Source: Candidatus Thorarchaeota archaeon (GTDB taxonomy: Archaea; Asgardarchaeota; Thorarchaeia; Thorarchaeales; Thorarchaeaceae). Taken from it: 64,000 nucleotides of DNA. This document shows positions 1 to 64,000 of this stretch, piece after piece; positions within the stretch are counted from its first letter, which is position 1; every line of letters begins with the position of its first letter. Location of the stretch: positions 1 to 64,000 of the forward strand of contig RDNZ01000009.1 of the NCBI GenBank assembly GCA_011364905.1, written 5' to 3'. The notes under the pieces were generated by a model. That model saw nothing but the letters and a program-made list of their open reading frames with translations, made no database searches and was not told where the DNA came from. The translations under genes and the position numbers were made by a program.

Positions 1-1
1 T

Positions 2-1255
2 GCAATTGCTGGTGGTACAGCCCAAATAGGTGTTGATGCTCTCACGGCTCTGCACATTAAGGCTGAAACGAACCAAGCTGATTTCAATACATACCTTGCA
101 AACCTGAACAATCATGGTGACTATGATATGGTCTTCTTCGCTACCACCTTCTATGGCAAGGGTCTAACATGGCTCAGGACTAGCTTCTATTCTAGCAATG
201 CAGATCAGCCCTTCTTGAACCGTGCAAACTTCAGAAACGAGACCGTAGATGGTCTTATTGATGAGATCGATTCTGCAACTACATTTCAAGCTACATATGA
301 TGCAGCTGCCGAATTACAGCTGGTATTGCAGTACCAAGTGCCAATATTGATCACCTATGAGAACTACTACCTCCAAGGCTACAGAACTGACAAGTTCAAG
401 GGTTGGGTCGTTGACAGAGGCAGGTACCTCAATAGTAAGTGGAACCTGCAACAAATGATAAAGCTAGATGACTCCTATGGCGGCACAATATCACTCAGAA
501 TAGGCCAGGAGCCAGACAGCTTCAATCTATTCACTTCAAGTTCAGCGTACTCGGCTAACATTTTCGATTGCCTGTACTCACCATTGTATGACTTTGGTCC
601 TGACTTGAATCCATACCCAGTCTTAGCGGAGAGTTATGTTCGGGAGACCCATGCGGATAATACCGCTGTGCCTGCAGGACATGAGAGGTTCACCATTAAC
701 ATTATCCAGAACGCGACCTGGAGTGATGATGTTCCGCTCACTGCTGATGATGTTGCATTCACCTTCAACTATCTCTTGGAAACTGCTCCATTAGGTAATC
801 CTAGCAGTTCACAACTAACTGCATCGCAACTTCTATCTGCATACGCTCCGTCGCCGTATCAAGTCGTTATCGAGTTTGGTAGAGAGAGTTACTGGAACTT
901 TGACTTGGTCATGTACAACTCCATCATACCGAAGCACATCTTCGAGCCCGGTGCTGGTATCGGTTACGAAGGATGGTCCTCTTGGAACCCAGGCTATAAC
1001 CCTGACGATCCGTTTGTCACTTGCGGTCCATTCAAATTCACTGATATGCAAGCTGGTGACTTCTACGAAGTTTCGGTTGATCCCAACTGGGCCTACCTAC
1101 CCTCAGACCGATTTACCACAACAACCCCAACATCTCCACCTACTTCCACAGCTACAAACGTTCCGCCTGATTACACACTGGCCATCGTAGCTGGTGCTGT
1201 CGGTGCTGCAGTTGTAATTCTTGTCGGCGGATTCGTCTTGCTGAGACAAAAGTAG
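2..1255 (+). CDS. Surface-anchored ABC transporter substrate-binding protein (SBP family 5), 3' part
   Basis: The frame is open from the first base, so the gene begins outside the window; 417 residues are visible. The first ~155 residues look like the end of one peptide/nickel-type solute-binding domain. A second SBP_bac_5 start follows (GGTISLRIGQEPDSFN, at 478-525), continues through the typical ADDVAFTFNYLL and GPFKF motifs, and then stops after about half the usual domain length. It is followed by a Thr/Pro-rich linker (about 1110-1170) and one C-terminal membrane helix ending in LLRQK, the usual archaeal way of tethering a binding protein outside the cell. A hairpin terminator follows directly. 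Family assignment is firm; the substrate (probably peptides) is inferred. Confidence 0.85.
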   Translation, partial: AIAGGTAQIGVDALTALHIKAETNQADFNTYLANLNNHGDYDMVFFATTFYGKGLTWLRTSFYSSNADQPFLNRANFRNETVDGLIDEIDSATTFQATYDAAAELQLVLQYQVPILITYENYYLQGYRTDKFKGWVVDRGRYLNSKWNLQQMIKLDDSYGGTISLRIGQEPDSFNLFTSSSAYSANIFDCLYSPLYDFGPDLNPYPVLAESYVRETHADNTAVPAGHERFTINIIQNATWSDDVPLTADDVAFTFNYLLETAPLGNPSSSQLTASQLLSAYAPSPYQVVIEFGRESYWNFDLVMYNSIIPKHIFEPGAGIGYEGWSSWNPGYNPDDPFVTCGPFKFTDMQAGDFYEVSVDPNWAYLPSDRFTTTTPTSPPTSTATNVPPDYTLAIVAGAVGAAVVILVGGFVLLRQK

Positions 1256-1264
1256 ATTATATTC

Positions 1265-1299
1265 TAGGGGACTCTATGTCCCCTATTTCCTTATTTTTG
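1265..1299 (+). terminator. Hairpin and T-rich terminator after the binding-protein gene
   Basis: An 8-bp perfect stem, TAGGGGAC (1265-1272) with GTCCCCTA (1278-1285), encloses a 5-nt loop and is followed by TTTCCTTATTTTT. It starts 10 bases after the stop codon. Confidence 0.7.
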
Positions 1300-1404
1300 A
1301 TTCCAATCTTTAAGATGACGAAACTTTCTGTGAGCGGTTTATGTATTGCGTGAAAGATAGCTCCTTTAATGTAGAATTATTGCAGATTACCAAGGGATTC
1401 CTGA

Positions 1405-2277
1405 ATGAAACTCGACAGGCAAAGACTTGAACTGATTCTTATTTCGACTATTCCACTTCTTATTGGTGCAGGACTTGCAGAGTTGATTATCACTTCAGGC
1501 GGACTTGTTTATATCATCTCTTCAAATCCACAAGTATTCTCATTGGCGAATATAGCAATTCAGGCCATTGTATCCACAGGATTGGGTACGCTCGTTGTCG
1601 CCACTCTATTCTTTATGATTAAAAGGCAGGGCCAGAGAGCAAGAAGAACGATTGTTGCGTTCGTTGTATCTCCAGTATTGACCGTGTCATTCTTTATTCT
1701 TGGCCAATCCCTGTTGCTGATTATCATAAAAGGTGCAACACAGTCAGCCTGGCTTAGCGTTCTATCTATTATTACTCTAGGAGTTCTTCTCATGTCATTT
1801 GCATTCATAATGATGGACTCCGTGCCTTCATATCTCAAGAACTTCTTTGTTGCTTTCTATGGAAGTGTTTTTGGGACTTTTCTGGGGCTTATCTTCCTTA
1901 CTGCAAGTATGTTTGTCCTCGTTCTTTCAGTTGCGATAGAGGACTATTTTCTCACAAGATTCTCTCCTGTGGCTGAATCTGCATATCTAATAGATACTCC
2001 CGGAGCAGATCCCTTTGATTTTACTAGAATTCAGTCGAAGACAACAGCTATTGGAGCTGGTGACTACATTACGTTCTCTCTCATATCTGCACATTCCTTG
2101 CTGTTTTTCCCATTCTATGTCTGGATAATGTCTGTTCTATTGGTAATAGTAGGGATCACCATCAACATGGTAATAGTGGCCCGCGAAGATGAGATTTTGC
2201 CAGGAATACCTCTTCCAGCAATACTGGGATTATTTCCTTGGGTCGTACATTTAGTGTCCCTGTCCTTCCTTGCCTGA
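1405..2277 (+). CDS. Presenilin/signal-peptide-peptidase-like intramembrane aspartyl protease
   Basis: A 290-residue polytopic protein with about eight to nine hydrophobic segments. Three elements fit the presenilin/SPP family in the right order: an Asp inside a late helix (D180, context VAIEDYF; the family has YD), the GxGD motif (IGAGD, D220) at the start of the next helix, and a LPGIPLP sequence (265-271) in the position of the PAL motif before the last helix. Length matches archaeal presenilin homologues. The family cuts substrates within the membrane. The Tyr of YD is Glu here, so activity is not certain. ATG start with AGGGA upstream. The next gene encodes a single-pass surface protein. 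The assignment is from remembered family features, not a search. Confidence 0.55.
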   Translation: MKLDRQRLELILISTIPLLIGAGLAELIITSGGLVYIISSNPQVFSLANIAIQAIVSTGLGTLVVATLFFMIKRQGQRARRTIVAFVVSPVLTVSFFILGQSLLLIIIKGATQSAWLSVLSIITLGVLLMSFAFIMMDSVPSYLKNFFVAFYGSVFGTFLGLIFLTASMFVLVLSVAIEDYFLTRFSPVAESAYLIDTPGADPFDFTRIQSKTTAIGAGDYITFSLISAHSLLFFPFYVWIMSVLLVIVGITINMVIVAREDEILPGIPLPAILGLFPWVVHLVSLSFLA

Positions 2278-2341
2278 TAGGATTGATGCGTGAAGCAAAA
2301 GGAACATATTGCTGTGTTCACGCGTTCGATTGTGAGCAGAG

Positions 2342-2890
2342 ATGATTTCAAGCGAGCGTGCTCAGAATGTCATCATTTCAATTGTCATCATAGTTGCGGT
2401 GGTAAGTTCAGTCTTACTGATCAACAATGAACAGTACTATAGTGGTAGCTATATATTGGCCGATAATATGCAAGTGAGTATTGTGCAAATAGTCGTAAGT
2501 GATATTGATTCAACAAATGATTCAATCTACCCCCGTCTATCATTCACTTTCAACTTTCGTACGGATTCCCCCAGTAAGGGGAATGTTAGACTATGGACTA
2601 TTGATGCATCTGTTACCCTTAATGATGACCACCTCTCTCTCACAACTTTTGATAGATCTCTCACCAATGATCCCGACCAATTCCTTCATCCTGACTACAA
2701 TACGAACTTCACGCTAGCGAAGACCATTAACTCACACACTGATAGAGCAACGATTCTTCAAGCAGATAATGTTTCTACTTGGAACTGGTATCTAAGATTC
2801 AGATACAGCATCATCGCGTTTAATGAAGGACCGTCAATGCGAACTCTGTATTTCAACTGGACCGGTCCAACAACAGTGATTCGAATTTAG
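2342..2890 (+). CDS. Single-pass membrane-anchored extracellular protein, unknown
   Basis: 182 residues. One N-terminal hydrophobic helix (about residues 9-27, VIISIVIIVAVVSSVLL) is followed by a beta-rich, Asn/Thr/Ser-rich domain with several N-glycosylation sequons (NDS, NFT, NVS, NWT), which suggests an external location. No family recognised. It lies 64 bases after the presenilin-like gene in the same direction and may be cotranscribed with it. Confidence 0.6.
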   Translation: MISSERAQNVIISIVIIVAVVSSVLLINNEQYYSGSYILADNMQVSIVQIVVSDIDSTNDSIYPRLSFTFNFRTDSPSKGNVRLWTIDASVTLNDDHLSLTTFDRSLTNDPDQFLHPDYNTNFTLAKTINSHTDRATILQADNVSTWNWYLRFRYSIIAFNEGPSMRTLYFNWTGPTTVIRI

Positions 2891-2970
2891 TATCCCTGTT
2901 CACAAACGCGATTTGAGTCTAATTATGTGCCCAGCTGAAGAAATCACAATGGATAGAGTCATTCAATCTC

Positions 2971-4023
2971 TTATCCTAACTCACCTTTGAGTCTGCTGAT
3001 TCGTTCAACAGATAGAGGGTCCACTCCGCGAATATGAGCTAGTTCCACTGAGACTAGATCGAGGTAATAGGTAAGGGCCAACATCTCTTCTATTTTACTC
3101 GAACTTTCAATGCTCAAACGAACTGGGGAAAATCCCTCCTCTTCATAGAGAGATGTGGTGATATCGATTCTCTTTTTTATTCTCGCGTCTTCATATGAGC
3201 TTCGTAGGAAGATTGGCTTTATATTTGATCTATTCTTATCAACAAAACTCTCAATCTCATTATGATTAGCCTCGGGTATCTGGGAGAAGAAAGCCATCCC
3301 TTTTGCATTTTCATTGATTTGGCATTTTGCTCTATATGCAACTGGCACTAAGTCTCTGGAGCCGATGAAGACTGGGATTTTTCCCGCAAGATCCTGTGCT
3401 ACTGTTCTCGGCGCTAATCGTGAGTTCTCCCATTGAGCTAATCTCTTTGATAGAGTTTCGCTAATCTCAGCCAAGTCAGTTGGTTCTGTTCCCAAAAGAC
3501 ACTCTACAAGATTCAAAACCGCCGAGAACAGAAGCGGAAATGCAGCTCTGGGTTGATATCCCCCAGGAATCTTGATTTTATTCAGGCTCTCGCTTTTTTG
3601 AGAAAGTTTACCTCCTGAGCCAACAGTGAATAGTCGACAGTTTCGTTTTATTGCTTCGTTACAAGCAGTAAGAGTTTCTTCTGTGTTTCCACTATAACTG
3701 ACCGCGATTGCGCACCAATTAGAGTCAACATACTTGGGAAGTATATACTCCCGATTTGCTATTATTGGAATTGGTGAAGAGTCAAGAAAGAGCGCCTGAA
3801 CATAGAGGCCTGCGATGGCACTTCCTCCCATTCCTAAAGTCACAACTCCTCCTAGTCCATTGTTTCCGAGTCGAATACAAGTTTCCTTGGTGTCTTGATC
3901 CATTTTCAATTTGGTGAGAAGGTCGGGAAACTGCATAACCATTTCATACATATCCGATGCAACGCTTGTCATTTTCACACGCTCGAGAAAAACAGAGTAA
4001 GAACCGCCTTTAAGCAAATCCAT
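2971..4023 (-). CDS. Bifunctional phosphoglucose/phosphomannose isomerase
   Basis: 350 residues with two SIS sugar-isomerase domains. Visible family motifs are GMGGSAIAG in the first domain, AVSYSGNTEETL (the Ser/Thr phosphate-binding loop) and ANHNEIESF carrying the catalytic Glu/His pair. Length and motifs match the archaeal bifunctional PGI/PMI, which interconverts glucose-6-P or mannose-6-P with fructose-6-P for gluconeogenesis and sugar-nucleotide supply. It is transcribed alone, divergent from the next gene. Confidence 0.88.
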   Translation of the reverse strand: MDLLKGGSYSVFLERVKMTSVASDMYEMVMQFPDLLTKLKMDQDTKETCIRLGNNGLGGVVTLGMGGSAIAGLYVQALFLDSSPIPIIANREYILPKYVDSNWCAIAVSYSGNTEETLTACNEAIKRNCRLFTVGSGGKLSQKSESLNKIKIPGGYQPRAAFPLLFSAVLNLVECLLGTEPTDLAEISETLSKRLAQWENSRLAPRTVAQDLAGKIPVFIGSRDLVPVAYRAKCQINENAKGMAFFSQIPEANHNEIESFVDKNRSNIKPIFLRSSYEDARIKKRIDITTSLYEEEGFSPVRLSIESSSKIEEMLALTYYLDLVSVELAHIRGVDPLSVERISRLKGELG

Positions 4024-4088
4024 CTAACCAAAGAGTAATTTATCTGATTATAAGTCTGAAAAACCACACACTACATTGAGGTCTTGAC

Positions 4089-4595
4089 ATGGGTATTATG
4101 AAAACGGCAGCTGTAAAGGGGATTATTCCACCTGGCAACAAGATTAGTGAACTTCGTAACAACTTGTTTCGACTAATAGCAGAGCTGCCTTTCACTATGG
4201 ACAAAAGATTCGGAACTAAAGGGCTTGAAGCAGTCGCTGAGATTTTTAGACGATTGGGCGAGGATGATGCGTCAACATTGAAGGAGCGACTTGGATTGGG
4301 TGACACTCTAAAGGACGCAGTTGATGCGTGGATTATCATTGGTCACATCATGGGGTCGAAGATGAACATCACATGGGAAAGCGAAAACAGAGCTGTTGCA
4401 GACCATCCTTTTTGTCCCCAATATGAGGAGTTCAAAAAACATGGCAAGCTCTATTGCGATTCTGCTTGTTGGCCGTATGTTGGAGCGGTAGCTGAGAAGG
4501 TCGCACCAGGAGCAAAAATGGAAATCGTTCGCCCTGCCAATATGAATCAAACGTGTATGAAGGCTTTGGTCTTTACACCATCACAAGATGTGTGA
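4089..4595 (+). CDS. ATC-hydrolase-like small Cys-rich protein, tentative
   Basis: 168 residues. The C-terminal half has a patterned set of Cys/His (HPFCPQY, then YCDSACW, then NQTCMKALVF) that resembles the L-2-amino-thiazoline-4-carboxylate hydrolase family, where a conserved Cys-Pro and a late Cys are typical. The N-terminal half is helical. The likeness is loose and no substrate can be given. The ATG has GAGG about 7 nt upstream. The alpha/beta hydrolase gene follows 5 bases after the stop, so the two are probably cotranscribed. Confidence 0.5.
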   Translation: MGIMKTAAVKGIIPPGNKISELRNNLFRLIAELPFTMDKRFGTKGLEAVAEIFRRLGEDDASTLKERLGLGDTLKDAVDAWIIIGHIMGSKMNITWESENRAVADHPFCPQYEEFKKHGKLYCDSACWPYVGAVAEKVAPGAKMEIVRPANMNQTCMKALVFTPSQDV

Positions 4596-4600
4596 ACCAA

Positions 4601-5245
4601 ATGGATTCTGAACCGATTGAATTTGCCTCCGATGGCTTTACGCTTCATGGTAGACTCTCAACTCGAGAATCTCAGCGGAACGCCAGTGTGATCATATTAC
4701 ACCCTCATCCTCTTTACGGGGGAAACATGAACAATCATGTCGTTAAAGAACTAGGTCGCATCTTTCGGAGAGAAGGATTCACGACCTTCAGATTCGACTT
4801 TCGAGGTGCCTCCGCTTCTCCCCTTGGTTACTCTGGTATTGCAGGCGCAGTTTCAGATGCGTTGAATGCAATTGCGACTCTAAAGTCTTTGACTGGGCAC
4901 AAAAAGGTTGGAATTGCAGGATACTCATTTGGAGCAGCTGTTGCATTTCGGGTCGCCCTGTTGACTTCACCTCTATTTCTTGTTTCGCTTAGTGCGTCGA
5001 AGGCACTTATTATGGAGGATAGTTTCGATATTGAAAGTCTCGGAAATATAGAATGCCCAACACTCATGTTTCATGGCAAAGACGATGATGTGATTTCTTT
5101 TGAGGACCTCCTTGATATCGCAGAAGAAATCCGGCTCGATTTAAGATCTACGAAGTTCTTGGAGGGGGAAGGACATTTTTACCAGAAATCTCTGCCCTGT
5201 GTTCGTTCAGCCATCCACGAGCTAATCGAAACTCTTTATGCATGA
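4601..5245 (+). CDS. Alpha/beta hydrolase (COG2945-like)
   Basis: About 214 residues from the ATG at 4601. An upstream ATG at 4553 would overlap the previous gene by 43 bases and adds no conserved sequence. The family's HPHPLYGGNMNNHVV opening, the FDFRGAS segment, the nucleophile elbow GYSFG, an acid-turn region GKDDDVIS and the late His in EGEGHFY give a full Ser-Asp-His triad. The group contains small soluble esterase or dienelactone-hydrolase-like enzymes of unknown substrate. Confidence 0.8.
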   Translation: MDSEPIEFASDGFTLHGRLSTRESQRNASVIILHPHPLYGGNMNNHVVKELGRIFRREGFTTFRFDFRGASASPLGYSGIAGAVSDALNAIATLKSLTGHKKVGIAGYSFGAAVAFRVALLTSPLFLVSLSASKALIMEDSFDIESLGNIECPTLMFHGKDDDVISFEDLLDIAEEIRLDLRSTKFLEGEGHFYQKSLPCVRSAIHELIETLYA

Positions 5246-5311
5246 TGTCTATGCTGGTTCAAGGGTATCCTTAAGTAGCACGTACATTAGCTCGCGGTAG
5301 GTGTCTGGTTG

Positions 5312-5986
5312 ATGTTGAAAGCTCTGGTGTTCGACATGGATGGGACAATTACCCATCTGACATTGCCTCTTGAGGCGATGAGGAACGACACCAAAGAGTA
5401 TTACATATCAAGAGGTGCTCCTTCCAATCTCTTTGAACCCGCTGACGGGATATCTAGCTCCACTGACAAAGCCCGTGAATACTTCTTGCACAACGGATTT
5501 TCGAAAAAAGAATGGAACAGTATGGAAACTGAGATAGACACCATTCTTACGAAACATGAGGGGTTTGCCGCGGCCACAGCCTCACTTATCGAAGGATCTT
5601 TGGCGATTGTGAGAAAACTCCGTAATGCTGGATTCAAAATTGCGATCCTAACGAATAATGGTCGTCCTGCTCTTGATAAGATAATGCAGAATATACCTCT
5701 ACGAGAGAACTTTGATCTCATTCAAACGCGACACGAGTCCCCTCGGCCAAAGCCTTTTCCGGATGGATTGCTGAAGATCGCAGAGGAGTTGGGTGTGGAG
5801 TTGAATGAGGTTGTCTACGTTGGAGACGCATTAATCGATGGTGCAGCCGCTAGTAGAGCTGGGATTGAGTTTTGGGGCGTTTCAACTGGAGAAACACCTG
5901 CAGAAGCACTTTTTGCCGCTGGCGCATCAAAGGTGTTCGCCTCACTCGAAGGTGTTCTGAGAGAGGCATTATCATTAAACCAGTAG
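5312..5986 (+). CDS. HAD-superfamily phosphatase
   Basis: About 224 residues. HAD motif I is FDMDGT, motif II ILTNNG, motif III lies in the RPKP region and motif IV is YVGDALIDGAAA, so all catalytic groups are present. The helical cap between motifs I and II is of the phosphoglycolate-phosphatase type. ATG 5312 is preferred (AGGTGT about 9 nt upstream) over the adjacent TTG at 5309. The substrate is unknown. Confidence 0.82.
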   Translation: MLKALVFDMDGTITHLTLPLEAMRNDTKEYYISRGAPSNLFEPADGISSSTDKAREYFLHNGFSKKEWNSMETEIDTILTKHEGFAAATASLIEGSLAIVRKLRNAGFKIAILTNNGRPALDKIMQNIPLRENFDLIQTRHESPRPKPFPDGLLKIAEELGVELNEVVYVGDALIDGAAASRAGIEFWGVSTGETPAEALFAAGASKVFASLEGVLREALSLNQ

Positions 5987-6152
5987 AAGAGTGTCATCAG
6001 TGCGTGGCCATTTGTTAAGTAGTGGGAACACCTTCTAGCACAATGAAAATTGGGTTTCTAGTAGGCTTCTTCGCATTATAGAACCTGAATGGATTGTTAC
6101 ACGATAGGTGGTCGAAATGGCTACTAGGCGCGTTCTATTGCATCTCTAAGGT

Positions 6153-6662
6153 GTGCAGTTTTGGATGAATGCTCCACTGAAGGTTATATACAGATTCACG
6201 TTAGTATCCTATGTGACAATCAGTACCAGAATATCCCAAGCATCGGAAGGCACGCTCGAGGTTACCGACTCAATGACGATCGACGAGGGTACATACCTGG
6301 TTCTCCGCTCGGCTTCAGGCGCATTCTCCTGCCGCTATCCACCAGTTCCTAAGAGATGGAACTCCATTGACCGTCCTCACGTTGCCTTGCTTCTTCCTGA
6401 TGACGGGAATATTTTCCCTGTCTTTTTGTCAAACCCTGAGCATGATGAATCCGAGATTGACCAGGCATTGGAAGTTTCAGACCTGAATCGAATTCCATCA
6501 AAATCAATTATTGAGATTCGCCACAGCAACGCACTCTATGCCTATTATCGCAGGGACAATGGATCGTGGACAAAAGTGGCCGAGGCCAATGATCCTTTCG
6601 TGGTAGAGGTGTTCTCTCACGGTTATGCTCCTATTGTCATGAACATGATCCCTCAGATATAG
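6153..6662 (+). CDS. Hypothetical protein, beta-rich
   Basis: 169 residues from GTG 6153, or 165 from ATG 6165. No family recognised. The protein is mixed alpha/beta, has no clear membrane helix and few Cys. The reading frame has ordinary codon use and stands alone between the HAD gene and a small membrane-protein gene. Confidence 0.5.
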   Translation: MQFWMNAPLKVIYRFTLVSYVTISTRISQASEGTLEVTDSMTIDEGTYLVLRSASGAFSCRYPPVPKRWNSIDRPHVALLLPDDGNIFPVFLSNPEHDESEIDQALEVSDLNRIPSKSIIEIRHSNALYAYYRRDNGSWTKVAEANDPFVVEVFSHGYAPIVMNMIPQI

Positions 6663-6750
6663 TTCACTTCATGTCAAACTCATTTTAAAACCAGATTTCA
6701 TAAGGGATCGTAGTGTAGTTTGTACTGTGAGCCTTTGGGGAGGCTGATTC

Positions 6751-7122
6751 TTGTCTAGTTCAGATCGTCTTCGCAAAATCTTGGCAGCAGCGTTGTTTAT
6801 TCAGGCATGGCTGATGTGGCTCATGTTAATTGATAAAATCTTCAGACTGGGATTTTCAGGAAGCGTGGGCTTTGTTGAGATGATACTATACGTATACCCA
6901 CTTGTACTCGTATCTGGTACGATGGCTCCATCTAGAATGCCGCGTCTACCACTCAAGAAGGCTCTTGTTTATTGGGCGGTAATCTCAATGATAATGGCAG
7001 GTCTTTGTATGTACGAAGGTGCAGCACTTGGTTTTGGATTTCCCCGTGTACTCTGGTCATACGTCTACTTATTGCCAGCTTGTCTTTGTCTGTATTATGC
7101 GGCTCGACTCAAGAAATGGTAG
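6751..7122 (+). CDS. Small four-helix membrane protein, unknown
   Basis: 123 residues with about four hydrophobic segments covering most of the length and a basic C-terminus (RLKKW). The TTG start at 6751 is supported by a strong GGGGAGG Shine-Dalgarno at 6737-6743. A 14-bp perfect inverted repeat begins just after the stop. Confidence 0.65.
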   Translation: MSSSDRLRKILAAALFIQAWLMWLMLIDKIFRLGFSGSVGFVEMILYVYPLVLVSGTMAPSRMPRLPLKKALVYWAVISMIMAGLCMYEGAALGFGFPRVLWSYVYLLPACLCLYYAARLKKW

Positions 7123-7123
7123 G

Positions 7124-7237
7124 AATTTTGAAGGTGAAGAGGGGCGCCGTAAAATTGAGGTTCGCATGGTTGCTTGAGGAGGAGAGGATAATGTTTAGAT
7201 TTCAGGAGGGAGTTAGCGCCCCTCTTCACTTCAATTT
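7124..7237. repeat. Long inverted repeat around a 68-nt spacer
   Basis: GTGAAGAGGGGCGC (7134-7147) is perfectly complementary to GCGCCCCTCTTCAC (7216-7229). The pairing continues imperfectly outward (GAATTTTGAAG with TTCAATTTCC, one base offset). It sits between the stop of the small membrane protein and the convergent FKBP gene. It could be a hairpin RNA, a bidirectional terminator or a MITE-like remnant; no target duplication was seen. Confidence 0.7.
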
Positions 7238-7351
7238 CCATTTTTCTACAAATGTATATAATAATTGTGGTAATAAACACAATACACTATCAAAATAATT
7301 GCGAATCTCGCAATTTTCTTGAAGAAATATGAGCTTTTGTTTGAAAATGTC

Positions 7352-7681
7352 CTATTTGAGATCAAGCAGTTCTACCTCAAATATGAGGGTTGAATTCGCG
7401 GGAATGAGTCCGTCACCTACGTCCTCATCTCCATAGGCGAGCTCCGGTGGTATGGTTAGCTTTCTCTTTCCCCCAACCTTCATGCCGGCCACGCCCTCAT
7501 CCCATCCTTGAATGACCTGACCGACTCCAATCTCGAACTCAAGAGGCTCTCCTCTATCCAGTGAGCTGTCGAATTTCGTTCCGTCTGTCAACCATCCAGT
7601 GTAGTGCACAACAACGGTCTGTCCCTGCTTGGGTGAGTTGCCTGTTCCAACAACAATGTCTTCAATCTGCAATGATGTCAT
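7352..7681 (-). CDS. FKBP-type peptidyl-prolyl cis-trans isomerase, short FKBP12-like
   Basis: 109 residues forming a single FKBP domain. Active-site residues are visible: [32 protein letters not shown] and a late IPPELAYGD...[13 protein letters not shown]. There is no IF-domain insertion as in the SlyD-like long archaeal FKBPs, so the protein resembles the FKBP12/FkpA class of bacteria and eukaryotes. It is cytosolic (no signal peptide) and catalyses prolyl isomerisation during folding. Confidence 0.92.
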
Positions 7682-7860
7682 AGACTACTTCGACCATCAA
7701 CTGCTTATTATTTGTTGCCGGCATCTTGACAAGCTAAAGCTTCTCTAACACTAATTTCGATTAGGCTTCTCTAGAATGCATACTAGATTACATCCCCCAG
7801 GAGGAATCGAACTTCAAAAGTCATCATTTTGTAGTAAGAATATTCGCAATCTGACATTTG

Positions 7861-7868
7861 CTTAAATA
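7861..7868 (+). promoter_or_regulatory. TATA box of candidate small RNA A
   Basis: CTTAAATA in the middle of a 338-base gene-free stretch. A start about 25 nt downstream falls at ~7890, at the foot of a GC-rich hairpin. Confidence 0.4.
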
Positions 7869-7889
7869 CATTCTAATCAATACTATGAG

Positions 7890-7970
7890 CTAGGGCCAGG
7901 GGGCCTTTCTCTCTCAGAAGCAGTTTCTCTCCTCCTTCCATGTTCTCTACGGCCCCCTTCTCTCCCCTTT
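7890..7970 (+). ncRNA. Candidate small RNA A
   Basis: This holds the core of the 7682-8019 gap. A hairpin GGCC-AGGG-GGCC (7893-7904) is followed by a pyrimidine-rich stretch containing CCTCC (7930-7934). The strand GGCCCCCT (7951-7958) can pair back to AGGGGGCC. The locus ends in CTCTCCCCTTT. There is no plausible ORF on the plus strand. The same layout recurs at 11455-11590. Prediction only; length and strand are inferred from the TATA box. Confidence 0.35.
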
Positions 7971-8019
7971 CATTATCTTCTTTGAATTCTCTATCATGAG
8001 GTCGAACAGTATGCTTTCA

Positions 8020-8742
8020 TTAGATCCCTGTTTTTGGAAGGCTATGTCTAGAGCTTCGAAACCTTGTGAAGACATAGACTACTAGTAAGCCAATAAACAT
8101 GATGCCTCCTCCAGCCGCTAGAATTGCATAATTAAGCAAAAAAGGAGGAGCAACTCTCTCAACAACCTCACTATATGAATGATGTATAGGGAACGTCATT
8201 GTAGATATGAAGATTGATGATAACAGGATTCCATCCATCTTTGAAAAAACCGATTTTCGAATTTCAGCGGTGAATGTACCATTCAAAGTAGTCCGAAAAC
8301 CCCATGCTGTATCGTTGCCAATCATTGCGATTGACGAATAGTTATTGGAACTGTCTGATAGGAAAACTGTTTCCAGCAAGTCCCAATTTCCAATTGGAAC
8401 AGCAAAGCCAAGATATGGTATATAGGCCGGAGTGTTATTGTAAAAGAAGGCTTCTTCCCTGGCATATGGCAAATCTGTCAACGGGTCTGGAATTGTATAG
8501 TTGTCTTTTGTGGTGATGTAGAAACCGAAGCTTATCGTCGAAGTTGTATTATCGCTGGTAATCGTAGTGATTGTTTCTCTGAAGTAGACTTTCTCTCCGG
8601 CATTAAAGCCCCACGCGAGCCCCTGATCCTGCGAATCAACCAATATTGGAATTGAAAGAACAAGCATTATTCCTAAAGCAATGACTTTCGTTTTGCCAAA
8701 AGCAGTTTCGCTGTGTTTTTCCCCAAATGTGGTGTCCTGCAT
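8020..8742 (-). CDS. Type I membrane protein with external domain, unknown
   Basis: About 240 residues from ATG 8742 (a TTG lies at 8754). An N-terminal hydrophobic segment (VIALGIMLVLSIPILV) acts as signal or anchor. A beta-rich domain with many N-x-S/T sequons follows, then a C-terminal helix (YAILAAGGGIMFIGLLVVYVF) with a basic tail. The arrangement predicts an external domain held by one or two helices. No family is recognised. Confidence 0.65.
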   Translation of the reverse strand: MQDTTFGEKHSETAFGKTKVIALGIMLVLSIPILVDSQDQGLAWGFNAGEKVYFRETITTITSDNTTSTISFGFYITTKDNYTIPDPLTDLPYAREEAFFYNNTPAYIPYLGFAVPIGNWDLLETVFLSDSSNNYSSIAMIGNDTAWGFRTTLNGTFTAEIRKSVFSKMDGILLSSIFISTMTFPIHHSYSEVVERVAPPFLLNYAILAAGGGIMFIGLLVVYVFTRFRSSRHSLPKTGI

Positions 8743-8901
8743 GATGCTAATCAACTTCTATACAGCAAACCAATTCCCTGACACTCTTGAACAGACTAGG
8801 CATCAACTTTCAAACTTATGAATCTAGTCATAATCAGATTCGGCTATACGAGATGAGCATAAATCTCAGCATCGCTAGAGGATTTTTCGGATTTGACCGT
8901 G

Positions 8902-9822
8902 ATGGAGAAACCTACAATCTCTTGGAAAATTGTGCTAGCTATTCAAATACTCGTTCTTGTGACAATAGCGGTGACTGTCATCTTCACCAACCTAGGTGTT
9001 TTTCCCTTCGACACAAATCTTGGTGTCTATCGACTCCTGCCCGGGGGTATATTATTGGACTTCATATGGCTCTATGTGTTTTCGTTCATTATTGGAGCTT
9101 TTGTCTATTTCGCCACGCCAGCTGTCTCCAGCTTTCTATGGAAACTCCATAGATTTCTTACTAGGGGGAATTACAATTACTATGTCCAAGATTTCAAAGA
9201 TCAAGGGATTGCTTCTCCTCAATCCAGAAGGATGATTCTTCCAGCATTTGTCGCTCTTGGAATCTCTTACTCAATCTCCAACATCAGAAGTCTTGCAAAT
9301 CTGATCTTTGTGTCTGAGAGTTTCGGTTCACTTGCACCAGAAGCCCAGACCATTGTTATTAGTATGTCTTTACTTTTCATTCTTCTATTACTATCATGTT
9401 TCATCACAGTGCTTTTTGCACCAATGTGGCTGATGCAGGACAATGGATTGGTGAGTGAATTCAAAACAAAACCGAGAGTGACCGCAGATATTGGGGGCGT
9501 CGGGAATTACTACTTGAAGATGATGAAAGGATTCGCTGGAGTTTCCACTCTAGTAGCCTATCTCTTTACAATATACCAGACAATTGAATGGTATCAGTTC
9601 GTTCTGTCTTCCCCGCCTCCGGGTGGATTCACAATGTTGATATTCCTGATTCCTGTGATGGCCATCATTACATCACCCATTCTGGCATTGGGTCCAATCT
9701 CAGTTGTATATGTTCTTTATGAGAGGTCATTGGTGAAGAATATGGCTTCCTTCAAGGACCGGATTGGGAGGGCCGGTCTGGAAACCGTCAAAATTGATTC
9801 GATTAGTCATCAGGAAACGTAA
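8902..9822 (+). CDS. Polytopic membrane protein, unknown
   Basis: About 306 residues with six or so hydrophobic segments and a cytosolic-looking basic C-terminus. A TTG (8893) and GTG (8899) precede the ATG chosen here; TTG 8893 has AGAGGA upstream and is a fair alternative. Its 3' end overlaps the convergent kinase-like gene by 20 bases. No family is recognised. Confidence 0.65.
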   Translation: MEKPTISWKIVLAIQILVLVTIAVTVIFTNLGVFPFDTNLGVYRLLPGGILLDFIWLYVFSFIIGAFVYFATPAVSSFLWKLHRFLTRGNYNYYVQDFKDQGIASPQSRRMILPAFVALGISYSISNIRSLANLIFVSESFGSLAPEAQTIVISMSLLFILLLLSCFITVLFAPMWLMQDNGLVSEFKTKPRVTADIGGVGNYYLKMMKGFAGVSTLVAYLFTIYQTIEWYQFVLSSPPPGGFTMLIFLIPVMAIITSPILALGPISVVYVLYERSLVKNMASFKDRIGRAGLETVKIDSISHQET

Positions 9823-11326
9823 AGGTACACACGTTTTCTTCTGTACTTTCATTTCTTTCGCACTTGACGCTTGCTCCATATCGATTCATCAGGAGCTTAA
9901 TTGTAAACAAATCTAGGTCAAGAGCTACCTGTCCATGAAGCTCTTTGCTTTCTATGTATTTGCGTAGTTCCATAGGTATGGGTTTACCTCTACAAACTAT
10001 CTTGAAACTTCTTGGCTGGCCAGTCTGCCCAATGCTGATTTTAATAGACGGCTGTTCATCTATTCTGTTCTTCACATGAAATGCTATGGCGCTATGAAAT
10101 GCCAAGGGAAGAAGGTTGTCGCCTTTGACAGTCAATGGGTCTCGATGAATGAACTCTGCCACAAAAGCATTCTTTCCAAGCAGGTCCTTAGCCGTATTTA
10201 TTGCCTCATCAAAAGACTCCGGAAGGTTAACTGGCCACAAAACCTGTTCTTGATTCTCCTTAATCCGTGAAAGCTGCATGACCTGTTGATTCAACATTGC
10301 TGCTTCTCTACTGAGGTCACTAGCAGCAGCTCGAGAGTTAGTGTCATCTTCGCTATTCCGAGCTGCCATCTCCAGAATATCGAGGTACGTCACCATTCCC
10401 TGCAGGAGATTTCCCATCTTGTGAGTCCACATGTTGAGATAGAATTTGCTCTCCTGGTTTGAAAGACTGAGTTCGCGGGTTCGCTGTTCTATCATGCTCT
10501 CAAGAAACCTATGAGGCTCTAGGATTGAAGTAATAAACTGTACAGCACCAATTAGAAGAAAGCCGGAAATGATCGATCCCATCCAGAGAAGTTCAGCGAC
10601 CTGAAGAGCGTTCCAAAGGACTATGATAAAGCCCGTCCCCATAGTCCAAATAGCGAGTGCAAGCAGAAGTGTCAAGTCGAATACATTCCTTGTCTTCCAC
10701 CATTTGTACATGAATCGAAGGAGCGCGATAATCTGTGCAGCCAAGTAGCCTAGAGAAATAATAGCTCCGACTAGAGTTAGGTCTCCGACACCGCCTTCTC
10801 CTACCACCATTAAGAATACTGGACTGGGACTCAGGAGGAACCATGTGCATATGAGGGGCATTATGATTGCTCCCCATACAACAAGAACATACTTGACTGA
10901 TCTTCTAGGTTTTGCCTCTCCTGCAAATGATCCAATGAGAATACTCGGAACCACCGCCAAAACAAGAGCCATTCCAAATGTCCTGTTTCTGTCCCTATCA
11001 GAAAAGCCGGGAGCCCATAACTGAGATGATGGGTGTGTAATTAGAAACAAGAAAGACCAAATCACAATGTCGACTCCCAATAGAATGAGCATGAGATGTC
11101 TTACCTCGCGGCTCTGAACAAACGCGACAAACGAGTATGTAGAAACAGCCATAGCCGACACAGCTAAGCCAATGGAGAGGATTGTCATCCAAAATGAGAA
11201 GGTTGTTTCGCCGATAATCACCCATGCTGAACCACCAAATGCAGCGTAGCAGAATACAGCAGTAAGAGCGATGAACATGAATACCACTGTGAACTTTACC
11301 CACTTCTGGCCTTCATCATTCATCAT
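9803..11326 (-). CDS. Multi-helix membrane sensor histidine-kinase-like protein
   Basis: About 507 residues from ATG 11326; in-frame TTG 11383 would add 19 residues. The N-terminal half has eight or so membrane helices. A linker EQRTRELSLSNQESKFYL leads to a dimerisation-helix segment with a candidate phospho-acceptor His in MWTHKMGNLLQ, the usual archaeal HisKA-like position. The C-terminal region is in the place of an HATPase_c domain, but no clear N, G1 or G2 boxes are visible, so it may be a degenerate kinase or a non-catalytic signalling protein. No response regulator gene is adjacent. Confidence 0.65.
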   Translation of the reverse strand: MMNDEGQKWVKFTVVFMFIALTAVFCYAAFGGSAWVIIGETTFSFWMTILSIGLAVSAMAVSTYSFVAFVQSREVRHLMLILLGVDIVIWSFLFLITHPSSQLWAPGFSDRDRNRTFGMALVLAVVPSILIGSFAGEAKPRRSVKYVLVVWGAIIMPLICTWFLLSPSPVFLMVVGEGGVGDLTLVGAIISLGYLAAQIIALLRFMYKWWKTRNVFDLTLLLALAIWTMGTGFIIVLWNALQVAELLWMGSIISGFLLIGAVQFITSILEPHRFLESMIEQRTRELSLSNQESKFYLNMWTHKMGNLLQGMVTYLDILEMAARNSEDDTNSRAAASDLSREAAMLNQQVMQLSRIKENQEQVLWPVNLPESFDEAINTAKDLLGKNAFVAEFIHRDPLTVKGDNLLPLAFHSAIAFHVKNRIDEQPSIKISIGQTGQPRSFKIVCRGKPIPMELRKYIESKELHGQVALDLDLFTIKLLMNRYGASVKCERNESTEENVCTFTFPDD

Positions 11327-11429
11327 CCTAACACAATCTCGCACGTTCAGCTCACAGTTGGTTCCAAAATCTATGATATTCAAATGCGATAAATTTTCCT
11401 CTTACTAACAATACTGAATATCAGTAATA

Positions 11430-11437
11430 CTTATATG
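11430..11437 (+). promoter_or_regulatory. TATA box of candidate small RNA B
   Basis: CTTATATG, about 25 nt before the hairpin-rich stretch described next. It could instead lie in the divergent upstream region of the kinase-like gene, whose own promoter must be in the same gap. Confidence 0.35.
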
Positions 11438-11454
11438 CTATTAATTCATAATAC

Positions 11455-11590
11455 TTATTGGACAGGGGGTCCGAATCGCGACCATCATGAATACTGTCAC
11501 TCCCTCCCTCTCTCAAAACGTCCGACCCGACTGGCGAACAACTCGCTTGTTTTTACGGGCCCCCTCCTCCTCACCTTCTTCTCTTTTATT
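11455..11590 (+). ncRNA. Candidate small RNA B
   Basis: This fills the gap 11327-11721. The hairpin GGAC-AGGGG-GTCC (11460-11472) overlaps an alternative GGTC...GACC stem (11469-11484). A pyrimidine-rich segment (TCCCTCCCTCTCTC) and a hairpin AACAA-CTCGC-TTGTT (11538-11552) follow, then GGGCCCCCT (11557-11565), which can close on AGGGGGTCC, and a C/T-rich tail ending CTCTTTT. A 68-codon frame through it (11435-11641) has no family signal and is not called. The element order matches candidate A. Confidence 0.35.
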
Positions 11591-11721
11591 GTTTTGAAGA
11601 CCGTTCGTGTCATTCATAATTCTTCTTCAGTTTCACGTTGATTCACAACATTAATGCCTTCAATGGATTTTCATACAACTCTCACTCAGCCAGAAGGTTT
11701 TAATGGAGTTCGCAGGGAGCC

Positions 11722-12213
11722 ATGGCAAGGCGAGCGACATTGTCCGTAGCAAAGAGAGCTGTTGACAGCACATTACGACGAATCCTGAACTATACGGCGG
11801 AGATTATTATGTCCATCATTCTGCTGGTGATTATATGCATCCCCTTAGTATTCGTTATTCCAATGTGGTTCGAAACCATTGTTCTTGGTGCTCCAAGAGC
11901 TGATCTTGCTTTGGACCCTGTGCATTGGTTTGGTTTCGATGGCGCCAGTTGGCTCACATTTGCCCTCTTTCTGGTGAGCTTAGGAATCGGTTATTTCTAT
12001 ATACTCAAACTAAAACCTGGAGTAGTTTCAGAAGAAACGGAGGAAGAAATCGAACCCGACGAGGATGAGGAAGTGGAAGAAGAACTTGCTGAAGAGATTG
12101 TCGAAGCTCTTGAGGAAGGGCATGAGGAATCTGTTGAAGAACTCACTGATGACCTATTAGACGAAGAAACCTCCGATGACGAAACCGAAGAGGATGACGA
12201 GGCAGACGAGTGA
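11722..12213 (+). CDS. Two-helix membrane protein with long acidic tail
   Basis: 163 residues. A basic N-terminus leads into two hydrophobic segments (about residues 27-50 and 77-95). The last ~60 residues are almost all Glu/Asp with no hydrophobic core, predicted to be disordered and cytosolic. The start ATG follows CAGGGAGCC. No family recognised; acidic tails of this kind often bind basic proteins, but no partner is indicated. Confidence 0.65.
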   Translation: MARRATLSVAKRAVDSTLRRILNYTAEIIMSIILLVIICIPLVFVIPMWFETIVLGAPRADLALDPVHWFGFDGASWLTFALFLVSLGIGYFYILKLKPGVVSEETEEEIEPDEDEEVEEELAEEIVEALEEGHEESVEELTDDLLDEETSDDETEEDDEADE

Positions 12214-12237
12214 TAGTGTTGCCTTGCCAGAGTTAAC

Positions 12238-13047
12238 TCATGCTAGTTTTGTCTTTTTAGCCAGTTTGTCAACAAGGGCGGAGAAAGCAACAGATGCTTT
12301 CGATTCTGGATCATTAATGACAAATGGAGTTCCCTCGTCACTTAGCGTAATTATTCGTGGATCAAGCGGCAGAGTTCCGAGGTGATCTACACCGTATTCA
12401 TCAGCTGCTTTTTTGGCATTTCCCTCTCCAAAAATCTTGTACGCCTCGCCGCAGTTCGGACATACAAACTCCGACATATTCTCAACTATTCCGAGAACAG
12501 GTACACTCATTTTTTCTACGAGTTGGATTGCTCGTCTTGCATCTAATACGGCAACATCTTGGGGAGTTGAAACAATCACTACTCCATCGATTTCTGGGAT
12601 TGATTGTAAAATGCTCAAGATTTCATCCCCAGTTCCGGGAGGCAGGTCTACAACCAACATATCAAGCTCACCCCAACGAACATTCGCTAGGAACTGCGTG
12701 ATTGCACGTGCGACCAAGGGGCCTCGCCAAGCAACTGCGTCATCCCCTTTTCTAAGAAGAAAACCCATACTCATAACCTTGATATCTTGAGGTCCATTAA
12801 TGGGCAGGATGAATGCACCATCTACATCTGGGTGTTGACCCTCTAGCCCCAACATGAGAGGTACATTGGGCCCGTATATGTCCACATCTAGAATCCCTGA
12901 AGAAAAACCCCTCATTGCAAAGGACACAGCTAGATTTGTGGCAACGGTTGTCTTTCCAACACCTCCTTTGCCAGATAGAACCACAATCTTGTGTTTAATG
13001 CCTTTCATATTCGCAGCAATCTCATTAGATATTGGAGGTTTTGACAT
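12238..13047 (-). CDS. Mrp/NBP35-family Fe-S cluster carrier ATPase
   Basis: 269 residues. The deviant Walker A GKGGVGKTT at residues 25-33 and the DVDIYGPNVPLMLG and VDLPPGTGDE motifs are diagnostic of the Mrp/ApbC/Nbp35 group. A C-terminal CPNC supplies the two bridging cysteines for a [4Fe-4S] cluster shared across the dimer. The N-terminal ferredoxin-like extension of some Nbp35 proteins is absent. Role: assembly and transfer of Fe-S clusters in the cytosol. Confidence 0.92.
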   Translation of the reverse strand: MSKPPISNEIAANMKGIKHKIVVLSGKGGVGKTTVATNLAVSFAMRGFSSGILDVDIYGPNVPLMLGLEGQHPDVDGAFILPINGPQDIKVMSMGFLLRKGDDAVAWRGPLVARAITQFLANVRWGELDMLVVDLPPGTGDEILSILQSIPEIDGVVIVSTPQDVAVLDARRAIQLVEKMSVPVLGIVENMSEFVCPNCGEAYKIFGEGNAKKAADEYGVDHLGTLPLDPRIITLSDEGTPFVINDPESKASVAFSALVDKLAKKTKLA

Positions 13048-13106
13048 TGTTATCTGTGGCGTTGCATAGTAATATTTCTAATAAACAGTAGCATATGTGA
13101 GAATTG

Positions 13107-13919
13107 TTAGCTTTCATCAAATTTAGCTAAGATTGCTCTAGCAAGTAATTCATTGGATGCCGCAACGAAATTCATCATTTTGTCAGGCTCAAGTGAACTT
13201 TGGAAACGGTTACCATCTTTGTCAAGTACAAATCCTCCAGCTTCGAAAACCATGTGTGTCCCGCTTAGGTGTATGATTGGTAACATATTTCTTAGATCGA
13301 CCATTGCATCAAGAAACCCTGCAGCGGTCCAACAAAGGTCTAACAGATTGCTTGCACTTCTTCTCGTATCATGAACCGCCGCTATAGTTCCTAAAGATTT
13401 TCGAATGAAGTCCGGGTCCCAGGTCTTCTTCGTGTCATATGATATTATGGCGTCTTTGAGATCTATCGGGGACGAAGGATTCACCTCTCTCCCATTTCTT
13501 GTTACGCCTTTTCCGGAAACTGCAACGTATGTTTCATCAGTAAACACAGACTCAATGACACTGATCTCAGCATCATCAGTAGTCATCTTTTCCTTGTAAG
13601 GAACAATGGAAATTCCAATTGCAACAAGAGGTATACCTCGTTCAAGATTCGCTGATCCATCAATGGGATCGACTAGAGCTAAGTACTCAGGTGATTTGGC
13701 ATTCTTGATGAACCCCTTCTCTTCTGTCAGAATTTCGAACCTTGTATCCGAACTCGAAAGCACACTGATTATTGTATCCTCAGCCTTGGCATCCAAAAGC
13801 AGCGTTTCGTCTCCAAAGGGATTCAAATCACCTGTATGCTCCTTCGCAACATCAAGGTTTTCAAGAATGATTGCTTTTGCACTGATGATTGCATCCTGCA
13901 GTAGCTTGAGCAGTGTCAT
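13107..13919 (-). CDS. Inositol monophosphatase / fructose-1,6-bisphosphatase family protein
   Basis: 270 residues. The family signature DPIDGSANLERG and the upstream metal-binding Glu in LTEEKG are present, as is the RRSASNLLDLCWTAAGFLDA block. The later WDxAAG motif, whose Asp binds the third metal and activates water, is replaced by PIIHLSG before the conserved EAGG. Activity as a phosphatase is therefore less certain than membership of the family. Confidence 0.8.
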   Translation of the reverse strand: MTLLKLLQDAIISAKAIILENLDVAKEHTGDLNPFGDETLLLDAKAEDTIISVLSSSDTRFEILTEEKGFIKNAKSPEYLALVDPIDGSANLERGIPLVAIGISIVPYKEKMTTDDAEISVIESVFTDETYVAVSGKGVTRNGREVNPSSPIDLKDAIISYDTKKTWDPDFIRKSLGTIAAVHDTRRSASNLLDLCWTAAGFLDAMVDLRNMLPIIHLSGTHMVFEAGGFVLDKDGNRFQSSLEPDKMMNFVAASNELLARAILAKFDES

Positions 13920-14036
13920 ATTAGCATCAATATGGTGGTATTTGATATCTCTATATCACTTGTTGGGTAGTGATTACAATACCTTAAATGCGTCAAGACA
14001 TGAAATAGAACCGTAAGGCCAAACTAGGTGGAATCA

Positions 14037-14702
14037 ATGGGCTTTCTGAGTGGAAAGAAAAAAGTCGATGCAGAACGCGGAATTCTTGAAATGAAAGGCA
14101 CTATGAATGCCTTGACACTAAGGATTCGCAGCCTTGAAACTAGAATGGTTGAGGAGCAAAAGTCTGCAAAGGAGGCAATGTCCAAAGGGAGTCGTTCTGT
14201 GGCACGGTCCCACCTTGGTATTGTTGTAGACCTTGAGAATCGAAAGTCTCGATATCAGCAACAGTTCCTTACTCTAGAAACCGCGCTCCTTAATCTAGAA
14301 GAAGCCAAAACTCAGTCTGAAGTTTTACGTGCCTTCACTATCGCGAACGATGCACTAACTGAAGCACGTTCAATGCTGCGGCCAGAAGAGATTCAGACTC
14401 AACTGGACAAGCTGTCTGAATCATTCGAGCATATTTCCATCGCAGGCGAACTGCTATCCGAAGACTTGTCTGGATCCGACTCCACAGTCGAGGATGAAGA
14501 ACGGATTGACCGTCAGCTTCAGGCTATGGAGGCCGAGGTCCTGCTCGAAAAAGAAGGGGTTTTGCCTCCATTAGAGCGCGAGGGAACACTTCCTGCGAAG
14601 ACTGGCAAAAGTGAGAGTTCAGATGAAAAACGAATTGATGAGCTACTTGCGGACCTTGAGAAAGAAGCCCAAGAGGAGAGAGCTCGAGAGAAAGAGAGCT
14701 AA
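14037..14702 (+). CDS. ESCRT-III (Snf7-family) protein
   Basis: 221 residues from ATG 14037, with AGGTGG ahead of it. The layout is that of Snf7/CHMP proteins: a short N-terminus with a basic patch (MGFLSGKKK), a long basic helical hairpin whose second arm has ENRKSRYQQQFLTLETALLNLE, then helices in the place of alpha3-alpha4 (ALTEARSML, QTQLDKLSESFE), and an acidic C-terminal half. The final helix, RIDELLADLEKEAQ, resembles a MIT-interacting motif. ESCRT-III polymerises on membranes for scission and cytokinesis. No Vps4 gene lies in this window. Identification rests on pattern recognition against eukaryotic SNF7. Confidence 0.72.
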   Translation: MGFLSGKKKVDAERGILEMKGTMNALTLRIRSLETRMVEEQKSAKEAMSKGSRSVARSHLGIVVDLENRKSRYQQQFLTLETALLNLEEAKTQSEVLRAFTIANDALTEARSMLRPEEIQTQLDKLSESFEHISIAGELLSEDLSGSDSTVEDEERIDRQLQAMEAEVLLEKEGVLPPLEREGTLPAKTGKSESSDEKRIDELLADLEKEAQEERAREKES

Positions 14703-14735
14703 CACGTGATTCGTTTGATTGGTTTTCAGGTGTAG

Positions 14736-15389
14736 TTGAGATTGAGCATAGAACTAGTTGTTTTCGATGTAGATGGAACCCTAACAAAACACAGTAGTGT
14801 CTGGTGGCGACTTCATGAGCATTTTGGCACAACAGACGAGGGACGGAAATATTACAACCAGTATTTCGGCGGAGAAATCACATATGAAGAATGGGCTGAT
14901 CTTGATGCTGCCTTGTGGAAAGGAGAATCCCTTGAGGAAGTCCTGAAGGTGGTGCAATCCACTCAGCTTGCATCCGGAGCTCAAGAAACAATTCGTACTC
15001 TAAAAGGATGTAAACTGAAAACTGCTATTCTGTCTGGTGGCTTAGACATAATGGCTAATGACATTGGTCAAAGAGTTGGCATCGACTATGTGCTGACTAA
15101 CAAGCTTCATCACCGAGATGGGCTTTTAACCGGAGAAGTGGATAACCTCGTGGCATGGGGCGAAAAATACAAAGTGATTCCGAACATCAATGCTCATTTT
15201 GGGATTCCTCCAAAAAACACAGCCTTTGTTGGTGATGGTAGGAATGACATGAGTGTCTTCAAAGTTGTTGGTCTTTCGATTGCTTACAATCCTGAGGATG
15301 CCGAAGTTGCCAACTCTGCTGACGTTGTGATCCGGAAAGATGACCTAAGGGCTATCCTGCCTTATATCATACCGGATTTCCGACAATGA
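14736..15389 (+). CDS. HAD phosphatase, phosphoserine-phosphatase-like
   Basis: 217 residues from TTG 14736 (TTG 14742 also possible; AGGTG lies just upstream). HAD motifs are VFDVDGTL, ILSGG, the Lys in EKYKV, and FVGDGRNDMSVF. The alpha-helical C1 cap (WWRLHEHFG to the Ser-Gly-Gly) and overall size fit SerB-like enzymes, which dephosphorylate phosphoserine or related small substrates. It lies 33 bases after the ESCRT-III gene and may be cotranscribed, though no functional link is evident. Confidence 0.8.
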   Translation: MRLSIELVVFDVDGTLTKHSSVWWRLHEHFGTTDEGRKYYNQYFGGEITYEEWADLDAALWKGESLEEVLKVVQSTQLASGAQETIRTLKGCKLKTAILSGGLDIMANDIGQRVGIDYVLTNKLHHRDGLLTGEVDNLVAWGEKYKVIPNINAHFGIPPKNTAFVGDGRNDMSVFKVVGLSIAYNPEDAEVANSADVVIRKDDLRAILPYIIPDFRQ

Positions 15390-15446
15390 GAAGCACAAAA
15401 ACATAGGCTTGAAGCAAGATAGTCATGGCGGTTTTCTGCGCACTAT

Positions 15447-16601
15447 TCATTTGAGGTTGGTATACCTTGCTCCGCTTCCAGTATTAAGGAAGACCACATC
15501 TTCATTGAAATCAATTCTACCAGCTTCAATCAAATTACGTAACCCACAGATGCCTACCGCAGCCTCTGGGCATATGTCTAAACCTTCTAGTTTGGCAACC
15601 ATCCTTCTGGTTGGCTCAATTTCCTGGTCTGCCACAGCGACTGCGCTTCCCCCTGAATTCCTAATTGCTTGAAGGATTAATCTGCCAGCAAACGGATTGG
15701 GTACTCTTAATCCCAATGCCTCAGTTTCTCCATTCACCCACTCCTCGATATCATCATCACCTCTTTCAATGGCTCTCACTATTGGTGCGCAACCTCCGCT
15801 CTGTGCGGCATACATTCGTGGACGCTCGGAACCAATGAGTCCAATGGTTTCAAGTTCATCGAAAGCTTTCCAAATCCCGATGATTGCAGTTCCTCCTCCC
15901 GTTGGGCAGATTATTGCGTCAGGAACCGACCACCCCATCTGTTCACAGATCTCAAATCCCAGTGTCTTTTTTCCCTCAACTCGATAGGGTTCCTTCGTGG
16001 TTGAAAGATCCGTCCAATTTTCATTTTGATCTCTCATTACTTTGCCCGCATCTGAAATTGTGCCTTTCACACGAGTTGTGATCGCACCAAACAGCTCACA
16101 TAGTTGAAAGAATGATTCAGGCGTATCTTCCGGCATGAAGATGTGAGCTTTCAAGGCTGCAGCAGCTGCATATGCACATGTGGATACCGCCGCATTCCCA
16201 GCTGAGGGGAGGGCAAACTCTTCTGCTCCTAACTCCATATGTCGAGAAACAGTCGCACAGAGACCTCTGTCCTTGAAACTTGAGGTTGGATTTTGAGACT
16301 CGTCTTTGATTCGGAGTATTTGAAGACCAATGTGTTTCCCTAACCGTCTAGAGAGTAATAGTGGTGTCCATCCCTCACCAAGGCTTACTATGCACGAAGG
16401 TGACTTCACGGGGAGAAGTTGTGAGTACCTCCACATCGAATTCACATCTGAGGGAAACTCGTTGTTTGCCAGAGCTTCTCTGACGCCTATCAGGTCATAA
16501 ACGGCAAACAAGGGCGAACCGCAAACACAATATGTTGCCATTGAGTCAGCTGAGTGCTTTCTCCTACACTGCGGACATTCGAGATGTGAGATGTGTGACA
16601 T
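15447..16601 (-). CDS. thrC: Threonine synthase
   Basis: About 384 residues from ATG 16601 (GTG 16613 is in frame). An N-terminal zinc-ribbon-like segment (CPQC...CVCG) is typical of archaeal ThrC. The PLP lysine is in SSFKDRG, and the Gly-rich phosphate loop CPTGGGTA and SAGNAAVSTCAYAAA follow. The enzyme converts O-phosphohomoserine to threonine. Related fold-type II enzymes (cysteate synthase) share these motifs, which leaves some doubt on substrate. Confidence 0.85.
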   Translation of the reverse strand: MSHISHLECPQCRRKHSADSMATYCVCGSPLFAVYDLIGVREALANNEFPSDVNSMWRYSQLLPVKSPSCIVSLGEGWTPLLLSRRLGKHIGLQILRIKDESQNPTSSFKDRGLCATVSRHMELGAEEFALPSAGNAAVSTCAYAAAAALKAHIFMPEDTPESFFQLCELFGAITTRVKGTISDAGKVMRDQNENWTDLSTTKEPYRVEGKKTLGFEICEQMGWSVPDAIICPTGGGTAIIGIWKAFDELETIGLIGSERPRMYAAQSGGCAPIVRAIERGDDDIEEWVNGETEALGLRVPNPFAGRLILQAIRNSGGSAVAVADQEIEPTRRMVAKLEGLDICPEAAVGICGLRNLIEAGRIDFNEDVVFLNTGSGARYTNLK

Positions 16602-16689
16602 CAAAATAATCACGACATTTACATGAACACTTAGCCTTATTTGTAACTGTCACTTTGGTTTTTCGGAAATACCGAAGATTGGGATACTT

Positions 16690-17880
16690 ATGGGCGAGCT
16701 AAAACGAAAGACCTTACCGTTCACATCACTAGTAGGTTTGGAACGACTTAAGCTGGCTCTAATCCTAAACGGCATAAACCCACAGATTGGTGGAGTGCTC
16801 ATCTCAGGGCCAAAAGGAACTGGCAAGACCACTGTGGTTCGAGCACTGGCTGATTTGCTTCCTGAGGTGGAGGCCGTTGTGGGATGTAGATTTGGATGCA
16901 ATCCCAATAATCATGATTTTCTGTGTGCTGATTGTAGATCCACAATTGAATCGGGAAAGAAACTCAAGTCTGAGTCTAGAAAGATGCGTGTCATCAATCT
17001 CCCGCTCTCTACTACAGAAGATCGTTTGATTGGGGCTCTAGACATAGAACGCGTCTTACAAGAAGGAATTCAAGCACTTCGACCAGGAATACTTGCAGAA
17101 GCCAATCAAAATGTTCTCTATGTTGATGAGGTGAATCTATTACCTGACCATTTAGTTGACGATCTCTTAGATGCGGCAGCAACAAAGATCAATGTGATTG
17201 AACGTGAGGGAATATCGGTTTCTCATCCCTCCGATTTTGTTCTAATTGGAACAATGAATCCTGAGGAAGGAGAACTAAGACCGCAGCTCCTAGATCGATT
17301 TCCTCTTCATGTTGCAGTTAGTGGTCATCACTCGATTGATGATAGAATGCAACTCGTAAGGCGAAACCTCGCCTTTGAAGAAGACCCTGACAAATTCAGA
17401 GCTACCTGGGAGGAAAAACAGGTCGAGCTTCGTAATCAGATAATTCAAGCGAAAGAACTGCTGAGGGATGTGGTCCTTCCTGACTCTCATCTCAGAGCTA
17501 TTGCAATGGCTTGCGACGCTCTTGAAGTCGATGGTGTTCGACCTGACATCATCATCAGCAAGGCTGCAATCACTAATGCCGCTTTGGAAGGAAGAACAGA
17601 GGTTTCGCTAGAAGATATGAAAGTCGCCTCGCAACTTGTACTCAGTCATAGAACACGTCGAGGCGGACTATTGGAACCGCCTCTTCCAGATGATGTGGAC
17701 AAAGCCATTACAAAAGCAGCTGAGGTTGCTCAGAGAACAGAACGCCGGAAATCCCCCACAGAGGTTCCGGAGGAAGACGATAAGTCCGGACCAAGATTGA
17801 GCGGCGGAGGTTTTGGTAGAGGAAATAGGTTTGCCACATCTGGCAGACAGGACGGCAAAAAAAAACTCCGAAAGGAGTAA
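16690..17880 (+). CDS. AAA+ chelatase subunit (ChlI/BchI-like)
   Basis: 396 residues. Walker [10 protein letters not shown] (residues 40-48), Walker [12 protein letters not shown], sensor region [18 protein letters not shown] and the chelatase-specific four-Cys cluster (CRFGC...CADC, residues 66-82) mark the small subunit of Mg/Co-chelatase. A Gly-rich tail ends in GKKKLRKE. It is the ATPase that works with a VWA-domain subunit, encoded next. An A9 run 15 bases before the stop is in position to shift ribosomes into the frame of that next gene. Confidence 0.87.
17857..17865 (+). other. A9 run, possible -1 frameshift site joining ChlI and ChlD frames
   Basis: Nine consecutive A bases in GGC-A9-CTCCG. 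In the ChlI frame a stop follows five codons later. In the -1 frame translation continues without a stop through 17925 into the VWA protein ([19 protein letters not shown], then the first membrane helix). One extra A would give the same fusion, so an assembly indel must also be considered. Confidence 0.45.
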
Positions 17881-17924
17881 GAAATCCTAGGGGTGACCCA
17901 ATCAAAGGAACCATCTGCGCTATT

Positions 17925-19355
17925 ATGATGGTAGTAGTATTCATCTGGTTTGCTTGGGTTTTCGTTAGTCCCATAAATTGGCTATTTGGGACCTACTATC
18001 TTCAATTTCCAACAGCTCCAGCATTAATAATTGACACAATAGTTATTGCTCCTGCAATTTGGTTCTTAGTACGAAAGTGGCTTGAAGTTATGACGCGCAG
18101 AACCAGTGGTCCAGCGGCTGGTATCGACACAGTTGAACCGGGTGGGGGACCACCAGAGGCAGGTGATGAATGGGGTCTGGCCACAAGACCATACTCTCCT
18201 CAGACTCCTGATATGATTTCAGGTCCAAAATCGGAAATCAGGGATGCTCCATTTGGACTTGATGATGGCTTTTTTGTAAAGCTACCTGATATTGACGCAG
18301 GTGAGGAGCTTTTCGACCGCGAGAAACTGAAGACACGAGCCATGATTCGTGCCAGAGTTTCATCTGGCGGGTGGGTCAAAAAGAGAGTGAGCTCAAGAGC
18401 TGTAGGGTCTCTGAAATCCTCAGACACATTGAAACATGGCCGGCCTGTTCGTTCTAGAATTCCTAGTCGCGAAATCAGCAACATACATGTTCCGTCAACG
18501 GTGATGGCTGCAATCGCACGAACCGGCAAAACCTCCGGAGGACCGATCAAGATCATAAAGGAGGATCTCCGCGAGAGCGTGTTCACGGGAAGAACTCCTT
18601 TGACGATTATCCTTGTGATAGATGTTAGTCTCTCAATGAAGGGGAGTATGGAACAAGTGAGAGCTTTTCTTGAACGAGTAGAAAGCGAAACACGGGGATC
18701 CAAAGATCGGACGGGTATTATTGCTTTCAAAGACAGTGGAGCTGTAGAGATACAAGCTCCTACTACGAATTGGAATAAGATATATCGTGCATTAGGCCGA
18801 CTGAGGATTTCGGGGCTCACACCTCTTGCTGAGGCTTTGAAGAAATCCCTGGAAACCATTCGCAGAGAGCGGATGCGAAATAGTGAAGTGGAACCTCTTG
18901 TCATTCTCATTTCTGACTTCTCCCCGAACATTCCTCTTGCCCAATCAGCAGGTCCAGGACATGAACAGTATACTCCTGTACAGGACCTAGTCCGTGCAGC
19001 TCGGTTGGTCAGGAAAGCGAAGGTTAGATTAGCAGCAGTTAATGTTGATCCTGAACAATCAAAGTGGCCTAGATTTCTGAAACGTCCTTATCATGAAGCC
19101 TTAGAACTTGCGGCCATGTTAAGGACGAGAAAGGAAGGACTGAATGACCCAATTGAAACGATTCTAATGGTGGATGAGTTTCGAAAGACATTTGGCGCAT
19201 ATCTCATAGCCCGAGCAGCTGGTGGGCATGCCTACCTCTCTCGTGAGCTTCTAAAAGAAACATCAATACTTGGCACACTACTTTCTTCAAGTCTTTCTAG
19301 AAGTCGTTTGCGTGAAGATGAATTGCGTCAGGTTGAAGCATATCTCCCACAATAG
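17925..19355 (+). CDS. Membrane-anchored VWA-domain chelatase subunit (ChlD-like)
   Basis: 476 residues from ATG 17925. Two N-terminal hydrophobic segments (MMVVVFIWFAWVF and APALIIDTIVIAPAIWFLV) precede a linker and a C-terminal von Willebrand A domain with an intact MIDAS start DVSLS (residues 233-237), a GLTPLAEAL segment with the MIDAS Thr, and an ISDFSPN loop. No start with a good Shine-Dalgarno was seen: the nearest, AAAGGA, is 17 nt away. The frame is open upstream into the ChlI gene, so it may be made by frameshifting or coupled re-initiation. Confidence 0.82.
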   Translation: MMVVVFIWFAWVFVSPINWLFGTYYLQFPTAPALIIDTIVIAPAIWFLVRKWLEVMTRRTSGPAAGIDTVEPGGGPPEAGDEWGLATRPYSPQTPDMISGPKSEIRDAPFGLDDGFFVKLPDIDAGEELFDREKLKTRAMIRARVSSGGWVKKRVSSRAVGSLKSSDTLKHGRPVRSRIPSREISNIHVPSTVMAAIARTGKTSGGPIKIIKEDLRESVFTGRTPLTIILVIDVSLSMKGSMEQVRAFLERVESETRGSKDRTGIIAFKDSGAVEIQAPTTNWNKIYRALGRLRISGLTPLAEALKKSLETIRRERMRNSEVEPLVILISDFSPNIPLAQSAGPGHEQYTPVQDLVRAARLVRKAKVRLAAVNVDPEQSKWPRFLKRPYHEALELAAMLRTRKEGLNDPIETILMVDEFRKTFGAYLIARAAGGHAYLSRELLKETSILGTLLSSSLSRSRLREDELRQVEAYLPQ

Positions 19356-19543
19356 TAACATAAGCCAGTGCCTCTCTCGATTATGTTATTAGCATGCATT
19401 CTGTTTCAAAAATGCGCACATGGTCAATTCAATGACTGGTGTCATAGTGAGCGAGGAGAGCCCAGTACTGGGTTGCTATGAATCTGCTTTTCATGCATCA
19501 GTCACAGGTTATGTGCGCACCTTTCATTGAGGTGGAGTTTTCA

Positions 19544-20551
19544 ATGTTACCTGGAAAAATACCTCCGGACGTCCTTCAAACTCTGGTGTTTACGAAACTG
19601 GGAATTTCTGACCCGGATGTCTTGCTAGGACCTAGACTTGGCGAAGACGCTTCAGTGATTAATATAGGTGACAAGGCTATACTTGCCGCGACAGATCCTA
19701 TAACTGGTTCAGTAGCAGATGTTGGTTGGCTCGCCGTCCATGTCAATGCAAATGACATCGCGGCTTTTGGTGTTCGTCCACGGTGGTTCTTAGCCTCCAT
19801 TATGCTCCCTGAAAACTCAACTACTCAACAGCTTGAACGGATCATGAAACAGATTGATGATGCGGCTCAGAAATTGGCAATAGCCGTCGCCGGAGGTCAC
19901 TCAGAGATTACAATAGGTATTGACAGACCAATAGTAGTTGGTTTCATGCTGGGTGTTACAGATCTAGGGAATTATGTCACATCATCTGGGGCAAAACCCG
20001 GAAACTCGATAATCGTGACTAAGTCGATAGCGCAAGAGGGTTCTGCAATTCTAGCTACTGAAGGAAGAAACTTCCTCACACCAAAGATTGGAGCAAATCT
20101 AGTTGCTAGAGCAAAAGCATTGAGAGAAAACATTAGTGTAGTATCAGAGGGACTAGCGGCATACGAAACTGGCTATGTGACTGCAATGCACGACCCAACT
20201 GAGGGTGGTCTCTCTGGAGGTCTGCATGAAATTTGTGATGCAAGTAGGGTTGGTTTTGAGATTTATCAAGATGCTATACCGATAGATGAATCGTCTAGAA
20301 CCATTTGTGAAGTTCTGGACATCAATGCGATGGAGTTGATCAGTAGCGGCAGTATGGTCATCTGCTGCAACAACAAACACGCTACTGAAGTTGTGAACAC
20401 GATTCAGTCACGCGGGATATCTGCCAATATTATTGGCAAAATCGTGAAAGATTCCAACCGCAGACTGTTGATAACCGACTCAGATGGTATCACACTTCAG
20501 CGGCCTAAAACAGACTCATTGTGGGCCGCATTCAAGAAACTCAATCCTTGA
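19544..20551 (+). CDS. AIR-synthase-related protein (HypE/PurM-like)
   Basis: About 335 residues from ATG 19544, preceded by GGTGGAG at good spacing; upstream in-frame ATGs (first 19478) add no conserved sequence. Motifs of the PurM/HypE/SelD fold are present: GEDASVI, ATDPITGS, VNANDIAAFG, AGGHSEIT and MHDPTEGG. It belongs to the ATP-binding AIR synthase-related proteins. No hydrogenase maturation genes flank it, so a HypE role is not supported. The 3' end overlaps convergent surE by 11 bases. Confidence 0.75.
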   Translation: MLPGKIPPDVLQTLVFTKLGISDPDVLLGPRLGEDASVINIGDKAILAATDPITGSVADVGWLAVHVNANDIAAFGVRPRWFLASIMLPENSTTQQLERIMKQIDDAAQKLAIAVAGGHSEITIGIDRPIVVGFMLGVTDLGNYVTSSGAKPGNSIIVTKSIAQEGSAILATEGRNFLTPKIGANLVARAKALRENISVVSEGLAAYETGYVTAMHDPTEGGLSGGLHEICDASRVGFEIYQDAIPIDESSRTICEVLDINAMELISSGSMVICCNNKHATEVVNTIQSRGISANIIGKIVKDSNRRLLITDSDGITLQRPKTDSLWAAFKKLNP

Positions 20552-21320
20552 TGAAATCCTCAAGTATCCTGATTTCATCATCCCCAATCCAGTCCAAAGT
20601 GACTGGGGAGAGCGAAACGTTGTTGTTAACAAGTACCTCATATGCGTCTGATTTTGGTTGAGGTGTACGCTCTATTCCAAGATACCAGTAGTAGGGACGA
20701 CCATTTGGATCGGTTCGTTTCTCAACCTCATTATGCATACGAACTTTTGCTGGTCTTGTAACAACAAGCTTTGATTGCTCTGTTATTTTCTCTGGGAAGT
20801 TAAGATTCAATATGTCGATTTTTTGAGGTAGACCTCTTTCCAGAATTTTCATAGCAAGGTCTACTGTGATTTTACATGCCTTTTCGCAATCTCCATTTGA
20901 TCCAGTGGCTTCAAACCAATCGCTTGGCGAAGCCTCTCGAGAAACAGCAATTGCTGGTAGCCCCCGTATGGCTGCTTCGAACGCCGCGCCAACAGTGCCA
21001 CTGGTCAAAATGCTTTGATATCCTACATTTGCTCCCGAGTTGATCCCTGATATCAGGAGATCAATATCATCGTAGAACGCCTGCGCGAGAATTACTGAGT
21101 CCGCTGGTGCTCCATCATGTGATACAAATTTGTATCCGTTCTTTTCGTGCTTTTCAGTTATTCTAATAGGTCTCTTCAACGTTAGTGATTTCCCAGTAGC
21201 GCTGCGCTGTGCATCTGGTACCACAACTATCAGTTCAACAGTTTTCGAAAAAGCTTCGGCGAGCTTCAACAAGCCCTCGCTGCGAGGGCCATCATCATTT
21301 GTTAAACAGACCTTGTACAT
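20541..21320 (-). CDS. surE: 5'/3'-nucleotidase SurE
   Basis: 259 residues. The family opening (LTNDDGP with metal-binding Asp pair), VVPDAQRSATGKSLTL, SGINSGANVG and TSGTVGAAFEAAIRG are all in place. SurE is a metal-dependent nucleoside-monophosphate phosphatase. Complete and unremarkable; transcribed away from the histone-fold gene upstream. Confidence 0.93.
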   Translation of the reverse strand: MYKVCLTNDDGPRSEGLLKLAEAFSKTVELIVVVPDAQRSATGKSLTLKRPIRITEKHEKNGYKFVSHDGAPADSVILAQAFYDDIDLLISGINSGANVGYQSILTSGTVGAAFEAAIRGLPAIAVSREASPSDWFEATGSNGDCEKACKITVDLAMKILERGLPQKIDILNLNFPEKITEQSKLVVTRPAKVRMHNEVEKRTDPNGRPYYWYLGIERTPQPKSDAYEVLVNNNVSLSPVTLDWIGDDEIRILEDFIKD

Positions 21321-21391
21321 AGAGCATTTCTCCTAAGAATGCAGAAGCCAGTCACGATACTATTGACTGATAAGATTGATGTTTGGCCGCA

Positions 21392-21426
21392 AAGAAAAAA
21401 GGTTGTGGAAGCACATGTGTGCTCCC
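21392..21426 (-). terminator. Terminator of the histone-fold gene
   Basis: Read on the minus strand, GGAGCACA pairs with TGTGCTTCC (one bulge) and is followed by ACAACCTTTTTTCTTT. It lies 24 bases after the stop of the histone-fold gene. Confidence 0.55.
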
Positions 21427-21449
21427 ACTCCCGGCATCTTGAGAATTGT

Positions 21450-21620
21450 TTACAGGTCGTAGGACTTTAGCGTCTTACGCTTGTTCTCTGTTGTCCTCTT
21501 GGCAGCTTTATCCAGAAGCATCTCGACCTTCTTGTCTAGTGCATCATAGAAATCTCCGCTAACTTGGAGATTTTTCATCTTTGCATAGTCTTGAACTGCC
21601 TTTTTAACAATTAGTGTCAT
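21450..21620 (-). CDS. Small histone-fold protein (DUF1931/NF-YB-like)
   Basis: 56 residues, MTLIVKKAVQDYAKM to RKTLKSYDL. The pattern is a basic N-terminal helix, VSGDFYDALDKKVEMLLDKAA as the long central helix, and RTTENKRKTLKSYDL as the loop and last helix with the conserved Arg-Thr and Asp-Leu. This matches the short DUF1931-type histone-fold proteins of archaea rather than canonical HMf histones. GGAGG sits about 8 nt before the ATG and a TATA box is at 21665-21674. A DNA-binding role is inferred. Confidence 0.75.
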   Translation of the reverse strand: MTLIVKKAVQDYAKMKNLQVSGDFYDALDKKVEMLLDKAAKRTTENKRKTLKSYDL

Positions 21621-21664
21621 TTTCTTTGCTCCTCCAAAAGGGTACTTTAAAGGTCATTCTCGAC

Positions 21665-21674
21665 CCTTATAAGG
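21665..21674 (-). promoter_or_regulatory. TATA box of the histone-fold gene
   Basis: CCTTATAAGG is palindromic and so has no intrinsic direction. On the minus strand a start about 25 nt downstream gives a short leader carrying the GGAGG of the histone-fold gene. Confidence 0.45.
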
Positions 21675-21841
21675 CTTCTCTTAGAAATGCTTTTTAAAGC
21701 GCCATTTGGCCTATTTCGAGCCATTTGCGCATTTGATGAACGAAATGAGAGATTTCTAAGGATTTTCTAGGAAAGACAGCAGAATCCATATCCTGGCCAA
21801 GAAATCCAACAAACACCTAAAAGACTAGTTCGCGTTTTTGA

Positions 21842-21847
21842 TTTAAA
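21842..21847 (+). promoter_or_regulatory. TATA box of a likely leaderless gene
   Basis: TTTAAA centred 27 nt before the ATG at 21872 predicts transcription starting at or next to the start codon. No Shine-Dalgarno is seen between them. Confidence 0.45.
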
Positions 21848-21871
21848 GCAAGAAACAGAAGTGAATGTGAT

Positions 21872-22666
21872 ATGAGATATGCATATGGTGTTTTCATAGG
21901 TGCGCTTCTTCCTTTTGTGATATTTCTAGGTGCTGCAGTGATTAGGATATTGGCTTTGTCTTGGAATGTATACTTCGCATGGTTTCTTGCATCCATACTG
22001 GTAGGAGTTGTACCTCCTGCTTTGGTTCTTATTGCTCAACGGGAGAGTATTCGGGAGTTCCTGATCTATGAAGCCGGCGGCTTTGGCTTGTTCTCACCGC
22101 TATGGATTGTCATCTTTGCGGATTTCACTGGCACGACTTGGTCAGTTTTATTCACTGAAGGAATTATTGAAGGTTTGCCAGCTCCTGGAATTGGTTCTTC
22201 TATCATGAGAGTTGATATCAGCGGCAGTAGTCTCCTCTTCATCTTGGCGGTCTGCTTGGTTGTTGGAATCGTCTTCTTACGACCCAGCTTTATTGCGAAA
22301 TATGGTGTTAAAGGAGAAATTTCTGAGTTACGCGAATTGAAAAAATCTGCTGAGCCAAGCAAAGAACCACCCGAACCCTCAGAAACTCATGAACTGCTTG
22401 ATGAAGACCCAATCGAGAAAGAGATGCCTAATGTTGTCCCCCCCGAGGCAAATGTCGACACAATGGCTGACCTGAGAGGCTTGCTCACAGAACTCGGCAC
22501 GCCCGAGCCAACAATCAACCTAATTTTCAATGCTGGAATTGCCACGACCCCCGATCTTGTCGCAACAAGTCCAGAGCAACTGGCATCGCTCACAGGTATT
22601 GATAAGAGGACAGCTCAAGACCTTCATATGGCTGTTCAGAAGAAAGTCTGGTTTGGTGACATTTAG
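21872..22666 (+). CDS. Membrane protein with C-terminal helix-hairpin-helix domain
   Basis: 264 residues. Four hydrophobic segments fill the first ~140 residues. A Glu/Pro-rich linker follows, and the last ~65 residues form a helix-hairpin-helix unit (INLIFNAGIATTPDLVATSPEQLASLTGIDKRTAQDL), as in SAM/HhH DNA-binding or protein-interaction domains. An HhH on a membrane protein could tether DNA or act as an assembly module; neither is shown. Probably leaderless. Confidence 0.7.
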   Translation: MRYAYGVFIGALLPFVIFLGAAVIRILALSWNVYFAWFLASILVGVVPPALVLIAQRESIREFLIYEAGGFGLFSPLWIVIFADFTGTTWSVLFTEGIIEGLPAPGIGSSIMRVDISGSSLLFILAVCLVVGIVFLRPSFIAKYGVKGEISELRELKKSAEPSKEPPEPSETHELLDEDPIEKEMPNVVPPEANVDTMADLRGLLTELGTPEPTINLIFNAGIATTPDLVATSPEQLASLTGIDKRTAQDLHMAVQKKVWFGDI

Positions 22667-22675
22667 ATCAAAAGT

Positions 22676-23416
22676 CTACTTGAGAGAAATAATAGCATCA
22701 AGTCCCACGGTCACTAGATTATCAATTGGTGGCTTTCCGACAATCTTTGCCTCATTCTCTACATTCTCTCCAATGGCTACACAAATGGTCCCAACCTTGA
22801 CGCCACGTAGGTGTCCAATAACGAATAAAGCTGCAGCCTCCATCTCAGTTGCCAAAACCCCTGAGTTCCTCATCATTTCCCACTTTCTTCTCATACCCTC
22901 TCGGTCTGCGACATAATCTGAATGTTCACTGTAGAATGCATCCTTACTATGCCCGATTCCAACATGGAACGCAGCCCCGCTATCCTTCGCGGCTTGTATC
23001 AATGCGAGAACGAATTCAGGACTTGCTACTGCAGGGAATTCAATTGGAACATACTGTCGCGAAGTTCCATCATCTCTGACGGAACCAGTGAAGATGACAA
23101 GGTCTCCAGCTTTGACAGACCGACTGATTGCTCCTGATGTACCAACTCGTAGAAAAGTCGTGCATCCAACTTTTATCAGCTCCTCTAGTGCGATTGCCGC
23201 GGATGGACATCCAATTCCAGTTGAACAAACAGCAACTGGAACGCCTTTCCATTTCCCTCGAAAGCTCCAGTATTCTCGTTTCTTCGCGACTTCTTCCGGG
23301 TCTTCAAAGAACCTCATCGCGATATCATGAGCGCGGTCAGGATCACCGGGTAGTAGAACAAGTTTCGGAATTTCTCCAGGAGCTATGCCAATATGGTACT
23401 CTTTTTCATCTGTCAT
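22676..23416 (-). CDS. Nucleoside phosphorylase (uridine phosphorylase-like)
   Basis: 246 residues. GDPDRAHDIA near the N-terminus, CSTGIGCPSAAIALEEL, FLRVGTSGAIS and the MEAAALFVIG region with the ribose-binding Met-Glu are the PNP/UDP family motifs. The enzyme splits nucleosides with phosphate in salvage. Uridine versus purine preference cannot be read from the sequence. Confidence 0.88.
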   Translation of the reverse strand: MTDEKEYHIGIAPGEIPKLVLLPGDPDRAHDIAMRFFEDPEEVAKKREYWSFRGKWKGVPVAVCSTGIGCPSAAIALEELIKVGCTTFLRVGTSGAISRSVKAGDLVIFTGSVRDDGTSRQYVPIEFPAVASPEFVLALIQAAKDSGAAFHVGIGHSKDAFYSEHSDYVADREGMRRKWEMMRNSGVLATEMEAAALFVIGHLRGVKVGTICVAIGENVENEAKIVGKPPIDNLVTVGLDAIISLK

Positions 23417-23527
23417 GCTACGACCTTCTGGCGAAATCGCTCATCGAAACAAAAGGCTTTCGAAATGATGCGCTACAAAATAGAGATAGGCTTAAGAACT
23501 AAACATAAGCCGACTTGTGTGGTTACA

Positions 23528-23752
23528 ATGAGCGAGGAAATCACTCTGCTTCAAAAGAAAATCTTAGAACTCATTCTATCTGACAACCGTAGGCCAGGCG
23601 CGATAGCATCTATTTTGAGAAAGCGCAATGTAGCCTGTAATCAGAATGATGTGATGCAGGCTCTGCTTGATCTTGAAAAGAGGGATCTTGTCGAACAACC
23701 CAGTGCTAAAGCTTGGACTGCCAAGGAAAAGGCACAGGATTACTTGGATTAG
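23528..23752 (+). CDS. Small winged-helix DNA-binding protein
   Basis: 74 residues from ATG 23528. The sequence ILELILSDNRRPGAIASILRKR...QALLDLEKRDLVEQ follows the winged-helix pattern (helix-turn-helix plus a wing). In-frame codons run upstream to 23393 but overlap the divergent phosphorylase gene and are not conserved-looking. Possibly a transcription factor; no operator is evident. Confidence 0.65.
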   Translation: MSEEITLLQKKILELILSDNRRPGAIASILRKRNVACNQNDVMQALLDLEKRDLVEQPSAKAWTAKEKAQDYLD

Positions 23753-23760
23753 AAAATCGA

Positions 23761-24747
23761 CTATAGGTACTTAACTAAGGTCTTTACAATATTGTAGGTC
23801 AAGTGAGGATTCTTGTCGCCGAATATTTCGGTATGAATTGTGTTTGTAGTGACAATCATACCTCTGGCATTCTCCAGGAGTTCTTCAAGTAGTTCTTCCC
23901 CCCTTTCCATTAATGGAAGCACATGTGCAACCGCCATTCCCACGTCTGCCGCTCCTTGATTCCTGAGTCTGTCCGCTGCCTTCACAAGAGTGCTCCCACT
24001 CTTCGTCAGGTCATCCACGACAATCACTTCTTTCCCTTCAACATCAATATTGCCATGAAGATCTACCTTGAATGAGTTCTTTCTATGCTTCCCGAACCCG
24101 GCGATCTTGTATCTCTCCTGAGCTCCTTCGTCAGGAGTCACAAGCACAACATCTTTGAAACCAAACTGCTTCTCGGCGAACCTGACCAAGTCTGGGATTA
24201 CATCAATGGTTTCATAGTGCTGTTTCTCTCTTAATTCTGCAACCCAATCTAGGCTATCTGGAGCATGTGGATTGACAACCCAAATTTTGTTGCACGATTT
24301 AGCGATTGCTTCAATCGCCCATCTCCCTGAGACAGCTTCCCCAGTTCTAAATGCCTTATCCTGAAGGGCGAAGGGTTGGAACGTAAGAACAACCTCAACA
24401 CGAGAGGGTGGAGAGATGGGTTTACACTCATAGCATTTATGTTCAACCTCTTGAACCACCACTGGTCTGGATAGGAGGTCCAAAAGAAGTAGAAGCTCAA
24501 CAACTCTGTCTGATGTGGTGTATGGTTCGTTTTCAGCAGGTCCGGAACCAGTACAACTTTGAATGATGACAACGCGTCTATTTGACAGTTCAGAAATGTC
24601 TTCGAGTTTCGCATAGATGTCAGCATTCGGAAAAAGCCTCCTTCTATCATAGTTCAATGCTGATGTGAAAACACGACATCCTTCTTCTTGGAAGCTCTCT
24701 TTTAGATGCTCTGCACCACTCGCCAGAATCACATCGTAGCTTTTCAT
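23761..24747 (-). CDS. Ribose-phosphate pyrophosphokinase-family protein
   Basis: 328 residues with two phosphoribosyltransferase-type lobes. FQPFALQDKAFRTGEAVSG occupies the place of the catalytic YxRQDR...REPIS loop of PRPP synthetase, and VIVVDDLTKSGSTLVKAA is the PRPP/ribose-phosphate binding loop. The usual YARQDR is altered to FALQDK, so this is a divergent member; PRPP synthesis is the likely activity but not certain. Confidence 0.72.
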   Translation of the reverse strand: MKSYDVILASGAEHLKESFQEEGCRVFTSALNYDRRRLFPNADIYAKLEDISELSNRRVVIIQSCTGSGPAENEPYTTSDRVVELLLLLDLLSRPVVVQEVEHKCYECKPISPPSRVEVVLTFQPFALQDKAFRTGEAVSGRWAIEAIAKSCNKIWVVNPHAPDSLDWVAELREKQHYETIDVIPDLVRFAEKQFGFKDVVLVTPDEGAQERYKIAGFGKHRKNSFKVDLHGNIDVEGKEVIVVDDLTKSGSTLVKAADRLRNQGAADVGMAVAHVLPLMERGEELLEELLENARGMIVTTNTIHTEIFGDKNPHLTYNIVKTLVKYL

Positions 24748-24871
24748 TGATAACTACCATGTGTGGGCGGAAATCTCGCCTTTATGAGATTTGTCCTAGC
24801 AATCGAGAACCAGTATTGCGACGGTAACCTAAAATGGGCGTAGTGACAATGAAACTTGCCGCCACAGGTAA

Positions 24872-25597
24872 GTGCTACGGGTGAGTCTGACAGCTAGAGA
24901 CCTATTGCAGAAGCTTGCTAATGATGCTGGCTTATCATATCATACCATCGCACGTAAGGTCAATCGAATGATGGGAAAAGGGATGGGCTTCCTAGAATCA
25001 GCTCGTGCTATTGCCAAAGAACATGGTCTTAGCGAATCCAAATATCGAATAGATGCTGAGAAGATTGTGAAAGAATCCGAAAAAATACTACGTGAGGACT
25101 ATACGCAGACACTGATGATATCGGCGGTTTTGGGTCAGATGGTTGAAGCGCGCGGAAAAGAACGGTTTCCAGCCCCTGCATTCTTTGCTTTCATCGAAGT
25201 GTTATCGCGAATCACCGATGCGCCAAGAGATACCAAATCCGAAACCTCTACTGAGATTGAAGATAGGACAACTAGGATCATCGAACTAATGACGACATTA
25301 GTATCTGTTCTTTGTGAATGGTCAGAAAAAGGCGTAGTCGGTGTGGCTGATGATTGTCCCGAATCCCTTCGCGAAATGGCCAGAGCTGTCTTCAGGAAGA
25401 CGAAGCTCCTGCAAGGTGGGCTTTGGACTTGTATTTCATGTGGCGAAATCGTGAATGTTAAGGAAACTAAAGCACTAATGTGTGCGAATTGCGACAGTAG
25501 CATTTCACGAAGCAATATTCATGAGCGCTATGATCATCTAACCGGGCGAAACCGGACCGGATACGGTAGGACCTCTTCTGAAAAAAGCGAAGATTAA
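24872..25597 (+). CDS. Unknown helical protein with C-terminal zinc ribbon
   Basis: 241 residues from GTG 24872 (GTG 24881 also plausible, with AGGT at better spacing). An N-terminal helix-turn-helix-like segment (ARDLLQKLANDAGLSYHTIARKV) and a helical middle lead to a zinc ribbon CISC...CANC (about residues 188-212) and a polar tail. It ends 4 bases inside the convergent PAC2-like gene. No family recognised; a nucleic-acid-related role is a guess. Confidence 0.6.
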   Translation: MLRVSLTARDLLQKLANDAGLSYHTIARKVNRMMGKGMGFLESARAIAKEHGLSESKYRIDAEKIVKESEKILREDYTQTLMISAVLGQMVEARGKERFPAPAFFAFIEVLSRITDAPRDTKSETSTEIEDRTTRIIELMTTLVSVLCEWSEKGVVGVADDCPESLREMARAVFRKTKLLQGGLWTCISCGEIVNVKETKALMCANCDSSISRSNIHERYDHLTGRNRTGYGRTSSEKSED

Positions 25598-26319
25598 CTA
25601 GAGAGTTGGAACTCCAAACCATTCTTGAGATGCATAATCGCCTCATCGACGTCTGCTTGTGTCACTGTGACTTCATCAACTTGAAGAATGACTTCGCTAT
25701 CTCGTGTTTCTTCGATAAAGATTACAACTGGATCCAGTCCTGCGGCACTTCCAACGCTAATTAGTGGGGCAGTAACTCCGTCATAGAAATCAGACCTACC
25801 ACGAGGAATGTCCATCCTTTTGAGAAGACGTTCACCTTTTTTCGAGAGGACCTGTCCGCATGTTGCCCCGTCATGAGTCATTGTTGAGATTACGAATCTT
25901 GTTGGCACGTTTCCACGAATGTAGAACAACAAATCTGTCATCCAATCGAATTCTGTAATCATCACGTCTCCAAACACTATCATCAGATCCTCAGCGATCA
26001 TTCCATGAATTGGTACGACTGGAGGTTTCAGATCAATAGGGTACCTGTTCCATGAAGAGAATGCTGGAGAGTTGAAGAGCAGTACAGTCTCAAACTCATT
26101 TTGTTCGTAGAGCCTTCTGCAAAGAGCTTGTCCTATTGGATTGAGCCCCAACACGACCGAATAAGTCTCTGCGATTTTTCTTTTCTTATACACTTCAAGA
26201 ATTGGTGATACCCATTCCTGTTCATATGTTGGCATCGTTTCTAGCCCTGTCTTCTCAGAACCAAGTTGTCTAATGACTGTTTGTCTTATATTTTCAATTC
26301 GAAATGATACAAAATGCAC
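25594..26319 (-). CDS. PAC2-family-like protein, tentative
   Basis: 241 residues from GTG 26319; ATG 26235 (MPTYEQEW) is an alternative start. The order of segments (VVLGLNPIGQALCRRLYEQ, then VVPIHGMIAEDLMIVFGDV, then a TMTHDGATCGQ region) recalls the PAC2 proteasome-assembly-chaperone fold found in many archaea, with the Gly-rich loop degenerate. No proteasome genes are adjacent. Confidence 0.5.
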   Translation of the reverse strand: MHFVSFRIENIRQTVIRQLGSEKTGLETMPTYEQEWVSPILEVYKKRKIAETYSVVLGLNPIGQALCRRLYEQNEFETVLLFNSPAFSSWNRYPIDLKPPVVPIHGMIAEDLMIVFGDVMITEFDWMTDLLFYIRGNVPTRFVISTMTHDGATCGQVLSKKGERLLKRMDIPRGRSDFYDGVTAPLISVGSAAGLDPVVIFIEETRDSEVILQVDEVTVTQADVDEAIMHLKNGLEFQLSS

Positions 26320-26415
26320 TTTCGAGGAGTTTTAATGATTTATTGCGATTCCGATTGATTTATGTGGAAGGCTTAACGGGGCTCCTCGCGTATAACTAGT
26401 GGTGAGTGAATACCA

Positions 26416-27768
26416 TTGGACAAATACATAGAAAGTGTCTACAACCGTGTCGTTGAGAAAGATCCTCATCAGAAGATCTTTCATCAGGCATTAATAGAAG
26501 TACTGGAGTCATTAGAGCCAGCCATAAAGAAGTACCCCCAATACAAGGAGTATGCAATTCTTGAAAGAATCACCGAGCCTGAGAGGGTAATCAAGTTCCG
26601 TGTTCCTTGGGTGGATAAAGATGGGAAGATTCAGGTCAATCGAGGTTTCCGGATTCAGTTCAATTCCGCTCTTGGTCCATACAAAGGCGGACTGAGATTC
26701 CATCCAACAGTGACGGAGGATATTCTGAAGTTCCTCGGCTTTGAGCAAATCTTCAAGAATAGCCTTACGACATTGCCCATGGGTGGCGGAAAGGGAGGCT
26801 CTGATTTTGATCCAAAAGGTAAAACCGATGCTGAAGTTGAAAGTTTTTGCGAGAGCTTGATGTTTGAGCTCTATCGGCACATTGGTCAATTCACAGATGT
26901 GCCTGCAGGTGATATTGGCGTAGGTGGTCGCGAGATTGGTTACTTATATGGAGCGTACCGAAAGATTTCAAACTATCATGGAACCGGAGTCCTAACCGGT
27001 AAAGGCGCTGGTTGGGGCGGTTCACTAATCCGTCCTGAGGCAACAGGATATGGTTGCGTCTACTTCGTAAACGAAATGCTGAAGACACGCAACGAAGACA
27101 TTAAGGGAAAGGTAGTTGTGGTTTCCGGCTCTGGTAATGTCGCTCAATACGCAGTTGAAAAATGCATCGACCTTGGAGCCAAGGTCATTGCCATGAGTGA
27201 CTCAACTGGTTGGATTCATGATCCTGCTGGCATAGATAGGGAGAAGCTAGCATGGATTCTGGAGCTCAAAAACGAGCGAAGAGGTCGCATCAGGGAATAT
27301 GCAGACCAATTCAAAGTTGACTACACAGTAACTGCCAAAGGCACACCATGGAGTCTGAAGTGTGACATTGCTCTTCCATGTGCAACCCAGAACGAGGTTG
27401 ATGCAAAGGAAGCAAAAATGTTGGTGGACAATGGAGTTATGGCTGTTGGAGAAGGCGCCAATATGCCCACAGTTCCAGAGGGTATTGAGATTTTTCTGGA
27501 GAATAATATTCTCTTTGCACCTGGTAAGGCCGCTAATGCTGGTGGTGTATCTGTATCCGGACTTGAGATGGCGCAAAACAGTCAAAGATACTTCTGGACA
27601 CGCGAAGAAGTGGACGCGAAGCTCCATCAAATCATGCAAGCCATTCATGCCAATGCGTACAAGACATCTGAGTTGTTCGGCAAAAAAGGCAATTACATGG
27701 TTGGCGCAAACATAGCAGGTTTCTTGAAAGTTGCGGATGCAATGATTGCTCAGGGACATCGCGTTTAG
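26416..27768 (+). CDS. gdhA: Glutamate dehydrogenase, 450-residue (NADP-type) class
   Basis: 450 residues, start TTG 26416 with GGTGAG 8 nt upstream. Catalytic and substrate motifs are PYKGGLRFHP, LPMGGGKGGSDFDPKGK (catalytic Lys) and PAGDIGVGGREIGYLYG; the Rossmann fold has SGSGNVAQYA. The length and motifs match the ~450-residue hexameric class of bacteria and lower eukaryotes rather than the ~420-residue class usual in archaea. It makes glutamate from 2-oxoglutarate and ammonia, or the reverse. A strong terminator follows. Confidence 0.93.
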   Translation: MDKYIESVYNRVVEKDPHQKIFHQALIEVLESLEPAIKKYPQYKEYAILERITEPERVIKFRVPWVDKDGKIQVNRGFRIQFNSALGPYKGGLRFHPTVTEDILKFLGFEQIFKNSLTTLPMGGGKGGSDFDPKGKTDAEVESFCESLMFELYRHIGQFTDVPAGDIGVGGREIGYLYGAYRKISNYHGTGVLTGKGAGWGGSLIRPEATGYGCVYFVNEMLKTRNEDIKGKVVVVSGSGNVAQYAVEKCIDLGAKVIAMSDSTGWIHDPAGIDREKLAWILELKNERRGRIREYADQFKVDYTVTAKGTPWSLKCDIALPCATQNEVDAKEAKMLVDNGVMAVGEGANMPTVPEGIEIFLENNILFAPGKAANAGGVSVSGLEMAQNSQRYFWTREEVDAKLHQIMQAIHANAYKTSELFGKKGNYMVGANIAGFLKVADAMIAQGHRV

Positions 27769-27778
27769 TTAGATTTTT

Positions 27779-27818
27779 GCAGGACCCTCCATGGGTTCTG
27801 CTCTCTTCTCTTTTTTTC
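27779..27818 (+). terminator. gdhA terminator
   Basis: GCAGGACCC (27779-27787) pairs with GGGTTCTGC (27793-27801; one G-U) over a 5-nt loop, followed by a T-rich run with seven T at 27811-27817. It lies 10 bases after the gdhA stop. Confidence 0.75.
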
Positions 27819-27831
27819 AAAACTGACAGGA

Positions 27832-28437
27832 TTATTTCTTGATGATCTCTAGGAGCTCAGCAAGTCGCCGTTTGACATCGGATTCAACAGTACTTAGTTC
27901 TGCCAATTGTTTGATATGTTGAATCCGGCTTTTTCTATAATCTTCTTCAGAGATATGACCACTGCGCCGTTGAATCTCTAATCTATCAGATTCAGCATTT
28001 ATCTCATTTCTTCTTTCTGTAACCAAATCGAAGCCCTGTTTGAGAGACATCCACTCTATCATTGCGTGGGATTTTTCCTCTTCAACTCTCTCTCTTCTAC
28101 GACGTTCCTCTTCCGCCTGTTTTAATTGCCTATTAGCTGTACGGATCTCCTTTTGAATCTCAAATAGTCTACTTTCAACCTCTCGTTTCACTTGGACCAT
28201 CTGTGTAGACTCAGACCATTTTTCCCTGTAACGCACAATATGCTCTTGCTCTGTTATCTGTCCATTCTCTAATTGCCTGTCCAAATGACTGAGTTCCGCT
28301 TGGATTTCTTGGAGTTGGCTCTTTATCTCATCGTAGGACTTTCGAAGAGAAACCCACTCAACGCTGTATTGCGAAAGCACTTCTTTGGGGTCCATATAAT
28401 AGACGTCTTCCGGCGGGGCTCCTTCATAGTGACTCAT
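27832..28437 (-). CDS. Coiled-coil protein with two internal repeats
   Basis: 201 residues from ATG 28437, which has CAGGAG upstream; GTG 28464 is in frame. Almost wholly helical. Two related blocks are visible, each running from a WVSL/WMSL helix through a long coil to a turn (ENGQITEQEH and RSGHISEEDY) and a second helix. The turn also occurs in the protein at 52336-52926 (GYIPEDEY). No family name is known to me; likely a structural or scaffold protein. Confidence 0.65.
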   Translation of the reverse strand: MSHYEGAPPEDVYYMDPKEVLSQYSVEWVSLRKSYDEIKSQLQEIQAELSHLDRQLENGQITEQEHIVRYREKWSESTQMVQVKREVESRLFEIQKEIRTANRQLKQAEEERRRRERVEEEKSHAMIEWMSLKQGFDLVTERRNEINAESDRLEIQRRSGHISEEDYRKSRIQHIKQLAELSTVESDVKRRLAELLEIIKK

Positions 28438-28584
28438 TTGTTGTGGCTCCTGCAATACTCTCACGAGTAAAAATCTGACTTAAGGGATTTTCTAAGATGC
28501 CATTTTCAACATATCTGAAGAAATCTGTAAGACCCATCCGCTTAAGAGGGGGAATTATCTATTTCAAAATCGTTGTGCTTGAGG

Positions 28585-29652
28585 ATGAACATCGACATCG
28601 ATCTAGTTCCCAAGGCTCAGAGAAAGGAAAAGCCAACTGACGTTCTGCAAGTAGCATTTGGTACAGTCTTCTCTGACCACATGTTTTCAATGCGCTACAA
28701 TGGCTCAGAATGGACTGATGCAAGAATCCATCCGTATGGTCCTCTCTCATTGAGTCCTGCCGCCTTGTGTTTGCATTACGGTCAGGGTATCTTCGAGGGC
28801 ATGAAGGCTTACCGAAGAGGTGAAAGGATTCTTCTTTTTAGACCAGAGATGAACTTCAAGCGCCTAAATGTTTCAGCAACGCGAATGGTCATGCCCACTA
28901 TAGACCCTGACTTTGGTTTGCATTCATTGATGGAATTGATAAAAACCGATTCTGAATGGGTTCCGGAGGTTCCTGGAAGTTCCCTATACATTCGTCCGAC
29001 AATGATTGCAACTGAACCCAAGCTTGGTGTACGGCCATCATCTGAATATCTCTATTACATCATTCTTAGCCCGGTGGGGCCATATTTCAAGGAGGGTTTC
29101 AGTCCGGTTAAGATATATGTCAGCGACAAGTACGTCCGAGCAGTGAAGGGAGGAACAGGTGCAGCCAAAGCAATAGGGAACTATGCAGCTAGCCTACTAG
29201 CAGGAACTAATGCAGTCAAGGTAGGCTATTCGCAGGTACTCTGGCTCGATGCTCTTGAAAGAAAGTGGATTGAGGAAGTCGGGACGATGAACCTGTTTGT
29301 CCGATTCGACGATGAGGTTGTGACGCCACCACTTGCTGGGTCTATTCTCCCCGGAGTAACCCGCGACTCTGTTCTCACCCTTGTCAAGGATTACGGCCTA
29401 AAGCCAAATGAACGGATGATCTCTATTGACGAAGTCATTGAAGGGCTTAGTTCAGGAAAAGTGAAAGAAATATTCGGTTGTGGTACAGCTGCAATCATTG
29501 CTCCGGTAGGGTCTCTCTGGTACAAGGATAAACCATATGCTGTATCTAACGGTCAGACCGGAGAGTTGACTCAAAGGCTATTCGAAGACCTAATAGCCAT
29601 TCAATCTGGCGAACTGGAAGATACTCATGGTTGGGTAGTACCAGTGGAATAA
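28585..29652 (+). CDS. ilvE: Branched-chain amino-acid aminotransferase
   Basis: About 355 residues from ATG 28585 (TTG 28573 and 28579 in frame). Fold-type IV PLP enzyme: the PLP lysine is in TGAAKAIGNYAAS, with the conserved EVGTMNLFV and later GCGTAAIIAPVG phosphate loop. The 355-residue length with an N-terminal extension (DHMFSMRYNG) matches the larger BCAT class shared by eukaryotes and many bacteria. Final step of Leu/Ile/Val synthesis. Confidence 0.93.
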   Translation: MNIDIDLVPKAQRKEKPTDVLQVAFGTVFSDHMFSMRYNGSEWTDARIHPYGPLSLSPAALCLHYGQGIFEGMKAYRRGERILLFRPEMNFKRLNVSATRMVMPTIDPDFGLHSLMELIKTDSEWVPEVPGSSLYIRPTMIATEPKLGVRPSSEYLYYIILSPVGPYFKEGFSPVKIYVSDKYVRAVKGGTGAAKAIGNYAASLLAGTNAVKVGYSQVLWLDALERKWIEEVGTMNLFVRFDDEVVTPPLAGSILPGVTRDSVLTLVKDYGLKPNERMISIDEVIEGLSSGKVKEIFGCGTAAIIAPVGSLWYKDKPYAVSNGQTGELTQRLFEDLIAIQSGELEDTHGWVVPVE

Positions 29653-29665
29653 ACACACTGACAGT

Positions 29666-30082
29666 CTAATCGTATCCGAGCTCTTCTCGTTCAGCATCTG
29701 AAACATCAGGTTCCTCAGAGTCCAGAGTATCCCAAGCAGGAGGCGGATCTTCAGATACATCCGCAGAGGGTGGTTCCGGTATGTCTGGTTCATCGAATGT
29801 AGACTCCGTAGGAAATTCAATCTCCTCCTCCTCCTCCTCTTCTTCTTCTTCTTCCTCCTCCTCCTCTTCGTCTATATCCTGCAACCTGAATTCTGCTACT
29901 AGTTTTCCTTCCTCAATCTTTTCGAGAAGCATTCTGAATATCCTTTCAACAACTTTACTGCGTCCTTTTGCTTCGAATTCGATATTGCCGATTCCGAATT
30001 CAACCTCACAATAGTCTGTTTTCTTCCCTTTCTTCTGTTCTTTGCCGGACTCTACTTTTTCTTCCTCTGACACAGCATTCAC
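29666..30082 (-). CDS. Small acidic protein with poly-Glu stretch
   Basis: 138 residues. A folded-looking N-terminal part (YCEVEFGIGNIEFEAKGRSKVVERIFRMLLEKIEEG) is followed by 16 consecutive Glu codons (about 29823-29870) and a Pro/Asp/Glu-rich tail. No family recognised. The GAG/GAA run reads as a serine run on the other strand, which is an artefact. Confidence 0.55.
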   Translation of the reverse strand: MNAVSEEEKVESGKEQKKGKKTDYCEVEFGIGNIEFEAKGRSKVVERIFRMLLEKIEEGKLVAEFRLQDIDEEEEEEEEEEEEEEEEIEFPTESTFDEPDIPEPPSADVSEDPPPAWDTLDSEEPDVSDAEREELGYD

Positions 30083-30173
30083 CCTATCGGCTTGTAGGAC
30101 TTGAGACCTAATAAAACGTATAGTTGGTCCGAAGCATTTTAGTGCAGAATTGTATGAATGACACGGTGTCGAG

Positions 30174-30683
30174 GTGTTAATCCTGCCATCGCAGCTAGTT
30201 GTTGACTATACAAAATGTACTGGGTGCCGGATTTGTGAGCTTGCTTGCACAGCAAAGAAGGAAGGTCGGTTCCAACCAAGTCTTGCTAGGCTCAAGATTG
30301 TTCGATATGACGATCTTGGGATTGACCTACCAAATGTTTGTGGACCCTGCGAAACCGCACCATGTGTTGATATCTGCCCTGTTTATGCTATTCGACGAGA
30401 CCCAATCTCTAAGATGACATTCCTCGACAATGACAGGTGCATACTTTGCAAGTCTTGTGTTGGAGCATGTGTAAACGGTGTCATTCTCTTAGACACCAAA
30501 AGGATGAGGATTATCAAGTGTGATCATTGTGGAGGAGACCCTGAGTGTGCTAAGGCATGCCCGACTGGAGCGATATCATATTCACATGTTTCCGTTGCCC
30601 CATCCTTAGATAGACATGATAAAATCTCGAGTTACCTTCGAGAGATAGAACGAACAGCTCAAGAGTCCGGCGGAGCTGAGTAA
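30174..30683 (+). CDS. Four-cluster [4Fe-4S] ferredoxin-type electron-transfer protein
   Basis: 169 residues from GTG 30174. Four cysteine groups are present: CTGCRICELAC, CGPCETAPCVDICP, CILCKSCVGAC and CDHCGGDPECAKACP, enough for four [4Fe-4S] clusters as in DmsB/HycB-type subunits. It ends one base before the AOR gene and is surely cotranscribed with it, so it most likely carries electrons to or from that enzyme. Confidence 0.9.
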   Translation: MLILPSQLVVDYTKCTGCRICELACTAKKEGRFQPSLARLKIVRYDDLGIDLPNVCGPCETAPCVDICPVYAIRRDPISKMTFLDNDRCILCKSCVGACVNGVILLDTKRMRIIKCDHCGGDPECAKACPTGAISYSHVSVAPSLDRHDKISSYLREIERTAQESGGAE

Positions 30684-30684
30684 A

Positions 30685-32577
30685 TTGAGTCTAGGTGGCT
30701 ATAACGGTAAGATCCTGCGTGTCAACCTGAGTGACGGCAGCTTCGAAGTGGACCCTCTTCCCAAATCTTGGGTCAAGGACTATATCGGCGGTGATGGATT
30801 CGGAGTCAAACTCCTTTTTGAGGAGGTGCCGGGTGGTACTGATCCTTTAAGTGCTGATAACAAGCTAATAATTGGTACTGGGCCGATTACAGGCACAATG
30901 TGGCCAATGAGCGGACGAACCGTTTTCATTTCAAAAGCACCTCTCACAGGAATTTGGGGTGAAAGCCACGTTGGAGGTTTTCTAGGTCCCGAACTGAAGT
31001 ACGCAGGATACGACATGCTTGTTGTGGAAGGAAAAGCCGAACATCCGGTCTACATTCGCATTGAAGATACTCATCTTGAATTATGCGAGGCTTCACATTT
31101 ATGGGGGTCGACAACCGACCAGACTACTATTAACATCAAAAAAGCTCATCATGACCCGGATATTCAGGTGGCAGCCATAGGTCCTGCTGGTGAGCGCCTT
31201 GTACGGTTCGCCTCGGTAATAGTAAATCATGCACGGGCTGCTGGACGTACTGGAATGGGCTCTGTACTAGGCTCAAAGAATGTGAAAGCAATCGCGATTC
31301 GTGGTCATGGAGGAGTTGATGTGTATGATCATGAGGGTTTCTTTGAGCTCGCAAAAAAGGCTCATCGTCGAGTGCGCGAGAATCCACAAGCAAGAGAGAT
31401 GGGTAAATGGGGGACTTGGATTCTTACTGCGGTCAAACAGGAAATTGGAGAGTTACCCACATACAACCATCGGACAGGAGTTTTTCCCGGATTTGAGAAG
31501 TTGACCGGAGATTACATTCGACCAAGATTCACTATATCTGATAGGGCTTGTTTCGGATGTAGTCTTGGTTGCAAGAAAGTAAACTATGTTAAAACTGGTC
31601 CATTCGCTGGGACACTTGAAGAGGGTCCTGAATATGAGGGCTTGATGGCTTTTGGTAGTTCATTGGGAATCGACGACTATGCTACCACCCTAAAGGCAAA
31701 TCAGATTTGCAACCGATATGGAATGGACATCATTTCAGCAGGTGCGACTATCGGTTTTGCCATTGAGGCTTTCGAGAATGGCGTGATCACCGAGAAGGAC
31801 ACAGGTGGCCTCAAGCTTGAGTGGGGCAACAGAGAACAGGCAATTCACCTTCTTGAGATGATCGCAGCCCGTCAAGAGTTTGGAAACCTTCTCGCTGAGG
31901 GAAGCAAGCGTGCCGCAGAGTCGATTGGGAAAGGTGCTGGCAAGTACGCAATGCATGTGAAAGGGTTAGAGGTATCTGGTCAGGATGGTCGCACACATCG
32001 AAGCATCGGTCTTGGACATGCAACTGCCGCGCGAGGCGCTGACCATCTTCGAAGCCTAGTAGTGGTGGATCAATTAGGCTATGAGGATGTTGCTGCAAAA
32101 CGTTGGGGCGCTGATAAACTTCCTGAGATTATAGACCCTTACACTGAGAAATACAAGGCCACTGCGGTTGTTGAAAGCGAAAATGCCTACTGTATAAGGG
32201 ACACTCTGATTGTCTGCTGGTATTCCGTTTCATGGCCTCCTATATTTTGGATGGAGGATTTCGCTGAGATGTTGCCCTTCGCAACAGGTGTGAAGCATTT
32301 TGGAAGTGTTAAGAATCTGACAGAGATTGCTGAACGTGTGGTCACGATGAAACGCCTTTTCAACAAACGTGAGGGAATAACACGAAGGGATGACAATCTT
32401 CCAGACAGGTTCACAAAGGAACCAATGCCTGAAGGACCAGGAAAAGGCCAGACTGTAGACCTCGATCCAATGCTTGATGACTATTACAGACTTCGCGGTT
32501 GGGACCTGAAAACAGGTTTGCCTACAGAAGAAACCATCAAAAGACTCTCATTGGAGTGGACAAAAGCCCACTCCTAA
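30685..32577 (+). CDS. Tungsten-dependent aldehyde ferredoxin oxidoreductase
   Basis: 630 residues from TTG 30685. N-terminal pterin-binding domain with GPITGTMWPMSGR and AAGRTGMGSVLGSKNVKA. The proximal [4Fe-4S] cluster ligands are CFGCSLGC, with a fourth Cys much later (CIRDTLIVCW region). Members oxidise aldehydes to acids with ferredoxin. The close ferredoxin partner upstream is typical of several AOR subfamilies; the exact substrate class is not deducible. Confidence 0.92.
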   Translation: MSLGGYNGKILRVNLSDGSFEVDPLPKSWVKDYIGGDGFGVKLLFEEVPGGTDPLSADNKLIIGTGPITGTMWPMSGRTVFISKAPLTGIWGESHVGGFLGPELKYAGYDMLVVEGKAEHPVYIRIEDTHLELCEASHLWGSTTDQTTINIKKAHHDPDIQVAAIGPAGERLVRFASVIVNHARAAGRTGMGSVLGSKNVKAIAIRGHGGVDVYDHEGFFELAKKAHRRVRENPQAREMGKWGTWILTAVKQEIGELPTYNHRTGVFPGFEKLTGDYIRPRFTISDRACFGCSLGCKKVNYVKTGPFAGTLEEGPEYEGLMAFGSSLGIDDYATTLKANQICNRYGMDIISAGATIGFAIEAFENGVITEKDTGGLKLEWGNREQAIHLLEMIAARQEFGNLLAEGSKRAAESIGKGAGKYAMHVKGLEVSGQDGRTHRSIGLGHATAARGADHLRSLVVVDQLGYEDVAAKRWGADKLPEIIDPYTEKYKATAVVESENAYCIRDTLIVCWYSVSWPPIFWMEDFAEMLPFATGVKHFGSVKNLTEIAERVVTMKRLFNKREGITRRDDNLPDRFTKEPMPEGPGKGQTVDLDPMLDDYYRLRGWDLKTGLPTEETIKRLSLEWTKAHS

Positions 32578-32583
32578 CGAGGT

Positions 32584-33543
32584 TTACATTCTTACATAAT
32601 CTACTCTGTGGGTCGCACCACAGGCGGGACATGCGTACTGATCAGGACCTACCCAATCGATTTGCTCCCACGACATGGGTGCAGAGCAATGTGTACATCT
32701 GTCCTTGATGACTGGCTTAACAAACACTGTGCTACCGCCCGCATCACCAGCTGCTGTTTGCATATCATGAGTTGTTTCTTGCGCTACTGGAGTGCTTGTG
32801 ACTGTTGCGGAGTCACTGACTTGATACTGTGACAGCGGATGATGAGGTGTGATGTAGCTAAAGGGTCGAACCAACCAATCAAGGTGCTCTTTTGATATCG
32901 AGCTCCATGCACGGCTCTGCCATACCGTTAAGAGATGGTCTTGCCGTGGAACCCTGCCTCTAATTTTGAACTTCCCTGATGTCGCTTTGAGCTTAAGCTC
33001 ACGTCCCCTAGCTTCAAATGTTTCAACCATGTATAGCGGAAAGATGAACATCTTTCTTGCTCCAGAATCATACTGATACAATCTGTAGTTTGTGAGTACG
33101 AAGTTATCAGGAATATAGGTGAAAACTTCTTCGCCTTTGAGCCATGCAAAGGTCTGATAGAAATGTCTGGAAAATGGCCTATGAAAGCCAATCGAAACCC
33201 ATCTATTGTAAGGATGCTCTGGATGAACAAATGGAACACCACTGACTTCACAGATCTTTCTTTGGCCGCCAACTCGAAGATTGTCGAACTCGCGAAGCCC
33301 GAGTGCTGCGCGAAGTTCTTCCCTTCTAGGCATCGCTCCCACTAGGTTAATGATTCCGTTCGTAACCTTGCACATAGCAGAATTAGGAGTCAACTTGTAC
33401 TCCTTGATAATGTGCAATGGGATGCTTGCGCTGCTTCGTGATCCTCTATCGAATTGTATCCATCTGTAATTGGTCAGGATGTATTCCTGGTGTTGACTTA
33501 GGACACGTTCGTTCTCTATTGGAATGTATACCAGTGATGACAC
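32584..33543 (-). CDS. Tandem PH-like domains plus C-terminal zinc ribbon
   Basis: 319 residues. Two blocks share a pattern: a short strand with the phrase LTNYRWIQFDRGSRSSASIP (first) and LTNYRLYQYDSGARKMFIFP (second), followed by a helix-like IIKEYKL / MVETFEA and a strand. This is the pattern of bacterial-type PH/GRAM-like domains. A Thr/Ala-rich linker leads to a zinc ribbon CTHC...CPACG with a HRVDYV end. Such proteins may bind lipids or membranes; here that is an inference from fold likeness only. Confidence 0.55.
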   Translation of the reverse strand: MSSLVYIPIENERVLSQHQEYILTNYRWIQFDRGSRSSASIPLHIIKEYKLTPNSAMCKVTNGIINLVGAMPRREELRAALGLREFDNLRVGGQRKICEVSGVPFVHPEHPYNRWVSIGFHRPFSRHFYQTFAWLKGEEVFTYIPDNFVLTNYRLYQYDSGARKMFIFPLYMVETFEARGRELKLKATSGKFKIRGRVPRQDHLLTVWQSRAWSSISKEHLDWLVRPFSYITPHHPLSQYQVSDSATVTSTPVAQETTHDMQTAAGDAGGSTVFVKPVIKDRCTHCSAPMSWEQIDWVGPDQYACPACGATHRVDYVRM

Positions 33544-33633
33544 TTCGATTTACACCAGCTATAGAATAATCTGAATGTGAAGGAAACTGTGTTTTGCCAA
33601 TTAAACCTTAGCCGTAGGGCCTTGAAGTAGGTC

Positions 33634-33867
33634 TTACTGCATGGACCGTGGCATCGTTTGCCTCGGTATCGATATATATAGAATATCATCGTATCCAAGG
33701 ACTCCATAACCACTTGGATTCTCCAATCTCACGTGGTCATCATAGACGTCTTGAACTCTCACGTTCGGTATTTTTGCAAGTGTGTCTCGTTGCTGATAAC
33801 GCAGATACACTGTAAATGCTTGGCCAGTCGTTTTCAAATCTTGAAAAATGCTCCTCCAGTCTGTCAC
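33634..33867 (-). CDS. Small beta-barrel (Sm-like?) protein
   Basis: 77 residues from GTG 33867, which has a strong AGGAGG 9 nt upstream; the same frame runs to TTG 33936 beside the stop of the previous gene. The pattern of strands (FTVYLRYQ, VRVQDVYDDHVRLENP, YDDILYISIP) resembles Sm/Hfq-type RNA-binding barrels, but no signature is clear. It lies downstream of a GIY-YIG protein in the same direction. Confidence 0.5.
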   Translation of the reverse strand: MTDWRSIFQDLKTTGQAFTVYLRYQQRDTLAKIPNVRVQDVYDDHVRLENPSGYGVLGYDDILYISIPRQTMPRSMQ

Positions 33868-33936
33868 TCTTGATTTCCTCCTGTATGTGGATGAAGGTGG
33901 CTGAGCTTTTAATACTTGCTGCTTCGGAAACCTCAA

Positions 33937-34395
33937 TCACAGCAGACCATCCTTTGTCAGGTGTGGTCGAAGTCCCAATCTACTAAATGCTCGACAGAGA
34001 ATCTCATCCAGAGGCTCATCAATGTTGCTCTTGAATATATGGGCTGAACACCCTTTTCTGCAATCAGATGACCCAAATCTTTGAGGTCCAGGGTCGAAGG
34101 TTTCAGATGATGAAATCCTATGAGCGAGATCACATTCCATGTGTTTTGGACTCTCAGCCCAGATTGCATATGACAGCTTGACATTTGCTGAAAGAAGATA
34201 ATCAATGTGCCAGTAAATTGCTTTTTCCTTCCTGAAATGCCTGAGTAGTCTGTTCTCAAGACTAGTGGATCCACCCCCCATAGCTGATCCTACGTAAAGC
34301 CATGTACCTGGTTGAAATGTGAGATGTCCCAGTGATTTAATGTTGACTTCAGTTGGGGCTTTAATCATTATGACCAGAACATATACTCCCTTCAA
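33937..34395 (-). CDS. GIY-YIG / DUF123-family nuclease-like protein
   Basis: 152 residues. GVYVLVI, GTWLYVGSAMGGGS, LLRHFR and YWHIDYLL are the DUF123 hallmarks; a CDLAHRI and a C-terminal RFGSSDCRKGCSAHIF complete it. The family is a compact GIY-YIG relative, often found near endonuclease III genes in archaea, although none lies here. Confidence 0.85.
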   Translation of the reverse strand: MKGVYVLVIMIKAPTEVNIKSLGHLTFQPGTWLYVGSAMGGGSTSLENRLLRHFRKEKAIYWHIDYLLSANVKLSYAIWAESPKHMECDLAHRISSSETFDPGPQRFGSSDCRKGCSAHIFKSNIDEPLDEILCRAFSRLGLRPHLTKDGLL

Positions 34396-34505
34396 GAGTA
34401 AACCTCGATGTTCTTTCTAGGTCCGGAGCTTGATTTAGTGTTTGCTGTCGGTGGCACTCATAGACGATATTGTCATAAGTGTTGGAAGAACATTCTCAAT
34501 CAACC

Positions 34506-35456
34506 ATGGCGTCATCTGAGATTATTCCTGGAATCCACGTAGTAAGGGGCAAGTTTGCAGGCGAGTTTGGATTCATAGCCAGTTACCTAGTAGTAGACTC
34601 AGGAGAGGTTCTTGTTCTTGACCCAGGGACTGCTGGTGATCCTGGAGACCGACTTGAAAAGGCAATTCGGAACTTGGGACTTGATCCTAAGAACGACGTG
34701 GTGGGAATTCTCTGCACCCACGGTCATCCTGATCATGCAGCTGGTGCTGGCCGTCTGAAAAGAGCAACTGGTGCTCCTATACTGATTCATCAAGACGATG
34801 CAGAGCTTCTTCAAACTCCAGCTAAGTTTCTTAATGAACGACTTATGATGGACAAGGCCGAACGGTTTTCAATGAAGTTCGACAAAGGACCGCTCAGAGT
34901 CAATTATCGAGGAGTAGAAGCTGATGAGCTTATTACTCATGGCCAGAATGTCCCGGTAGGCGAAACAAATCTAAAGGTAATTCATACAGGTGGCCATTCA
35001 GCTGGTCACTGTGCCTTCTATGACGCAACAAGCAAGTCTTTGTTCTCAGGAGATGAAGTGAACAACTTTCCCAATGATTCTCGCAAGTTCTATGTTGATA
35101 ATACAGGGAGCATTGTTTCGAAGCTAGCCGCCCTGGACGTTTTATCAAAACTTGGAGCTGATTATCTCTTCCCATCTCATGATACACCGCACCTTTTCGC
35201 AGATGTCCGTCTTCAGTTTGAGGCTGCGAGAGATGGAGTTGTGCATCTTCAAGACACATTACTAACTCTTCTGAGCGCAAGGGGTGAAGCTGATGTTGAA
35301 CAACTGGTTTTTGACATGAAGCAGGCACGAAGTGTTCCCATCCCAGAGAGTTATGATGCTCTAGTCACGACAACCACATATGTGACACTTATGGGACTAA
35401 AGGAAGCTGGATTGATACGTGAGCTTGGAAATGGCATCTGGACCAAAGTTGGATAG
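34506..35456 (+). CDS. Metallo-beta-lactamase-fold hydrolase
   Basis: About 316 residues from ATG 34506 (a TTG at 34479 is in frame). The metal-binding THGHPDHAAG motif, a late HTGGHSAGHC and the SGDEVNNFP region give the two-metal site. A helical C-terminal extension (LLSARGEADVEQLVF to LKEAGLIRELG), in the manner of a winged helix, follows the catalytic domain. Such enzymes include glyoxalase II-like and LACTB2-like proteins. The substrate is unknown. Confidence 0.87.
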   Translation: MASSEIIPGIHVVRGKFAGEFGFIASYLVVDSGEVLVLDPGTAGDPGDRLEKAIRNLGLDPKNDVVGILCTHGHPDHAAGAGRLKRATGAPILIHQDDAELLQTPAKFLNERLMMDKAERFSMKFDKGPLRVNYRGVEADELITHGQNVPVGETNLKVIHTGGHSAGHCAFYDATSKSLFSGDEVNNFPNDSRKFYVDNTGSIVSKLAALDVLSKLGADYLFPSHDTPHLFADVRLQFEAARDGVVHLQDTLLTLLSARGEADVEQLVFDMKQARSVPIPESYDALVTTTTYVTLMGLKEAGLIRELGNGIWTKVG

Positions 35457-35538
35457 CTGCGCGAGCTAGATTCAAATGATTGCGTTATTGTTGTGAAACG
35501 ATTCTCATCTCTCATGTTATGAAAGGGAGAGGTCTACT

Positions 35539-38217
35539 ATGTCTGATAGAAGAGATGCGCAAGCACCAAGCACGGTTGAAGCCATTCGAATGGCATCTGC
35601 ATCCGTATTAGGGACATCAACAGGGCTTGGTTATCCGGTTGGAAGCGCAATTGGCGCTGGTACAATGCTTGAACAGCATTCTGAGTCTGTTTCCATGAAC
35701 ATCGTACCATTGATCTTCAATATCCGTGATACTCTAATGTCATCAGAAGGATTGGAACTTCTCTCAATAGAATATGACCTTGATAGAACTCCGGGTCCGG
35801 AAGTACTTCCTGAACAACTGGTCATAGCTGGAGGTGTCGAAGGCGGAGTCGGTTCTCATGTCTGTGTCCTAAGCTGGGAGAAAGGAGTTGTTGATCCTTT
35901 CAAGATCAATGATTACATGAAGGTCCTGTCCAAAAAGATTGCAGACATAGAAAGTGCTGTGATTAACAATCAGCTGAACTATGAATTTGAAGGTCTCCCA
36001 GTCATGAGTAATTTTGCACACCGCCTAAACAGTGTCTTGTTTGTCGACATGCTTGACCGTCGATTTCAGGGGTCTTGGGATTCCTTGCAGGTAAAGCCGG
36101 ATCATGTCGATATTGACCTAATTGCCAAAATGGCTGTCACTGATGATTTTACACTCCAGCCTCCGGGGCTCAGAGTTGTTGGACGAAAGACCCTTGAGTT
36201 CAAGCTTCCAAACGAGCCAGATGAACGACTTGTCGCTCACTTTAAACGACGTATTTTGACACCGAGTGCCATAGAAACTTTGACCAAGGTTGTTCCCGAA
36301 ACCGGTCAAGCTCTTCTGCAGGAACTCAACTATTACGCCTATGCTACGGAGGAGTCAGAAATTGTAGATGGCGTTGTAAGTGCACTAGGCTCTTTTCTCG
36401 GTCAGACTATGGTGTCACTAGCTGATATCGACTCTCTCAAACCTCGCATTAACGAGTTTGTAAAGATACTTGAAGAAACCGTTAACGAACTTGAGCATAT
36501 AGTTGAGAACCACCTTGGTTCAGGGAAATCACTCACGATTGATAACCACAGGAGTGAACTGATTTCTGCTGTTTCATCACACAGTGAACTGTCCTCTGGC
36601 ATAAAGAACACTCTTGCCATGGGGATAGTTGAACGATTAATGAATTCAGTTTCTCGAGAGTTCAGTGGACACGGGGAAATCCGTGCTTGGGAACTGAAAG
36701 GAACCCTGAGGTATGCTATTGCCTATGCCAAAAGAGTCTCTCAATATTTCTCGAGGGAGCTAAACCAATACCTTGTTACGAATGCCGCAAAGAAGGCATT
36801 CTTCACTGCTCTTCAAGATTTTAAAAATGAAACAGTCGGGGGGGACATTAGTTCCACTGACATGACATTATTCGATCTCTTCTATGCTGAAGTCCAAGCT
36901 CAGCTTAACGCAGCCTTCGCCAAGGAAGCATTTGAGGGATCTGAGTATCGCGACTTCAAACAATTAATGGATGTCGTGACTCGACAACTGATAGAATCGT
37001 TCAAGACAATCGACATATGGGAGCTTATTGGGTTTGAGAAAGTAGCTGAAATTGCTGGATCTGAGATTCGACAGAAATATTCGATTCCAGAGAGCGAAGA
37101 ACTAACAGAGCATGGTAAAGCTCTGATAGTCCTTCTTGACAACTTCCAGGAACTGGTAGCTGATGTCATTCCTGATGTTGCTGACACTCTTCTTTCAAAA
37201 CCATTAATCCGTCGAATTATCGACAAGATGTTATCAGAACAGACTAGTCTAATACCTGAACTTGAAGCCGCAGTTGAAGGTGCAGGAGAGCGCCCTGATG
37301 AATGGAAAAAAGAAGCAATGGCTTGGGTTGCGAGCTTCAAAAGTGGCCTGAACGAATCGATGACAAGTTCTCAAGCTCTTCTTGCTTTATTGAATTCAAT
37401 TCATGAGATTGTTGGAGAAACAGTGACCCCGAGTGCTATGGTGGATCGCGCCAAGTTTGAAGCTGACCAGCGAGAGCAGATGTTCCTCGCAAAGGTACAG
37501 GAGTGGGAGGAGGTATGTCGGGTTCTTGAGGGTGAAAACGAAGCCATTAGGGCCCACAATGCAAAACGCGAGGAACTACTCACCGAGAAGACTCAGCAGT
37601 ATGAAGCAAAAATGCGTGAATATGAAACTGCACTCAGGGACTATATGGAAAAACTGGAGAAGTACAAAGCTGAGCAAGCTGAGCTGGCTGCCCAAGCCGC
37701 ACAAGCTGCTGAAGTTGCAGAATCACCAATTCCGTCCACTCCGCCACCAGTTGTTACATCATCTCCTCCTCCAGTAGAACCTTCAAAACCTTCGCCCATA
37801 GATGCAGAGTTGGCTGAGATTCGGGCGCAATACCCCGTGAAAGAAGAAAAACCACTGCCTCCTAAACCAGAACCTGATCCCTCACTCAAGTTCTTTGTTG
37901 AATTGCGAGACCTGTTGCAGGGTAGACTCGATCAATTGAGGGAACGAGAGAAAGACATGGAAACGACATTTGCACGAAGGGTTCTAAGACTTCAAGCTGA
38001 AGGAATTGGTGCAGCTTCAATGATTGGACTCGATATAGGTGATGAGTTCGTGGAATACCTCATGGGTTCAAAAGTTCGGAGTCTTGGAAAGTTACTTCCT
38101 CGGGTTGCACGCATGTATCTCAGAGACCCACAAGAAGAGGGATTACTGTACCTTGTAACATTTGAACACCATGCAGGCGAGTTGACTGTATCAGTAGGGA
38201 ACACATACTTGAGGTGA
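35539..38217 (+). CDS. Very large helical/coiled-coil protein, unknown (892 aa)
   Basis: 892 residues, ATG 35539 with AGGGAGAGG upstream. An N-terminal region of ~200 residues has mixed structure (a Gly-rich AGGVEGGVGSHV loop). A long all-helical body follows, then a charged coiled coil (about 640-720), an Ala/Pro-rich linker with SPPPV repeats and a C-terminal helical domain. No enzymatic motif, signal peptide or membrane helix was seen. It is followed at once by the 816-residue gene, so the two are one operon and probably form a complex. Confidence 0.7.
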   Translation: MSDRRDAQAPSTVEAIRMASASVLGTSTGLGYPVGSAIGAGTMLEQHSESVSMNIVPLIFNIRDTLMSSEGLELLSIEYDLDRTPGPEVLPEQLVIAGGVEGGVGSHVCVLSWEKGVVDPFKINDYMKVLSKKIADIESAVINNQLNYEFEGLPVMSNFAHRLNSVLFVDMLDRRFQGSWDSLQVKPDHVDIDLIAKMAVTDDFTLQPPGLRVVGRKTLEFKLPNEPDERLVAHFKRRILTPSAIETLTKVVPETGQALLQELNYYAYATEESEIVDGVVSALGSFLGQTMVSLADIDSLKPRINEFVKILEETVNELEHIVENHLGSGKSLTIDNHRSELISAVSSHSELSSGIKNTLAMGIVERLMNSVSREFSGHGEIRAWELKGTLRYAIAYAKRVSQYFSRELNQYLVTNAAKKAFFTALQDFKNETVGGDISSTDMTLFDLFYAEVQAQLNAAFAKEAFEGSEYRDFKQLMDVVTRQLIESFKTIDIWELIGFEKVAEIAGSEIRQKYSIPESEELTEHGKALIVLLDNFQELVADVIPDVADTLLSKPLIRRIIDKMLSEQTSLIPELEAAVEGAGERPDEWKKEAMAWVASFKSGLNESMTSSQALLALLNSIHEIVGETVTPSAMVDRAKFEADQREQMFLAKVQEWEEVCRVLEGENEAIRAHNAKREELLTEKTQQYEAKMREYETALRDYMEKLEKYKAEQAELAAQAAQAAEVAESPIPSTPPPVVTSSPPPVEPSKPSPIDAELAEIRAQYPVKEEKPLPPKPEPDPSLKFFVELRDLLQGRLDQLREREKDMETTFARRVLRLQAEGIGAASMIGLDIGDEFVEYLMGSKVRSLGKLLPRVARMYLRDPQEEGLLYLVTFEHHAGELTVSVGNTYLR

Positions 38218-38223
38218 TTGACA

Positions 38224-40671
38224 ATGGCTAGCTCCTGGGTACTAAAGACAAGACAAATGAGTGAAGCTGGAAAAGAAATTCTGCTTCGAGAGGCTTTAGC
38301 TTCGCACATGCGCAGCACTAGAGACCGTCAGTTATTTCAGGAACTTCTCAAGGAAAACAGGCCCCTTAAAGATATGTTCTCATTCTTTGCAGCCTTCTAT
38401 TTACACAGTTATCAGGGTGTTCGTCTCCTAACGCCTTCTATGGAGCCTGGCGCGGGTAGTGAGATGAAAGATGAGCTTGGCGAAGAAGAACGGCATCAGC
38501 TTGAGCTTGAGGTTCGACAGCTTTTTTCTGAGAAACAACATCAAGAGGTTGAAGTGGCGAAACTTGCTAGTGATTTAACAATTCGTTTCATCGATGAACT
38601 AGGAGGGTCCGACAAGTCGCCACAACATAAAGAGAAAATTATTGATATGATACGGCAGACTCTGAGCCAGATTCCTACGACATACACACCAAATCATGAC
38701 ATTGACTTGATGCTTGAAGTCACTGGTTGGGGCGAGAACTGGCGCAATGAGTTATACGTTAAGGCCTCTGGACTGAAAGAGAGTGCGCTCTCTCTAAGGG
38801 AGGAGCTACTTAGAGAGCACCCCTACGAAGTCCCAGAAACATCCGTACTTCGTATGGGCCTTGAAACCATACTTGGACGTGTGGAGTATGTTCAAGGACG
38901 ACTTGCCGAAGCTCTCATTCCAGCAAATAGCTGGGATGCAATCGTTTCTGCAGTTTCGGAAAGATTTTGCAGACCAATGGGCTCTCTCAAAGGACTCAGA
39001 TATGCTCATGAGATACGTCTTGCTATGCTAGAAGCACTCATAGCTGAGTTTGATACCCCCACAACTTTAGAGGGCTTTGAGTCCCTGTTGGGCCGCGTAG
39101 TGACCACAAAAGCGGCGAAAATTCTAGTGGAAGATCCTGACCACATACTCGATACACTCTCTAGCTTTCTCAACGTGAGTGCAGATGAGATCAAAGCTCA
39201 ACTTCGACGTAAAGGCATCAGTGATCTATCAGTTATTGGGCCAGGCTTAGAGGCGTTGACCGAAGACTCTGTTTCCGACTCATCCAAGCCAGAAATCAGT
39301 AAAGAAGAGTTTGAGATGCTGGAGCGTTCTCTAAAGACTCTCGAAAAGATCGAAAGAACTCTTGATGGTCCAGTAAAAGGGATGCTTCGCTCAAAGGGTC
39401 TTCGAGCAACAGAACTTGAAAAAATAGACATCAATATGTTCACAAAGGATCGTGCAAAACTTGTTGGCATTGAAGTCGAAGTTCTAGAGGCCATAAAGGC
39501 AAAGTTGCGGGTTCCACCGCCAGAGGAAATAGCACGACTTCTAAAGACTAGAGAGCAAGTTCAAAGTGGCGCATTGAGTTCACTGGGCATCTCGTCAGCG
39601 AGAGATTTCAGCCAACAAAGAGCTGAGGAGGAAACTGCTGTAAGTTTACGCCTTGACCTCATCTGGCACTTCACTATAGGCATACTCACGAATCTAACTC
39701 GCGTTGTTGAGTCCTACATTCGGTCAAAACAAGACTTGTTACGTATCAAAGCACTGCTGAAAAGTATCTATGAAGACACAGAGATGGTTCTACAATTTCT
39801 CCGGGAGGAAATACTAATCGACTTGGCATCCATGCGAATCTACGAACTCAAAGTCCTTTACCCCGAATTAGATGCTAAGACAATATGTACTTGGATGCAT
39901 GCCAGGCTCTCTAGTAAAGGTATGAATACTGCAGGAGACGACCTCGAAACCTCAACAAGCCCAGTCTTTGAAGGCATCGTTGACAAATCGTTAGACATGT
40001 CAAATTTGGAGTATGATAATTATGCGATTGCTTTTGACATTATGCAACGTTTCTTGAAACAAGAACGGCTAGAGAAGCTGGCAAAGGAAGAATATGCGCT
40101 TGAAGCTAAAGAAAAAGAGAAGCGTAGGATTGAGGAAAAGAAGGAAGGTATCGATGTTTTGATGTACCTTCATAATAAGGCTCGGACTGTCTTTCGAGCA
40201 ATCAGTCGGGTTGGCACTAAGGGTCTCGAATGGACCCATAATGACACAACCAAGTGTACCAATCTTCTTTCTTACTATATCAAGACCAATAGAGGAAGAA
40301 AAATCTGTTCTGCATGCGGATCCCTACCGAAGGATGGAAAATGCGCTCAACACGGATCGAACTTCATCAAGGATGCATCAGATATGGACAATCTGTCTAT
40401 CTTTATCATGCAGAGTCTTTTTGAAATCAAAGAAGGATTGATCGGAGAAGGTAGAGGGGTTGAGCCAATGTCATGGGACAAAGCGAAATCCACTGTTGAG
40501 CGAGAGATTGGAGTTCTGAAAAGAAGAGGAAAACTGACATCCAAGACTAACCTAAAGGAACTGATGCCCGGAGAGATCAATTACATTGTTGGTCCTGCAA
40601 TGTCCGCTATTGTTGCTAAGTACTTCAACGAGTCATTGGGTTACGCCGCACGTCGGGCTGAAATAGCGTAG
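38224..40671 (+). CDS. Very large helical protein with Cys/His knuckle (816 aa)
   Basis: About 815 residues from ATG 38224, which has GAGGTGA 8 nt upstream; TTG 38218 abuts the previous stop. Nearly all-helical, with a long charged coil before the C-terminus (LAKEEYALEAKEKEKRRIEE) and a short CSACGSLPKDGKCAQHG zinc-knuckle-like element around residue 700. No known family recognised. Spacing of six bases from the 892-residue gene suggests the products act together. Confidence 0.7.
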   Translation: MASSWVLKTRQMSEAGKEILLREALASHMRSTRDRQLFQELLKENRPLKDMFSFFAAFYLHSYQGVRLLTPSMEPGAGSEMKDELGEEERHQLELEVRQLFSEKQHQEVEVAKLASDLTIRFIDELGGSDKSPQHKEKIIDMIRQTLSQIPTTYTPNHDIDLMLEVTGWGENWRNELYVKASGLKESALSLREELLREHPYEVPETSVLRMGLETILGRVEYVQGRLAEALIPANSWDAIVSAVSERFCRPMGSLKGLRYAHEIRLAMLEALIAEFDTPTTLEGFESLLGRVVTTKAAKILVEDPDHILDTLSSFLNVSADEIKAQLRRKGISDLSVIGPGLEALTEDSVSDSSKPEISKEEFEMLERSLKTLEKIERTLDGPVKGMLRSKGLRATELEKIDINMFTKDRAKLVGIEVEVLEAIKAKLRVPPPEEIARLLKTREQVQSGALSSLGISSARDFSQQRAEEETAVSLRLDLIWHFTIGILTNLTRVVESYIRSKQDLLRIKALLKSIYEDTEMVLQFLREEILIDLASMRIYELKVLYPELDAKTICTWMHARLSSKGMNTAGDDLETSTSPVFEGIVDKSLDMSNLEYDNYAIAFDIMQRFLKQERLEKLAKEEYALEAKEKEKRRIEEKKEGIDVLMYLHNKARTVFRAISRVGTKGLEWTHNDTTKCTNLLSYYIKTNRGRKICSACGSLPKDGKCAQHGSNFIKDASDMDNLSIFIMQSLFEIKEGLIGEGRGVEPMSWDKAKSTVEREIGVLKRRGKLTSKTNLKELMPGEINYIVGPAMSAIVAKYFNESLGYAARRAEIA

Positions 40672-40679
40672 TTGATTGA

Positions 40680-41000
40680 TTACACACTCTTAGTCGTTTC
40701 AGTTATCCAGTCCAGATAGTCCTTAGCCCCCTTTTCGACTCTTAAAACGACATACTCCGGAACCTCATAGGGGTGGATTCTCTTTATGACTTCCTCCAGA
40801 CTTGAAGCTAGGTCTGCCTTTGTTTTCATTACTAGTAACGCTTCATTATCAGTCACAATCTCACCCTTCCAGTGATAGATGCTTTTGACTGATGGAATGA
40901 TATTAACACAAGCACAGACTTTGGCTTCAACTAATACTCGAGCTAGGTTTTGTGCCACTTCGATAGGACAAGTTGTAATGGCAACGATGAAATCCGACAT
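40680..41000 (-). CDS. cutA: CutA1-family divalent-cation tolerance protein
   Basis: 106 residues. The family sequence is clear: ITTCPIEVAQNLARVLVEAKVCACVNIIP, then YHWKGEI and a C-terminal YVVLRVEKGAKDYLDWI. CutA forms very stable trimers related to PII proteins and is widespread; its role in metal tolerance is established only in bacteria. Confidence 0.93.
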   Translation of the reverse strand: MSDFIVAITTCPIEVAQNLARVLVEAKVCACVNIIPSVKSIYHWKGEIVTDNEALLVMKTKADLASSLEEVIKRIHPYEVPEYVVLRVEKGAKDYLDWITETTKSV

Positions 41001-41045
41001 AAGAATTCACATACCCGCTTTGCATATAGTGACTTCTATTTCTAA

Positions 41046-42515
41046 ATGCAGACCAATGGAATTAGCAAATCGAAGGCCATTTATACCCACTATCAATCCC
41101 GAGCCCTTGGTGATTCTTTGAAGAAGTTCAAACCAGAAGGAGTAATGCCTGCCCTAGTAACACCATTCACGCGAGATGGCGACATCAATGAGGAGGGCTT
41201 TAAACAAGTCATTGACTACACCATTGAGAAAGGCGCGACTGGTGTGGTAGCTCTAGGTACGACTGGTGAGTTCTCATACTTGAGGACAGAAGAACGGAAG
41301 AAGATACTAAGACTCACTGAGAAGTATGTAGATGGAAGAGTACCTATCATTGCAGGAACAGGTCAAAACAGCACTCGTGCGACCTTGGCACTCACACAGT
41401 TCGCCGCAGATTTGGGGTGTGATGCGGCACTCGTAATCTCGCCGTACTATCTACGACCAACGGACAAAGGGTACTATGAGCACTATGAGGAAATTGCTAC
41501 CAAGGGAAATATCCCAGTTATCCTATACAATATACCACAATGCACCCTTGGAGTTCTTAATTCGAATGTCGTCGAGGACCTAGCGTTTTTGGATAATATT
41601 GTTGGCATCAAAGACAGTAGCGGAAGTGTGCCCTACATTCTTGAACTGATTCAAAAGCTCAAGGGGAAAATGGAGGTCATTATTGGAGCCGATGAGTGCT
41701 TCCTCTCTGCGATAGTGGCTGGCTCAAAAGCTGCGATCATGGCTTCAGCGAATGTGATTCCACATATTTGGCTTGAAATCATGAGATTGGCGCAAAGCGG
41801 GAAAGTCGAGGAAGCCGCTGAGCTCCAGCGTACTACTCAAACTTTTGCCCGAATGGTTTTGAAGTATGGGGCTGCTCCGCCGGTTAAAGCAGCATTGAAA
41901 ATGATAGGTTTGGACGCAGGTCGTGCCAGAATGCCCCTTAATAGCGGCGGGACTCTTACACCTGAGATGAAAGAAGAGATACGAATTGAGTTAGAGAAGA
42001 TGGGTGTCATTCCGAAATTGGAACATCCTCCGGTTCAGACAAATATCGATGTGATTGAGTTCCTTGCTAGTCAGGGGTTAATGCTAGAGCAGACTCCGGA
42101 CATTTCTGTCAGTAGCGCTGCAAACGAGAAGGTGTCCGTTGGTGTTGCCGTTGGCTCTAAGAAGGGGCCAGTTGGTCGGACATTTGTAAGACTGCTCACA
42201 GTACCGAAGGTTGGCCATGAAGCTCTGACCGTCATTCTTGAGCCAAACCTGGCTGTTAAGCCTAGTAGTCTTATGCTTCCAGTACAGAAAATACAGTCCA
42301 TGCGCCAAGCATCTTTGTTCTATGGGCCGGTTCAGTCTGGTGCTGCCAAAGCAATTTCATCGTTCTTGGAAGCGAATAAGATACCAGAAAAATCGGTTGT
42401 TGATGATTTGATCATTCTAACTCTAGATATTGACTTGAATTCGAGCGACCGCCGCGAGATTACAGCTGCGGCTCAACAAGCTGTTGAAGAAGCGCTACAT
42501 GGAATTTGGGGGTGA
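41046..42515 (+). CDS. Aldolase (NAL superfamily)-Fae fusion protein, Fae His missing
   Basis: 489 residues from ATG 41046, which would be leaderless behind TATA-like CATATA (~41020); TTG 41118 (LKKFKPEG) is a sound alternative. Residues ~28-320 are a DapA/N-acetylneuraminate-lyase-type barrel with GTTGE (71-75), Tyr161 (YNIP) and Schiff-base Lys189 (GIKDSSG). The DHDPS Arg in YNVPxR is absent (YNIPQC). Residues ~360-489 form a formaldehyde-activating-enzyme domain (GSKKGPVG, ILEPNLAVKPSSLM, FYGPVQSGAAKAI). Its catalytic His position is Ser364 and the C-terminal tail is short. Operon with the next gene. Confidence 0.82.
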   Translation: MQTNGISKSKAIYTHYQSRALGDSLKKFKPEGVMPALVTPFTRDGDINEEGFKQVIDYTIEKGATGVVALGTTGEFSYLRTEERKKILRLTEKYVDGRVPIIAGTGQNSTRATLALTQFAADLGCDAALVISPYYLRPTDKGYYEHYEEIATKGNIPVILYNIPQCTLGVLNSNVVEDLAFLDNIVGIKDSSGSVPYILELIQKLKGKMEVIIGADECFLSAIVAGSKAAIMASANVIPHIWLEIMRLAQSGKVEEAAELQRTTQTFARMVLKYGAAPPVKAALKMIGLDAGRARMPLNSGGTLTPEMKEEIRIELEKMGVIPKLEHPPVQTNIDVIEFLASQGLMLEQTPDISVSSAANEKVSVGVAVGSKKGPVGRTFVRLLTVPKVGHEALTVILEPNLAVKPSSLMLPVQKIQSMRQASLFYGPVQSGAAKAISSFLEANKIPEKSVVDDLIILTLDIDLNSSDRREITAAAQQAVEEALHGIWG

Positions 42516-42520
42516 ATCAA

Positions 42521-43996
42521 GTGACTAGCGAATTTCGATTCAAAGGCGTCTATCCCGCTCTTGTGACACCATTTGATAAGAATGGGGTTAATGAAAAGCA
42601 ATATCGCAATCTCATAGATTTCACGATTAAAAATGGCGCTACTGGGATAGTCCCTTGCGGAACTACAGGTGAGTTCACGAGCATGCGATTCGAGGAAAAA
42701 GAAGAGGCTATCCGTATCGCGTGTAAAGCCGCAAAGGGTAGAGTTCCAGTGCTTGCGGGAACAGGTCATGCGTATACCAACGATGCTATCAAACTAACTC
42801 GCAGAGCCGCTGAGTTTGGAGCCGCTGCGGCTCTCGTGGTCACTCCTTATTTCATGAAGCCATCCGAGAAGGAGATCTACGAACATTTCGAAAAAATCGC
42901 AAATAATAGTGATATTCCAATTATCGTTTACAACATCCCTCAGGTGACTGGTGTTCCTTTACATTGGACTTTGATTGATGGTCTCAGAGAAATTGATGGA
43001 ATTGTGGGCCTAAAAGATTCAAGTGGTGATCTAGTCAATTTAACAACGATTCTTGTACGTAAGCCTGATAATTTCCAAGTCATGGTCGGTCACGACGAGG
43101 TGGCCTTGCCAGCTTTGGCATCAGGCTGCAATGGTGCTATCCTTGCAAGCGCCAATGTTTTTCCTGACCGGTATATCAGGATGCAGAGTGCGCTTGCTAC
43201 AGGCGATCTAAAAGAAGCTCGTATCATTCAGCGAAGCATTCAGAAAATTGTACGCATCTTTGTGAATAATGGTGGTGGTCTAGCCGTTAAGGCTGCACTA
43301 AACATGATGGGTGTACCAGTAGGCAATGCAAGACATCCACTTCTCATCGGAGATAGCCTCGGATATGAAATGCATGATGAGATTCGGACTTGTCTTGAAG
43401 ACCTCCAAATGATTCCACGTGGATTTGTCACTTTCAAGATGGGCAACCGATATATTGAGAGTGAGACCTATCCCAAAGCAGTAGGCATGGTCCCGGATGT
43501 CGTTGAAGACTTGACTCTTTTGCATGGAGAAGCCCTCTTTGGCGGAGGCAATGATGTGGCACATGTGGATTTGATCATGGGCTTGCGTTCTGGTCCTATG
43601 AGTGATGCATTGAAGACTGCTGGAAAAGTGACTGAAGGCTTTCACCAATCGAACATAATCAAAGAACTTGAGCTGACCACTATATTTGCACCCACTGTAA
43701 CAATCACATCAGAAAGACACCGAAAGATGGTCTATGAAGTAGCTCAACGTGCAGTCGAAGACGCTGTAAGACGGACAATCACTGACAATATTATCCCCGA
43801 GGAACTTGTTCGAGACCTTGTAATTGCAGCGAATGTTTTTGTTCATCCAAGTGCTGTAAACAAAACTCGCGTTCATATTAACAACTTCATCGCAGTCCGA
43901 CATGCCCTTCGAAGAGCCATTGAGGGACGTCAGAGTGTGGAGGAAATAATTGCTAGAAAGGACTCGGCGAGACATCCATTTGCCTATAATCCCTAG
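42521..43996 (+). CDS. Aldolase (NAL superfamily)-Fae fusion protein, Fae His intact
   Basis: 491 residues from GTG 42521, which has GGGGGTGA 5-6 nt upstream; TTG 42506 and GTG 42512 are in frame and would overlap the previous stop. The barrel domain has CGTTGEF, YNIPQV (Tyr137) and GLKDSSG (Lys165), again without the DHDPS Arg. The C-terminal ~160 residues are a full-length Fae domain: FGGGNDVAHVDLIMG with catalytic His348, LVIAANVFVHPSA, and the canonical end KDSARHPFAY. The Fae substrate loop region before KMVYEVAQ diverges. Likely partner of the upstream paralogue. Confidence 0.87.
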   Translation: MTSEFRFKGVYPALVTPFDKNGVNEKQYRNLIDFTIKNGATGIVPCGTTGEFTSMRFEEKEEAIRIACKAAKGRVPVLAGTGHAYTNDAIKLTRRAAEFGAAAALVVTPYFMKPSEKEIYEHFEKIANNSDIPIIVYNIPQVTGVPLHWTLIDGLREIDGIVGLKDSSGDLVNLTTILVRKPDNFQVMVGHDEVALPALASGCNGAILASANVFPDRYIRMQSALATGDLKEARIIQRSIQKIVRIFVNNGGGLAVKAALNMMGVPVGNARHPLLIGDSLGYEMHDEIRTCLEDLQMIPRGFVTFKMGNRYIESETYPKAVGMVPDVVEDLTLLHGEALFGGGNDVAHVDLIMGLRSGPMSDALKTAGKVTEGFHQSNIIKELELTTIFAPTVTITSERHRKMVYEVAQRAVEDAVRRTITDNIIPEELVRDLVIAANVFVHPSAVNKTRVHINNFIAVRHALRRAIEGRQSVEEIIARKDSARHPFAYNP

Positions 43997-44766
43997 TCAT
44001 TCCCTGTCCTCGTGTATTTGCTTCCGCATGCTCTAATCAGGATGCCTATTGTCAGAATCGGTACGGAAAATGTGATTGTAACCATTTGACTAAGAAATGA
44101 TGAAACAAGATAGATTGTAGGAAGGGTGTTTCCTATCATGAGAACAGTGAAGACCAAACTGGCCAAAACTGGAATGAGAAAAATCTTGAGTCCTATGCGA
44201 TTCTTTTCGTATTGCCTTAGTGAGATGACCTGTAGGACTCCCAGTACGAATACAATGAAACTAGGTATAAGCAAGGGAGTAGATGCAATAGTACGAATAC
44301 CCGCCCCAGACCACCCTGTAAAGATGTAGTTGAACAATGGTGAAATCATCCCTGTTAAGCTGAATCCAACATAACCATTATAGAAACTCCCTCCTGGATA
44401 TCCAAAGGTAAACACGCTTGGTAGGAAAAGCCCCGCATAGAGATGATAATTCCTGACTACCTTTTGCGACCTGGACAGATTTCTGAAATCAAGGTACATG
44501 AGGATGAGATAAACTAGGGATCCAGACACAAGTAGTAATATGGCCAAATTTCGCCACCAATAGTATCCAGGGTAGACTCTTGCTCCCCAATAATCTGCAA
44601 TGGTTCCAGGACGAATCTCTATTCCCCAAAAATACGGGGTTGCATAGTTTGTAGAAACGCCTAGTGTGAACAATCCAAGCCCGAGTAGAATATAGAAGAT
44701 CTTGTAGATTGAATTTAATATTTGGCCTCCTATCTTACTTCGTTGGCTCTCCAAATTTCTTACCAC
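43993..44766 (-). CDS. Polytopic membrane protein, unknown
   Basis: 257 residues with about six hydrophobic segments and Tyr/Trp-rich external loops. The start is GTG 44766, and its codon lies within a short perfect hairpin (44763-44779). AGGAGG further in (about 44730) has no ATG after it. It overlaps the convergent aldolase-Fae gene by 4 bases. No family recognised. Confidence 0.6.
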   Translation of the reverse strand: MVRNLESQRSKIGGQILNSIYKIFYILLGLGLFTLGVSTNYATPYFWGIEIRPGTIADYWGARVYPGYYWWRNLAILLLVSGSLVYLILMYLDFRNLSRSQKVVRNYHLYAGLFLPSVFTFGYPGGSFYNGYVGFSLTGMISPLFNYIFTGWSGAGIRTIASTPLLIPSFIVFVLGVLQVISLRQYEKNRIGLKIFLIPVLASLVFTVLMIGNTLPTIYLVSSFLSQMVTITFSVPILTIGILIRACGSKYTRTGND

Positions 44767-44779
44767 ACGTTCTGTGTGG
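44763..44779. repeat. Perfect 6-bp hairpin over a gene start
   Basis: CCACAC-GTTCT-GTGTGG. The rest of the 44767-45072 gap is AT-rich and otherwise holds only the TATA box for the small gene at 45073. Confidence 0.5.
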
Positions 44780-44983
44780 AAGGATTTGTCTTAAGTCTAA
44801 TCTTAATTGAAGTCATTCTGACGGCCTGAAAATCTTATTGGCCATTTGTTAAGGCGAATAATTCGTGCGTGTACTCTCAAAACTTGTTGTTTATGCTTAT
44901 AGAAAATAGAAAATTGTAGTATTCAAGGAGATGTCATCAAATGCACTTTCAAGCCTTAAGAACGCATCCATTCGTCATGTTCG

Positions 44984-44994
44984 CCTATATATAG
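44984..44994 (+). promoter_or_regulatory. Strong TATA box
   Basis: CCTATATATAG. The start is expected near 45014, giving a leader of about 60 nt with GGAG at 45061 for the small gene at 45073. Confidence 0.6.
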
Positions 44995-45072
44995 TACAAA
45001 CGCTATCATAGTCATAAGTCTTGCATCCCTCTTAGACTGTCGCACCACCACGCATCCGTCGGAGTTACAAAA

Positions 45073-45240
45073 ATGGCTGAAACCTATGTCATTCCTATGG
45101 GCGACATTCCTTCGCGCAAGTTGAGGAAGACTGTGAAGGTCTTCATCAAGGAGGAAGATGTTTGCCTATATGATGATGGTGGACAGGAATTTGGAGTCAG
45201 TCTTGAGAAGAATCGACTCATACTAAAACCCGATCAGTGA
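45073..45240 (+). CDS. Small protein of 55 residues, unknown
   Basis: MAETYVIPMGDIPSRKLRKT to RLILKPDQ. GGAG lies 8 nt before the ATG and a strong TATA box is placed for its promoter. Strand-rich and charged (FIKEEDVCLYDDGGQEFGVSL), with no membrane helix. Too short for a confident family call, but promoter, RBS and codon use all favour a real, well-expressed gene. Confidence 0.65.
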   Translation: MAETYVIPMGDIPSRKLRKTVKVFIKEEDVCLYDDGGQEFGVSLEKNRLILKPDQ

Positions 45241-45563
45241 ATGGCTACAGCAGGATCATAGATGTCCTACTCTCTCTACGAATTGCACTTGGGGTTTCAG
45301 CCAAACTCCGATAGCTATTTTTGATAACCTAAACGATGTGGCAATTCTCAGCTTGCTCTTGGCTCGTCATCGCCGAAGCTCAGCCAGGGGTAACTGCCTC
45401 ACGGAAATGCCACATAAAGAAAGTAGTCGCTTTCTCCTAAAAGTTGTATGCATTAATGACACTGGATTAAACACTGAATCTCACGGCATAGCGTGTACCT
45501 CAGTTGGTCCTGTATCATCGCGTATAGCAGTCACATTATATGAGTACGAGTTCGTTTTGACAT
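45241..45563. other. Gene-free stretch
   Basis: No supported gene. A 79-codon frame (45338-45577) has no family signal and overlaps the next gene. The only element seen is a TATA-like TTATAT at 45536-45541, about 25 nt before the ATG at 45564, which suggests a leaderless mRNA for the acetyltransferase. Confidence 0.5.
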
Positions 45564-46514
45564 ATGGTCAATTTTGAGCGACATAACCGAGAATCAATTG
45601 ATGTTGATGAGCTGGCAACATTCACATTTGAGGCGTATGAAGCCCTTCCCATACCATACAAATATGGTGACACCAAGGAGAGGATTGCTGAATGGTTTAG
45701 AAACCCGAATGATTGTCCAGACTTCCTTTCGATCGCTAGAGAAAACGGAAAGATACGGGGTTGGTCAGGAGTCTATCATTGGACTGATTCAATGGCCTAC
45801 TTTCTGGCATGGCACCCACTTGTCTATCCTCCTGACATTGAGATTGGGTCACACTTGGTTCAAAACTGCATAGAGTATACTAACTCATCTGGAAGAGAAA
45901 GAATGGAGGTCTTCTTGATGGAACTGACAGATGAACACCGTGACTATGCAGCAACTTGTGGGGAAATGTACACTGCTGCTGGTATGAAACGAGGATATGA
46001 ATGGACCTTCATGGATGCCGATTTGAAGAATCTCGATTTCAGACTTCGAGAGATTCCAGAGAGTATGCACATCAAATCACTTGTCGAGGTCACTAACGAC
46101 GAGCTCTGGTCAGATTACGATAGAGCCTTTTCCGCAGGTGGAGACAGAAGATATCTGACACAGTCTGTAGTACAACGCCGTGAACAGTTTGACTCATTCT
46201 TCTCCAGAAATGTGGCGTATGAAAGGGACGCTTCAATTGTACTCTTTGATGGTGAGAAGATTGTCAGCTTTGTTAAGATAGACATTCACAATGACTATCT
46301 ATTCGTTCACGGTATCGGAGTCGTTCCTGAGTATAGTAGACAGGGATTTGCTAAGTATGTTCTTGGTACAAGTATGATACGAGCGGCTGAGAATGGGCAC
46401 TCGCTGATGAAACTCGAGGTTGATATTGGAAATCAAGGTGCTATCAGTCTTTACGAGCGACTTGGTTTCAAGCACATGAAGGGTTCTATCAGTTATATCT
46501 GGGAGAAAGCATAA
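45564..46514 (+). CDS. GNAT-family acetyltransferase, probably tandem domains
   Basis: 316 residues. The C-terminal half is a GNAT domain with the acetyl-CoA loop VVPEYSRQGFAKYVL and the last-strand pattern ISLYERLGFKHM. The N-terminal half has a similar order of strands and helices but a decayed motif A, as in tandem GNAT proteins such as mycothiol synthase-like enzymes. The acceptor is unknown. Confidence 0.82.
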   Translation: MVNFERHNRESIDVDELATFTFEAYEALPIPYKYGDTKERIAEWFRNPNDCPDFLSIARENGKIRGWSGVYHWTDSMAYFLAWHPLVYPPDIEIGSHLVQNCIEYTNSSGRERMEVFLMELTDEHRDYAATCGEMYTAAGMKRGYEWTFMDADLKNLDFRLREIPESMHIKSLVEVTNDELWSDYDRAFSAGGDRRYLTQSVVQRREQFDSFFSRNVAYERDASIVLFDGEKIVSFVKIDIHNDYLFVHGIGVVPEYSRQGFAKYVLGTSMIRAAENGHSLMKLEVDIGNQGAISLYERLGFKHMKGSISYIWEKA

Positions 46515-46629
46515 CCATGCAGTTGGAGATCCTGCTAGAACGCATCCCTTGTTTTTCAAACTGACATTGTGTCTAATCAGTAACGTTCATAGAGGAGAAT
46601 GCGTTTGAGAGCCGTTGGAGTTAGTCCAA

Positions 46630-47757
46630 ATGAATCAATCTCGAGTTCTTTCTCTTTTGAAAGAATTGGTTTCTACAAACTCAGAGAACCCTCCCGGACA
46701 CGAGGCCGATGTTGCGAAAATTCTCCGTGATCATATGGACGCCCATGGAATATCGTGTGCATCTATTGGTCCTTCTGAGCGTCCAAATCTCATCTTCTCA
46801 AGTCATGATCAACAAAAAGGAGACCTGATCATACACGGTCACATGGACACAGTGCCAGCTGGTCCTCCTGAAAACTGGACTCACGATCCCTTCTCCTCCA
46901 AAATTGTTGACGGAAGACTATACGGACGAGGGGCCTGTGACATGAAAGGCTCTTTAGCGGCGCTTGCAGAAACATTGATTCTTTACTCTCAGGAGCAGCA
47001 CAACAAACCTCTCTTGTTCTTGGCTACATCAGATGAAGAGAGTGGCTGCTCAGGAGCTGAAAGAGTAGCTGCGAGCAGTCATCTTAATGGTGTCCGGTTT
47101 GGAGTTTGCGCCGAACCCACTGGTCTGCAGGTTCTCATTGGTGAAAAGGGAATGTTCTGGTCAAAAGTTGTGGCAAAAGGCAAAGCAGCGCACGGCTCAA
47201 GACCTACAGAAGGCATCAATGCGATACAGGTATGTATGGATGCGATTCGAGTGCTCACGAATAAGCAGTATGCATTTGATCACCAAGAAGTCCTTGGAGT
47301 CCCTACCTTCAATATTGGTGTCATTCAAGGAGGAATAAAGATCAATGTAGTGCCTGACAGTTGCGAGGCATTGCTGGATATGCGTACAGTCATTGGCCAA
47401 GATCCAGAATCACTCCTGAAAGAGATGAATGATCGGCTTGTTCTAGAGGGGCTTTCTGATAGGGTCAAAGTTGAATATGTTCATGGCAAGCCCGCTGTTC
47501 TAACACCTATGGACTCCGAGATAGTCAGCGTAGCTAAATCGACTGTCGAACGCATAACAAGTGAATCTACCACATTAGGTGCAGCAACCTATGGGACGGA
47601 TTGCTCAGTATTACAACCAAAAGTTGGTATACAAAACGTGATCTGCGGTCCCGGTTCCATAGAGCAGGCCCACCAGCCTGACGAATTTATCTCACTTGAT
47701 GAACTCTACCAATCAATTGACATCTACCTAGAAATAGCTCGGTATTTCGACAAGTAA
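46630..47757 (+). CDS. M20-family metallopeptidase / deacylase (ArgE-DapE-like)
   Basis: About 375 residues from ATG 46630, which has GGAG upstream; TTG 46615 is in frame. Metal ligands are in HGHMDTVPAG, GACDMKGS, DEESGC and the late AHQPDEF. The dimerisation domain begins near FWSKVVAKGKAAHGSRP. Substrate could be acyl-ornithine, succinyl-diaminopimelate or acyl-lysine; not resolvable here. Confidence 0.9.
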   Translation: MNQSRVLSLLKELVSTNSENPPGHEADVAKILRDHMDAHGISCASIGPSERPNLIFSSHDQQKGDLIIHGHMDTVPAGPPENWTHDPFSSKIVDGRLYGRGACDMKGSLAALAETLILYSQEQHNKPLLFLATSDEESGCSGAERVAASSHLNGVRFGVCAEPTGLQVLIGEKGMFWSKVVAKGKAAHGSRPTEGINAIQVCMDAIRVLTNKQYAFDHQEVLGVPTFNIGVIQGGIKINVVPDSCEALLDMRTVIGQDPESLLKEMNDRLVLEGLSDRVKVEYVHGKPAVLTPMDSEIVSVAKSTVERITSESTTLGAATYGTDCSVLQPKVGIQNVICGPGSIEQAHQPDEFISLDELYQSIDIYLEIARYFDK

Positions 47758-47853
47758 GAACACAGTAGTCTCATCAGGAATAACCTTAAAGTTATCATTG
47801 TATGTGGAACAACACACTGATGTAGTCTACAAACATCAGAGGGGCAACAAGGA

Positions 47854-48378
47854 ATGCAGCTACAACAGATTATCGATTTACTGCTTGAGATCATTATTAG
47901 CCCGCTTTTTCTGTTCCTAGTCATTATGATCATTGTTGTGTTGGCAGCGCGACGCATTTCGAGGTCTAAATCCTCTTCGTCAATTCCGGTTGTGAAACAA
48001 ATTCGGAGAATGACCGCTCAACTGGATAAAGGGAAAGACCTCACAGATCCCTCAGTATCCACTCGTGATGACATCATCACCAAGAAGTTCAATTTACAGA
48101 TGAAAGCACTAGGTCTTGAGCCCGCAACTGATAGTGGCTATATTCCAGTTTCACATACGCCTCTCGCTCGATTCCTCCAAGAACGAGGAGTTCAAGAAGA
48201 CACGGTGAGTGCAATTCTTGCAGGTCTGTTGGAGGAAAACAGTGAAGATGATGTGCGCGAGATCATATCGGCTGCAGCAGAAAGTCCTGGTGTTGACCTT
48301 ACGGGAACGGAACTAGAGAAAGCGCAAGACCTCGCTGTAAACGAATGGACAAACGCGCGTCGAATGAGGGAAACCTAG
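47854..48378 (+). CDS. Membrane-anchored protein, unknown
   Basis: 174 residues. A single N-terminal helix (PLFLFLVIMIIVVLAA) is followed by a basic patch and a soluble mostly helical C-terminus of unknown fold (HTPLARFLQERGVQEDTVSAIL). It ends 12 bases before alaX and may share its transcript. No family recognised. Confidence 0.62.
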   Translation: MQLQQIIDLLLEIIISPLFLFLVIMIIVVLAARRISRSKSSSSIPVVKQIRRMTAQLDKGKDLTDPSVSTRDDIITKKFNLQMKALGLEPATDSGYIPVSHTPLARFLQERGVQEDTVSAILAGLLEENSEDDVREIISAAAESPGVDLTGTELEKAQDLAVNEWTNARRMRET

Positions 48379-48390
48379 GGGATCCATTGA

Positions 48391-49113
48391 ATGACTGAAC
48401 TTCTCCACATGAAGGATAACTATCTACAACAGTTTGATTGCAGGGTCGATGCAGTTGGCAACGACTATGTTGTTTTGAATAGAACCGCTTTCTATCCAGA
48501 GGGCGGAGGACAAACGTCTGATAAGGGAACATTGACTGACGGGTCAAGGACCGTGAAAGTCATAGAAGTAAAGAAGGTGCAGGGCCAGATACAACACAGG
48601 ATTGACGGCACGCCTTTCGAGAAAGGCGTTGAACTACATGGCGAACTTGATTGGGCAAGGCGATACGAGAACATGCGATTCCATACTTGTCAGCATGTGC
48701 TTTCCAGGTATTTGCAGATTAACTACAATGTCGAAACAAAAGGCAATAACATCAAACCAGGTGAGAGCCGAGCTGATTATACTCCCTTAGAATCATTTGA
48801 TGATGAAATGAAACGCACTGTTGAAGCAGGCGTGAATGAAATTCTGGATCAAAACCTCAGTGTGGAAATCAGATTCATGCCTAGAGAGGAAGCAATCTCT
48901 TTCCTTACAGAACGAAATTACCAAACTCGATACCTTGAGATGGTTCCCAAATCCGTTAAGGAGTTTAGAGTTTTGATAATCGGTGATTATGACGTTGCAT
49001 CTTGTGCAGGGACGCATGTCAAAAACACAAGTGAGATTGGTCATATTCAGATTGGCAAGTCCAAGAATGTTGGAGCCGGTGTGCGACGAATCTACTTCAG
49101 GCTGATTCACTAG
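48391..49113 (+). CDS. alaX: Alanyl-tRNA editing protein AlaX
   Basis: 240 residues. AFYPEGGGQTSD, the zinc ligands HTCQH and CAGTH, and the following editing-domain strands are the AlaX (trans-editing) motifs. It hydrolyses Ser-tRNA(Ala) or Gly-tRNA(Ala). The length fits the AlaX-M class, with a short N-terminal barrel and no C-Ala domain. Confidence 0.93.
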   Translation: MTELLHMKDNYLQQFDCRVDAVGNDYVVLNRTAFYPEGGGQTSDKGTLTDGSRTVKVIEVKKVQGQIQHRIDGTPFEKGVELHGELDWARRYENMRFHTCQHVLSRYLQINYNVETKGNNIKPGESRADYTPLESFDDEMKRTVEAGVNEILDQNLSVEIRFMPREEAISFLTERNYQTRYLEMVPKSVKEFRVLIIGDYDVASCAGTHVKNTSEIGHIQIGKSKNVGAGVRRIYFRLIH

Positions 49114-49180
49114 TACCATTATGCATCACTGCTAACAGTTTTATGCGCCATAGTGTTGACTAGTTACAGTGTGAGTCACA

Positions 49181-50476
49181 ATGAAGGCACTCGTGCTAAC
49201 TGCTGGGGAAGGTCAACGCCTACGACCTCTCACCACTAATCGCTCAAAGTCAATGCTGATGATTGCAGGACGACCAGTCCTTCAATATATCATAGATAGC
49301 CTCATCGAAAACGACATTCGGGATATTGTCATTGTTGTTGGTCATGGACGCGAAGAGCTCATCGATCACTTTCAAATGGGTGGAGATTTCGGTGTCAGGA
49401 TTCGTTACATGATACAGCACCAACAGAAGGGCGTGGAACACGCTATTTTGACCGCTCGGGAAGAACTCGAAGGAGAAGAGGAATTCCTGCTTGTCAATGG
49501 TGATGTACTCGTAGAACCCGAGATGGTCAGTCGCACGCTCAGTACTCACAAGACCCTGGGCGGGGCTGTCACTATGCTCGTAACATTAGTGTCGAATCCA
49601 GAGCAGTTTGGTACGGTGAAACTTGGGCCAAATGGGATTGTAGAGAAGCTGGTGGAGAAAGGTGGTCCAGACCGGTATGTCAGCAATTATGCTGTTGCGG
49701 GAGTTTCAGTCTTCAATACTGAAGTGTTGCCTCTATTAGAGAAACACGGTGCGATGGAACTTGCTTTTGAAGAGTACATCAAGAGTGGAAATCAAGTTTC
49801 AGCAACTGTCTGGGAAAAAGAATGGGCGGAGTTCACCTGGCCTTGGGATATACTCGATGCTAACAAGATTGTGATGGATCGTTTACTCAAAGGCAAGGGC
49901 AGCTACATCGCAGAATCAGCAGATGTTCACCCAAGTGTTGTAATAGAAGGATCTGTCTACATTGACGAAGGTAGTATCATTCGGCCTAACACTACTCTCA
50001 GAGGCCCTATCTATATCGGGAAAAACGTGTATGTTGGCAACAACTCGTTGATTCGAGACTATAGCAGTCTTTGTGATGGTGTGCGAATTGGGTATGCTGT
50101 TGAAATGAGAAACAGCATGGTCTTTGAACGAGTCAATATTGGACGAATGACATACCTCGCAGACTCGATTATTGGGGCTGACACTTGTATCGAAGCGGGT
50201 GCGCAACTATGGAATTGGCGACCAGGTTTGGAACCGCTGTATCTCAAACAAGAGAACGAAAAAGTACAGGTTCCGCTGCGCAAATTTGGAGTCATTGTGG
50301 GTGACAATGTTGTTATTGGCGTAAATGCGTCAATATACCCTGCTACTAGGATTGGAGAGGACAGCATGATATCTGCAGGTTGTGTTGTTGAAGAAGATAT
50401 ACCGCCACAGAGCAATGTGACACTGAAACAGAAACTAGTAGTATCAAAAAGAAAGGACCTCAAAAGTTGCGACTAG
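49181..50476 (+). CDS. Bifunctional sugar-1-phosphate nucleotidylyltransferase / acetyltransferase (GlmU-like)
   Basis: 431 residues. N-terminal nucleotidyltransferase signature LTAGEGQRLRPLT with later LVNGDVLV, and a C-terminal left-handed beta-helix of hexapeptide repeats (IGKNVYVGNNSLI, VGDNVVIGVNASIYPAT). This is the archaeal enzyme type that makes UDP-GlcNAc or dTDP-glucose. Which sugar is used is not deducible. Confidence 0.88.
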   Translation: MKALVLTAGEGQRLRPLTTNRSKSMLMIAGRPVLQYIIDSLIENDIRDIVIVVGHGREELIDHFQMGGDFGVRIRYMIQHQQKGVEHAILTAREELEGEEEFLLVNGDVLVEPEMVSRTLSTHKTLGGAVTMLVTLVSNPEQFGTVKLGPNGIVEKLVEKGGPDRYVSNYAVAGVSVFNTEVLPLLEKHGAMELAFEEYIKSGNQVSATVWEKEWAEFTWPWDILDANKIVMDRLLKGKGSYIAESADVHPSVVIEGSVYIDEGSIIRPNTTLRGPIYIGKNVYVGNNSLIRDYSSLCDGVRIGYAVEMRNSMVFERVNIGRMTYLADSIIGADTCIEAGAQLWNWRPGLEPLYLKQENEKVQVPLRKFGVIVGDNVVIGVNASIYPATRIGEDSMISAGCVVEEDIPPQSNVTLKQKLVVSKRKDLKSCD

Positions 50477-50487
50477 CATGTTTGTTC

Positions 50488-51144
50488 TTACTCACTAAGA
50501 AATTCTCCCACTAGGACCTCATCGGCATATACATAGATAGTTGAGTTGCGTTCTATTATTTTAATATCGGGTTCCTTGATTGCACTTGGTAACATGAACC
50601 GATGGCCTTCAACAATTATTGTTGATCTTTTTGGTTCCTCATGAATTAGAGTGTCATGGGTTGTTTTCCGGACGTCCTTTTCTCTTGATGGAATTATTCC
50701 TACCTCTGAAAGGAGAGAATCTAATTGCTGAACCTCAAGCTCAGTCATCTGAGATCTAATGGATTTGTAACCGAGGTATCTGTCCTTGCCACGTCTTATT
50801 ACATGATCCTCGTATTTTCCTGCGAACAATCTCTCAATTGCGAGATAAGGCCCTAAGCCTCTTCTAATAGAATCATTGTCAGTCGTGAGTTCACTCGTTC
50901 CCCCTCTTGACTGCGCAGGATGGCTAAGTTCATGCGAGATAAGCCCTAGGATACCCGACTCATGCCAAGCTTTCACATCATTATTGACTCTTATCGAAAT
51001 CCTTTCCTTTGTTTCATCCCAATAGATTTGAGCAAAGCTTGATGTCCTACCCCATGTAACTTGCAAATTAGAATTGATAAGCTCAGGATATGCGTGAAAC
51101 ACCAGAGTATTGGCCAATGCATGAATGTCTGGAACCCTCGGCAC
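50488..51144 (-). CDS. Putative zinc metallopeptidase
   Basis: 218 residues from GTG 51144. A single HELSHPAQ (HExxH-type) at about residues 75-82 inside an otherwise unfamiliar fold suggests a metal-dependent peptidase. A third metal ligand is not obvious. No signal peptide, so cytosolic. Confidence 0.58.
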   Translation of the reverse strand: MPRVPDIHALANTLVFHAYPELINSNLQVTWGRTSSFAQIYWDETKERISIRVNNDVKAWHESGILGLISHELSHPAQSRGGTSELTTDNDSIRRGLGPYLAIERLFAGKYEDHVIRRGKDRYLGYKSIRSQMTELEVQQLDSLLSEVGIIPSREKDVRKTTHDTLIHEEPKRSTIIVEGHRFMLPSAIKEPDIKIIERNSTIYVYADEVLVGEFLSE

Positions 51145-51253
51145 CGCTCTAAACTCTCTATTGATTTCTCTTGAAAAAGCAACAAATGAGCATCTTTAAA
51201 AGTCAAACTCCAGCTTTCGGCCGTGAACCTAGCAACAAGTACCTAGGAGAGTA

Positions 51254-52171
51254 ATTACTATCAGCCGTAAGAGATGGGGTAAATCAGCCGTAAAGACCGA
51301 GAGAATAATACGGGATGCGATTCCAAAACCTGAGACCGAAACAGGAATTGACGAATATCTCGCGAAAGCAAAATCCATCACCTGCTATGATCTTGCTAAT
51401 CGGTTCAATATTCGAATGAGCGTGGCCCGAAAGATTCTCAGAGAGAAGGAAGGTGAAGGCGTTGTTGTCCCATACATACGTGAAGGCGGATTTGTTGTTT
51501 ATACCACGCCTGAAGAAGTCGAGAAGAGAGAAGAAGGCGCTCCCATAGTAGTAGCTGATGCTCTGGAAGAAGTTGCATCAAGTGTTCCAGAAACACCAGT
51601 GATTACCGATGAGATGGAAATCGCACTGGCTGCCGCATCCGGTCCTGAGGCTGTAAAACCCAGCAGACTTGCTCGCAAACGAAGAGAGGCTGGAGAAAAG
51701 AAAGAGCGGAAGGACACACGACCTGAGGTTGTTGTTGAGCCCCTGGAACCGGCTGAACGTCAACCTGAACCAGAATCAGAACGGGAAGAAAAACCTGCGA
51801 AGAAAACAGCTCCTAAGAAGCCTGCTCCCAAGAAGACAACAAAGAAGACAGCTTCTAAAACAGCTGCGAAGAAGGATGACAAAAAGAAGCCTGCTCCCAA
51901 GAAGACAACAAAGAAGGCTGATGAGAAGGAAAAGGCTCCCAAGAAGACAGCTTCTAAAACAGCTGCGAAGAAGGACGATAAAAAGAAGCCTGCTCCCAAG
52001 AAGACAACAAAGAAGGCTGATGAGAAGGAAAAGGCTCCCAAGAAAAAAGCTTCTAAAACTGCTGCGAAGAAAGATGACAAAAAGAAGCCTGCTCCTAAGA
52101 AGGCAACGAAAAAAGCTGATAAAGATAAGGCGTCATCCAAGAAGAAAAGCGACTCAAAGAAGAAGTCTTGA
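51254..52171 (+). CDS. Ribosomal protein eS25-like with long Lys/Ala/Pro tail; non-AUG start
   Basis: The first ~85 residues read as the eS25 winged helix: KRWGKSAVKTERI, then AKSITCYDLANRFNIRMSVA and a strand ending GGFVVYT. The frame is open from 51233, but the first ATG (51416) falls inside this domain and would delete half of it. AGGAG at 51245-51249 points to ATT 51254 or ATC 51260 as the start. Beyond residue ~100 a Lys/Ala/Pro/Glu tail has 99-bp repeats. A basic tail is seen in other ribosomal proteins; eS25 of this length is unusual. Confidence 0.65.
   Translation: MTISRKRWGKSAVKTERIIRDAIPKPETETGIDEYLAKAKSITCYDLANRFNIRMSVARKILREKEGEGVVVPYIREGGFVVYTTPEEVEKREEGAPIVVADALEEVASSVPETPVITDEMEIALAAASGPEAVKPSRLARKRREAGEKKERKDTRPEVVVEPLEPAERQPEPESEREEKPAKKTAPKKPAPKKTTKKTASKTAAKKDDKKKPAPKKTTKKADEKEKAPKKTASKTAAKKDDKKKPAPKKTTKKADEKEKAPKKKASKTAAKKDDKKKPAPKKATKKADKDKASSKKKSDSKKKS
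51815..52140 (+). repeat. 99-bp coding repeats of the eS25 tail
   Basis: Units begin at 51884, 51983 and 52082, each 33 codons (KKPAPKKTTKKADEKEKAPKK type). A shorter 69-base unit, lacking ten codons, begins at 51815. They are near identical in DNA, so copy number may vary by strain or be misassembled. Confidence 0.85.
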
Positions 52172-52335
52172 GATTTGGGATTCGTTCATCCAAGTCTAGC
52201 GTGTACAGTTTTGCCCTTCGGGACGTAAACCTACGCAAGAAGTGAAGAAACAGAATAAGGGTTGCCTCGCACTCTTCTATCGTTCTGAAAGCCTCGAGTG
52301 CGAGTCAACTTCAGTAACCTGGATTAAACCTAGCA

Positions 52336-52926
52336 TTACTTCAGAGCAGAAATTTGCTTGTCAACATCCTCAAGCTGAGTATCAAGTTCAGACTCCTTTG
52401 TCTTGTACTCATCTTCAGGAATGTAACCTCGCATGTAGTCAAACCGTAAGTCTGTAAGTTGAGCTTTCAGTTTGTCTTTCTGCTGGAGTAGGAAGTCCAA
52501 CTGATCACTGCCTTCCGCAGGTGCGGCCTCGGCAGCAGGAGCTGGTGCTGGTTCCATAGATGGTGCTGGTTCCGTAGCTGGTTCTGGAGCAGGCGCCGGT
52601 TCAGGAGCTTCTACAACCTCCGGTGTTGGCTCGGGTGCTGGAGCTGTAACCTCCGGCTGCGGCGCAGGTTGAGGTGCAGGAGCCGGAGTCTCAACTTTTG
52701 GGGCATCTGTCTTGACGCTTTCCATTTTCTCCATATTCTGCCTCAGAACTTCAATCTGATTGGCTATCTCAGCAAAGCTGTCATTAATCGTCTGATTGAT
52801 AGACATCTTCATCTTCGCGAAGTTTTCAGCCAGTTGATCCGCAAGCTTTTTTGTTTCAGCAACGTTCTCGGCGAAGCCTTCTATTTCTTTTAGTTTCTCC
52901 ATCATAGCTTGAATATCAAAGGACAT
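52336..52926 (-). CDS. Coiled-coil protein with Ala/Pro/Glu linker
   Basis: 196 residues. N-terminal coiled coil (IQAMMEKLKEIEGFAENV to QNMEKM), an Ala/Pro/Glu-rich linker and a C-terminal helical hairpin (FLLQQKDKLKAQL...GYIPEDEYKTKESELDTQL) whose turn resembles the repeats of the 27832-28437 protein. No enzyme motif; probably a scaffold or adaptor. Located beside the GTPase operon. Confidence 0.62.
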   Translation of the reverse strand: MSFDIQAMMEKLKEIEGFAENVAETKKLADQLAENFAKMKMSINQTINDSFAEIANQIEVLRQNMEKMESVKTDAPKVETPAPAPQPAPQPEVTAPAPEPTPEVVEAPEPAPAPEPATEPAPSMEPAPAPAAEAAPAEGSDQLDFLLQQKDKLKAQLTDLRFDYMRGYIPEDEYKTKESELDTQLEDVDKQISALK

Positions 52927-53016
52927 GTATTGTCACCAAAGTCGGCTAATTATATGGAACATCATTACATTTCGTTCTTAACCTTTGCCTTGACGAATAT
53001 GTAGCGGATATTCATA

Positions 53017-53868
53017 TTAAGCGACTTTTGCTTCAGCCTTGCCTTCCAAAATAGCTCTACGAATAATCTGAATGAGTCTATCTCTGTATGAAATATCAAT
53101 CGCAACCAGCTCGTATGTTGGAATTCCGAGGATTTGACCAACCCTCTCTGGTGTCAAAGCTGTTGGAAGGTCTTGTTTATTGGCAATCCCAATTACCTTG
53201 GCATCAGGGACCTCGTCTTTGACAAGTGTCACCAGCTTCTTGCTTCGCAACACATTTTCAAGCGTACTGTCTGTGACTATTATTACAACCTGCGCATTGG
53301 CAATCATTTTTGCCCATAGAATGCTGAATCGGGATTGACCCGCCAGATCCCAAAGGACGATATTTGCATTCTCAACTTCCTCAGGCAGTTTTTTGATAGA
53401 CACACCGATTGTCGGATCGTGGACAAGTGGAAGAGTTTCTCCGCGGAGAAGGTGAAGTGTTGTGGTCTTTCCGACTCCAGCGAATCCCAATATAGCTACC
53501 TTGACCATTGTGACTGCAATCTCGTCGACTTTGTCATCGAATCCATCCAAGGGCTGATTTGCAGAGGCCAGATTTGCATAGTCACGCATGAATGAGTCTA
53601 CCAGTTGTTCCATCTTTTCCTCGATTTGTGTGGAATCGTCTGCTTTGTCAGCAACGAACATAAACGTGAAGGAATCCCTCTGTGCAAAGAAGATACGCGA
53701 GATTGCTACATTCATGAACTCTGTCTTGTTCTCTAAGTCCACAGTTCCTAGGAATTGAGTGAGGTTGATCAGAAATTCAACAAGATCAGCCTTCGACTCG
53801 CTCTTTGCATAATCCTTAGAATAGAGCATATTCCCCTGTTCGCCAAGCACATACACACTTCTGATCAT
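53017..53868 (-). CDS. Longin-like domain fused to Arf-family small GTPase
   Basis: 283 residues. The first ~110 residues begin IRSVYVLGEQGNMLYSKDY and have the strand/helix order of a longin or roadblock-type domain. The GTPase follows: P-loop GFAGVGKT (128-135), switch I Thr in DPTIGV, WDLAGQSRF (switch II, 173-181) and NKQD (230-233). DxxGQ and the DPTIG switch are Arf/SR-beta-like. There is no N-terminal myristoylation site or C-terminal prenylation Cys. Its start overlaps the upstream partner gene by 4 bases (ATGA). Confidence 0.87.
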   Translation of the reverse strand: MIRSVYVLGEQGNMLYSKDYAKSESKADLVEFLINLTQFLGTVDLENKTEFMNVAISRIFFAQRDSFTFMFVADKADDSTQIEEKMEQLVDSFMRDYANLASANQPLDGFDDKVDEIAVTMVKVAILGFAGVGKTTTLHLLRGETLPLVHDPTIGVSIKKLPEEVENANIVLWDLAGQSRFSILWAKMIANAQVVIIVTDSTLENVLRSKKLVTLVKDEVPDAKVIGIANKQDLPTALTPERVGQILGIPTYELVAIDISYRDRLIQIIRRAILEGKAEAKVA

Positions 53869-54974
53869 GTTGGTTCACCACAACTTTGCATCAAGAGTTC
53901 CAGATGCCTTCGTGCAATTTGAGGTGTTATCTCTTTCTCTGACACCTTTTTCTTTATCATAGGTAAAACATACTCTGGAAGGAATGACTCAATTCTTGGA
54001 TTAGTTAAAAGGGCCCATATGTCCTCATCTTCAAAGTGCACCGCGACTTTTGATGCTTCAAGCGACCAAAGTACTTTCTTCACAATAGATTCAGGCAGTG
54101 CGGTTTTCAAAGCCACTTCTCCTGCAGTGAGCGGCTCAGTACGCAATGCATCGAGAACCATGTAGTTCAAGCTATCAGCGAGAAGTCGTGAGATTTTCTC
54201 CCGATCCTCCAAGATGGGAGAGTTTGGGTCAGTAAATGGTAAAGTTGGATTGTACCCTTTATTTGGTGGCGGGGGCGAGAAAAATGAGGTAACATACTCA
54301 TTGTATTGATTGGCAATGGCTGGGAGAGTGTGACTTGCTTTCTTAATTGACTCCACAGGAGGCGCACGATAACCAAAGATGTCCTTCACAAGAAACACCA
54401 TTTCTGCTGTTTTACCTATCATTTCGACCTTTACGACTCCCGAGTTCATTAGCGGTGCCATTGCTTCTCTGAGGTCCACCTCATCCTGAACTTGGTTCTT
54501 TAACCAAATTGAAAGTTTGGCCGCCTTCTCAACTCCCTCTGCTTGCATACGTTCCAGAAGAAGAGCAGATGATGGTGTCAGGAATATCTCAGCAAGCTTT
54601 TGCTCTTCGCTTGTCTTTTCCAAGATGCTGCCTGCCTTCACAATCTCCTCAAGATTCACGGCATCCGCATCTTCATTCATTAGTGCGAGGATTAGGCGTC
54701 CCGATCCAGCGAGTCCCTCTGTTACAAGGTCAAATTCCTCCTCTGCACCAAGAACAGTGCAGACCATCCACTTTGGATATTGAGGAGAGCTGAAGATAGC
54801 GATTCTCAATCCTTCTATCTCAGCAAGGCTCAGATTCTCTTTGTTCTCTTTCTGCTGCTCATAGAAAATCAGATTCAGGACTTTTTCATTGAGTGTCAAT
54901 GTTGAAGGATATCTCTGCTTCACAAGGAACCCCTGAAAGTCATCAAGATGAACCACAAATGTCGCTTCTGGCAT
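53865..54974 (-). CDS. GTPase partner: N-terminal longin-like domain plus winged helices
   Basis: 370 residues from ATG 54974 (GGTGGGA upstream). N-terminus FVVHLDDFQGFLVKQRYP to WMVCTVLGAEEEFDLV looks like a small longin/roadblock-type domain. Two winged-helix-like segments follow (about residues 160-205 and 285-345), separated by a Pro-rich stretch (SFFSPPPPNK). It is translationally coupled to the GTPase, so a direct complex, perhaps as regulator or effector, is the simplest reading. Confidence 0.62.
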   Translation of the reverse strand: MPEATFVVHLDDFQGFLVKQRYPSTLTLNEKVLNLIFYEQQKENKENLSLAEIEGLRIAIFSSPQYPKWMVCTVLGAEEEFDLVTEGLAGSGRLILALMNEDADAVNLEEIVKAGSILEKTSEEQKLAEIFLTPSSALLLERMQAEGVEKAAKLSIWLKNQVQDEVDLREAMAPLMNSGVVKVEMIGKTAEMVFLVKDIFGYRAPPVESIKKASHTLPAIANQYNEYVTSFFSPPPPNKGYNPTLPFTDPNSPILEDREKISRLLADSLNYMVLDALRTEPLTAGEVALKTALPESIVKKVLWSLEASKVAVHFEDEDIWALLTNPRIESFLPEYVLPMIKKKVSEKEITPQIARRHLELLMQSCGEPT

Positions 54975-55055
54975 ATGCCGTCCCACCTATGGAGGTTGCA
55001 ATATAGACATAAATGTTTGACCCTCATGTAGTGTTCAAAGTAGTATATAGTGAAA

Positions 55056-55415
55056 TTATCTGCTTTTTCGTTCTTCATCCAGATGTTTGAGACATACTAT
55101 GTCTCCATTTGGATTTAGAATCCAACACTTTTCGCAGACATATTGCTCACACATTATGCAGGTGCCCACACGCTGATGAAAGAATTCAAGTCGATGCAGA
55201 TTAGCTCCCTTGCCATGTTCTTCGCAGAAGCTCTGTCCACATTGAACGCAGGTAAACTGTTTTCTCATCCCGCAAAAATCGCAGGATAGTCCAGAGATAG
55301 CTGATTCATGGATGGACTCTGAGCAATCAGGGTTCTTGCAGATTCCAACACCCTTGTATTTCCCACAAGACTGGCAAATTGGTAGTAACAGGGGGTCATT
55401 TCTTTTTGCTTTCAT
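55056..55415 (-). CDS. Small multi-zinc-finger protein
   Basis: 119 residues. Ordered Cys/His pairs are CQSCG, CKNPDC, CDFCG, CVQCG, CEEHG, CIMC, CEKC and CLKH, enough for four zinc sites in a treble-clef/B-box-like or AN1-like array. No RING spacing is certain. It may serve as an adaptor; it lies between the GTPase pair and the divergent EAP30 gene. Confidence 0.62.
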   Translation of the reverse strand: MKAKRNDPLLLPICQSCGKYKGVGICKNPDCSESIHESAISGLSCDFCGMRKQFTCVQCGQSFCEEHGKGANLHRLEFFHQRVGTCIMCEQYVCEKCWILNPNGDIVCLKHLDEERKSR

Positions 55416-55482
55416 AGCGATTGAAATCCTTCAAGGCATATGGGGCGCGTTAAAAACTCCAGTTGATTCTCCATAAGAAAGT

Positions 55483-57855
55483 ATGAAAAGCATTCCTATG
55501 ACTCCAACCATAGGAATCAATATGGACCTTGACGGCTGGAACCTCATTGTACCCTCCACTGCCACTCGGAGACTCCAGTTGGCCGGCGGTCAACAAATGG
55601 AACAAGCCGTACCTGAGGATTATGTCGTGGCTGGAATGGTGCTCCGAGCAATTGAGCAGCGTGAAGGCCGGGAATTGGAGTTCATACTTAAGTGTTACTT
55701 ACCTATAGCAATCGCAGAATCTCCATTTGCAAACAGAAGCTATCTTGTGGAACTTCTTGGCTTGACAAGTGAAACCATGATTTACCATAAACAAATCGAT
55801 ATACAATCTCTTGTCAAAGAGTTGGAGACTGACACTGATACAAAGACTCTGTTGAAATGCGTCAAGGAAGCAAGAGAACTGGTTTCAACTCTAAGAAATA
55901 CAGAAAGAACAGTGCTACTTGGGCTCATGAGCGGCTTAATTGCGCGAGGTATTGCCCAGGTCCTCGAGAGACCCTTACGAAACCAAATTGTGGATTATGA
56001 GGTTATACTCACCGGTCTTCTGAAACAAAAGGAGTTCCAAAAGACAATCGATATCCTTCAAGAAACTGCAACATTACTCAGCACAGTCAATGATGACATG
56101 ACACACACCATTGAACTCATCACATCGAAAGTTGAATCGCTAGTGGAAAGGACAGAAGCAGAATCAACACCAGTCCTTTCAAGATTAGATCTACGAATCC
56201 AATCGTTGCAAAATCAGATAGAAGCCATGGAGTCGGAGTTAACCAAAGTAAAGGCTTCTTCTTCGGACCAGAAACAAGCACGGATTACTGAGATTCAACA
56301 AACACTAAACGCAAGAACCGCAGCACTCAAACGTGACGACGACAGAAGAAACAAGATTCTTGCGAAGATTCAAGGGTCATCGCGAGAATTACTCATTGAC
56401 CGTGACAATCTGAAGGCTGAATTTCAAGCAGCGTCAAAGACAATACATGATCAACTGGCTTCAATTATCGACATGTCTGTCCCAGTCATTCCTCATAGTG
56501 TTGGGGACAAAGGAGCACTTGTCCTTTTGCCATTCTTCATTGCAGGCTTCTCCAAGAAAGGTCAACTTCGAATCGAGATATACCCAGTCTCTCAAATGGT
56601 GACTAATGGAGAGAAGGTGAGCCGGAGACGAGATTTCGTGGATGGATTCACAAGTCCTTCAAGAACCATTGATGCAATAACATCAATGTTGAATGAGCGA
56701 GCCAATAATGATGTTACTTTAAGAAAATTCATCCGAGAGTCTTCAGAGAACTTCAACCTTCTGGCTGTAAAGGAATCAAGAGAACTGATCTTAGAAGGAG
56801 CTACCTCTTTAATGGGCGATGGTCTTGTAAAGCAACCCCTTGTTGACGAACTAAGGTCTTTAATCTCTGGCACACCTGAAGCGAAACCCAAGAAACGAGT
56901 GAGGCGTCAAGTGACTCCACTTGTCAGCGATGGCTCCCTCTCGCGAGTGCGATTTCACATACAAGATGAATCTGGGCATCCAATAGAAGGGGCTGAATTG
57001 GAACTTGGGGGAATATCCGCTAAGTCCGATGATAAGGGCACAATCGTAGTTTCTATCCCGTTAAGCAAACATGAAGGAATTGTTCGAGCCGCTGGATATG
57101 TCGATAAACCTGTTGAATTCTCTCTAACGTCTTCAGGCGATGTAGCAATTCCAATAATGCTCAACTCACTTTCCCATGAAGATCACATCGCTGCCAAACT
57201 TGACGAGCTCGTAGACAAATCTCGGCGTCTTGACATGATTCGTGAGCGGCTCTGGGAGGCTTTTGAAACTCAAGGAAGTACCCTGCTCAGTATTCCTGCA
57301 TATCGCACAGCACTTGCAGAGCTACTCAGTGAGCTTGGTTATGAACCTGAATCTTGGATTGCTGAAGCGAAGATGAAATCAGGAATGGTGAAACGACTGC
57401 TAAAGAGAGATGACCGAACCGATGGCCTGCGTCGCGACATCCTCCGACTAGCTGAGGAGTCCAAGATGTTTGGAGGAATTATGCTATTCTCGGAGCTTCT
57501 CGTCAGATTGGACAATGCAGGATGGGGTACACATGCGGCTGAGATTGAGGACATCATTGAAGATATGTCCAAAGAAGGGTTGGTCCAAGGTATTTCAAAG
57601 ATTGAAGGCGGTGCACTCCTCGTAGAGTTTATTCCAGTTGGACTTACAGACGACCCGCAGGAACTTCTGAGTCTTGCATCCACAAAGGATGGACGTCTAA
57701 GTATTGAGGATGCAGTAGTTGAGCTGGGTTGGACTGAAGAACGAGTAAAGAATGCTCTTGAACTTCTTGTTAAGAATGGCGTAGCAAAAGAGCAACGTAG
57801 TTATTCAAAAAGCACACAGTACTGGTTCCCTGGTTTGAGAGGGGGAAAGAAATAA
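55483..57855 (+). CDS. Large coiled-coil protein with C-terminal ESCRT-II EAP30 (Vps22/36)-like domain
   Basis: 790 residues. The N-terminal ~230 residues are helical, a coiled coil spans about 231-330, and a beta-sandwich (GHPIEGAELELGGISAKSD, about 487-565) resembles a carboxypeptidase-regulatory-like domain. The last ~190 residues match EAP30: FGGIMLFSELLVRL (from 662), an IEDIIEDMSKEGLV helix, then the second winged helix with VVELGWTEERVKNALELLVK and the terminal YWFPGL. Vps22/SNF8 ends in the same way. Extension by coiled coil and beta-sandwich is not seen in eukaryotic Vps22. Confidence 0.68.
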   Translation: MKSIPMTPTIGINMDLDGWNLIVPSTATRRLQLAGGQQMEQAVPEDYVVAGMVLRAIEQREGRELEFILKCYLPIAIAESPFANRSYLVELLGLTSETMIYHKQIDIQSLVKELETDTDTKTLLKCVKEARELVSTLRNTERTVLLGLMSGLIARGIAQVLERPLRNQIVDYEVILTGLLKQKEFQKTIDILQETATLLSTVNDDMTHTIELITSKVESLVERTEAESTPVLSRLDLRIQSLQNQIEAMESELTKVKASSSDQKQARITEIQQTLNARTAALKRDDDRRNKILAKIQGSSRELLIDRDNLKAEFQAASKTIHDQLASIIDMSVPVIPHSVGDKGALVLLPFFIAGFSKKGQLRIEIYPVSQMVTNGEKVSRRRDFVDGFTSPSRTIDAITSMLNERANNDVTLRKFIRESSENFNLLAVKESRELILEGATSLMGDGLVKQPLVDELRSLISGTPEAKPKKRVRRQVTPLVSDGSLSRVRFHIQDESGHPIEGAELELGGISAKSDDKGTIVVSIPLSKHEGIVRAAGYVDKPVEFSLTSSGDVAIPIMLNSLSHEDHIAAKLDELVDKSRRLDMIRERLWEAFETQGSTLLSIPAYRTALAELLSELGYEPESWIAEAKMKSGMVKRLLKRDDRTDGLRRDILRLAEESKMFGGIMLFSELLVRLDNAGWGTHAAEIEDIIEDMSKEGLVQGISKIEGGALLVEFIPVGLTDDPQELLSLASTKDGRLSIEDAVVELGWTEERVKNALELLVKNGVAKEQRSYSKSTQYWFPGLRGGKK

Positions 57856-57900
57856 GACTCAGCGCTTGTAATGAGTTGATACTCCGATGAGGTTTGAAGA

Positions 57901-58668
57901 ATGAACCGTTTGTCTCACATGGTGTTTGGGTTCTCTCTCTTTGTTGGACTCTATTCTTTGATTTATGGGTACAGTGTATGGTCCTCCGAACCGGGAACAG
58001 TTTCTGAGCTGCTACAATTCTATATTATTGGCGGGATTGTAACAAGTGTGGTATGTGTTCCTATTCTGTATCTGAAGGCTCCTAATAGACACATGAAGGC
58101 ACGGACTACTAGTAACAAAGGTGCGGCTGGTGCGTTATTCTTTGTTACATTTTGCCTTGGTTCATTGGTAGGTACTCTTGTTTATCAGTGGTATAGCGGC
58201 GTGGTGATTATTGGTAACATCTCCATTTTTGTTGGTGCAATTCTGGTAGTTGCTGGTGCGCTAATGCCCGATTGGGACATTCCTTTTCTTGGCATTGGCA
58301 AACATCGGAATATTATCTTTCATTCATTCATTATCCCATCACTAGCTGTCGTCCTAACCATGCTCAATGTGGCTGCTAGAACTGGGTCGATTCTGGGTGA
58401 TGGCGCAGAGGTTGAGTATTATCTCACTGCACTGATTCTCCTCGGATACGCATCCCATCTCTATCTCGACATCTTCCCAAGCGATGCGAATCCACTCGAA
58501 ATTCTATGGATAGCTTCGGATCCCAACCACAAGGCTCCGACAGGACTAAAGCCTCTTGGTCAGCTAAGAATCAGTCCGAAGAAAGCTCGACATTGGTTGG
58601 CAGGAAATGCATCTCTCCTATTAATAATAGCAATCTCTCTATTCGCGGCCTACTTTGTCAATCTATGA
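57901..58668 (+). CDS. YdjM-like membrane-bound metal-dependent hydrolase
   Basis: 255 residues with about six hydrophobic segments. The motifs LMPDWDIPF, KHRNIIFHS and SHLYLD fit the YdjM/DUF457 family pattern (PD-D...HR..HS...H..D), a membrane family with candidate metal ligands. Substrate unknown. Confidence 0.68.
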   Translation: MNRLSHMVFGFSLFVGLYSLIYGYSVWSSEPGTVSELLQFYIIGGIVTSVVCVPILYLKAPNRHMKARTTSNKGAAGALFFVTFCLGSLVGTLVYQWYSGVVIIGNISIFVGAILVVAGALMPDWDIPFLGIGKHRNIIFHSFIIPSLAVVLTMLNVAARTGSILGDGAEVEYYLTALILLGYASHLYLDIFPSDANPLEILWIASDPNHKAPTGLKPLGQLRISPKKARHWLAGNASLLLIIAISLFAAYFVNL

Positions 58669-58705
58669 ATCATCTTTCCCATAAGCAATTGACTAGTGCT
58701 TTCCT

Positions 58706-59023
58706 CTACCAGTCGTCATCCTCGTCATCGAAATCGAAGTCCTCATCATCTTCGTCATCTTCATCCATGTCTCGTTCAGGTGGAAGATCACTGAGGTCCT
58801 CATCCTCCTCATCATCTTCAAACAGGAAGGTGTCTGGGTCGACTTCGGTTTCCTCTTCCTCTCCTTCTTCAAGAGGTTTCTGTGGTTTTGCCTTCTTCTT
58901 CAGAGGGAGCGCTAAACAAATGTTTTCGACGGGATCAAACCATTCGCATTCAGGACAACATTCGCCCTTCGATGTGCATGTTAGGAATGCACCACATCTC
59001 TTGCAGCATTTTAGTTCAGACAC
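58706..59023 (-). CDS. Zinc-ribbon protein with very acidic tail
   Basis: 105 residues. CCKRCG...CCPEC forms a zinc ribbon near the N-terminus. The last ~55 residues are nearly all Asp/Glu and end in DDDW. No family recognised; the acidic tail resembles those of RNA-polymerase or chromatin-associated small proteins only in composition. Confidence 0.6.
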   Translation of the reverse strand: MSELKCCKRCGAFLTCTSKGECCPECEWFDPVENICLALPLKKKAKPQKPLEEGEEEETEVDPDTFLFEDDEEDEDLSDLPPERDMDEDDEDDEDFDFDDEDDDW

Positions 59024-59164
59024 GATTCATGCACCTAAGTGCTCTCTCTACCATATGATTCCTCAAATTTCCCAAATAAACTTCTCCGTGTTGCACTAAA
59101 TCGTACATGATGAATAGCAACTTGATATATCCAGTCAAAGTTAAATGACACTTCAAGATTGACC

Positions 59165-60919
59165 ATGCTGGAGTTGTTTCAATTGGATGATTTGGAGCAA
59201 GAAGTCCGTAAGACTGTGCTTGACAACGCAGTGAAGTATGAAGGGAAACCAAATGTGAATTCTGTAATGAGCGCGCTTTTGGGTTCTCGAGCCGATTTGA
59301 GATCTCGTGCAGGAGAGGTCAAGCGTCTTACTCAGAAGTATGTTGATGAAATCTCCAAACTGTCTTTAGAAGAGCAAATCTCCCTACTGAAACAGATCGC
59401 CCCGGAGCTTCTTGAGCAGTCTGTTCAAGTTGAATCAGATGAAGACAAAGAGCCTCCAGAACTTCCCAACGTTGACAAGTGGAAAAAAATCGTCATGCGA
59501 CTAGCACCATTTCCCTCAGGACCACTTCATGTTGGGAATGCACGGATGGTCATTTTGAATGACTACTATGTGAAGAGATACAAAGGTGAGCTCATACTGG
59601 TCTTTGATGACACAATTGGTTCCTCTGAGAAGATTGTTGAAACTGAGGCATTCGATCTGATTCCTGACGGTTTGAAATATCTGGGCGTAGAGTGGCATAA
59701 GACGGTTTACAAATCCGATAGGCTGGATTTATTTTACAAATACGCTGTTGACCTCATCAAGAGGAAAGAGGCATATGTATGCGATTGCGATGCCAAAGTT
59801 TGGCGGAAAGAACACAAAATCAAAGGCATTCCATGTGCGTGTCGGTTTCTGAGCGTAGAGGAAAATCTGGCTCGATGGGAGAAAATGCTTGATGGTACCT
59901 ATCCTGAGAGGGCCGCCGCTGTCCGACTCAAAACAGGGATGGATAATCCCGATCCTGCCATGCGAGATCATGTGATACTTCGGATTTCAGAAACTGAGCA
60001 TCCTCGAGTTGGGACAAAATATCGAGTTTGGCCATTGCTAGAGTATTCTTGGGGTATCGATGATCATGAACTTGGCATCTCTCACATAATTCGCGGGAAA
60101 GATCTTGTTAAGGAAGGCAAGATAGAGCAGCATATCTGGAATATCTATGGCTGGCAGCATCCCGAGCTTCTCTACTATGGACGCCTAAAGTTTCAAGATG
60201 CCACATTGAGCAAGAGTAAATCCAGCAAGGAGGTTCGTGAGGGGATATACACTGGATGGGAGGATCCCAGGACATGGAGCCTTCAGTCCCTTGAAAGAAG
60301 AGGCATTGATCCACGAGCCATAAGAAAGGTAATGCTTGACTTAGGCCTGAGTCTCGTTGATATCTCAATTTCGATGAAATCAGTGTACTCTGAGAACAGG
60401 AAACTGAGGGATGCAGAAGCTCCTCGCGTGTTTTTTGTAGAGGACCCAATATGGGCTAAGGCTGAACAGATTCCATCGAATCTATCTGTTGCGGATGTCC
60501 CAGTTCACCCAGACTTTCCTGAACAGGGAGTTCGCAGAATCGCTATTGGAATCACCAATGGGAGTGCTGTGATTGGATTGTCTCAAGACGACCTTGGCCA
60601 GATGAAGAAAGATACACTATTTCGATTGAAGGACTTTGCCAATTTCACGCTTGAGAAGGCAAAACCACCGACGATAAAGATGCATAGCAAGGATGTGGAA
60701 GAGGTTCGGAAGATCAATGGTCCAATCATCCATTGGATTCCTCGATTAAACAGTGTTCCAGTTGAGCTTACATTGATTGATGGCTCAATTGCCCATGGTT
60801 TTGGAGAGCCCGGAATCAAGGATTTGGCATCTGGAACATTTGTCCAGTTTGAGAGGGTGGGGTTTGCCAGATTGAATGAAGTTGGAGCGACTATTAGAGC
60901 TGCTTTTGCTCACAAGTGA
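59165..60919 (+). CDS. gltX: Glutamyl-tRNA synthetase (archaeal type)
   Basis: 584 residues from ATG 59165; TTG 59159 is in frame. The HIGH motif is PSGPLHVGNA and the KMSKS equivalent is TLSKSKSSKEV, with a catalytic-core CxC...CxC zinc site (CDCDAK...CACR). The anticodon end is the beta-barrel type shared by archaeal and eukaryotic GluRS/GlnRS. It charges tRNA(Glu) and, in archaea, also tRNA(Gln). Confidence 0.94.
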   Translation: MLELFQLDDLEQEVRKTVLDNAVKYEGKPNVNSVMSALLGSRADLRSRAGEVKRLTQKYVDEISKLSLEEQISLLKQIAPELLEQSVQVESDEDKEPPELPNVDKWKKIVMRLAPFPSGPLHVGNARMVILNDYYVKRYKGELILVFDDTIGSSEKIVETEAFDLIPDGLKYLGVEWHKTVYKSDRLDLFYKYAVDLIKRKEAYVCDCDAKVWRKEHKIKGIPCACRFLSVEENLARWEKMLDGTYPERAAAVRLKTGMDNPDPAMRDHVILRISETEHPRVGTKYRVWPLLEYSWGIDDHELGISHIIRGKDLVKEGKIEQHIWNIYGWQHPELLYYGRLKFQDATLSKSKSSKEVREGIYTGWEDPRTWSLQSLERRGIDPRAIRKVMLDLGLSLVDISISMKSVYSENRKLRDAEAPRVFFVEDPIWAKAEQIPSNLSVADVPVHPDFPEQGVRRIAIGITNGSAVIGLSQDDLGQMKKDTLFRLKDFANFTLEKAKPPTIKMHSKDVEEVRKINGPIIHWIPRLNSVPVELTLIDGSIAHGFGEPGIKDLASGTFVQFERVGFARLNEVGATIRAAFAHK

Positions 60920-60972
60920 CATGCCAAAGAGGCCAAATACTGTTTTGCACCTTTTTTTAATAGTGGTTCAAA

Positions 60973-61719
60973 ATGGCGAAGAAAAAAAGCAAGAGGAAAA
61001 GTACGCTTTCACCATCCAAGTTCAAGGTTACAGGCGCTCAAGCGAAACTATCAGTTGATAGTAAGAAAGAGAAACTTTACTACTTTGGAACAAAGGTGGA
61101 ATCCGAAAAAGCTGAGGAAGTAGCAGGGTCTGAAGGAGCTGACATTCTCGGAGTAGCTCGGGGCGATGTAAAGGTCGGCAAGCCATCTATCAAGTATGAC
61201 TTCTATAGTATATACGATGCTGAGCTCAACGTATCTTTTCTACGTATGCAGTCCCAAGAAATCGGCGTCACAGAGGGCGTGAAAGGGGCATTAATCGGAA
61301 GGGATGTATACACTTCAAAGAAGAAAGGAAGCTTCTATTCTATCAAGTTTGATATGGTTGAGCTTTTTGAAATTACAAGAAATGATGGGATGACCCTTGA
61401 TGGAAGGACTGGTGGACCTGCACATACCATCGAGAAACTCCTTAAAAAACCTGGAAAGAAAAAGGCAACTCCCGCATGGATTAAGAAGAACAAGATCTCG
61501 TCAGGAAAATTCAACAGTATTGAGAAAGTTATCAAAGCTGTTTCCAAGATGGCGGGACAGAAACCATCTGGAGCAAAGCGTATCACATCGCACACCTTGG
61601 CTTTCAAAAAACTAGAGGGGTATTATGTGCCTGTTTACTATGTGCGTGTTAGAGCTGGGGATAAATCACAGACACTCAAGATAAATGCTATCGACGGGTC
61701 CGTTTCAATAGCTGTATAG
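60973..61719 (+). CDS. Unknown 248-residue basic protein
   Basis: Lys-rich N-terminus (MAKKKSKRKST), a beta-rich central part, a second Lys-rich segment (LLKKPGKKKATPAWIKKNK) and a C-terminal strand pair GYYVPVYYVRVRAGDKS with INAIDGSVSIAV, which recalls PepSY-type strands. No family recognised. It follows gltX by 53 bases and could share its transcript. Confidence 0.6.
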   Translation: MAKKKSKRKSTLSPSKFKVTGAQAKLSVDSKKEKLYYFGTKVESEKAEEVAGSEGADILGVARGDVKVGKPSIKYDFYSIYDAELNVSFLRMQSQEIGVTEGVKGALIGRDVYTSKKKGSFYSIKFDMVELFEITRNDGMTLDGRTGGPAHTIEKLLKKPGKKKATPAWIKKNKISSGKFNSIEKVIKAVSKMAGQKPSGAKRITSHTLAFKKLEGYYVPVYYVRVRAGDKSQTLKINAIDGSVSIAV

Positions 61720-61729
61720 GCAGTTTCTT

Positions 61730-63310
61730 CTAGTCACTGGCTGGAGGTCCCCAACCTCCTCCTCCAGGCGTTTCAATTCGGACAATCGCTCCGTTAGGCG
61801 CTAAGACAGTTGATTTTGCCTCAAGAGCATGAACCTTGCCTTCGTAGACTAATGCGTTTCTGCCTGATTCTCCATTGCCACCACCATTGAGACCCCATGG
61901 CTGTGACCGCCTTCGTTCTGATTGGATGGAGATTGTGCATCCCTCTCCACGAATCTCTATCTCTCTGATTATTCCATCTCCACCTCTCCATTGGCCATCA
62001 CCTCCGGTTCCCTTTCGAATGGAATATGCATGGACCATTAGTGGATATTCTGTTTCAAGCGATTCGATGGGAGTGTTCAGCGTATTCGTCATATGAGTGT
62101 GGATTCCGCTTGCTCCTTCATTTCCTTTTGATGCCCCAGATCCTCCGCCAATTGTTTCGTAGAAGGAGAAGGCTTTGCCTATTCGTGGGTCAATCCCTCC
62201 AATGGTCAAGTTGTTCATTGTGCCTTGACTTGCAGCAGGCACTAAGTTAGGAGCAATCTCTGAGAATGCTCCCAAAGTGACATCCACAATTCTCTGAGAG
62301 GTTTCCACGTTTCCTGCAGATACAGCTGCAGGATACATCGGATTGAGCAACGAGCCCTCTGGGATTTTGACCTCTATGACACTCCAACAACCCTCATTGA
62401 CAGGAATGTCTTTCCCAAAGAGCGCGATAAAGACGTAATAGACGGATGATAGTGTAGAAGCGATTGGGCAATTAACATTTCCATTTACCTGTTCAGATGT
62501 CCCTTGAAAGTCAACTATTGCGCCTGCATTTGAAATAGTTAGACTGACTGATATTGGAATTTCCCAATTTCCAGCTCCATCACTATCAAGGGTGTCAGAA
62601 AAACTGGCTGTTTGCCCCTTGTACTTAGCTAACGCATTTCTCATTCTATTTGCAGAATAGTCTTGAAGCTCCTGAAATGTTCTAATCAAATCTGGCCATT
62701 GGTGTATATTTCCGACTTCTCTCAGTCGTGCTATTCCAACGTGATTCGCAGCAATTTGAGCTGAAAGGTCTCCGATTCTTTCATCCGGTGTGAGTGTGCC
62801 TGAAAGGATGTCTGTGATGGCATGTTTCTGCAAGTTGTCATTCTCTACAATAATGCGCGGCTTAATTATGACACCCTCTTCATGGATCGAGGTTGACAGA
62901 CCTGGCATGGATCCTGGACTTACTCCGCCTATGTCTGCGTGATGAGCACGGTTTGCTGTGAATGCAACTCTTTCCCCCTCCACAAAAACCGGAGCCACCA
63001 GAGTCAAGTCTGGAAGATGTGAACCACCGGAGTATGGATCGTTCAATAAGGCCATTGTTCCTTCCTCAAGATTCCTGTCGAGCGCTCTGATACAAGACTT
63101 GACAGACAATGGCATTGCCCCAAGATGAACAGGGATGTCCTTTGACTGCGCAATGAGGTGACCATCTTTGTCAAATAATGCGCAACTGCAATCACGACGT
63201 TCCTTGATATTGGGACTAAACGCAGTTCTTCGAAGGGCTTGGCTCATCTCGCGTGCACAGGATATGAGTGCATTCTTAATTACCTCAAAGGAGATTGGGT
63301 CCTCAATCAC
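61730..63310 (-). CDS. Hydantoinase B / acetone carboxylase-type subunit (HyuB-like)
   Basis: 526 residues. Opening DPISFEVIKNALIS with later AHHADIGGVSPGSMPG, NDPYSGGSHLPD and SEAIAP-like C-terminal GGGGWGPP are HyuB hallmarks. Acts with HyuA in ATP-dependent opening of N-methylhydantoin or 5-oxoproline. Overlaps the upstream hyuA by 4 bases. Confidence 0.9.
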   Translation of the reverse strand: MIEDPISFEVIKNALISCAREMSQALRRTAFSPNIKERRDCSCALFDKDGHLIAQSKDIPVHLGAMPLSVKSCIRALDRNLEEGTMALLNDPYSGGSHLPDLTLVAPVFVEGERVAFTANRAHHADIGGVSPGSMPGLSTSIHEEGVIIKPRIIVENDNLQKHAITDILSGTLTPDERIGDLSAQIAANHVGIARLREVGNIHQWPDLIRTFQELQDYSANRMRNALAKYKGQTASFSDTLDSDGAGNWEIPISVSLTISNAGAIVDFQGTSEQVNGNVNCPIASTLSSVYYVFIALFGKDIPVNEGCWSVIEVKIPEGSLLNPMYPAAVSAGNVETSQRIVDVTLGAFSEIAPNLVPAASQGTMNNLTIGGIDPRIGKAFSFYETIGGGSGASKGNEGASGIHTHMTNTLNTPIESLETEYPLMVHAYSIRKGTGGDGQWRGGDGIIREIEIRGEGCTISIQSERRRSQPWGLNGGGNGESGRNALVYEGKVHALEAKSTVLAPNGAIVRIETPGGGGWGPPASD

Positions 63311-64000
63311 CTTTCATCCCTCCTAAGCCAAAGGACACCATCATTCTCTTGAGTGGCGTTCCAATCCGGAGTGACATATGTGGTTGTGTCAAGCTGTTCG
63401 ATTATTGCTGGTCCCACGATTTCTTGCTTTGCCGCAAGGTCCCAACGTCTATAGACATCAGCCATCATCCATGTTCCATCTGCTAGCAGGACTCTCCTTT
63501 GACCTATGGGTTCAGATGTTACATTCACTCTGTGCTTGATTGGTCTGAATTCACCAGATTCGGACTTGGCGACCACTCGTGCTGTGACCCATTCTATTTC
63601 TCGATTACTCATTATATATCCAAATGATTCATGGTGGGCTCTCTCAAACTCACTCTTTGATCTCTCAACTATGTTCGTTCCTTCTTCGGGAATGTCGATA
63701 TTCAATTCATGGGACTGGCCCACATACCTCATGTCGATTTTCCACTTTAGTCGAATCTCCTTCCTTGAGGCTCCTTGCCTGATTAACCGTTCTGCGGCCT
63801 CATTCTCAAGGGCTGAAAACGTGGACAGAAGGGTCTCTTCATTCCTAGCATCATCAACCAGCAAGACTGTCTTCATGACGTCAACACGAAGGTCAGTGCA
63901 AACAAGTCCAAGAGCAGATGTGATGCCGGGATAGGGTGGTACTAGGACCTCGTTAATACCAAGCGCCTCAGCGATGTCGATGGCTTGAGTGGGGCCTGCA
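63307..64000 (-). CDS. Hydantoinase A-type ATPase subunit (HyuA-like), C-terminal part
   Basis: The frame is open to the window edge (about 230 codons visible), so the 5' part lies outside. The stretch QAIDIAEALGINEVLVPPYP leading to SALGL is the typical HyuA end of the catalytic domain, followed by the C-terminal domain with a WVTARVVAKSE strand. Together with HyuB it forms the hydantoinase/oxoprolinase complex. Confidence 0.87.
   Translation of the reverse strand, partial: AGPTQAIDIAEALGINEVLVPPYPGITSALGLVCTDLRVDVMKTVLLVDDARNEETLLSTFSALENEAAERLIRQGASRKEIRLKWKIDMRYVGQSHELNIDIPEEGTNIVERSKSEFERAHHESFGYIMSNREIEWVTARVVAKSESGEFRPIKHRVNVTSEPIGQRRVLLADGTWMMADVYRRWDLAAKQEIVGPAIIEQLDTTTYVTPDWNATQENDGVLWLRRDER

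Follow-up and report, generated by a model that had tools for sequence, protein, structure and literature searches.

Tandem aldolase-Fae fusion genes in Thorarchaeota as a candidate system for hydroxymethyl transfer between methylene-H4MPT and pyruvate

The bifunctional Fae-Hps (H4MPT hydro-lyase/3-hexulose-6-phosphate synthase, NF009833) joins an Fae domain to a formaldehyde-handling aldolase-type barrel, as do the fusion proteins described herein, whose Fae domain is C-terminal. In Fae-Hps, however, the domain order is reversed and the barrel is of the OMPdecase/HUMPS type with Lys66 of Fae kept, whereas the fusions carry a DHDPS barrel, have lost Lys66 in nearly all cases and occur as two complementary copies in the window, that is, the whole 64,000-nucleotide stretch of Candidatus Thorarchaeota DNA that was analysed. 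Outside the window's family, many relatives with Fae carried Fae-Hps (its domains, PF00215 included, were confirmed in L003 and L057), and a Pfam search gave no PF00215 (HUMPS/OMPdecase) match in either open reading frame of the pair. The stand-alone Fae of Methylobacterium (1y5y/1y60) is homologous to both ORF2 (E 3.2e-19) and ORF1 (E 9.8e-10); unlike it, both are fused to an aldolase, and each is incomplete, the His17/Asp19 strand and the C-terminal end being absent from ORF1 and the PNLxxKP loop from ORF2. DapA, the YagE-type KDG aldolase and NanA share the barrel, the Schiff-base Lys and Tyr133 with the fusions but have no Fae domain. As for the chemistry, promiscuous enzymes have been combined in E. 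coli into a synthetic homoserine cycle, in which pyruvate and formaldehyde give 4-hydroxy-2-oxobutanoate (HOB) and then homoserine, as outlined in a review (PMC8879981, citing He et al.). The reactions proposed below are the same; the engineered cycle, however, relies on promiscuous E. coli enzymes (RhmA) that use formaldehyde directly, whereas a natural, dedicated fusion is proposed here.

The features of the locus are summarized in Table 1. The Pfam profile search bore out the original prediction of an aldolase barrel and an Fae domain in each gene: the DHDPS profile (PF00701, cut-off 22.1) scored 257.7 bits in ORF1 and 259 bits in ORF2, and the Fae profile (PF08714, cut-off 27) 93.8 and 102.4 bits, values so far over the cut-offs that the assignments cannot be put down to chance. 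The two proteins fell below the cut-off of the Fae equivalog domain TIGR03126 (81.7 and 112.9 versus 118.05), which was passed by single fusions of relatives (194.5, 209.1 and 169.5). In structure models of the two proteins (pLDDT 64.6 and 72.3), all of the matches listed lay in the barrel, the part shared with DapA, YagE and NanA, and none extended to the Fae part. Copy B probably starts at the GTG at 42521, with GGGGGTGA upstream, and copy A may start later than 41046, for example at the TTG at 41118.

Table 1. Features of the tandem aldolase-Fae fusion locus (positions in the window).
Feature	Position	Strand	Length or remarks
ORF1 (copy A), aldolase-Fae fusion	41046-42515	+	489 aa
Copy A DHDPS/NAL-family barrel	41133-41984	+	Lys, Tyr133 and GTTGE kept; DapA Arg138 replaced by Cys
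Copy A degenerate Fae domain	42120-42500	+	Without His17/Asp19 strand and C-terminus; retains LEPNLAVKP loop and Gln83
ORF2 (copy B), aldolase-Fae fusion	42506-43996	+	496 aa counted from TTG
GGGGGTGA, candidate ribosome-binding site of copy B	42508-42515	+	Overlaps copy A stop codon; putative function
Copy B DHDPS/NAL-family barrel	42539-43345	+	DapA Arg138 replaced by Val, Tyr107 by Phe
Copy B Fae domain	43526-43981	+	Retains GEAL..AHVDL (His17, Asp19) and HPFA end; without PNLxxKP loop; Lys66 replaced by Thr

The alignment agreed with the earlier reading that both barrels contain the Schiff-base Lys, Tyr133 and GTTGE, and also with the claim that both lack Arg138, which we take to be the DapA residue that binds the carboxylate of aspartate semialdehyde; this position was never Arg in any fusion aligned. 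In one genome (L019), the copy B barrel had Ser at the Schiff-base Lys and had lost GTTGE, which speaks against the reading proposed below. The fusions might also simply be lysine-pathway DapA enzymes that have gained an Fae domain, which we consider improbable. Both barrels did pass the NCBIfam dapA cut-off (TIGR00674, 229.3 and 241.6 versus 206.15), and ten unfused DHDPS-like genes from eight genomes of the family all lacked the YNxPxR motif of DapA, the only one found in the window's own genome being among the ten, so that no ordinary DapA was seen among them. The absence of Arg138 from all aligned fusions and the Phe in place of Tyr107 in copy B nevertheless argue against such a function, and an Fae domain has no explained role in lysine synthesis.

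The Fae site, which we take to comprise His17, Asp19, Leu48, Lys66, Thr68 and Gln83, was located by matching letters and spacing to 1y5y. Although both copies had been presumed to be complete Fae enzymes, this did not hold: His17, presumably the catalytic residue, was absent and the PNLx[VI][KR]P loop kept in all 22 copy A sequences, whereas His17 and Asp19 were kept and the loop was absent in all 17 copy B sequences. Lys66, presumably a pterin contact, was Val in ORF1 and Thr in ORF2, variable across copy A, and Thr in copy B as well as in the single fusions except for one sequence of family f22 (L123) among those read; with this residue lost in nearly all fusions, H4MPT binding may differ from that of Fae. 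The same A/B split was present in a second family, f6 (L071), and in the Fae tree copy A grouped with its f6 counterpart (support 97/94) and copy B with the other (100/96), copy B standing beside the single fusions of family f2 (90/87) and apart from copy A; judging from this tree, the split is older than the divergence of the two families. Furthermore, each of the four domains had a pN much lower than its pS, indicating purifying selection on both copies, and this together with the conservation led us to reject the idea that the copy A Fae domain is a decaying pseudogene. The complementary loss, the split before family divergence and the purifying selection make it likely that copies A and B form a hetero-oligomer with composite Fae sites.

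The same residues could also be read in another way, namely that the barrel is an aldolase for a 2-keto-3-deoxy sugar acid or a sialic-acid type substrate, with the Fae-derived domain retained for oligomerisation or for sensing a pterin and not for formaldehyde chemistry. The loss of Lys66 from nearly all fusions and of His17 from copy A would be consistent with this, as would a G-[HWA]-D-E motif in the barrel that resembles GYDE of NanA. However, copy B and those single fusions that cover the site have both retained His17 and Asp19, and the complementary loss suggests a shared site over a scaffold; on these grounds we regard this explanation as rather unlikely.

We tentatively propose, as the best though uncertain reading, that both genes constitute one enzyme system for hydroxymethyl transfer between methylene-H4MPT and pyruvate/HOB. 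The barrel would hold pyruvate as a Schiff base, to which formaldehyde is added or from which it is removed (pyruvate + HCHO <-> HOB), and the Fae part would interconvert HCHO + H4MPT and methylene-H4MPT. Since the domains are linked, the one-carbon unit could be handed over without free formaldehyde, in which case the net reaction would be a hydroxymethyl transfer, CH2=H4MPT + pyruvate <-> HOB + H4MPT, comparable in its logic to the reactions of serine and ketopantoate hydroxymethyltransferases. An aminotransferase would connect HOB with homoserine. In the relatives with a single gene the whole reaction would take place on one fused chain, while in Thorarchaeota and one other family the copies would be mutually dependent, the Fae site being assembled at the subunit interface from parts that differ between the two.

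A survey of Asgard genomes, suggested along with the original prediction, showed that aldolase-Fae fusions also occur elsewhere in the phylum: the tandem pair was found in Thorarchaeota and one other family, and a single gene in other relatives, with His17/Asp19 in families f2, f5, f9, f13, f16, f22 and f27. Among 14 control genomes outside the phylum, only the two methanogens gave any Fae match. The predicted H4MPT metabolism of the host was supported by Mch, found in 42 of the 46 genomes of the window's family. The fusion was directly preceded by an uncharacterised gene, C1, in 38 of the 47 places listed, and adjoined by C6, possibly related to C1, in four of them. Near the fusions there were also a triosephosphate isomerase gene, directly downstream of the f6 pair, and a UDP-sugar dehydrogenase gene, on the opposite strand at four f2 loci, both of which would suit a sugar-acid aldolase; the commonest neighbour, C1, is however tied elsewhere to homoserine dehydrogenase. 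Seven C1 loci were read in genomes without Fae, where, with neighbours named from single cluster members, C1 adjoined an aspartate-aminotransferase-like gene in five (L120, L121, L124, L126 and L133, not L125 and L134) and had homoserine dehydrogenase nearby in three. By coordinates, the two genes lay within 10 kb in 24 of the 34 non-f2 genomes in which both occur, and none of these 24 gave an Fae match. An unfused DHDPS-type gene adjoining C1 at L134 was only 22% identical to the first aligned fusion and was not taken as its orthologue. In the window's family, a threonine-synthase cluster (named from one member) was near C1 in four of seven loci, none of the loci read had the pair adjoining C1, and a search of the window's own genome did not turn up C1.

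Searches with C1 gave no Pfam match to E 0.001 and only weak, inconsistent ones to E 10, no NCBIfam match to 0.1, no PDB sequence match to E 1 and no relatives in viral contigs. C6 gave one weak Peptidase_U32 match (E 0.0065, two of five members) and no PDB match. The hhalign probability between the two was 9.5 with few sequences and 53 with more (E 1.4e-4), and a kinship of C1 and C6 is thus suggestive only. A comparison of the window gene at 34479-35456 with C6 revealed no relation.

Homoserine dehydrogenase was found in only 2 of the 46 genomes of the window's family. Among the remaining genomes that carry Fae and reach 90% completeness, it was present in 12 of 38 with the fusion versus 24 of 27 without, and the two are thus negatively associated, by a statistic that ignores kinship and assigns fusion status by how many Fae matches a genome gave and at what E-values, not by gene-by-gene reading. 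Within f2, taken without a completeness filter, the association was weak (15/41 versus 13/22, p 0.11). Homoserine dehydrogenase was searched in 225 of the 227 Fae-surveyed genomes, so that at most two may be misbooked as lacking it, and at least one genome below 90% completeness (G120), in which a fusion-type barrel is cut by a contig end beside C6 (L137), was booked as without fusion. Homoserine kinase (TIGR00191) was over its cut-off in none of the 46 genomes of the family and in 14 of the 225 of the phylum, none of them in f1 or f2, leaving the idea that ThrB makes threonine from fusion-made homoserine unsupported.

With the kinase missing from most genomes, there is also no evident biosynthetic demand for homoserine, and the same chemistry might run catabolically, HOB derived from homoserine being cleaved to pyruvate and formaldehyde that is caught as methylene-H4MPT. 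The domain and context evidence is identical for both directions, and the homoserine dehydrogenase and aminotransferase genes near C1 in Fae-less genomes could just as well consume HOB. Homoserine dehydrogenase is, however, mostly missing where the fusion occurs, which fits a replacement of the homoserine source better than degradation, and we consider the catabolic direction unlikely. Of the original proposal that HOB is cleaved, the involvement of HOB thus fits the neighbourhoods of the single fusions, while the reaction may run either way, the negative association with homoserine dehydrogenase fitting formation at least equally; we slightly favour formation of HOB and homoserine.

A more far-reaching version, which we put forward as doubtful, is that Asgard archaea use a natural route to HOB and homoserine with channelled formaldehyde in place of homoserine dehydrogenase, pyruvate receiving its hydroxymethyl group from methylene-H4MPT on the fused aldolase-Fae. 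In Thorarchaeota the enzyme would then be an obligate A:B hetero-oligomer whose Fae sites are composite. C1, a neighbour either of the fusion or of homoserine dehydrogenase and the aminotransferase, would then act on their common product, HOB. To our knowledge, a route from pyruvate and formaldehyde to HOB and homoserine exists only as an engineered pathway, and the fusions, if this reading is true, would be its natural counterpart. In these relatives of eukaryotes they would newly connect amino-acid metabolism with the one-carbon pool of H4MPT, and they would provide a possible reason why homoserine dehydrogenase is missing from many of these genomes, and a clear case of paralogues keeping opposite halves of one active site.

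As originally predicted, both ORFs joined a DHDPS-family barrel to a following Fae domain, the Pfam profiles of both domains matching copy A (ORF1) and copy B (ORF2) alike, and alignment bore out that the catalytic barrel residues are kept and the DapA arginine is gone in both copies. The position of DapA Tyr107 was occupied by Phe in copy B and by Tyr in the window's copy A. Since GGGGGTGA overlaps the stop of copy A, 6-13 bases ahead of an in-frame GTG of copy B, the two copies are probably translated together. Copy B was 86-91% identical to that of the window in loci L052-L054 of Candidatus Thorarchaeota MAGs, and the Schiff-base Lys and GTTGE were lost from one of the 12 aligned copies B; in that copy (L019:523-1971) the Lys is replaced by Ser and GTTGE by ASLGE, and His17 is still present in the Fae part.

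The genes upstream of the pair are summarized in the table below. The two large genes were adjacent, and their position upstream of the pair was conserved in five loci including the window, and the CutA-like gene, lying between them and copy A, occupied the same place in four, again including the window. At L074, a relative of the MBL-fold hydrolase stood directly upstream of copy A.

Features of the window at and upstream of the tandem fusion pair
Feature	Position	Strand	Remarks
MBL-fold hydrolase	34479-35456	+	
Large gene, 892 aa	35539-38217	+	No convincing NCBIfam match
Large gene, 817 aa	38218-40671	+	Cys-rich CSACG..CAQHG stretch; no convincing NCBIfam match
CutA-like gene	40680-41000	-	NF041095, 105.3 bits (cut-off 120)
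Copy A	41046-42515	+	Aldolase-Fae fusion
Copy B	42506-43996	+	Aldolase-Fae fusion

A profile search identified Fae in 152 of 227 genomes of the phylum, and copies A and B were the sole matches in the window's genome (80.8% complete, with the window as contig 95). Among the matches listed, 43 of 47 genomes of the window's family (f1 in the genome search, in which f2, f6 and the like denote other families) had a Fae match and 42 had two; the one match in G004 lay at a contig end. No listed match in this family was stronger than E 1e-36, and thus neither an ordinary Fae nor a Fae-Hps was found there. Mch, an H4MPT enzyme, was present in 42/46 of its genomes. Most Fae-bearing genomes outside f1 had a strong match as long as Fae-Hps; many of them also encoded a second ORF of ~500 aa, a single aldolase-Fae fusion in which both His17 and Asp19 are present. 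The Lys66 position was kept in Fae-Hps and was Thr in the single fusions, except in L123, the sole f22 sequence examined; this substitution could have changed the Fae reaction or abolished it.

Alignment with the Methylobacterium enzyme and the Fae-Hps of relatives revealed that the Fae half of copy A lacks the His17/Asp19 strand as well as the C-terminus and has kept LEPNLxxKP and Gln83, and that copy B had kept GEAL...AHVDL and the HPFA end and carried a deletion across PNLxxKP. With identical ends removed, His17 was absent and the loop present in 22/22 copies A of the family, and His17 and Asp19 were present and the loop absent in 17/17 copies B; a separate motif count, with repeats removed by another method, gave 29/29 and 16/16. 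The f6 tandem pair (L071) was split in the same way, its first member joining A (support 97/94 in the Fae tree and 93/91 in the barrel tree, there on a long branch) and its second joining B in the Fae tree (100/96), the barrel tree leaving the latter unsettled. The shared split and these pairings indicate that the division of the Fae site predates the f1/f6 divergence. The Fae tree did not place A and B next to each other; B grouped with f2 single fusions (90/87). Both domains of both copies showed pN far below pS, including the Fae domain of copy A (pN 0.186 and pS 0.678 against L053). Since Fae forms pentamers that bind the pterin at the contacts of their subunits, a mixed A/B oligomer with composite Fae sites would be the simplest reading of these sequences.

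Among the matches listed, 47 fusion places lay outside f1 and f6. The uncharacterised gene C1 (~428 aa) was directly upstream on the same strand in 38 of them, and another gene, C6 (~315 aa), adjoined the fusion in four (two on the same strand, two divergent); three places were incomplete ORFs (G141, G142, G121) and two, in f13, were unlinked. Beyond the 47, the fusion of L123 was also adjoined by C1. C1 occurred in 126 and C6 in 12 of 225 genomes of the phylum, and a comparison of their profiles (hhalign) gave a probability of 53%, which is suggestive of kinship. The C1 family (L058:4752-6059 and relatives) is highly conserved, and no Pfam, NCBIfam or PDB match was obtained for it at the limits applied. 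In two f13 genomes, C1 of L122 (4556-5869) and C6 of L136 (at about 4469) occupied the same slot between the same flanking genes. Other genes near the fusion were a UDP-sugar dehydrogenase on the opposite strand (four f2 loci), nitroreductase-type genes (six loci) and a CitG-type gene (three f9 loci), and triosephosphate isomerase followed the f6 pair.

In seven examined loci without Fae, an aspartate-aminotransferase-like gene stood beside C1 in five and homoserine dehydrogenase near it in three, both names being taken from single members. Outside f2, 34 genomes held both C1 and homoserine dehydrogenase; judging from coordinates, the two were at most 10 kb apart in 24 of these, far apart in one and on different contigs in nine. 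A distant DHDPS-type gene was directly upstream of C1 at L134. The C1 loci of the window's family had an ECF-type transporter component upstream (7/7; one member scored below its cut-offs) and a threonine-synthase cluster nearby (4/7; one member reached 194.1 with TIGR00260, cut-off 167.1); the search detected no C1 in the incomplete genome to which the window belongs.

Homoserine dehydrogenase was detected in 2/46 genomes of the window's family versus 14/14 controls. Among the remaining Fae-bearing genomes with a completeness of 90% or more, it was present in 12/38 with the fusion versus 24/27 without (p 3.8e-6), and in 18/58 versus 33/51 when completeness was not filtered (p 5e-4); the corresponding values within f2 were 9/29 versus 12/13 and, unfiltered, 15/41 versus 13/22 (p 0.11), all these statistics ignoring the kinship of the genomes. 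Fusion status in these counts follows from the number and E-values of the Fae matches per genome; at least one genome less than 90% complete (G120) is scored as fusion-free although a fusion-type barrel truncated by the contig end adjoins its C6 (L137), and as homoserine dehydrogenase was sought in 225 of the 227 genomes, up to two may wrongly count as lacking it. Together with its neighbourhoods, this pattern suggests that the partner of C1 is either homoserine dehydrogenase with the aminotransferase or the aldolase-Fae. HOB is a metabolite that both partner sets could share, and this pointer from the neighbourhood is the strongest functional clue in our analysis.

In the review PMC8879981, conversion of pyruvate and formaldehyde to HOB and of HOB to homoserine are engineered steps, and HOB is termed non-native. 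Coupling of the aldolase to Fae would keep the formaldehyde bound. The missing homoserine dehydrogenase slightly favours the direction of HOB formation, and the missing homoserine kinase (over the cut-off in 0/46 genomes of the window's family and 14/225 of the phylum) makes a threonine purpose less likely. The barrels could also serve the lysine pathway, a possible role because both passed the NCBIfam dapA cut-off and the DapA motif was absent from ten unfused DHDPS-like genes in eight genomes of the family. An unfused DHDPS-like protein of genome G000 (contig 36; L152:5362-6258) had the Schiff-base Lys and no YNxP motif, and similar proteins occurred in 7/9 other loci examined.

No publication pairing formaldehyde-activating enzyme, dihydrodipicolinate synthase and fusion was found in a literature set that contained no bioRxiv preprints and few subscription journals. 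The fusion was likewise undescribed in the listed titles and opening abstract lines of the literature on Asgard, Thorarchaeota or Lokiarchaeota with Fae, H4MPT, formaldehyde, homoserine or homoserine dehydrogenase, and on archaeal Fae domain-aldolase. In the portions available, PMC7495880 and PMC11291895 mention Fae-Hps in Asgard archaea and not the aldolase-Fae fusion, which was also absent from those of PMC5020050, PMC9931769 and PMC10307638. The aldolase-Fae pair is real, conserved and unusual: it follows the habit of Fae-Hps, in which Fae is joined to a formaldehyde-handling aldolase, but differs in that the Fae site is shared out over tandem paralogues, a rare arrangement.

Follow-up and report, generated by a model that had tools for sequence, protein, structure and literature searches.

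A gene in a 64,000-nucleotide stretch of a Candidatus Thorarchaeota contig (the whole of the DNA analyzed here, referred to as the window) was found to encode a long protein that joins a C-terminal EAP30 module, homologous to ESCRT-II subunits, to a large N-terminal arm, homologous to a stand-alone protein family of Asgard archaea. On balance, we lean toward the view that this protein is a second ESCRT-II subunit, specific to Thorarchaeota, and that its arm serves for targeting, plausibly directed by a small GTPase rather than by ubiquitin.

Domain Architecture of the Long EAP30 Protein

The open reading frame extends from 55483 to 57855 on the plus strand (790 codons, with the first ATG at 55483), and the original prediction gave its product as 790 residues. 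Because the first 13 residues are missing in relatives, in which the conserved start corresponds to Met-14 (window position 55522), the length has to be corrected to 777 aa. AF2 modelling with 27 Thorarchaeal sequences as input gave a mean pLDDT of 82.6 and a pTM of 0.53, a value at which the single domains can be trusted and their mutual placement cannot. In the model, an alpha/beta base is followed by a coiled-coil hairpin of ~75 residues, beta-strands (331-359), helices (381-450), a beta-sandwich and the EAP30 module (table 1). The last consists of a helical stalk (about 552-605) and two winged helices (about 631-703 and 711-771).

The two elements that had been predicted ahead of the EAP30 part, a long coiled coil and a beta-sandwich of regulatory-domain type, were both recovered, the former as the antiparallel hairpin. 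The latter is placed by sequence as well as by fold among transthyretin-like/CarboxypepD_reg domains: Foldseek of the AF2 model matched the TTL domain of carboxypeptidase D (5aq0) with TM 0.85-0.86 by target length, and Pfam CarboxypepD_reg was found in 3 of the 27 full-length relatives (best E-value 6.4e-7). Conserved motifs were observed in the base domain (..PEDY...LEF.LK.YLPV..E..G..) and in the arm region of strands and helices at 331-450 (..RANNDV..RK..R..S...NLL..R..I..G...L..DGLVK). Modelled alone, the base domain gave a low-confidence model (pLDDT 70) with no fold match in PDB; the idea that it might be longin-like found no support. Weak matches to V-SNARE, V-ATPase I, ATG17, SMC and HlyD hairpins were put down to coil similarity.

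Table 1. Features of the long EAP30 gene, its neighbors, and arm-family members in other contigs
Feature	Location	Strand	Basis or remark
Whole long EAP30 gene	55522..57855	+	777 aa + stop; Met start conserved in relatives
N-terminal alpha/beta base domain, residues 1-150	55522..55971	+	AF2 model
Antiparallel coiled-coil hairpin, helices 169-244/251-318	56026..56475	+	AF2, pLDDT mostly about 82-94
Beta-strands and C-terminal helical region of arm, residues 331-450	56512..56871	+	Coil-free HMM, hhalign
Transthyretin-like/CarboxypepD_reg beta-sandwich, residues 473-547	56938..57162	+	Foldseek, Pfam in relatives
EAP30 (Vps22/Vps36) module, residues 552-777	57175..57852	+	Pfam, phmmer, alignment, AF2, Foldseek
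Longin-domain Arf-like small GTPase	53017..53868	-	Pfam Arf 2.4e-19
373-aa protein, probable winged helix	53865..54986	-	Start overlaps GTPase gene; putative operon
Arm-family member with Rab-like GTPase	L189 5866-7932	-	
Arm-family member with longin-like domain	L186 6361-8394	-	
Arm-family member with longin-like domain	L190 7063-9144	-	
Arm-family member with longin-like domain	L191 5970-8063	-	
Arm-family member with longin-like domain	L192 6722-8674	-	
Further arm-family member	L098 4845-6467	+	

Homology of the C-Terminal Module to ESCRT-II Subunits

The likeness to Vps22/SNF8 that had been read from the C-terminal part was borne out, and the last ~225 residues were identified as an EAP30-type tandem winged helix by phmmer, Pfam and Foldseek. 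Pfam EAP30 (PF04157) matched the whole protein at 6.1e-5 and the C-terminus alone at 5.9e-6, with scores (23.3-26.6 bits) that narrowly missed the gathering cut-off of 26.8 bits; 19 of the 27 full-length relatives matched the same Pfam family independently at E<=1e-3 (best 1.1e-9). In a phmmer search against PDB chains, human SNF8/Vps22 (8.9e-9) and yeast Vps22 (2.7e-5) came out on top, all further matches having E-values >0.4. Human and yeast ESCRT-II chains also ranked first when the AF2 model was compared by Foldseek (3cuq_A 4.3e-7, 1u5t_A 2.6e-5, 2zme_B 8.1e-5, probability 1.00), with human SNF8, yeast Vps22 and human VPS36 among the top matches; the winged helices were thus assigned to ESCRT-II and not to an unrelated family.

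Multiple alignment with Vps22 from many Asgard families showed collinearity over the stalk and the two winged helices. The motifs GG(I/L)M, W..ER and Y.FP are common to the long protein and Asgard Vps22, and the Vps22 key words noticed earlier were found in order (GGIM..SEL, W.EER..AL and Y.FPGL). A profile of this joint alignment found human SNF8 at 1.9e-34 and VPS36 at 1e-11, matches which are supportive and not independent since the profile consists mostly of ordinary Asgard Vps22s. Similarity across the module, together with the stalk/two-winged-helix fold, places it in the EAP30 family (PF04157) and argues strongly for homology to ESCRT-II subunits.

Ordinary Vps22 and Other ESCRT Genes

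A separate EAP30 protein of 263 aa, the ordinary Vps22, is encoded away from the long gene on contig C87, in a cluster with Vps25, Vps4, Snf7-type ESCRT-III and a zinc/coiled-coil protein resembling the Znr_CC_PH_SB family. The Vps25-like gene that the original prediction suggested looking for was therefore present elsewhere in the genome (PF05871, 2.4e-13, G000:C87; L097 9247-9981). Since the ordinary Vps22 lies beside Vps25 and Vps4, the long protein, about three times its length, has to be counted as a second member of the EAP30 family in this genome, and the possibility that it represents the only or ordinary Vps22 was ruled out; its gene lies outside the ESCRT cluster, where an Asgard Vps22 orthologue would be expected to lie inside it. 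Hence, the earlier idea of an Asgard ESCRT-II variant holds as far as EAP30/Vps22 homology is concerned, but the ordinary Vps22 is another protein. With Vps25, Vps4, Snf7-type ESCRT-III and a separate Vps22 in the same genome, partners for an ESCRT-II complex are available.

EAP30 trees, tried twice and marked by long branches, unite the long proteins in one clade (100/100) but tie this clade to neither Vps22 nor Vps36 among the EAP30s; a joint clade with Thorarchaeal Vps22 was not rejected (p-AU 0.44). Neither a GLUE domain (PF11605) nor Vps36-type zinc fingers were detected in the long protein. In the genome, no GLUE was found above the cut-off, no ubiquitin was found at significance, and Vps28 and Vps23-core matches were below the cut-off; as the genome is 81% complete, these absences are provisional. 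Two tandem small-GTPase-like paralogues of ~420-430 aa with an extra N-terminal domain were also observed a few kb from the canonical ESCRT cluster (L097:3199-5878, G000 contig C87).

The Arm Family in Asgard Archaea

A profile of residues 1-462 found proteins of ~545-611 aa in other Asgard lineages, which form a stand-alone family (~550 aa) homologous to the N-terminal ~460 residues of the long protein and named by no Pfam or NCBIfam family. This homology extends outside the coiled coil: a coil-free HMM of the central arm region matched the stand-alone proteins (best 8.7e-10, with zero matches in shuffled controls), and hhalign comparison of the non-coil parts gave 6e-9 for the base domain and 4e-7 for region 331-450. 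The N-terminal part thus does contain the long coiled coil by which it had been described, but it is also a member of an Asgard-wide family. Some weak matches of the N-terminal profile in other Asgards (338-382 aa, columns ~174-317) were rejected as coil only. With the stand-alone-family profile, matches at E<=1e-5 were obtained in 104 of 196 Asgard genomes; the stand-alone form itself occurs in no more than that number, because in a few f1 genomes the match is the long protein. The genome under study has a separate stand-alone copy on contig C43.

Several members of this family carry additional domains. L189 begins with a Rab-like GTPase (Pfam Ras, 3.7e-56) and represents the one lineage in which such a fusion was shown by sequence, a 684-aa relative in G039 being left out. 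Longin-like N-termini were detected in L186, L190, L191 and L192, and a C-terminal zinc ribbon in a Thorarchaeal copy (L194), whose motif is also visible in L195, L196 and L201. The Pfam call of the fused longins is weak (0.006-0.02), and a profile of the longin-like N-termini with the window longin included found MON1 and AP sigma subunits at 0.008-0.02, outranked by a chance-level match to an encapsulin cargo protein (0.006). A fused-longin profile built without the window sequence matched the longin of the window GTPase at 5.3e-6. Beside the stand-alone members tested, no GTPase or longin was detected except the fused one. Judging from these sequences, the arm family is a candidate trafficking adaptor family.

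Distribution and Genomic Context

Analysis of 196 Asgard genomes (47 Thorarchaeota and 149 others) revealed the full-length form in 35 of the 47 genomes sampled from the window's family; the other 149 yielded no example. A single-sequence scan of the genome contigs found no relatives; an alignment-based scan recovered them. Among the 28 relatives found in genome contigs, 27 are titled Thorarchaeota and one, with the same gene order, Lokiarchaeota. The latter (L086, RBin_111) has the Thorarchaeal gene order and protein, and its organism name is probably wrong.

On the minus-strand side of the locus, a CdvA-like coiled-coil protein, the longin-GTPase, the winged-helix protein and a zinc-finger gene are kept in order; after the long gene come a YdjM-like membrane protein and then a GluRS-like gene, an order kept across the family (synteny with the longin-GTPase operon was judged in relatives whose flanks reach far enough). 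The longin Arf-like GTPase is 77-96% identical across most Thorarchaeota compared and about 70-96% across Thorarchaeota in general, and the 373-aa protein has no clear Pfam match. In five genomes from four genera (G002, G012, G036, G020 and G061), the long gene alone is missing from a locus that is otherwise kept, at a minimum over the stretch between the GTPase operon and YdjM. Several near-complete Thorarchaeota without the long gene keep an ordinary Vps22-type protein and the longin-GTPase, indicating that neither depends on the long protein. The pair of the GTPase and the 373-aa protein is kept even in Thorarchaeota without the long EAP30 gene.

The CdvA-like protein (52336-52926, minus strand) has a Pro/Ala-rich middle and matches Pfam CdvA at 0.0032, below the cut-off. 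Where the contigs of the Thorarchaeota compared extend far enough, its gene nearly always adjoins that of the longin-GTPase; a link to cell division is possible.

Possible Function of the Long Protein

In ESCRT-II, EAP30 stalks pair with each other, and Vps25, the recruiter of ESCRT-III, is bound by the last winged helix. Vps36 brings a targeting domain to the complex, which is GLUE in eukaryotes. By analogy, the stalk of the long protein would dimerize, either with that of a second copy or with that of the ordinary Vps22, and its last winged helix would bind Vps25, which would in turn recruit ESCRT-III. The N-terminal 550 residues may stand in for the GLUE domain of eukaryotic Vps36, such that a rigid coiled-coil arm on its alpha/beta base, together with the transthyretin-like sandwich, would place ESCRT-II at a membrane or partner. 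The built-in tether suggested by the original prediction would fit this modelled anatomy. As other members of the arm family are joined to a Rab-like GTPase or longin, and a longin-GTPase gene is adjacent, the placement cue may plausibly be a small GTPase instead of ubiquitin. We infer Vps25 binding, dimerization, tethering and GTPase control from these comparisons.

A more specific form of this proposal, which we put forward tentatively and with some doubt, is a GTPase-coupled ESCRT-II: the ordinary Vps22 and the long protein would form a heterodimer, whose arm, as one member of an unrecognized Asgard-wide adaptor/tether family, would bind a longin/Arf- or Rab-like GTPase and guide ESCRT onto membranes without ubiquitin. 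The dispensability of the long gene in several genera, its place outside the ESCRT cluster, its generally syntenic neighborhood and the failure to detect a GTPase beside the tested stand-alone relatives speak against the proposed mechanism, in the general as in the specific form.

An ESCRT-II-type subunit without any link to a GTPase is also possible, if not what we would expect. The arm would then be a structural spacer or a cell-division scaffold, and the fusions found elsewhere would reflect different uses of it. Adjacency to the GTPase is weak evidence because the whole block, including housekeeping genes, is syntenic throughout; moreover, the GTPase operon stays where the long gene is missing, and a GTPase fusion was confirmed by sequence in one lineage only. 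However, three other Asgard families join the arm to longins related to that of the window GTPase, which speaks against this reading.

A role of the winged helices on DNA, in a large transcription or chromatin factor that had acquired an EAP30-like module, is improbable. Winged helices commonly bind DNA, and single members show weak TrmB/DUF7343 similarity, but the full stalk and two winged helices align collinearly with Vps22, ESCRT-II supplies the best PDB matches in both sequence and fold, and a long coiled-coil arm with trafficking-type fusions in its family would be unusual for transcription factors. Very improbable, and already disfavored by a codon test, is the view that the gene is a paralogue which is decaying or dispensable and has no specific role: although it is missing from an otherwise intact locus in several Thorarchaeal genera, strong purifying selection acts on the long form (pN 0.12 versus pS 0.77 to the nearest relative; ratio about 0.15 over all domains), EAP30 is its best-conserved and most constrained domain, and in many genera, at identities between 81% and 37%, the frame is open throughout.

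Comparison with Known Systems

Vps22/SNF8 has the same helical stalk and two winged helices, in the same order and with the same key residues (fold match to 3cuq/2zme/1u5t), but it is about 250 aa long and has no arm, whereas the long protein has 550 extra residues before EAP30 and lacks the first part of Asgard Vps22 (MGLRDIEK...). Vps36 likewise combines a C-terminal EAP30 with a large N-terminal extra part in genomes that also have Vps22; its GLUE/PH domain and zinc fingers have no detected counterpart in the long protein. The stand-alone Asgard coiled-coil family has neither the transthyretin-like nor the EAP30 domain; what some of its members have in addition to the arm is a Rab-like GTPase, a longin or a zinc ribbon.

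Thorarchaea are relatives of the archaea from which eukaryotes arose. In the main text of Hatano et al. 2022 (PMC9192718), a single Vps22/36-type gene per Asgard genome and no Vps36 are described, as is self-interaction of Vps22, Thorarchaeota included; the lack of a ubiquitin homologue in Thorarchaeota reported there agrees with our null search. This picture left both the ESCRT recruiter and a second stalk subunit open in Thorarchaeota, for which a conserved second EAP30 protein with a long arm is a concrete candidate.

A variety of EAP30-type proteins in Asgard, extended by SB or zinc ribbons, is described in the main text of Makarova et al. 2024 (PMC10936438), together with many multidomain proteins of patchy occurrence. 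Among these, SB-Vps22 (cog.002769) and Zn-ribbon wH proteins (cog.002441) are likewise patchy and lineage-specific with added domains; the combination of arm, transthyretin-like domain and EAP30 is absent from that text. The arCOG09748 proteins of Thermococcales ESCRT loci are described there as having an N-terminal helical domain, a coiled coil, a globular domain and a C-terminal wH; a single wH and no stated EAP30 stalk set them apart from the long protein. Longin-GTPase fusions in Asgard are already known (PMC10933270), and we found no description of the present domain combination or of the arm family in the main texts consulted. We also observed non-Thorarchaeal Asgard EAP30 proteins with extra N-terminal domains such as TPR repeats, a zinc ribbon or unknown domains (L137, L138, L118, L119 and L146), which shows frequent reuse of EAP30 modules.

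The unnamed arm family occurs in about half of the sampled Asgard genomes and, depending on the lineage, is combined with a Rab-like GTPase, a longin, a zinc ribbon or an ESCRT-II domain. Its fusions to membrane-traffic GTPases suggest a home-made route by which the membrane-cutting machinery is sent to its target. Should the arm act as a tether or as an effector of GTPases, prokaryotes would have a counterpart of the eukaryotic link between Rab-type GTPases and membrane machinery.

Other Genes in the Window

Two other proteins encoded on the plus strand of the window may be mentioned. The protein at 51416-52171 (stop-to-stop frame from 51233) has a Lys/Ala/Pro-rich, repetitive, histone-H1-like C-terminal tail and possibly a winged-helix N-terminus. 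The protein at 35497-38214 (906 aa) contains a coiled coil and a proline-rich stretch and weakly matched the fused-longin profile (2.6e-4).
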